From a virus, in the IMG/VR virus record IMGVR_UViG_3300021197_001952, positions 1 to 20,016 of that record: DNA of 20,016 nucleotides. The stretch is one strand, 5' to 3'. The notes under the pieces were generated by a model. It was not told the DNA's origin. It searched no databases and saw nothing but the letters and a program-made list of their open reading frames with translations. Below, piece after piece: positions 1-20,016 of the stretch (its first letter is position 1; the number at the start of each line of letters is the position of its first letter). A program made the translations under genes and the position numbers.

Positions 1-28
1 AAAAAGAACGGGTCCATTTCTGGACCCG
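1..28 (-). terminator. Intrinsic terminator after the capsid gene
   Basis: Positions 9-16 and 21-28 form a perfect 8-bp GC-rich inverted repeat (CGGGTCCA paired with TGGACCCG) around a 4-base loop. Read on the minus strand, the stem is followed by TTCTTTTT. This is the classic hairpin plus U-tract of a Rho-independent terminator. It lies about 30 bp after the gp23 stop codon and would end the late structural transcript. It is the only strong terminator I see in the window. Confidence 0.9.
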
Positions 29-58
29 CTCTGGTTAATAGTGTAATACTAATAAATC

Positions 59-1528
59 TTAGAAGTATACAGCACTTGATCCTGGAGTAAACTCAGCACC
101 AAGGTTCTGTACAATAATGACGTGATAGTAAAGGTTAGCACCAAAGATATTGTCAACAACACCGTAACGGGTAAGAAGTCCTACGCGTGGTGCGAAGTCG
201 TTCGGTCCGATTGTGCGCTGAACCATAACTGGGATGTATGGGCAATAAATAATACCTGTGTCATAGAACTCAGGTCCCTTATATCCAAGAAGTGCGTACT
301 CAACGTTGGAAGTACCTCCACCATATACGGTAGGTGAGTAGTTTCCAGACTGAACTTCAGTACGTGTATCACGGTAAACGTTGAAACGTCCACCAAGTGA
401 TCCAACCTTGGCAATACCAACAGGCTGTGTATTTACATCACCTTGTACAGGTACCCACTGGAATTCAGGGAGCATCTCAAGGATAGCACATACACGTGGA
501 GTAGCAACAACGAAGTTAGCAGCACCACGACGGTTACGTACAGCAATGCGGTTAGCTTCGATAATCAAGCGCTGGTAGAAGTCACGGTTACGCTCAACGA
601 GCCAGCGACCATCAGCAGAAGCAGGGCTCCATACTGAGAAACCAGGTCCATATCCAGCACCAAGTGCGGACTGGATCATGCGCATAAGCATCTCACGATC
701 GATTTCAGCTTGGATCTCGTAGCTCATGGCATTAGTGATCTCAGCGTCAATGTCGATTCCGTTCATGTTCTTAAGGTCCTGCTCAAGTTCAACTGACCAA
801 CGAGCGCCGAGGCGACGTGTACCAGCTTCAACAGCAGTCTTTTCGAACTTAACTTCAACCTGTGGAATGTTTCCAGTGATCTCGAAAGCAGAAAGGATCT
901 GTGCGACACCTTTGTCTTGATCAGCGAAAGCCCAATATCCAGCATCTCCGGTAAGGTCAGCAGAGCTGGCACCAGTGAAGCGGGTATCAAGAAGCTGATA
1001 TCCGAGTTCAGTCTGCGGAAGGCCAGCAGAACCTGAAAGACCTGGGGTCTTAGCAGCTTGTCCGCCTGCAGCAGCTTGGGTTTTTCCATCGATTCCAGTA
1101 CCTAGGTACTCATTTTGGTAAGCATAACGCAAAGCGAATGCAAGACCAACTGGTCCACTCATAGGCTGAACACCAACGATTTCGTTAGTGATAAGTTCTG
1201 GGAATGTACGACGAATCATTGGGATAAGCACCTTAGGAAGGCGAGCATCGTTCGGGGCATATGTATCGGCTGAGCTGGAGCCACCTGCTACGTTAGGGTT
1301 GAATTGTACTCCACCCTGAGCAGATCCACCAAGAGCTCCACCACCAGTGGAGTTGTCCTCTTCGATACACCATTTCTCCTGGTTCTCCAGGAGGACCGCG
1401 GTATTAAGGCGGGTATGATCATCTTCAATAGCTTTAACGCTATCAGATGTATAGTCAAGGACTGGTGCCCACTTCTCCAAAAGAGTAGCAGCACGGTCCT
1501 GATCAATAAATGATTGTGGTTTGTTCAT
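59..1528 (-). CDS. 23: Major capsid protein, T4 gp23 family
   Basis: This 489-residue protein forms the hexamers of the phage head; T4 gp23 has 521 residues. The most recognisable block is residues 105-137 (IRRTFPELITNEIVGVQPMS, followed by GPVGLAFALRYAY), which matches the conserved gp23 segment containing GVQPM. The N-terminal arm carries AVLLENQE (residues 44-51), a plausible site for the prohead protease because gp21 cuts after Glu, followed by a Gly-rich linker. It is the last gene of the morphogenesis cluster, after gp22, and is followed directly by a terminator. The ATG at 1528 has no Shine-Dalgarno sequence at normal distance; only an AAATATA element lies 5 nt upstream. The gene is clearly more GC-rich than its neighbours (34 of 60 bases in 781-840), which fits selection for very high expression. 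Confidence 0.96.
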   Translation of the reverse strand: MNKPQSFIDQDRAATLLEKWAPVLDYTSDSVKAIEDDHTRLNTAVLLENQEKWCIEEDNSTGGGALGGSAQGGVQFNPNVAGGSSSADTYAPNDARLPKVLIPMIRRTFPELITNEIVGVQPMSGPVGLAFALRYAYQNEYLGTGIDGKTQAAAGGQAAKTPGLSGSAGLPQTELGYQLLDTRFTGASSADLTGDAGYWAFADQDKGVAQILSAFEITGNIPQVEVKFEKTAVEAGTRRLGARWSVELEQDLKNMNGIDIDAEITNAMSYEIQAEIDREMLMRMIQSALGAGYGPGFSVWSPASADGRWLVERNRDFYQRLIIEANRIAVRNRRGAANFVVATPRVCAILEMLPEFQWVPVQGDVNTQPVGIAKVGSLGGRFNVYRDTRTEVQSGNYSPTVYGGGTSNVEYALLGYKGPEFYDTGIIYCPYIPVMVQRTIGPNDFAPRVGLLTRYGVVDNIFGANLYYHVIIVQNLGAEFTPGSSAVYF

Positions 1529-1620
1529 AATAATATATTTTTGTTTTGTTTCGACCTTTCATGGGACTAGCTCCCAAGTTACTCAGACACTATTCATGTC
1601 TCATTGTTCAGGGTGAAAAA
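1529..1620 (-). other. Capsid gene 5' region with two small hairpins
   Basis: This 92-bp gap between genes 22 and 23 holds two inverted repeats: TGGGA/TCCCA (1562-1566 and 1572-1576) and AGACA/TGTCT (1585-1589 and 1597-1601). Neither has a following U-tract in either direction, so they are not typical terminators. On the minus strand they precede an A-rich stretch and the gp23 ATG. They could be mRNA processing or stability structures that raise capsid expression. That role is inferred. Confidence 0.4.
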
Positions 1621-2469
1621 TTATTTCATCTTGTCCAGACCCGCAAGATACGGATTCTCTGGTGTAGAAGGTTTTACTTTCTCCTCAACGATTTTAGGAG
1701 CATCAGCTTTCACAGTGCGATTACTAATGGCTTCCTCACGAATAACTGCAAGTTGCTCTTTTTCTTTCTTGTCAAAGAGACGTGCGGTATATTCGAAATT
1801 CTCTGTGATAAACTTAGCTGACTTATCACTTAAAACTTTCTTAAGATAATTAGCTTTCTTATCGCTGTAGCTTGAGACTTTCTGCTCAAGAACAAGCTTT
1901 GCGCTAGTCTTATCATATGCTTCCTTAAGATGCTCATTCTCTTGCTTGATCTTTTCAAACTCGGACTTGAGCTCATCAATTTGAGATTTACCATCTACAA
2001 TAGCTTCCTTAACTGACTCACTCATAAGGGAAGAGTCAACAGCAAGTACTGAACGAAGATTAGTAAGGACGGAGTATGCTGTCTTATTTTTAGTAGCTTC
2101 TTCAATAGCAGCTACAGGCATTGCTTCGTCGATATACTCTTCAATATAACTGGAAATAGACTCAACTAGTTGCTCTTTAAAATCAGATGCACCTTCGTTA
2201 AGTTCAGTTTCATATTTTTTAATAACTTGTACCAACTTATTGGCATTATTCTTATCTACAGCTTCAACAACTGTTTGCATCTTGGAAGTATGGTCACTAT
2301 CAATTCGTGTGACCAGCTCTTCAAGCTTTTCAGCATAGAGTTCATCTTGGCTTGTAAGGGCTGCTTCAACAGAAAGCTCGACTTTCTCTTTAAGAGCCGT
2401 TTCAATGACGCTCACGCTCTCTTCGGTGAGGACATCTTGTAGTTCTTTTGGTAATAGGTCTTTATTCAT
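1621..2469 (-). CDS. 22: Prohead core scaffolding protein, T4 gp22-like
   Basis: This 282-residue protein is very rich in Glu, Lys, Ser and Val, with long heptad-like helical stretches (roughly residues 25-130 and 160-230) that should form coiled coils. T4 gp22, the main internal scaffold of the prohead, is 269 residues, has the same character and is digested by gp21 during maturation. I call it from its place between the protease/small core genes and gp23, together with its length and composition; single motifs in this family are weak. It starts 3 nt after the stop of the small core gene, so the two are translationally linked. There is no Shine-Dalgarno sequence before the ATG at 2469. Confidence 0.85.
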   Translation of the reverse strand: MNKDLLPKELQDVLTEESVSVIETALKEKVELSVEAALTSQDELYAEKLEELVTRIDSDHTSKMQTVVEAVDKNNANKLVQVIKKYETELNEGASDFKEQLVESISSYIEEYIDEAMPVAAIEEATKNKTAYSVLTNLRSVLAVDSSLMSESVKEAIVDGKSQIDELKSEFEKIKQENEHLKEAYDKTSAKLVLEQKVSSYSDKKANYLKKVLSDKSAKFITENFEYTARLFDKKEKEQLAVIREEAISNRTVKADAPKIVEEKVKPSTPENPYLAGLDKMK

Positions 2470-2472
2470 AAT

Positions 2473-2628
2473 TTAAAAGAGTGGTTTTTCTGCTGCTTGT
2501 TTTATTCTTGATTCAAGCTTATCGTTAACAGCCGATTGTAAATATTTATTCGCGGCAGCGTAGTTTTTATCAGAAATAGCATCGATAAACCTAACTATCT
2601 TGTTTTTGGTTGTATTTTCTTCGGCCAT
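2473..2628 (-). CDS. Small prohead core protein, gp67/gp68-like
   Basis: This is a 51-residue protein starting MAEENTTKNK. It is lysine- and alanine-rich, helical and shows no membrane segment. I chose the ATG at 2628 over an upstream non-ATG start because a late-promoter heptamer ATAAATA (2634-2640) ends exactly 5 nt before this ATG, as at the neighbouring late genes. In T4 the small core proteins gp67 and gp68 are encoded beside gp21 and gp22, and T4-like phages commonly carry a tiny gene here with an F-x-DAI-x-xKxY-x-xA pattern (here FIDAISDKNYAAA, residues 14-26). The probable role is in the prohead core, as a substrate of gp21. Exact equivalence to gp67 or gp68 cannot be decided. Confidence 0.75.
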   Translation of the reverse strand: MAEENTTKNKIVRFIDAISDKNYAAANKYLQSAVNDKLESRIKQAAEKPLF

Positions 2629-2633
2629 GTTGT

Positions 2634-2640
2634 TATTTAT
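2634..2640 (-). promoter_or_regulatory. T4-late-like promoter of small core gene
   Basis: The minus strand reads ATAAATA, then ACAAC, then the ATG at 2628. This matches 7 of 8 positions of the T4 late -10 box TATAAATA. T4 late promoters have no -35 element, and none is visible here. The 5-nt spacer puts the expected +1 on the A of ATG. Confidence 0.6.
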
Positions 2641-2657
2641 TAAAGTTTTTTTTAAAA

Positions 2658-3323
2658 TCAAATTTTGTTAATGAATGACATAATCCTTTCAAGTAAGTAC
2701 TTTTCTACTTCCTTCTTAGGAAGCTTACCCACAGCTCTTTCAAAGTTGTCATAAATCTCTTCATATTTACCATCATCAGCTAGTACCCATTGCTTTGATT
2801 CTAAAATACCATTTACAAAAGCTTTAGGATATGAAGGATCAGCAACACAATCGATAGCAACCAGATTCATGTTTTTGACTGTATTATGCTCTCTGCCCTC
2901 TTCCAGAGTGCCAAGTGCACGAGATGACATACCAACCTTAACCCCATCATTTACTAATGCACGGACTATTTTACCGCATGGTGTCGATAATACTTTAGAT
3001 TTTCCGTAAAAGATATTACCATCTTGAGTCATTTCAGTTACTATATGGCACGCGCGTTCAAGATCAACATCTGCTGTAGATGGATGGTTTAACTCTCCCA
3101 TTGCGCGACCTGGTTTAACCATCTCTTCATTATAACGAGCGACCTCCCGCTCTAACTCATGCAGAGGGTACATTCTTTTATTCTTATTAACTCCTTCTGC
3201 CATCATGTAAGGTCCTTTAATAAAAAGGTTTGATGGAGAATCTTTATTAGTTTGTTCTTCAATGATCTCAAATTGATCATTAAGATCAGGATTTTCACAT
3301 ACTAGATTAAGTTTAAGTGACAT
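2658..3323 (-). CDS. 21: Prohead maturation protease, T4 gp21 family
   Basis: This serine protease of 221 residues (T4 gp21: 212) cleaves the scaffold and the capsid N-terminus during head maturation. It shows the expected order of motifs: an N-terminal GPYMMAEGVNKNKRMYP block (residues 37-53), His80 within GELNHP, Ser133/Ser134 within GMSSRALG, and an acidic residue in AIDCVADPS (Asp158 or Asp162). These correspond to the catalytic His/Ser/Asp set of the gp21 (U9/S80) family. It lies immediately before its substrates (small core protein, gp22, gp23). The ATG at 3323 is preceded at 5 nt by ATAAATA, so the gene probably has its own late promoter. Confidence 0.93.
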   Translation of the reverse strand: MSLKLNLVCENPDLNDQFEIIEEQTNKDSPSNLFIKGPYMMAEGVNKNKRMYPLHELEREVARYNEEMVKPGRAMGELNHPSTADVDLERACHIVTEMTQDGNIFYGKSKVLSTPCGKIVRALVNDGVKVGMSSRALGTLEEGREHNTVKNMNLVAIDCVADPSYPKAFVNGILESKQWVLADDGKYEEIYDNFERAVGKLPKKEVEKYLLERIMSFINKI

Positions 3324-3328
3324 ACTAT

Positions 3329-3335
3329 TATTTAT
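3329..3335 (-). promoter_or_regulatory. T4-late-like promoter of gene 21
   Basis: The minus strand reads CATAAATA, then ATAGT, then the ATG at 3323. The heptamer and its 5-nt distance to ATG are identical to those before the small core gene and gene 13. No -35 hexamer or Shine-Dalgarno sequence is visible. Confidence 0.65.
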
Positions 3336-3344
3336 GCCCGAAAG

Positions 3345-3782
3345 CTATGAAAGCTCTTTTTCTGTTAATATTAACCATTTATAACCTCTACCCTTACAAT
3401 ATTTTCTTGCAGCTTCCCATTTAGCTTGATTTCTAACAAATTGAACTTGCTCATATATAATATGTTTTTTCTGTTTATATTTTGTAGTAGGTTTTAAAGT
3501 TTGTTTATATGGCTTTATTTCTACAAGATATTTAGTAATAGCATTACCCTCTTTAATAACAACATAATTATCTACATGATATCTATGATTACGTTTTGTT
3601 AGAGGGTTATAATAAGGAATAACAACATTTTCACTACCCCACCTAACTACTTTAGGGTTATTATCACAGAATCGAAAAAATTTTAATTCTAAACCAGATC
3701 TATATATAGCACGTTCACCGATAAATTTATCGATATTTTTAGGTACAAATATACCTTGCCTATATCTAGAATTTTTCTTCAT
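3345..3782 (-). CDS. 4: Head completion nuclease, T4 gp4 (gp50/4)-like
   Basis: This 145-residue basic protein resembles T4 gp4, a head-completion protein of similar length needed before neck and tail attachment. The sequence fits a PD-(D/E)XK nuclease: Asp71 in HRYHVDNYVV, then Glu88 and Lys90 in YLVEIKP. It also has an N-terminal IYRSGLELKFFRFCDNNPKV block (residues 26-45) and a C-terminal NQAKWEAARKYCKGRGYKWL block (residues 118-137), both typical of gp4 homologues. In T4 such activity would trim DNA ends or remove DNA outside the filled head; that is family knowledge, not shown here. The ATG overlaps the gp13 stop (TAATG), so translation is coupled to gp13. Confidence 0.88.
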   Translation of the reverse strand: MKKNSRYRQGIFVPKNIDKFIGERAIYRSGLELKFFRFCDNNPKVVRWGSENVVIPYYNPLTKRNHRYHVDNYVVIKEGNAITKYLVEIKPYKQTLKPTTKYKQKKHIIYEQVQFVRNQAKWEAARKYCKGRGYKWLILTEKELS

Positions 3783-4939
3783 TATCCAACAATAAATAGA
3801 GCTGGATCTGTATCACCCATACCTGGAGAAGCACCTTCGAGTAGCTTAGCTTCTAATTCTGCTTTCTTTTGAGTACCTTCGTTAAGTAAATCATAATTAA
3901 GAGCTCCACCACCGAGTAAGTTAACACTACCAAACTTACCTCTAACCCTACCAACAGTTATCATTGATAGAGCTAATGCATATTCATATACCCATTGCTC
4001 TTTAATAACATCTCGTATAGGTCGCTCAATATAACAAGAAACAACCCCGTAAAATCTTTCTGTTATTGGCTGTGGATACATTTTTAAATACTGTGTACGT
4101 GGATCGAACTGTAGATCCTTTCTTAAAGCTAACACTTTCTCACGAGTATCAATCCATTCTTTCATTGTATACCAAGATACAAGATCAAATCCATAGTTAC
4201 CCATCGCATAAGAAAAGTATGTTTGTTGCGCTAATGTTTGCTCAAGGGTAAATAAAGTATTAATACCTGTATTTGATCCTTCTTCAAAATCTGTAACCTC
4301 AATAACTTTTCTATAATCCATTACATCATAATCGAAAACGTTTTGATATTGAGTTACATCTGCAGCAGAACCTTCTTGAGTTAATGTTTTTCTTTTAGTA
4401 GGTTTAAAAGCGGACAGATTATCAAGTGAGTTATCAATTGCAGTAATATTTGCAACTAGTGAATAATCAAATAGTTCACCAGGCTCGATACCATCTTTAA
4501 ATGTAGCACTTAATGAGCTTTGCGCAGAAAATACAGAAGAGAGTACATCGGTTTGAGCTACAAAGGTAATATCAGGAGTTTCACCATAAAATTCTGAACT
4601 TGGCCCTAGTGGGTTAGTACCAGCAACTTGTTTAGCTGCAGTATCCAAATCAGTATTGGCTAATGTATAAAGCATATCAAGTCGAATGCCTTTGTTTGTC
4701 TCGTATAGATTTGAGTCAAAAATCATATACTCACGTGTATAACCTGCATACTTTGTAAAATATTCAACTGCAATTTGAATATTCTCTCTAAGTTGATCAG
4801 AGTGGATCTCAACAGATACAAGTGGGTATCCTAGTGATCTTTTAATCCTATCACCTAGTCTATCATACGTATCAATCTTATTATTAAGATTTGTTGATAA
4901 GAATGCCGATAAAGGTGAAATAACACATGCGGAAGCCAT
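3782..4939 (-). CDS. 13: Neck protein, T4 gp13-like
   Basis: This 385-residue protein is longer than T4 gp13 (309). The N-terminal block around residues 34-66 (RSLGYPLVSVEIHSDQLREN, then IQIAVEYFTKYAG) corresponds to gp13 'RRLGAPIINVELTPDQ...IQRALELYGEY'. The C-terminus ends DPALFIVG, like DPPFGILVG in T4. Gp13 binds the portal vertex after packaging and forms the collar to which the tail attaches. The extra length is in the middle, a Ser/Thr/Ala-rich stretch at about residues 100-220. It is divergently placed to a small plus-strand gene, with a 32-bp shared promoter region, and overlaps gp4 by one base. The ATG at 4939 follows an ATAAATA heptamer at 5 nt. Confidence 0.85.
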   Translation of the reverse strand: MASACVISPLSAFLSTNLNNKIDTYDRLGDRIKRSLGYPLVSVEIHSDQLRENIQIAVEYFTKYAGYTREYMIFDSNLYETNKGIRLDMLYTLANTDLDTAAKQVAGTNPLGPSSEFYGETPDITFVAQTDVLSSVFSAQSSLSATFKDGIEPGELFDYSLVANITAIDNSLDNLSAFKPTKRKTLTQEGSAADVTQYQNVFDYDVMDYRKVIEVTDFEEGSNTGINTLFTLEQTLAQQTYFSYAMGNYGFDLVSWYTMKEWIDTREKVLALRKDLQFDPRTQYLKMYPQPITERFYGVVSCYIERPIRDVIKEQWVYEYALALSMITVGRVRGKFGSVNLLGGGALNYDLLNEGTQKKAELEAKLLEGASPGMGDTDPALFIVG

Positions 4940-4971
4940 GTAATTATTTATGCCAATGACTAAATAATTGT
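4940..4971. promoter_or_regulatory. Back-to-back late promoters on a palindrome
   Basis: This 32-bp spacer separates divergent start codons. AATTATTTA (4942-4950) and TAAATAATT (4961-4969) are a perfect 9-bp inverted repeat with a 10-bp centre. Each arm contains a late-promoter heptamer: ATAAATA for gp13 (minus strand, 4945-4951) and CTAAATA for the plus-strand gene (4960-4966). Each heptamer ends exactly 5 nt before its ATG. No -35 element or Shine-Dalgarno sequence is visible on either side. This arrangement should fire both genes at the same late time. Confidence 0.7.
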
Positions 4972-5349
4972 ATGGCTAATAATGCAGAATCTAAAAATGG
5001 ATATGTAAATTTTAATCTTTGTAGGTCTTTTAATCAACATATTAAAACTTCAATGACGATTTTAACCGGAGCCGCGATTCCTGGCGAAGCAGCAGCAACT
5101 AGTACAACAGGTTTAGCTTTAACAGGTGGACATCCTTGCTCGGAAATAACTATATGGAATAGGACAACTAATACTCTTACAGTTTATGATAATGATTATT
5201 CAGATGCTTTGAACGGGTTTATACTCTCAGCAGGTGAGCAGTTTACTTTCAGAGGCTTAACTAATGTCGCACAAGTGTCAGCAACGGCAGCAACCGCTGG
5301 TAAAATTTACTATAGAGCACAATACTATAGCTTTAATCCTTCACGATAG
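4972..5349 (+). CDS. Small probable virion protein, unknown family
   Basis: This 125-residue protein has no signal peptide or membrane segment. The composition is rich in Ala, Thr, Gly, Asn and aromatic residues, with alternating polar and hydrophobic stretches such as EITIWNRTTNTLTVYDND (about residues 58-75) and a C-terminal YYRAQYYSFNPSR. This suggests a compact beta-sandwich, as in small capsid-decoration or fibre-associated proteins. Function is not established. It is the only plus-strand gene inside the structural cluster, facing gp20 tail to tail with just 3 bp between the stops. Its CTAAATA-N5-ATG promoter marks it as a late gene, which supports a virion role. Confidence 0.8.
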   Translation: MANNAESKNGYVNFNLCRSFNQHIKTSMTILTGAAIPGEAAATSTTGLALTGGHPCSEITIWNRTTNTLTVYDNDYSDALNGFILSAGEQFTFRGLTNVAQVSATAATAGKIYYRAQYYSFNPSR

Positions 5350-5352
5350 AGT

Positions 5353-7137
5353 TTATACATCATCAGCTGCCCCGGCTCCAGAAGTATCTGTCTCAACATC
5401 TGTATCAACATCTGCTTCTGTAGCATCGCCAGCTTCTGCAGCTGGACCGCCACCGAACTCTGGAATACCTCCATCACCAGCAACTCCTCCACCTTCACCA
5501 CCGACTGCGCCATCTGCTCCGCTCGCTGCAGCAGCCATTTGCTCTTTCCAAAGTGGACCACCGGCTTGAATTTGGCTTAGTTCCCATTGCATTTCTGCAT
5601 CCTTACGTAAAAACTCTCTGTTAGCGAGAATATCTCTGTCCTTCCAACCGAGATATTTCTTCTGCGCGTAAGTAGTAGAAATAAATTCATTTGATGCTAA
5701 ATTATTAAAGTTAGCAGCTTTAAGCTCAAGCTTCTGACTTTGACGCATTTCAAAGTAATTAGATGGTACGTTAAATACAATATCTAAATTAGTCTCTGCC
5801 AAGTTATATTCCTCCCACAAACCGCGAAGTTTAAGGTGAGTAGTGAATCCTTTCTTAATAGCTGCAGCAAACTTCTGTTGTTGGCGAATAACAAACTTCG
5901 CGAACTTAAGTTCTTCACGTAAGATAGATGATGGGTCAACAGTACGATCTTCTGGATCGATACGAGTTGTTGGCACTTTAAGAGCTCTATATAGCTTCTT
6001 AATAAAGTACATTAAGTCAGCTAATTCACCTAGATTTGCTCCACCGGGCAGCTGAGTAACAGAAGTACCTTCAGAACCTTGTCGTTTAGCAAACCAGAAT
6101 GCATCAAGCATTGATTGTGGGTTAAATTTATTAACAACATTTGTCTGATCATTATCAAAGGTCTTACGTGCCCAATAGTTCTGAATAAGCTTACGTAGAT
6201 ATGCTTCAGCTTTTGGTGGAGCCATATTACCAACATCAACATTAAATACGAGACGTTCTGGTGCTCTTACTAATCGATAGATAACAATAGCATCTTCAAT
6301 AAGAGAAAGCTGACGATAGGGACGACGAGCATTCTCAAGGAAAGGTATAACATAATCTTTTGTATCATTATAAACTCCGGAATTAACATAAACCAATTGA
6401 TTCTGCTCCATAGGAATCATTTCCGTCTTCTCAACTTTATCAGGCTGTGTAGGGCTAAAAATTGGCTTTTTATAAATATAGCCCTTAACTAGCATATTCT
6501 GAATATTATTGTAAACAGGCTCAACAATCTCAGCAGGAATATTAATTAAGCCAAGTACACCTTCTTTAACATAATCATCATGTAGAATCATCTCAAAGAA
6601 TACTTCACCTTCAACTAGTAGCTGTCTAAAGTACTGCCAACCTTTATGTTTGAGCTCGAAAAAGTCAATAAATTTAGAAAATTCTTCATCAATATCTTTT
6701 TTTTCATCAACTGTTAGATCAATATTCTCATAGTTAATAGTAGCCACCCTACCATTTTCATCTACATTAATAAATTCATCACAAATTTCATCAAGAGCAT
6801 CAGCCACTTCAGAATAAGCTGACATTATACGATAATCTCTTAATCTTCCACCTTTATCAGCGTCAAGATTAGCATACATTACGTCAGCAAAGGAACTATC
6901 TTTACCAAAGTCACCTATTGGAATATTATTGTATGGATTAGACGAAGAGACGGATGACTTAACTAAAGCTTCTGCTCTTTGCGTACCATTTTTTGCAAAG
7001 TATTTGTATTTATTATTAAGTGCGTCATCTTCAGTCTGAGCATATGGCAACCTGTTCTGAATGTATTGAACCAAGTTTCTACCGAAAGAAGAAGCTTTGC
7101 CGTCACCTTGATTTTGATTTGGAGAATAAGAAGCCAT
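5353..7137 (-). CDS. 20: Portal vertex protein, T4 gp20 family
   Basis: This 594-residue protein (T4 gp20: 524) forms the dodecameric portal through which DNA is packaged and on which the prohead is initiated. Conserved gp20 blocks are visible: EVADALDEICDEFINVDENG near residues 110-129, then VYRLVRAPERLVFNVDVGNM (the block typically read as YRISRAPERRVFYIDVGN), and LPGGANLGELADLMYFIKKL, with YRALKVPTTRI following. The C-terminal 45-50 residues are an unusual Gly/Ala/Asp-rich acidic tail, which largely explains the extra length. The ATG at 7137 has no Shine-Dalgarno sequence; TTAAATA lies 6 nt upstream. The gene converges with the small plus-strand gene, with no terminator between. Confidence 0.95.
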   Translation of the reverse strand: MASYSPNQNQGDGKASSFGRNLVQYIQNRLPYAQTEDDALNNKYKYFAKNGTQRAEALVKSSVSSSNPYNNIPIGDFGKDSSFADVMYANLDADKGGRLRDYRIMSAYSEVADALDEICDEFINVDENGRVATINYENIDLTVDEKKDIDEEFSKFIDFFELKHKGWQYFRQLLVEGEVFFEMILHDDYVKEGVLGLINIPAEIVEPVYNNIQNMLVKGYIYKKPIFSPTQPDKVEKTEMIPMEQNQLVYVNSGVYNDTKDYVIPFLENARRPYRQLSLIEDAIVIYRLVRAPERLVFNVDVGNMAPPKAEAYLRKLIQNYWARKTFDNDQTNVVNKFNPQSMLDAFWFAKRQGSEGTSVTQLPGGANLGELADLMYFIKKLYRALKVPTTRIDPEDRTVDPSSILREELKFAKFVIRQQQKFAAAIKKGFTTHLKLRGLWEEYNLAETNLDIVFNVPSNYFEMRQSQKLELKAANFNNLASNEFISTTYAQKKYLGWKDRDILANREFLRKDAEMQWELSQIQAGGPLWKEQMAAAASGADGAVGGEGGGVAGDGGIPEFGGGPAAEAGDATEADVDTDVETDTSGAGAADDV

Positions 7138-7143
7138 TGTATA

Positions 7144-7150
7144 TATTTAA
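7144..7150 (-). promoter_or_regulatory. Possible late-type promoter of gene 20
   Basis: The minus strand reads TTAAATA, then TATACA, then the ATG at 7137. It differs from the clear late heptamers at the first base and has a 6-nt rather than 5-nt spacer. I treat it as a weaker variant of the same signal. Confidence 0.35.
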
Positions 7151-8286
7151 TTAGATATGAAGTAGAATCCAGCGATATTAGCTGATGTAGTAAATCCTGC
7201 TGGGTTTTTGATAATGAGATCAAATTTACTATTTGATCCTGAAAGATAAGGGAACGTAATATTCAGTACATCATTAGTAATTACGTTCCATGCTGAATTA
7301 GGTAGTATAAATCCTGAAAGTAAGCCTGTGTATAGGGTGCTGATACCGGTAAAGCTTGTATAAAGGCTAGTATCATTCGAACTGAGCATAACAAACTCAG
7401 TCTCGTTATAATTACCACCAAGAAAAGTATATGAATATGCTTCTAAATCTGAAGCAGACTTTGCAATAGTTACTGGATCACCATTTGTTTCTATGACATT
7501 GGAACCAGAAGCATTAAAATATATATTAGTTAACTCTGGTATACCGGATAGATTTATTGTTTCTGTTTCAGCAATACTCGATAAGTTAGTAAAGAAGTTA
7601 TCATAATCGAGCGATGACAACGGTTGTTGAAAGTTAAACCTACTATCTACATTAACAAAATTTTGCTCAATAAAGTATATTGGACTTGAGATTTCATTCT
7701 CATTTCTGAATAGCCAACCTTTAATAGTAAAAGATGTATCACCAACAACTCTAAACTTGTCACTATAGGTTGTCTCAGTAGGATTATTTAAGGTAATATT
7801 TTGATCCCATAAAACTTCTGTTCGTATTTCTACAGGCGCTCCAGATAGTGCTGTAGGTTCCTCCCACGCAAGAACTATATATGGGTTAGTATAGGGAACA
7901 AAGTTAGATACTATCTGCTCCATGTCTTGCATATACCGACACATTATGGACATATTAACTTGTAAATTAACTGGTACAGGTGTTCTAATTGAAGTAGAAA
8001 TATTACTGCTTTGATAATTTTCAAAATTATTCAACTTATTAAACACTCTATCATTATCATATGATATAGATGCTAAATCAATTGAAACAACTGGAAGTGT
8101 TAAGTTTTGAGCTTTGTTAACTATATCATACATGATACGCTGCTTAGGAGCAAAAACATACCTTACCTCAACATTTTGGCGCGCGTTACCATTTCTATCA
8201 TAACGTTTAATAACTGTGTCATCAAACGCAGCAGTAAACTGAGTAAGTAAATTTTTTATCTCAAAATTGTACGTATAATTCTTCAA
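7147..8286 (-). CDS. 15: Tail sheath stabiliser/terminator, T4 gp15-like
   Basis: In T4, gp15 caps the tail and links it to the neck. This 379-residue protein aligns by eye to gp15 in its first 200 residues: VRYVFAPKQRIMYDIVNKAQ (41-60), then MSIMCRYMQDMEQIVSNFVP with YTNPY (112-136), then FTIKGWLF (186-193). These match the T4 blocks ITYASKEHFMMKLNK, LSIFTRYEDDMFQIVEQILPYFQPH and LTFEVNGWMYPP. Residues from about 200 to 379 form an extension beyond the 272-residue T4 protein and are rich in Ser, Asn and Thr. The start is TTG at 8286: the alignment needs residues right from the N-terminus and the next Met is residue 52. TTAAATA (8296-8302) lies 9 nt upstream. Confidence 0.82.
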   Translation of the reverse strand: MKNYTYNFEIKNLLTQFTAAFDDTVIKRYDRNGNARQNVEVRYVFAPKQRIMYDIVNKAQNLTLPVVSIDLASISYDNDRVFNKLNNFENYQSSNISTSIRTPVPVNLQVNMSIMCRYMQDMEQIVSNFVPYTNPYIVLAWEEPTALSGAPVEIRTEVLWDQNITLNNPTETTYSDKFRVVGDTSFTIKGWLFRNENEISSPIYFIEQNFVNVDSRFNFQQPLSSLDYDNFFTNLSSIAETETINLSGIPELTNIYFNASGSNVIETNGDPVTIAKSASDLEAYSYTFLGGNYNETEFVMLSSNDTSLYTSFTGISTLYTGLLSGFILPNSAWNVITNDVLNITFPYLSGSNSKFDLIIKNPAGFTTSANIAGFYFISN

Positions 8287-8302
8287 AGCTACTATTATTT
8301 AA

Positions 8303-9931
8303 TTAAACAAACCTGTCTACAAAGTATTTTGGTAGCTTATGCTTAGACTTTAGTATGGCATTTACAATAGTACCGTCAAGAATATACGTAATACACTCAT
8401 CTTTTTTCGATCTCACACCTCTACCACATGATTGAATTAAGGAACATAACATTTTATTCTGATACCAATCGAAATCATTTTTCATCATTCGTTCAATACG
8501 AACATCTTTAGTAGGTAAGAAAGGAGCTTTAACAATTATTTGGAACTTTGCAAGATCACCTTTCAAATCAACCCCATATGACATTGAAGGTGATACTAAT
8601 ACAGTAGGATCTGGATCTGTCATATGAGCTTCTAGAATCTCTTCATTTCTAACACCTGGTTCACGATATAAAAATCTACTATCATGCAAAATATTTGATA
8701 TTTTAAGCGTTATTGAGTTATTCTGTGAATGAATAATGCCTTTATCGTCTTTATGATGTGCGCATATCTCACCAATCTGCTTAATAATACGTGGTAAGTA
8801 TTTATCCATTGTATGGTAGTTAAGCTTATACTTTGGATTACATATAATAGGAGCTTTCTTAGGATCAAAACTTGACTCAGCTTCAACGTATTTATAATCT
8901 GTAATACCAAGACTCTTACAAAAGTTATCTGGGTCAATAATAGTAGCAGACATAAGTATGACTTTATCAGCATACTCAAACAATCTATGCGCAAGCTTAT
9001 CAACCTTTAGAGGCATAAATGTTATTGACTGCTTATCTTTCTCAAAGACATATTCTGACTCATCCCAAGAGTCAATAACTAATTCCACTTTACTATGAAT
9101 ATTAATTAACCGTGTCATCATCGAAGTAAGATCTTGAATAGCTTTCTGATTCTTACTCTTCTTGTTAGCAATAATATCCTTTAGGTCTTCAATCTTATCA
9201 GTAATATCAACAGCAACACCACTTAACCATTTAACAGCAGAGTTACTACTCATATATGGTTTAATATTAACATCCAATCTACTCAAAAAGACATAGTCAA
9301 CAACACAAGTAAACTCCTTAACAAGCTGATCTTCAAGTTCAGATGCTTCATCACATATTAGAAACTGCCTCTTCTTAAGATGATCAGGTAAAGCAAAGAA
9401 CATATTATAGTTAAGAGTATTAAACTTCGATACTAAAGTCTTATTCCGCTGCTCGTAATATGGACACTTACACTCAGCCCAGCACTGACGCTTAAGACTA
9501 GGTGCATGTAAGCATGGTGCAATATCTACCGGGTATCGATCATCAATAGCGCACTGATAATTAGACTTACCTTTTAAGACTTCTACATCATCAAACAACT
9601 CTTTATACTGATCTTGTAATGCTTTTGTTATAGTTAATGCAGTCGTCCCAAACGCTCTCTCGTTATTGCAATCTTCTTCGTAGTTATATCCACCGGATGT
9701 TCGTTTATAGGCTAAGTAACTAGTAACAATATCTCTAAATTCCTTACTACTACTATCTGATACGTTACCTAGAGTTTTAGATATAAACGACTTACCTGAT
9801 CCAGTTGGTGCATTACAAATAACAAACTTATGCCCATTATCAAAAGCATCATCTATATTTTTAAGGAGCTTTACCTGCGAAGGATTAGGATCGTAGCCTT
9901 CGGGGAATTTTTGGAGTAGTCTAGATATCAC
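8303..9931 (-). CDS. DinG/XPD-type SF2 helicase with Fe-S-like Cys cluster
   Basis: This 542-residue DNA helicase has a Gln19 Q-motif, Walker A APTGSGKS (residues 41-48), Walker B CDEAS (193-197, Ser replacing the last residue of DEAH), MSATI (motif III) and QSCGRGVRSKKDE (motif VI). Between Walker A and B lie Cys127, 140, 150, 154 and 156. This is the place where XPD/DinG enzymes hold a 4Fe-4S cluster, so an iron-sulphur domain is likely. The NTLNYNMFF segment just before motif II is also typical of this family. It would unwind 5'-to-3', acting in phage replication or recombination repair. It starts at GTG 9931, with no alternative Met nearby. A sigma70-like promoter precedes it, overlapping the stop of the upstream gene. 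Confidence 0.85.
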   Translation of the reverse strand: MISRLLQKFPEGYDPNPSQVKLLKNIDDAFDNGHKFVICNAPTGSGKSFISKTLGNVSDSSSKEFRDIVTSYLAYKRTSGGYNYEEDCNNERAFGTTALTITKALQDQYKELFDDVEVLKGKSNYQCAIDDRYPVDIAPCLHAPSLKRQCWAECKCPYYEQRNKTLVSKFNTLNYNMFFALPDHLKKRQFLICDEASELEDQLVKEFTCVVDYVFLSRLDVNIKPYMSSNSAVKWLSGVAVDITDKIEDLKDIIANKKSKNQKAIQDLTSMMTRLINIHSKVELVIDSWDESEYVFEKDKQSITFMPLKVDKLAHRLFEYADKVILMSATIIDPDNFCKSLGITDYKYVEAESSFDPKKAPIICNPKYKLNYHTMDKYLPRIIKQIGEICAHHKDDKGIIHSQNNSITLKISNILHDSRFLYREPGVRNEEILEAHMTDPDPTVLVSPSMSYGVDLKGDLAKFQIIVKAPFLPTKDVRIERMMKNDFDWYQNKMLCSLIQSCGRGVRSKKDECITYILDGTIVNAILKSKHKLPKYFVDRFV

Positions 9932-9938
9932 TAAACTA

Positions 9939-9966
9939 ATTGTAGTCTACTAACTCTATTAATCAA
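9939..9966 (-). promoter_or_regulatory. Early sigma70-like promoter of the helicase gene
   Basis: On the minus strand, TTGATT (9961-9966), a 16-bp spacer and TACAAT (9939-9944) are followed by 7 nt and the GTG start. The -35 overlaps the last codon and stop of the 116-residue upstream gene. Hexamer spacing and the G before TTGATT are identical in three other promoters of this window. The expected transcription start is at or next to the GTG. Confidence 0.7.
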
Positions 9967-10309
9967 CGTCTCTTAGCGGTAGAATGTAAACTAACTCATC
10001 ATACAGTTTTGACTTCTTAGATGAATCTAACAATTTAACCTGTAGATCTAAATCTTGTATATTTAAAAATATTTTAGTTTTATAATTAAGAGTTGTTACA
10101 GTACCTTCTTTACTAATATCATAAGGATAAGGTACTTCATATATACGAGTACGTTCACCATCTTCTAAAGTTAATCTTGCGTAGTGCTGCTTTACTTGAA
10201 ATATTTTAAGTTTACCCTTTCTAATAATTTTCTTATCAGTCTTAATCGCTATAGTTTCTAGCAAATAAGGTTTAATATATTCAGAAAAATTTTCTAGTGA
10301 AGTAGTCAT
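9959..10309 (-). CDS. Unknown conserved-looking phage protein
   Basis: This protein of 116 residues is basic in the N-terminal half (KTDKKIIRKGKLKIFQVKQH, residues 23-42) and has several predicted beta-strands, such as YARLTLEDGERTRIYEV (43-59). I do not recognise the family. No membrane segment, signal peptide or cysteine cluster is present. The ATG overlaps the stop of the preceding gene (ATGA), so the product is made together with the Sm-like protein and the co-chaperonin, in an early unit. Its charge and strand pattern would fit a small nucleic-acid-binding or RNA-polymerase-binding protein, but that is speculation. Confidence 0.75.
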   Translation of the reverse strand: MTTSLENFSEYIKPYLLETIAIKTDKKIIRKGKLKIFQVKQHYARLTLEDGERTRIYEVPYPYDISKEGTVTTLNYKTKIFLNIQDLDLQVKLLDSSKKSKLYDELVYILPLRDVD

Positions 10310-10680
10310 GAGTTGAGATAACCAGCTTTTTGTTCAGCTGACATGGGGTAGATGTTTTCGTTAAAATAAGGCCAGAACTCTGAAGCAGGAATCTCTTTAA
10401 TTAAGTCAACCTGATTACAGTTAATTGTTCTATAATTCTGCATTAAGATATCCCATACTACTAATAAGTTATCTGCTGCCTCGTTAATCTTTTTTGGTCC
10501 CTTTGGCGGTCTGTAGTTAAGAGTTGTTCGTCCGTTTACGGAATTTAAAAGATCGTATGATTTCGTGCAAAGCATTCGTCTTGTAGGACCATCACCCGGC
10601 CTCGGATCACGTCTTACAAATCGAACATCGCATACATTATTCAAAAGTATACTGTCTAAAGCTGACCTTTGAATAATCAC
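10306..10680 (-). CDS. Small protein, possibly WYL_2 Sm-like family
   Basis: This 124-residue protein has a pattern that I associate with the Sm/SH3-like 'WYL_2' phage family: an N-terminal helix followed by VCDVRFVRRD (residues 16-25), RRMLCT (34-39), a variable loop, VVWDI (74-78) and YRTINCNQVDLI (83-94). Members are common in T4-like phages and are thought to bind nucleic acid or protein; no function is proven. It starts with GTG, which overlaps the stop of the co-chaperonin gene (GTGA), and ends overlapping the next gene. The family call is moderate. Confidence 0.7.
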   Translation of the reverse strand: MIIQRSALDSILLNNVCDVRFVRRDPRPGDGPTRRMLCTKSYDLLNSVNGRTTLNYRPPKGPKKINEAADNLLVVWDILMQNYRTINCNQVDLIKEIPASEFWPYFNENIYPMSAEQKAGYLNS

Positions 10681-11075
10681 TCCTTAAGTGTACAAATACC
10701 GAACAGGCGATCCTCATTTAAGAAGATACCCTTTTTAAGTTTCTTACCATTTATATCTAGATTAGAAATACTAACTCCTAGATTGTTAGGGAAGATAACA
10801 ACATCACCTACCTTAACATACTCAGCTTTCGGACCAGTAAGAATAACTCTAGCTTTACGCCAAGCTTTTGTAATCGCATTGGTTGGAACAAAAATTCCAT
10901 TGCGTTGAATTTCACCTTCGTCATTCTCATCAACATATTCTACAAGTAAAATATCATCAAAGATAAAATTTAATTCAAAATCATCCGTAAGACCAATATC
11001 ACCTTCACTATGTGTAGAGAGGTCAATTAGATGTTTCTGAGAAGGTAGACGGTCAATACTTTCATGTGCAGGCAT
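10677..11075 (-). CDS. GroES-like co-chaperonin, probable gp31 analogue
   Basis: This 132-residue protein matches the GroES fold: DDILLVEYVDENDEGEIQRN (40-59), then GIFVPTNA (mobile-loop region, 60-67), KARVILTGPKAEYVKVGDVV (74-93) with a GroES-like GxxxxxVKVGDxV pattern, and IFLNEDRLFGI (117-127), equivalent to the C-terminal strand. An extra ~38-residue N-terminal arm precedes the fold. T4 gp31 replaces GroES so that GroEL can fold gp23, and the same role is likely here. The gene heads a three-gene unit. Its promoter combines an early -35/-10 with the late heptamer CTAAATA 5 nt before ATG, as expected for a chaperone needed before and during capsid synthesis. Confidence 0.75.
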   Translation of the reverse strand: MPAHESIDRLPSQKHLIDLSTHSEGDIGLTDDFELNFIFDDILLVEYVDENDEGEIQRNGIFVPTNAITKAWRKARVILTGPKAEYVKVGDVVIFPNNLGVSISNLDINGKKLKKGIFLNEDRLFGICTLKE

Positions 11076-11080
11076 ATAGA

Positions 11081-11108
11081 TATTTAGCTAGTGTTTTAAA
11101 ATAATCAA
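11081..11108 (-). promoter_or_regulatory. Dual early/late promoter of the co-chaperonin gene
   Basis: On the minus strand, TTGATT (11103-11108), a 16-bp spacer and TAAATA (11081-11086) form a sigma70-like promoter. The same -10 bases, read one base longer, make CTAAATA (11081-11087), the late heptamer, placed exactly 5 nt before the ATG at 11075. Both classes would start at or near the ATG. Confidence 0.7.
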
Positions 11109-11109
11109 C

Positions 11110-11472
11110 TTACATTTCCATATAAGATTTTAACTCTCTAACCGAAATATGCTTATTTTTTGCTATAAGTTCTAGATGTTCAACCTCTTCTGTTTTATCT
11201 TTCTTTTTTTTCTTTATATAGCTAATACGTTTAAATTGAAGTCTAGGAATTATGTTATAATAAAGACGATACATTCTTTGTTTATCATCAAATATACCAC
11301 AATATTTATTAAGTATATTATTTGCAAATGATACTGTATCTTTACTATACATTGAAAACCACCTATTAAGCAAAAAAGGTACAAATGCTTGCTCTCCTTC
11401 TGAGTCTAAATAATCTGGCTGCTTCCTCTTATCAGAAAAGAATAATTTATTTTGTAGTTGAAAGAAATTCAT
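11110..11472 (-). CDS. 62: Probable clamp-loader A subunit (gp62-like)
   Basis: This 120-residue protein has the pattern seen in phage clamp-loader A subunits: FVPFLLNRWFSMYSKDTVSF (30-49), then ANNILNKY (50-57), then YRLYYNIIPRLQFKRISYIK (68-87) followed by a run of lysines. In related proteins this corresponds to 'PFM(V)NR..S', 'ANEMN' and 'P+++RF.+W.K'. With the large subunit (gp44-like, outside the window) it would load the sliding clamp for replication. It is shorter than T4 gp62 (187). Its ATG overlaps the stop of the exostosin-like gene (ATGA), so it is the last gene of the sugar operon, an odd place for a replication gene. The call rests on a motif pattern only. Confidence 0.55.
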   Translation of the reverse strand: MNFFQLQNKLFFSDKRKQPDYLDSEGEQAFVPFLLNRWFSMYSKDTVSFANNILNKYCGIFDDKQRMYRLYYNIIPRLQFKRISYIKKKKKDKTEEVEHLELIAKNKHISVRELKSYMEM

Positions 11473-12305
11473 AGTTTAGAACATATATATTCAGCAACTG
11501 CTTTAACACTATATCGTGTATTATAGTCACTATCTTGCTGATCCTTAACTAATTGTAACATATCAATATCAGAAAGCAAATCTATAATTACATTACCTGC
11601 ATCATTTACCCAATCATCCACTTGTACAATATAACTATCTTTATATATTTCATTTTGAGGTAATCTAGGAGATACAACAACAGTACCGCTACGTAAACCT
11701 TCATAATGACGGAATGTTTCCATACTTACATTACCCGCTGGGCAAATAACTATTTTTGAGTTATATAAACGTTCTGAATATTTCGCTGGATCAAACCCCA
11801 TATTAAAACCTTTTGTAATATTAATATCCAGCTTAAGGTGTTTATGAGTTTTTTTAATTTCTAAATCAGTAAAGAACTTAATTATAGGATCCATATAATC
11901 CACTCGATTTTGTGATGCCATATGCCCGGAGAAAAATACATCAACCGGCCGTTCTTTAATAGTTCTATTTTTTAATTTACTATGCTTTTTATTATAACCC
12001 AATGGTAGTGGAAAAACATTAACCTCTTCTTGTTCTGGTAGTAAATATGATTTAAATACTAATACATCATCACGATTTTTCCATTCATCTAGAATGCAAT
12101 CTGTCATGTATTCATCATGTACTGCGAGTATAACATTACGGGTTGCCTCACTAAGTACAACTTCATCTCTACGATCCCACTCAGGGGTTACGCTTACAAT
12201 ATGAAGTGTTAGAGCATCAACCTTATCTGTGAGATGTTTAATAATACCTTGCAAGTAGTTCCACTCACAAACGTTATCTTCTACTCCGTAATATTTAACA
12301 ATCAT
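11469..12305 (-). CDS. Exostosin/RXYLT1-like glycosyltransferase
   Basis: This 278-residue protein has the C-terminal signature of the exostosin-like superfamily: VFFSGHM (123-129), then a long gap, then VICPAGNVSMETFRHYEGLR (186-205) and SGTVVVSP (206-213). The conserved Glu of METFRHYEGL is expected to contact the nucleotide-sugar donor. No signal or membrane segment is present, so it acts in the cytoplasm. It probably transfers a sugar from a nucleotide donor to an unknown acceptor. The ATG overlaps the stop of the upstream gene (TAATG), and it is co-transcribed with the GDP-sugar genes, which suggests a linked pathway. Confidence 0.8.
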   Translation of the reverse strand: MIVKYYGVEDNVCEWNYLQGIIKHLTDKVDALTLHIVSVTPEWDRRDEVVLSEATRNVILAVHDEYMTDCILDEWKNRDDVLVFKSYLLPEQEEVNVFPLPLGYNKKHSKLKNRTIKERPVDVFFSGHMASQNRVDYMDPIIKFFTDLEIKKTHKHLKLDINITKGFNMGFDPAKYSERLYNSKIVICPAGNVSMETFRHYEGLRSGTVVVSPRLPQNEIYKDSYIVQVDDWVNDAGNVIIDLLSDIDMLQLVKDQQDSDYNTRYSVKAVAEYICSKL

Positions 12306-12886
12306 TATACAACAATCTTTGTAGTAGCTACAAATTGATCCTTTACTTCTGCATTAAAATAATCAATAACCTCTTGCATAAACGCTTGAGCTTCTTCATC
12401 AGATAATTCAGATGAGAAAGCAAAACCAGGAGCTTTGTGACCTGCGTAAATATTAATTGCCGTATGACCAACAGCAACATTTTCTAAACTATAGGTAATT
12501 GAAACACTCACTTTACCTTCTTTACGTGCTTCTCCATCAGAGCCTACAAAAACCTTTTGCACCATAAGATCATCACCATCCATTTCAATAGGGGCATCAA
12601 TTCGCTTACTTAAAAACTTTGCAATCTCTGTATTAAGAAGTCGTTGAAAGGATACAGCACCTAGAGGTCCTAAATTAGGAATCTCCCAACAGAAGTTAAT
12701 AGCATCTTCTGAAGCAATAAAATCATCGGAAAGAGTATCTTCAAGATCGATAAGATTCTCAGTTACATCCATTGGTGCTCGGAAAGCAACAATATTACCT
12801 ACTGGGGAGACTTCTTTTCGAAATTGTTCATACGCGAAACGCTTATGAATAAAGTCTCCATTATATTTTTCTTGTTTAATAATCAT
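12305..12886 (-). CDS. Conserved unknown protein in the sugar operon
   Basis: This is a 193-residue acidic protein. Notable segments are FRAPMDVTENLIDLEDTL (35-52), NFCWEIPNLGPLGAVSFQRL (64-83), IEMDGDDLMVQK (99-110), VSVSITYSLENVAVGHTAIN (126-145), AGHKAPGF (148-155) and a final FVATTKIVV. This looks like a tightly conserved soluble enzyme or binding protein. I recall similar sequences in T4-like marine phages but can assign no function. It lies between gmd and the exostosin-like gene, 17 bp after gmd. The N-terminal MIIKQEKYNGDF suggests the ATG at 12886 is right. Confidence 0.8.
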   Translation of the reverse strand: MIIKQEKYNGDFIHKRFAYEQFRKEVSPVGNIVAFRAPMDVTENLIDLEDTLSDDFIASEDAINFCWEIPNLGPLGAVSFQRLLNTEIAKFLSKRIDAPIEMDGDDLMVQKVFVGSDGEARKEGKVSVSITYSLENVAVGHTAINIYAGHKAPGFAFSSELSDEEAQAFMQEVIDYFNAEVKDQFVATTKIVV

Positions 12887-12903
12887 TCTTCTACTATTAT
12901 ATT

Positions 12904-13896
12904 CTATAACTTTTTAGTATCAACGTCTTTGTTAAGCTTATTTGCAGCTACAAATATCATTTCATCGAGCATAGTCTCGAATGTGTATGTTGGTTTCCAT
13001 CCAAGCTTAGTTCTTAGCTTAGTAGAGTCACCTTTAAGGTGCTCAAGCTCCTCTGGTCGTTCGAACTGGTGCGCTGTTTTTACAAGCTTAGTATCTACAC
13101 CAAGCACATTAAATGTATAATCTACAAGATTTTGAACTGTATGAGATACTCCAGTAGAGCAAACATAGTTATCAGGATCATCTTGTTGAAGCATCAACCA
13201 CATCGCTTTTACATAATCTTTAGCATGCCCCCAATCGCGGCTTGCTGCCAGGTTACCAAGAACAAGATCTTTCTTACGACCCTGCTTAATATCTACTGCA
13301 CCATTTACGACCTTATTAGTTACAAAGTTCATACCACGTCTTGGTGATTCATGATTGAAAAGAATACCATTACTAATATGCATACCATAACTGTTTTTGT
13401 AGTTATTACAGATGTTGTAAGAAAATACTTTTGCACAGCCATATGGGCTTACAGGATTAAGTTTAGTAGTTTCTCTCTGGAATCCATCTTCATCAATAGT
13501 ATTACCAAACATTTCACTTGAAGAAGCTTGATAAATTCGAGCAGTAGGGCAAGTGAGTCTAATTGCTTCAAGTAGATTCAATGTTCCAAGTCCGGTAGCT
13601 TCAGCTGTATATATTGGAGCATCAAAACTAACACGTACGTGAGACTGCGCAGCTAAGTTATAGATTTCATGAGGGCCTTGAGCTTTCTGCAAGACACTAA
13701 CTAGTGACGACATGTCAGTTAAGTCTGCATAAACGAGCTTAACTCTGTTAAAAATATTATCAATACGAGTGGTATTATACTCCGGGGAAGAGTTGCGGCG
13801 AATAGTTCCCCATACTTCATATCCCTTATCTAGGAGAAGCTCTGCAAGATAAGATCCATCTTGCCCATTAATTCCTGTTATTAGCGCTGTTTTCAT
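12904..13896 (-). CDS. gmd: GDP-mannose 4,6-dehydratase
   Basis: This enzyme converts GDP-D-mannose to GDP-4-keto-6-deoxy-D-mannose. The protein of 330 residues is an extended short-chain dehydrogenase: TGINGQDGSY (7-16) is the NADP-binding glycine motif, SSSEMFG (125-131) contains the catalytic Ser/Glu, and Tyr152 and Lys156 form YxxxK. It is slightly shorter than typical Gmd (about 340-370). The ATG overlaps the stop of the ColD-like gene (ATGA). The order in the operon (reductase, thyX, dehydratase, gmd) supplies all steps from GDP-mannose to a deoxysugar donor. GDP-mannose itself must come from the host, because no manB or manC is present in the window. Confidence 0.94.
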   Translation of the reverse strand: MKTALITGINGQDGSYLAELLLDKGYEVWGTIRRNSSPEYNTTRIDNIFNRVKLVYADLTDMSSLVSVLQKAQGPHEIYNLAAQSHVRVSFDAPIYTAEATGLGTLNLLEAIRLTCPTARIYQASSSEMFGNTIDEDGFQRETTKLNPVSPYGCAKVFSYNICNNYKNSYGMHISNGILFNHESPRRGMNFVTNKVVNGAVDIKQGRKKDLVLGNLAASRDWGHAKDYVKAMWLMLQQDDPDNYVCSTGVSHTVQNLVDYTFNVLGVDTKLVKTAHQFERPEELEHLKGDSTKLRTKLGWKPTYTFETMLDEMIFVAANKLNKDVDTKKL

Positions 13897-15056
13897 CCTT
13901 TAATTAAGTTAACAATATTTCTAACATCCTCTTCCGACATACCTTGATGATTCGGTACATAAAAGCCATATTTATTGATCATAGTTGATATGGGAATGTT
14001 AGTATGACCTGTTCCAAATCTTCGCCACATAGGTGACATAGTCATTGAACCCGCAATAAGCGGTCTACATTCAACTCCATTATCACGAAGACGGTTTACA
14101 ATTTTATCTCTATCATAACTAACAATAGGATAACAAAAGCTTGATACAAAGCAGTCTTCCCTATCGATAATATTCAAAAGACTATCTTCTTTATTAAGAA
14201 GCTCTTGATATAATTTAAAGTTTTTATTACGTGCTGCAGAAAACTTATCTATCTTATCTACTTGACGTAGACCAATGACAGCTTGCAAGTCTGTAGATCT
14301 AACATTTAGTCCCGGTAAATAGAAAGCAAACTGCGCACTAAAATCATCAACTCTATTATTTGATCGTAATATATCTCTACTATTATTATCTAGATCTCTA
14401 TCCCATCCATGGCTACGGATCATAAGAAGTAAGTCGTTAATCTCATCATAACTAGTACAAACCATTCCACCTTCAATAGTAGAGATATGATGACCGTAAT
14501 ACATAGAAAAAAAACTCATAATACCAAACGTACCGAGCTTCTTACCTTTATACTCTGACCCCATACTCTCGCAGACATCCTCAATAAGAAGAACATCATA
14601 AGTATCGCAAAGCTCAACAATTTTATCCATATCAGGTACTAGACCTAAAACAGATACTAGAATAAATGCTGCTGGATTCTGACGTTTGAAAATCCATTCT
14701 AACCGGTCAAGATCTACTGAAAGATCTTGTTCGTTAGCATCAATAAGAATAGGATCTAGACCTAGCATTAGAGGTGAGCTAACATCTGTAGCCCAGCTTA
14801 AATCTGGTATAATTATTTTATTATTCTTAAGCTTACCCCCAAACTTAAGAGCGGCAAGTCCTAAAAGAATAGCAGATGATCCACTATTAACAAATACAGA
14901 ATTCTTTGTACCTAGCCAATTAGAAAACTTTGCTTCATATTCTTTAGTAATTGGACCCTTAGTAAGTTGAGGTATCTCTTTTTGATTAAGCCAGTTAATA
15001 AGGCCAGCTACATCTTCACGATCAATTGTATCTGATACAAGCTTAACAGGTTTCAT
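13893..15056 (-). CDS. colD: GDP-4-keto-6-deoxymannose 3-dehydratase, ColD-like
   Basis: This is a PLP enzyme of the DegT/DnrJ/EryC1/StrS fold, 387 residues from the ATG at 15056 (E. coli ColD: 388). The Schiff-base lysine of sugar aminotransferases is replaced by histidine: His189 in MYYGHHISTIEGG (185-197). This is the hallmark of the ColD and E1 3-dehydratases, which remove the C3 hydroxyl using glutamate. Other ColD-like blocks are LLIEDVCESMG (Asp160), IRSHGWDRDL, GVECRPLIAGS and GFYVPNHQ. I prefer this ATG, 7 nt after the thyX stop, to a TTG at 15101 that would overlap thyX. With gmd and the Fcl/ColC-like gene it predicts GDP-L-colitose synthesis. A CDP-sugar 3-dehydrase is the less likely alternative. 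Confidence 0.82.
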   Translation of the reverse strand: MKPVKLVSDTIDREDVAGLINWLNQKEIPQLTKGPITKEYEAKFSNWLGTKNSVFVNSGSSAILLGLAALKFGGKLKNNKIIIPDLSWATDVSSPLMLGLDPILIDANEQDLSVDLDRLEWIFKRQNPAAFILVSVLGLVPDMDKIVELCDTYDVLLIEDVCESMGSEYKGKKLGTFGIMSFFSMYYGHHISTIEGGMVCTSYDEINDLLLMIRSHGWDRDLDNNSRDILRSNNRVDDFSAQFAFYLPGLNVRSTDLQAVIGLRQVDKIDKFSAARNKNFKLYQELLNKEDSLLNIIDREDCFVSSFCYPIVSYDRDKIVNRLRDNGVECRPLIAGSMTMSPMWRRFGTGHTNIPISTMINKYGFYVPNHQGMSEEDVRNIVNLIKG

Positions 15057-15063
15057 ACCTATA

Positions 15064-15687
15064 TTATAAGGTTTTTTTCCAGATTGCAAGTGTATGTTCA
15101 AAAGGATTACCTTTAATATTCTTAACTAACGTTAGCATATCATCTGCTAATTCTCTAATTTCTTTTTGAGCATGCTCACTATTACGTAACTTTTGAAAGT
15201 TAGCAAAACTTCTCATATTAAAAAGAACATCAGATTGAATTTTACTGTTATACGTCTTGAAAAATCGCGCGCTTTCCTTCGCTCTTTTACGACCTAAAAC
15301 TGGTTCAAGTTCTTTTATAGCTTCATGATATAAAGTATTACCTGCAGCTGTATAAACTTCTAATTGAATCTTCCAATCATCTGGCCAATCATCAGGTATA
15401 AACGTTTTATCCTCTTTTAGCTCTTTGTATCTTGCCGACTCAGCATTGAGCGAAGATAATCTATGCTTAAGTAAATGAATATGACTGGCAATATCACAAT
15501 CAACAAGGAAATGGACGCTACCCTTTTCAAAAGGGGTCTCGTGTCCCTCGGACCAAAGCATGTTGATAAGCTTCGGAATTCTCTTTCGTTTCTTTTCATT
15601 TAAATCTCTACTAGTTGATGTCCATGCACTGCAAGCAATAACTTCATCACTACCATAATATCCTAAAAGTTCTACTGTATTATTCAT
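15064..15687 (-). CDS. thyX: FAD-dependent thymidylate synthase
   Basis: The protein of 207 residues makes dTMP from dUMP with methylenetetrahydrofolate, FAD and NADPH. The ThyX signature RHRxxSxNxxSxR is present as KHRLSSLNAESAR (74-86, Lys for the first Arg). HETPFEKG (49-56) matches the HxxPFEH region, and FNMRSFANFQKLR with QKEIRELADDM fits the conserved C-terminal half. Phages use ThyX to feed DNA synthesis. Here it sits inside the deoxysugar operon: its start overlaps the end of the Fcl/ColC-like gene by 8 bp and the ColD-like gene begins 7 bp after it. No Shine-Dalgarno sequence is seen. Confidence 0.9.
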   Translation of the reverse strand: MNNTVELLGYYGSDEVIACSAWTSTSRDLNEKKRKRIPKLINMLWSEGHETPFEKGSVHFLVDCDIASHIHLLKHRLSSLNAESARYKELKEDKTFIPDDWPDDWKIQLEVYTAAGNTLYHEAIKELEPVLGRKRAKESARFFKTYNSKIQSDVLFNMRSFANFQKLRNSEHAQKEIRELADDMLTLVKNIKGNPFEHTLAIWKKTL

Positions 15688-16600
15688 TTAATACTGAATT
15701 ATAGACTGACTCTATACCATTTGCAAATGGTATAAATTCAAAATCTGGAAATATTTCTCTCATCTTTTTATTACTAGCATCTTTACGTATTTGTCCATCA
15801 GGCATTAGTGTATCAAAGTTCAGAATTAGATCCTTATCTAAAACATCTAGAGCAATTTCTGCCATCTCTCTAATAGAATGGCATTCATCACCAGCAACAT
15901 TAAAGTCTGTCTTAATTATTTTATCTATACCCTGTACTATAATATCAGCAAGATCACTTGCATGTATAAATTGTCTTAACGGGTTACCTGTTCCAAATAA
16001 TTTAAGAACGACCTCGTCATTATCTATACAATTTTGAATCTTTTTAATTAATGCAGTTACAAAATGAGCTTTCTTTTCATTATTAAAATTGTCATATTGG
16101 CTATAAAGATTGCAAGCATATACAGTTGAATAATCTATATCATATTTTTCTCTATATAGCTCGATTTGCGTACCCATTACTCTTTTAGCCATTGCATAAC
16201 CAAAGTTAGTTGGTGTGGGAGGTCCTAAATGTAAGTAATTCTCTTCTAGAGGGTAATAATCCTCTGGTAAGGCGTCCGGGTAAACACAGGTACTTGATAC
16301 TCCAATAAGCTTTTTCACTCCGTATTTATAAGCTTCGTGAATGACATTTGTATTCATTAAGATATTTTGCTCAAGAAACTCAATTGGATAATCTATATTT
16401 TCTTGAATACCACCAACCCTTGCTGCAGCATGAATAACCACATCAGGCATTGTTTCTTCAAACATTTTACGAACTTGAAACTGTGAGGTGAGATCATAAT
16501 CATTCGAACCAACAAATATTCCCTCATGTGTTGTAGTCCAAATTTTATCTTGGATATGACATCCAAGCATACCACGACCTCCAGTAACTAGAACTTTCAT
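15680..16600 (-). CDS. fcl: GDP-L-fucose synthase / GDP-L-colitose synthase-like
   Basis: This 306-residue SDR epimerase/reductase has TGGRGMLG (6-13) for NADP(H), SSTCVYP (102-108) with Cys105, Tyr135 and Lys139 in YAMAK, and His179 in KKAHFVTAL. Cys and His are the acid/base pair for epimerisation in GDP-fucose synthase (Fcl), and ColC belongs to the same family. In a Gmd-only context it would make GDP-L-fucose. With the adjacent ColD-like dehydratase it could instead act as ColC on GDP-4-keto-3,6-dideoxymannose and give GDP-L-colitose. Sequence alone does not separate these. It heads the operon behind a clear sigma70-like promoter. Confidence 0.88.
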   Translation of the reverse strand: MKVLVTGGRGMLGCHIQDKIWTTTHEGIFVGSNDYDLTSQFQVRKMFEETMPDVVIHAAARVGGIQENIDYPIEFLEQNILMNTNVIHEAYKYGVKKLIGVSSTCVYPDALPEDYYPLEENYLHLGPPTPTNFGYAMAKRVMGTQIELYREKYDIDYSTVYACNLYSQYDNFNNEKKAHFVTALIKKIQNCIDNDEVVLKLFGTGNPLRQFIHASDLADIIVQGIDKIIKTDFNVAGDECHSIREMAEIALDVLDKDLILNFDTLMPDGQIRKDASNKKMREIFPDFEFIPFANGIESVYNSVLNE

Positions 16601-16608
16601 CTACATAT

Positions 16609-16636
16609 ATTATAGATGATATTTTAGAATAATCAA
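16609..16636 (-). promoter_or_regulatory. Early sigma70-like promoter of the deoxysugar operon
   Basis: On the minus strand, TTGATT (16631-16636), a 16-bp spacer and consensus TATAAT (16609-16614) are followed by 8 nt and the ATG at 16600. It is the best -10 match of the four early promoters. The -35 lies directly beside the stop codon of the preceding GT10 gene, so it marks a new transcription unit. Confidence 0.8.
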
Positions 16637-17458
16637 CTAGTTTAGTAAGCTTGGAATAGTCAACTCCGCTAACCTATAGTTTTTAGCTAATTCAAAATTA
16701 GATTTAAGTATACCAACTTTTGATTCATAATATTCTGAAGTGCATTGCTTGAGTAACTCTGGAAGTTCCATAATATCATTAAATATAATCATTCCCTCAG
16801 TATCAAAAAAATCTCCTATACTAGGACACCCCCAATAAATGGGAATTGTTCCTGTAACAAAGCAGTCAATTAATTTTTCTGTAAACCAATAGTCGCGTTT
16901 AATATTTTCTATGCAAAAATGATAACGATAGTCTTTTAATCCGTCAATTTTATTATCTAAAGGGTTATACCCCCCACCAAAAACATCAATATTATTACCA
17001 GCCCCTGCTATAATCTGATGTCTTAACTTATGACCCTCATGTTGTTGTTTTCCAGAAGCAATAATAGAAAAGTTTTTAGTTTTTTCGTGTATATCCCAAT
17101 CAAAACTATCTATCCAGCAACCACCAAATGGTAATTTTATTGCGTTAGGAACTTTTTGTAATAGTTCCTTATCGTGCGTCCAAATAGCTTCAAATTTATC
17201 GTAGTGTTTAAGTACGAATCCATATATATGTGGAATATGATCCCATGCTTCTACTAACCATGCAATATTTTTACCTGGTCTATATAAAGCATTAGGTATA
17301 TCAATATCCGTCCATACAACTATATCATGATCAGTAAAACTACCATCACGTACCCACTCGACTTTATCGGTATACTGTTTAGGTGGCATTGGATTGTTTG
17401 AAAAAATACAATGCGCGAAGGCAGAATCTTGTAAATATATTTTTAAAGGAGTGTCCAT
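16637..17458 (-). CDS. GT10 (alpha-1,3-fucosyltransferase-like) glycosyltransferase
   Basis: This protein of 273 residues carries the GT10 fucosyltransferase motif near the C-terminus: FCIENIKRDYWFTEKLIDCF (181-200), then VTGTIPIYWGCPSIGDFF (201-218). It is very like the bacterial FucT block 'CFENS..YVTEK...IPIYWG.P', with Glu184 and the TEK triad in place. An upstream AWLVEAWDH segment (66-74) fits the family N-lobe. Known GT10 enzymes use GDP-L-fucose, and the GDP-deoxysugar operon lies directly downstream; use of GDP-colitose is possible. No membrane anchor is visible. It overlaps the GT11 gene by 16 bp. The acceptor is unknown. Confidence 0.85.
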   Translation of the reverse strand: MDTPLKIYLQDSAFAHCIFSNNPMPPKQYTDKVEWVRDGSFTDHDIVVWTDIDIPNALYRPGKNIAWLVEAWDHIPHIYGFVLKHYDKFEAIWTHDKELLQKVPNAIKLPFGGCWIDSFDWDIHEKTKNFSIIASGKQQHEGHKLRHQIIAGAGNNIDVFGGGYNPLDNKIDGLKDYRYHFCIENIKRDYWFTEKLIDCFVTGTIPIYWGCPSIGDFFDTEGMIIFNDIMELPELLKQCTSEYYESKVGILKSNFELAKNYRLAELTIPSLLN

Positions 17459-18246
17459 CTTTCAGGTATAATATCTTTTGAATCGTAATTATGTGCTGGA
17501 CCAAACCAGTTTTTCGGTGCAACTATAGTTTTATGTTTTAAAGGATCTTGCAATTCACCTAACCAAGCACCCCACCAACCAAAAGATGAATTACAAATTA
17601 TATTGTTTCTACATAGAGACATGTGATAGAGGGCTGAAAAAGGGTTATCCTCCTCTGAATAGTATGTTTTTACATTACCAAACATCTTCCTCGCTGTCGC
17701 TATATCATCAGAGAATATCATATAGTGCTTAGATGATGCTATTTTACTTGCATATGACCAGTAATTAGCTGGTTGCGCAGGGTGAAACTCCCGCTTTTTA
17801 GTATAATCACCAAGTCTAACATGGATTGACGTACAATTATCTGGGTTAGGATATACACCTTCAGTAATTTTACGATCCACTATATGTTTAACTGAATCTT
17901 TAAACTGTAATTGACGCTTTAATTCTGTTGTTGCATCTTCAAAATATTTTTCTGATTGAAAGTAGCCAATCATATCCGTAAAATCATCTACCTTTATATC
18001 AACATATTCAAAAGGAAAATTTACCTCCTTAAAATTAAGGATTCCGGAATCTAGAACAGGTACATCTAAATTAAAACCATCAAATATCGAAAAGTTATTA
18101 CATTCATAATTAACATCATAATAGGTTTCGTTATAAGGTATACAATATTCGATATTTGTCTTCTTTGACATACCAATAACAGCTGCAAACTGAAATAAAG
18201 AGTTGCAAGTATTACCATATCGACCTATCCTCGTTGAAGTTATCAT
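17443..18246 (-). CDS. GT11 (alpha-1,2-fucosyltransferase-like) glycosyltransferase
   Basis: The protein of 267 residues has the GT11 landmarks: an N-terminal GRYGNTCNSLFQFA (8-21, a variant of GGLGNQLFQYA with a 3-residue insertion), SIHVRLGDY (140-148, normally HVRRGDY; Leu145 replaces the second Arg), a YMIFSDD motif (175-181) and NNIICNSSFGWWGAWLG (214-230). Known GT11 enzymes move fucose from GDP-L-fucose to galactose. The changed Arg may alter donor or acceptor use. It is soluble with no signal peptide. It overlaps the GT10 gene and begins one base before the end of the GT7C-like gene (TAATG overlap). Confidence 0.86.
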   Translation of the reverse strand: MITSTRIGRYGNTCNSLFQFAAVIGMSKKTNIEYCIPYNETYYDVNYECNNFSIFDGFNLDVPVLDSGILNFKEVNFPFEYVDIKVDDFTDMIGYFQSEKYFEDATTELKRQLQFKDSVKHIVDRKITEGVYPNPDNCTSIHVRLGDYTKKREFHPAQPANYWSYASKIASSKHYMIFSDDIATARKMFGNVKTYYSEEDNPFSALYHMSLCRNNIICNSSFGWWGAWLGELQDPLKHKTIVAPKNWFGPAHNYDSKDIIPERWTLL

Positions 18247-19022
18247 TATACTAAAATATTTTTATGCCAATCCCACTTATCAATATGCTCTTGTAGTTGC
18301 AATTTATTCATACTCTGAATTTCTAAGCAATAATCTCGGTTAAAATTAATATGAGGATTATGATTGAAAGAAGTATCACCTCTAGCATGCGTAAGGTGCC
18401 ATAAAGGCCATTGCGTACGCATAATTTTTGTTCCTAAAGTTTTAAAACGAGCGTTAATTTCATTATCTTCATAACCAACACTCTTAAAATGCTCATTAGC
18501 TCCTCCACATTTCCAGTAATGTTCCCTATCAAACATAACTACCCCTCCAACAGAGTGGGGATTAAAGAGAATACACTCTTCTAAATTTACATTAGTGAGA
18601 TCTTTAGTCGCATTTATAATATCAAAATATTTCTCCGGAACATCATAAAATTTACCATCATATGGATATACCAATTGAGCCCTACCACTTACGATAGCTT
18701 CAGTCGCGCCAATAATTTGCTGAGGTCTCAATAAAATATCGGCATCATAGTGAGCAATAACAGGAGTAGTTGCTTCTTTTGCCGCAAGGTTAACTCCTCG
18801 CTGCCTATTAAAAAACTCATCGGTTTCAATATAGACATGCCTACATTTAAAAGCCTTACACATATCGTGTAACTTACTTGATGTATCTTGTTCACTAATA
18901 ATAATATTAGCATTAAAGTGATGCCTAAGATAAGATAGAGTCGTTCTAATATTGCGAAGACGGTCTTCATGATCAACTTTAGCTGCAATAAGAAATGTTA
19001 GTTTGTCTTTAAGATCGTGCAT
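18246..19022 (-). CDS. GT-A glycosyltransferase with GT7C (galactosyltransferase-like) domain
   Basis: This is a protein of 258 residues. The first half is a GT-A nucleotide-binding domain with the metal-binding motif HYDADILL (DxD at 93-95). The second half resembles the C-terminal domain of beta-1,4-galactosyltransferases: SVGGVVMFDREHYWKCGGAN (157-176), then EHFKSVGYEDNEINAR (177-192), where the GYEDNE segment provides acceptor-binding and catalytic acidic residues. It may add a Gal- or GalNAc-type sugar that the following fucosyltransferase-like enzymes could decorate; this is inferred from gene order. It overlaps the GT2-like gene by 14 bp. Confidence 0.82.
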   Translation of the reverse strand: MHDLKDKLTFLIAAKVDHEDRLRNIRTTLSYLRHHFNANIIISEQDTSSKLHDMCKAFKCRHVYIETDEFFNRQRGVNLAAKEATTPVIAHYDADILLRPQQIIGATEAIVSGRAQLVYPYDGKFYDVPEKYFDIINATKDLTNVNLEECILFNPHSVGGVVMFDREHYWKCGGANEHFKSVGYEDNEINARFKTLGTKIMRTQWPLWHLTHARGDTSFNHNPHINFNRDYCLEIQSMNKLQLQEHIDKWDWHKNILV

Positions 19023-19797
19023 TATAAATGGTTTTTAAAGTTTTAACTACGTCTTCTACCGGTGTATCAGGAACTTGAACTGGGCTAACACCATGCTTTT
19101 CTTTAAATACCCCGAATGCATCTTGAATATTAGATTGCCAGTCTGATCTAGGTCTAATAGCTGAAGAGTCTTCTGAACATTTTTGCTCTTGTACGAAGTC
19201 TAGGCTGTTAGCAATGTCAGCCCACCACCAATAAGGTGTACTATAATTATTTTTTGCTAACATATATGAATGATCTACATGCTCAAATGCATTTGTATAA
19301 TCTTCATCATATAAACCAACTGCATCTAAAGACTCTTTAGTATAAAAGGTAACAGCCCCTACACAATGTTGGTTGAGAGCTATTTTATGATCACCATAAT
19401 CAATAACTTTACGTGGTACAGGTTTACCATAACTTATACCCGCCTTGTTAGCTGGGCCATGATAAGCAAACATAAAGTGGTGTATACCGGTTTGTTCATA
19501 AGCATCTATATATTCTTTAAATAAATTTCCTGTAAATTTCATATCATCCTCAATAAGAATAATATAATCACAATCTTCACCCATAAGGTGTTTAAGGGCA
19601 GCATTCTTTGCCTTTCCTACACCTTCACCACCTGTTGTCTGGATGTATATACCATCTCTACTATGGTTAGGATGACCCTTCTTACCATCATCCACAACAA
19701 CTAACTCATCATACCAACTCTTATCAATAGACTCTATGCAGATATCATACATATCTGTTCTATCGCAAGTAATAATTCCAACACCTACTTTACCCAT
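19009..19797 (-). CDS. GT2-like glycosyltransferase
   Basis: The protein is 262 residues. The N-terminal VGVGIITCDRTDMYDICIES (4-23), then VVVDDG (33-38), TTGGEGVGKAKNAAL (54-68) and LIEDDMKF (81-88) are the standard GT-A landmarks, with EDD as the metal-binding DxD equivalent. The later AVTFYTKESLDAVGLYDEDY segment fits the acceptor domain. It is the first gene of the four-gene glycosyltransferase unit, driven by a sigma70-like promoter that ends 7 nt before the ATG at 19797. Donor and acceptor cannot be told from sequence. Confidence 0.85.
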   Translation of the reverse strand: MGKVGVGIITCDRTDMYDICIESIDKSWYDELVVVDDGKKGHPNHSRDGIYIQTTGGEGVGKAKNAALKHLMGEDCDYIILIEDDMKFTGNLFKEYIDAYEQTGIHHFMFAYHGPANKAGISYGKPVPRKVIDYGDHKIALNQHCVGAVTFYTKESLDAVGLYDEDYTNAFEHVDHSYMLAKNNYSTPYWWWADIANSLDFVQEQKCSEDSSAIRPRSDWQSNIQDAFGVFKEKHGVSPVQVPDTPVEDVVKTLKTIYNARS

Positions 19798-19804
19798 ACA
19801 TAAT

Positions 19805-19832
19805 ATTTTAATCTAAAGTGTGTTAGAATCAA
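19805..19832 (-). promoter_or_regulatory. Early sigma70-like promoter of the glycosyltransferase operon
   Basis: On the minus strand, TTGATT (19827-19832), a 16-bp spacer and TAAAAT (19805-19810) are followed by 7 nt and the ATG at 19797. The preceding G (GTTGATT), the hexamer spacing and the short distance to the start codon agree with the other three early promoters. Confidence 0.75.
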
Positions 19833-19843
19833 CTGTTATACCC

Positions 19844-19850
19844 ATAAATA
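19844..19850 (+). promoter_or_regulatory. T4-late-like promoter of the right-end gene
   Basis: The plus strand reads CATAAATA, then TTAGC, then the ATG at 19856. It has the same heptamer and the same 5-nt spacer as the structural late genes, and no -35 at the matching place. It therefore separates a late plus-strand unit from the early minus-strand unit that begins 58 bp away. Confidence 0.65.
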
Positions 19851-19855
19851 TTAGC

Positions 19856-20016
19856 ATGCCTTGCGTTGATAATAAAGATCTCATTTATAATGTAAAAGAA
19901 CTACCTGAGACGTTCTCTATTGCTTCTGGTGATTTACTTTTAGTTGAGACAGATGAAGGTACAAACATAATGGATTATGATAATCTAATTATAGGTTTAG
20001 ACAATACTACATTCGG
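19856..20016 (+). CDS. Partial late gene, probable virion protein (5' end only)
   Basis: Only the first 53 codons are in the window. The protein begins MPCVDNKDLIYNVKELPETF and continues with a short segment containing SGDLLLVETDEGTNIMDYDN and IIGLDNTTF. The reading frame is open to the window edge. The phrase 'GD-LLLVE-EG-TNIMDYDN-IIGLDNTTFG' resembles N-termini of short tail- or fibre-associated phage proteins, but I cannot name a family. Placement behind a late-type heptamer suggests a structural protein. It opens a divergent plus-strand unit. Confidence 0.7.
   Translation, partial: MPCVDNKDLIYNVKELPETFSIASGDLLLVETDEGTNIMDYDNLIIGLDNTTF

Follow-up and report, generated by a model that had tools for sequence, protein, structure and literature searches.

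A conserved glycan cassette of a marine T4-like phage lineage, with colitose, a rare sugar, as its probable product

The DNA analysed here (the window) comprises 20,016 nt of the IMG/VR virus record IMGVR_UViG_3300021197_001952. Four overlapping open reading frames (ORFs) on its minus strand (19797-16637) encode GT2-, GT7C-, GT11- and GT10-type glycosyltransferases. All four are intact, with successive overlaps of 14, 1 and 16 nt, and a 36-nt gap separates the last from an Fcl-type gene. The earlier note on this DNA had described four overlapping transferase genes upstream of GDP-deoxysugar genes, adjoined by the genes for donor synthesis. The former was confirmed by the ORFs, their Pfam matches and a conserved gene order, and the latter by the presence of GMD-, ColD- and Fcl-type genes. 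Follow-up searches of the kinds that it had proposed agreed with this reading: GT10 and GT11 scored above the Pfam cut-offs and the Glyco_transf_7C domain was matched, the models of GT10 and GT11 matched fucosyltransferase-type folds, and the exact four-gene order was kept in other contigs, which indicates that the arrangement is not due to chance. The GT2-GT7C-GT11-GT10-Fcl-ColD block was conserved in the marine T4-like lineage and rearranged in freshwater phages.

The GT2-family enzyme (262 aa; 19009..19797, minus strand) matched PF00535 (Glycos_transf_2; 1.5e-5) and phrog_2456 (2e-22). The GT7C-type, galactosyltransferase-like enzyme (258 aa; 18246..19022, minus strand) matched PF02709 (Glyco_transf_7C; 5.2e-9) and, by phmmer, the solved beta-1,4-GalT7 4irp (9e-5). 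It has DAD at 93 and an invariant GYEDNE, a GxEDxE-type motif, at 183. The Glyco_transf_7C domain is also found in enzymes that use other UDP-sugar donors; the domain alone leaves the donor (UDP-Gal or other) unfixed, and a Gal-type step is predicted. The GT10 alpha1,3/4-fucosyltransferase-like enzyme (273 aa; 16637..17458, minus strand) matched PF00852 (1.6e-5; 25.1 bits versus a cut-off of 23.9) and the solved alpha1,3-FucT 2nzw (6e-11). Its predicted structure had a GT-B fold like HpFucT and FUT9, and its best Foldseek matches were 2nzx (HpFucT; 1.9e-9) and 8d0o (6.7e-9), at TM-scores of only about 0.55-0.6. Glu70, which we take to be the catalytic base of the GT10 family, was invariant in 11 sequences, as were E184 N185...E194 K195 L196 of the EN...EKL donor motif (CIENIKRDYWFTEKLIDCF). 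Transfer from a GDP-L-sugar is predicted for this enzyme.

The GT11 alpha1,2-fucosyl/colitosyltransferase-like enzyme (267 aa; 17443..18246, minus strand) matched PF01531 (2.7e-13; 50.3 bits versus a cut-off of 23.9) and phrog_2644 (1e-54). The top PDB folds for its model (pLDDT 82.8) were POFUT1, NodZ and FUT8, all GDP-fucose enzymes, at a TM-score of about 0.5. By BLAST (5e-15) it was 27% identical to the Escherichia coli O55 enzyme WbgN, a characterised alpha1,2-colitosyltransferase of family GT11 that puts colitose onto Gal-beta-1,3-GlcNAc (PMC11987014, PMC12723683). Both WbgN and FUT2, also of GT11, accept GDP-colitose and GDP-fucose (PMC11987014). In the phage enzyme the second Arg of H[VI]RRGD is replaced to give HVRLGD; L, R and I were each present among relatives. 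The suggestion that HVRLGD signals a changed donor did not hold, as WbgN carries HIRRGD and both L and R occurred with and without ColD. The motif was rejected as a donor mark: HIRRGD was present in L003, a relative with a 91% identical ColD, and HIRLGD in L055 and L148, in which no ColD was seen. Plasmid sequences searched with one GT11 relative contributed nothing further.

The donor-sugar genes lie on the same strand. The closest PDB relative of the Fcl/ColC-type GDP-4-keto-deoxyhexose 3,5-epimerase/4-reductase (306 aa; 15680..16600) was human GDP-L-fucose synthase (4b8w; 1.5e-63). Its Ser/Tyr/Lys residues and the epimerase Cys/His were present, and it was 31.6% identical to O55 ColC (145 bits) and 29.4% to colanic Fcl (136 bits). 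The GDP-mannose 4,6-dehydratase (GMD; 330 aa; 12904..13896; PF16363 4.9e-117, TIGR01472 4.5e-114) was 46% identical to E. coli gmd. A ThyX thymidylate synthase (15064..15687; TIGR02170 3.5e-28, above cut-off) reads as an ordinary family member and a passenger in the operon, and was absent at the equivalent place in five relatives (L010, L015, L058, L062 and L063).

The remaining ORF of the donor set (13893..15056) was first read as an 'aminotransferase'. Its start is likelier to be the ATG at 15056 (387 aa) than the listed TTG at 15101, and its sequence identifies it as a ColD-type GDP-4-keto-6-deoxymannose 3-dehydratase of predicted activity. Compared with solved DegT enzymes, it scored 204.7 bits against E. 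coli ColD (2gms; 2e-59), versus 131 for perosamine synthase and 114.5 for the CDP-type E1. The catalytic Lys is replaced by His (GHHISTIEGG), and this His was found in 48/48 IMG/VR relatives covering the site. The site reads YYGHHISTIEGG versus SHHIATMEGG in E. coli O55 ColD, and His189 (His204 in the TTG form) aligns with ColD His188. An aminotransferase/perosamine pathway was ruled out by this His, and a CDP-sugar E1/RfbH pathway by the GDP-type neighbours and by the lack of an Fe-S cysteine cluster (CxC...C, E1/RfbH type) in the enzyme. As in E. coli O55, the ColD-type gene is accompanied by genes for GMD and a reductase of ColC/Fcl type, and the three together predict GDP-L-colitose and not only GDP-fucose. 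The 'colitose-type' alternative of the earlier note is thus better supported than fucose by the ColD-like enzyme with its Lys-to-His change and lack of E1-type cysteines, with colitose (3-deoxy-fucose), a rare sugar, as the probable product of the cassette. No close bacterial donor for the phage ColD clade was found.

Sigma70-type promoter-like sites precede GT2 (TTGATT-N16-TAAAAT; 19805..19832, minus strand), Fcl (TTGATT-N16-TATAAT; 16609..16636, minus strand) and a DUF366 gene (TTGATA-N16-TATAAT; 12896..12923, minus strand). The hexamers before GT2 were kept in six relatives (L002, L003, L006, L007, L010 and L011) though the spacers diverge; the site before Fcl was conserved in five (L002, L003, L006, L011 and L016) and absent in L014; and the pattern before DUF366 occurred in 38/59 distinct upstream regions of relatives, versus 0.6 in shuffles. 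A divergent tail-fibre-like gene (19856..20016, plus strand), which begins MPCVDNKDLIYNVKELPETF and runs off the window so that only its N-terminal part is present, is preceded by a late promoter element of the T4 type (CATAAATA; 19843..19850, plus strand) 5 nt upstream of its ATG. The late element preceded 13/19 listed fibre-gene starts, several of the other six appearing wrongly assigned, and the same type preceded gp21 in 10/13 relatives. Over the whole window neither late elements (87 versus 79) nor sigma70-like sites (42 versus 43) were enriched, and the promoter argument is carried only by position and conservation. These two support the description of the transferases as an early unit. 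In relatives that extend this far, among them the freshwater L050 and L133, GT2 has the fibre-like gene as its immediate neighbour; the N-terminus of the fibre-like gene is conserved and its C-termini are swapped (Gp53-like_C in L010, 7e-17; Gp10_C in L075/L083). As a neighbour of GT2, this gene points to the virion rather than to the host surface.

The donor set resembles that of the E. coli O55:H7 O-antigen cluster, with ColD (His active site), ColC and gmd, where WbgN uses the donor (PMC11987014). That cluster is bacterial, includes wzx/wzy and mannose-activation genes and has no annotated GT10, whereas no such export or mannose genes lie within the window; the two ColD proteins are 34% identical. 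In Vibrio cholerae O139 and Aeromonas trota two colitoses are carried on Gal-GlcNAc (PMC8386440, PMC3210612), the arrangement that GT7C, GT11 and GT10 would be expected to produce. These are chemical structures of bacterial polymers, whereas the phage product is deduced from genes. Pelagimyophages are likewise marine and T4-like, with glycosyltransferases beside tail fibres and a proposed change of the host O-chain; their host-recognition clusters are reported as mostly GT8, and 'fucos' and 'GDP' appear nowhere in that text (PMC7029224). Host assignment from portal and gp23 gave best matches of only about 30-34% (cyanophages, Vibrio phages).

The reading that we favour, with roughly even confidence, is that this early phage cassette makes GDP-L-colitose and a short branched oligosaccharide, most likely on a host surface glycan. 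GDP-L-colitose would be formed from host GDP-mannose by the successive action of GMD, ColD and the Fcl/ColC-type enzyme. The GT2 enzyme would start or extend the oligosaccharide, the GT7C-type enzyme would add Gal or GalNAc, GT11 would attach colitose (or fucose) to this residue as a cap in alpha1,2 linkage, and a second colitose or fucose would be placed by GT10 on the HexNAc next to it. The result would be similar to the tetrasaccharide Col2-Gal-GlcNAc known from V. cholerae O139 and A. trota, and early remodelling of the host surface glycan may stop reinfection or readsorption. The earlier note had envisaged a dedicated oligosaccharide that combines a Gal-type step with two branches of the GDP-L-deoxysugar kind, and GT7C, GT11, GT10 and the donor genes support it. 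The analysis shows the domains, the active-site residues, the gene order, the co-occurrence of the genes and the type of promoter; from these we infer the donor specificity of each transferase, the Lewis-/H-type linkages, the acceptor and the purpose. No flippase, polymerase or initiating transferase that would account for a route to the surface was found within the window, which counts against this reading.

The lack of lipid-linked export genes in the window, the swapped C-terminus of the fibre-like gene and its place beside GT2 also in lineages with different other cassette genes would fit a rather unlikely alternative, in which the colitose oligosaccharide is attached to a structural protein of the virion, likeliest the fibre-like one, and alters adsorption or shields. 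However, the expression classes are unlike, with an early-type promoter for the transferases and a late one for the fibre, and the adjacency of the fibre-like gene and GT2 may be backbone synteny. The host surface is slightly favoured over a virion fibre as the glycan target.

It is less probable still that the cassette makes GDP-L-fucose-based H/Lewis-type glycans, with the ColD-like enzyme doing another job or being dispensable. As families, GT10 and GT11 are known mainly for transferring fucose, and because the reductase is as far from ColC as from Fcl, and WbgN and FUT2 take both donors, fucose or mixed use is possible. GT10 and GT11 also occur in glycan clusters of the Kyanoviridae cyanophages S-SRM01, S-SM2, S-T4, S-SSM7 and ACG-2014f, although gene order and neighbours differ, the transferases are about 30-35% identical and colitose is unannotated. 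In S-SRM01 a single region encodes a GT10 enzyme and two GT11 enzymes together with GMD and GDP-L-fucose synthase, and no ColD-type match was found in the stretches read of S-SRM01 (24.7 kb), S-SM2, S-T4 and S-SSM7. In relatives of the window, GT10 and GT11 occur without visible donor genes in L055/L056 and L148. Against fucose, the marine lineage keeps ColD with its catalytic His also in members that have lost GMD (L008, L014 and L015). A strong GT10 was present in 43 contig groups; of these, 42 had GT11 and 31 had Fcl, and His-type ColD was present in 29 of the 31.

Decoration of hypermodified phage DNA in the T-even style is very improbable: 7-deazaguanine-type genes (FolE, QueD, QueE, FolE2) lie just upstream in relatives, the early promoters are compatible and ThyX is in the operon, but the TAGT match was not significant (E 0.09), ThyX is ordinary and often absent, and we know of no DNA-acting members of GT10, GT11 or GT7C.

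To judge from this cassette and the late fibre-like gene next to it, some phages may construct a blood-group-like sugar decoration of their own. Its combination of genes is new only in part: GT10 and GT11 with GMD and Fcl are already present in isolated cyanophages such as S-SRM01, and the new part is the colitose step, which carries no annotation in public phages. Although glycan genes are widespread in phages, their product can almost never be predicted from them. In this case an active-site change allows the donor sugar to be named, both capping-enzyme families include enzymes that have been characterised, and the cassette is conserved, early by promoter type and tied to a fibre gene, which makes the product specific enough for an in vitro test. 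If the colitose reading is true, phages make a 3,6-dideoxyhexose that is otherwise familiar from the surface antigens of bacteria. More tentatively, several aquatic T4-like lineages may carry self-contained colitose cassettes (two distinct ColD-like clades with GT10 and GT11), swapped as units beside fibre genes, that would build a Lewis-b-like colitose tetrasaccharide on their own tail fibre or the host surface; such a viral glycan decoration would use a dideoxysugar of which there is no earlier report from phages. The ColD reading also corrects 'aminotransferase' and 'hypothetical protein' annotations in public cyanophages such as ACG-2014f, which has GMD-Fcl-DegT(GHHMTTIEGG)-GT11.

Two further ORFs lie downstream. 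The DUF366 protein (12305..12886, minus strand; PF04017 3e-19) had 348 relatives in IMG/VR and no match among GenBank phages. It is a backbone gene of the lineage, present with any neighbouring glycan cassette. At its slot the GT10-GT11 pair accompanies ColD, in favour of the colitose reading: 11 groups had GT10, GT11 and ColD, 11 had neither the pair nor ColD, and one had the pair without ColD. A role of DUF366 in the glycan pathway is unsupported, since the gene stays when the cassette changes, and the papers searched offered nothing useful on a link to 7-deazaguanine metabolism. The fifth, 'exostosin-like' glycosyltransferase of the earlier note does exist as an ORF (11469..12305, minus strand), whereas its assignment to exostosin/GT47 is weak, the only match being RXYLT1_C, below the cut-off (E 0.005; 16.6 bits versus 27). 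The presence of this putative transferase followed that of an upstream ColD without exception: 20 groups carried the two together and 14 lacked both.

The GT2-, GT7C-, GT11- and GT10-type genes occupied, in that order, positions 19797 to 16637 on the minus strand. As the earlier note had proposed, the four overlapped (by 14, 1 and 16 nt); all reading frames were intact, and Pfam matches confirmed the GT10, GT11 and GT7C types. The GT10 protein scored above the Pfam cut-off and matched PDB entry 2nzw (6e-11); the first fold matches of its predicted model (pLDDT 79) were HpFucT and FUT9, with TM-scores of only 0.55-0.6. The GT11 protein gave a Pfam match of 2.7e-13, and its predicted model (pLDDT 83) matched the folds of POFUT1, NodZ and FUT8, each a GDP-fucose enzyme. 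The GT7C protein matched PF02709 (5e-9) and contained the DAD and GYEDNE motifs. Following a gap of 36 nt after GT10, the minus strand encoded an Fcl-type epimerase/reductase (16600-15680), ThyX (15687-15064), a DegT-family protein (15056-13893), GMD (13896-12904), DUF366 (12886-12305) and a weakly exostosin-like protein (EXT, 12305-11469). The DegT-family start was placed at the ATG common to relatives; a TTG at 15101 is less likely. The rest of the 20,016-base virus fragment held a T4-like backbone (GroES-like, UvsW, gp15-like, gp20, gp4-like, gp21, gp22 and gp23, some named by sequence recognition only), and its gp20 and gp23 were only about 30-34% identical to those of isolated phages.

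The active site of the DegT-family protein ruled out an aminotransferase, as the PLP-binding lysine was replaced by histidine. Its closest solved relative was the dehydratase ColD, and the catalytic histidine aligned with ColD His188, the residue altered in the solved mutants 3b8x and 2r0t. This histidine was conserved in 48/48 IMG/VR relatives covering the site and was also found in the E. coli O55 colitose cluster, which served as positive control; the Fe-S cysteines of E1/RfbH were looked for in the window's protein and were absent. The Fcl-type enzyme retained the epimerase residues, and its identities of 31.6% to O55 ColC and 29.4% to colanic Fcl are such that the reductase type cannot be called from them. 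Because this ColD-like active site lacking the E1/RfbH cysteines is accompanied by GMD and an epimerase-competent Fcl-type enzyme, the predicted product is GDP-L-colitose. GMD would probably convert host GDP-mannose to GDP-4-keto-6-deoxymannose, ColD would yield its 3-deoxy form, and the Fcl/ColC-type enzyme would complete GDP-L-colitose; the GT2 and the putatively Gal-adding GT7C enzymes would assemble a short chain, to which GT11 would add an alpha1,2 and GT10 an alpha1,3/4 branch. V. cholerae O139 and A. trota are both known to carry two colitoses on Gal-GlcNAc (PMC8386440, PMC3210612). The GT11 enzyme WbgN can use GDP-colitose and also accepts GDP-fucose (PMC11987014, PMC12723683).

The combination of GT10, GT11 and donor genes, put forward earlier, is not new by itself, since the isolated cyanophage S-SRM01 already has GT10 and GT11 with GDP-fucose genes. 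The new part is the colitose step; no description of phage-encoded colitose synthesis was found in the literature searched, a search that most subscription papers lay beyond. Cyanophage ACG-2014f has the same kind of ColD-like enzyme, annotated 'hypothetical protein' or 'aminotransferase'. In its record KJ019148.1 (9968-11161) the order was GMD-Fcl-DegT(GHHMTTIEGG)-GT11, and this DegT gene looks like ColD.

The order GT2-GT7C-GT11-GT10-Fcl-(ThyX)-ColD-(GMD)-DUF366-EXT was repeated in the marine T4-like lineage (contigs L002, L003, L006, L007, L010, L011, L014 and L016); in L007, L011 and L016 an additional ~4 kb separated GMD from DUF366. Scans anchored on DUF366, GT7C and GT10 located the variable slot upstream of DUF366. 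ColD and EXT co-occurred without exception (both in 20 groups, neither in 14), while GT10+GT11 and ColD were both present in 11 groups and both absent in 11, with one pair lacking ColD. Among 43 viral contig groups with strong GT10, GT11 was found in 42, Fcl in 31 and the ColD type in 30, including 29 of the 31 with Fcl; ten had GT10 and GT11 but no donor genes in the DNA up to about 10 kb around the match. As the profiles came from the window's lineage, flanking DNA was limited to about 10 kb per match and groups were defined by identical DNA, these counts express linkage, not frequency. Around 80 bacterial ColD-like loci, an Fcl-type gene was nearby in 45, a GMD-type gene in 38 and GT10 in only 3, a count made with the same profiles, by which divergent bacterial transferases may go undetected. 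In other, less related phages GT10 stood with a second form of ColD-like protein, which had GHQLQSVEGG and kept the histidine. In a quick tree with long branches and no bootstrap, the main phage ColDs grouped largely together with a few bacterial rows interspersed, and the second form fell near Pelagibacter proteins. DUF366, an uncharacterised family, marked the lineage, with 348 IMG/VR relatives and no match in 50,697 GenBank phage records. A 735-kb uncultured phage (LR756501.1) encoded a GT10 with 42% identity to that of the window, and GT11 or donor genes were not detected within 10 kb of it.

TTGATT-N16-TAAAAT before GT2 and TTGATT-N16-TATAAT before Fcl each ended 7-8 nt ahead of the start, and a similar sigma70-type site preceded DUF366. 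The hexamers were retained in relatives despite differing spacers. The pattern recurred upstream of GT2, Fcl, ThyX, ColD and, most of all, DUF366 (38/59; <1 expected) and almost never upstream of structural genes; gp21 had a T4-type late element in 10/13. Sigma70-like sites across the whole region did not exceed shuffles, so the argument for early promoters rests on position and conservation. Boxes of the TTGA...TATAAT type before GT2, Fcl, DUF366, groES-like and UvsW came as close as 7-11 nt to the start codon, from which very short or leaderless transcripts would be expected.

A fibre-like gene starting at 19856 on the plus strand, opposite to the adjoining GT2, was preceded by the late element CATAAATA (from 19843), 5 nt before the start; such an element lay upstream of 13/19 listed fibre-gene starts. 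Given the sigma70-type sites before GT2 and Fcl, the divergent neighbours would thus differ in timing, the transferase unit being early and the fibre gene late. The fibre-like genes (19843-20016 in the window, and relatives) shared a conserved N-terminus of ~75 aa and had exchangeable C-terminal domains (Gp53-like_C, Gp10_C and others); the C-terminus was swapped among relatives, and in L010, L075 and L083 it held tail-type domains. The glycan's target may be the host surface, which early expression favours and where a role has been proposed for marine T4-like phage glycosyltransferases (PMC7029224), or the virion, for which the constant fibre-like neighbour speaks. Glycosylation of DNA by the cassette is unlikely, even with 7-deazaguanine-type genes near it in relatives. 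These were FolE, QueD, QueE and FolE2 (L006:1-1484, L007:619-1677, L002:2054-2827), lying some 1.4-5 kb upstream of GT2; together they form a set for 7-deazaguanine (preQ0) synthesis, which suggests that this phage lineage hypermodifies its DNA.
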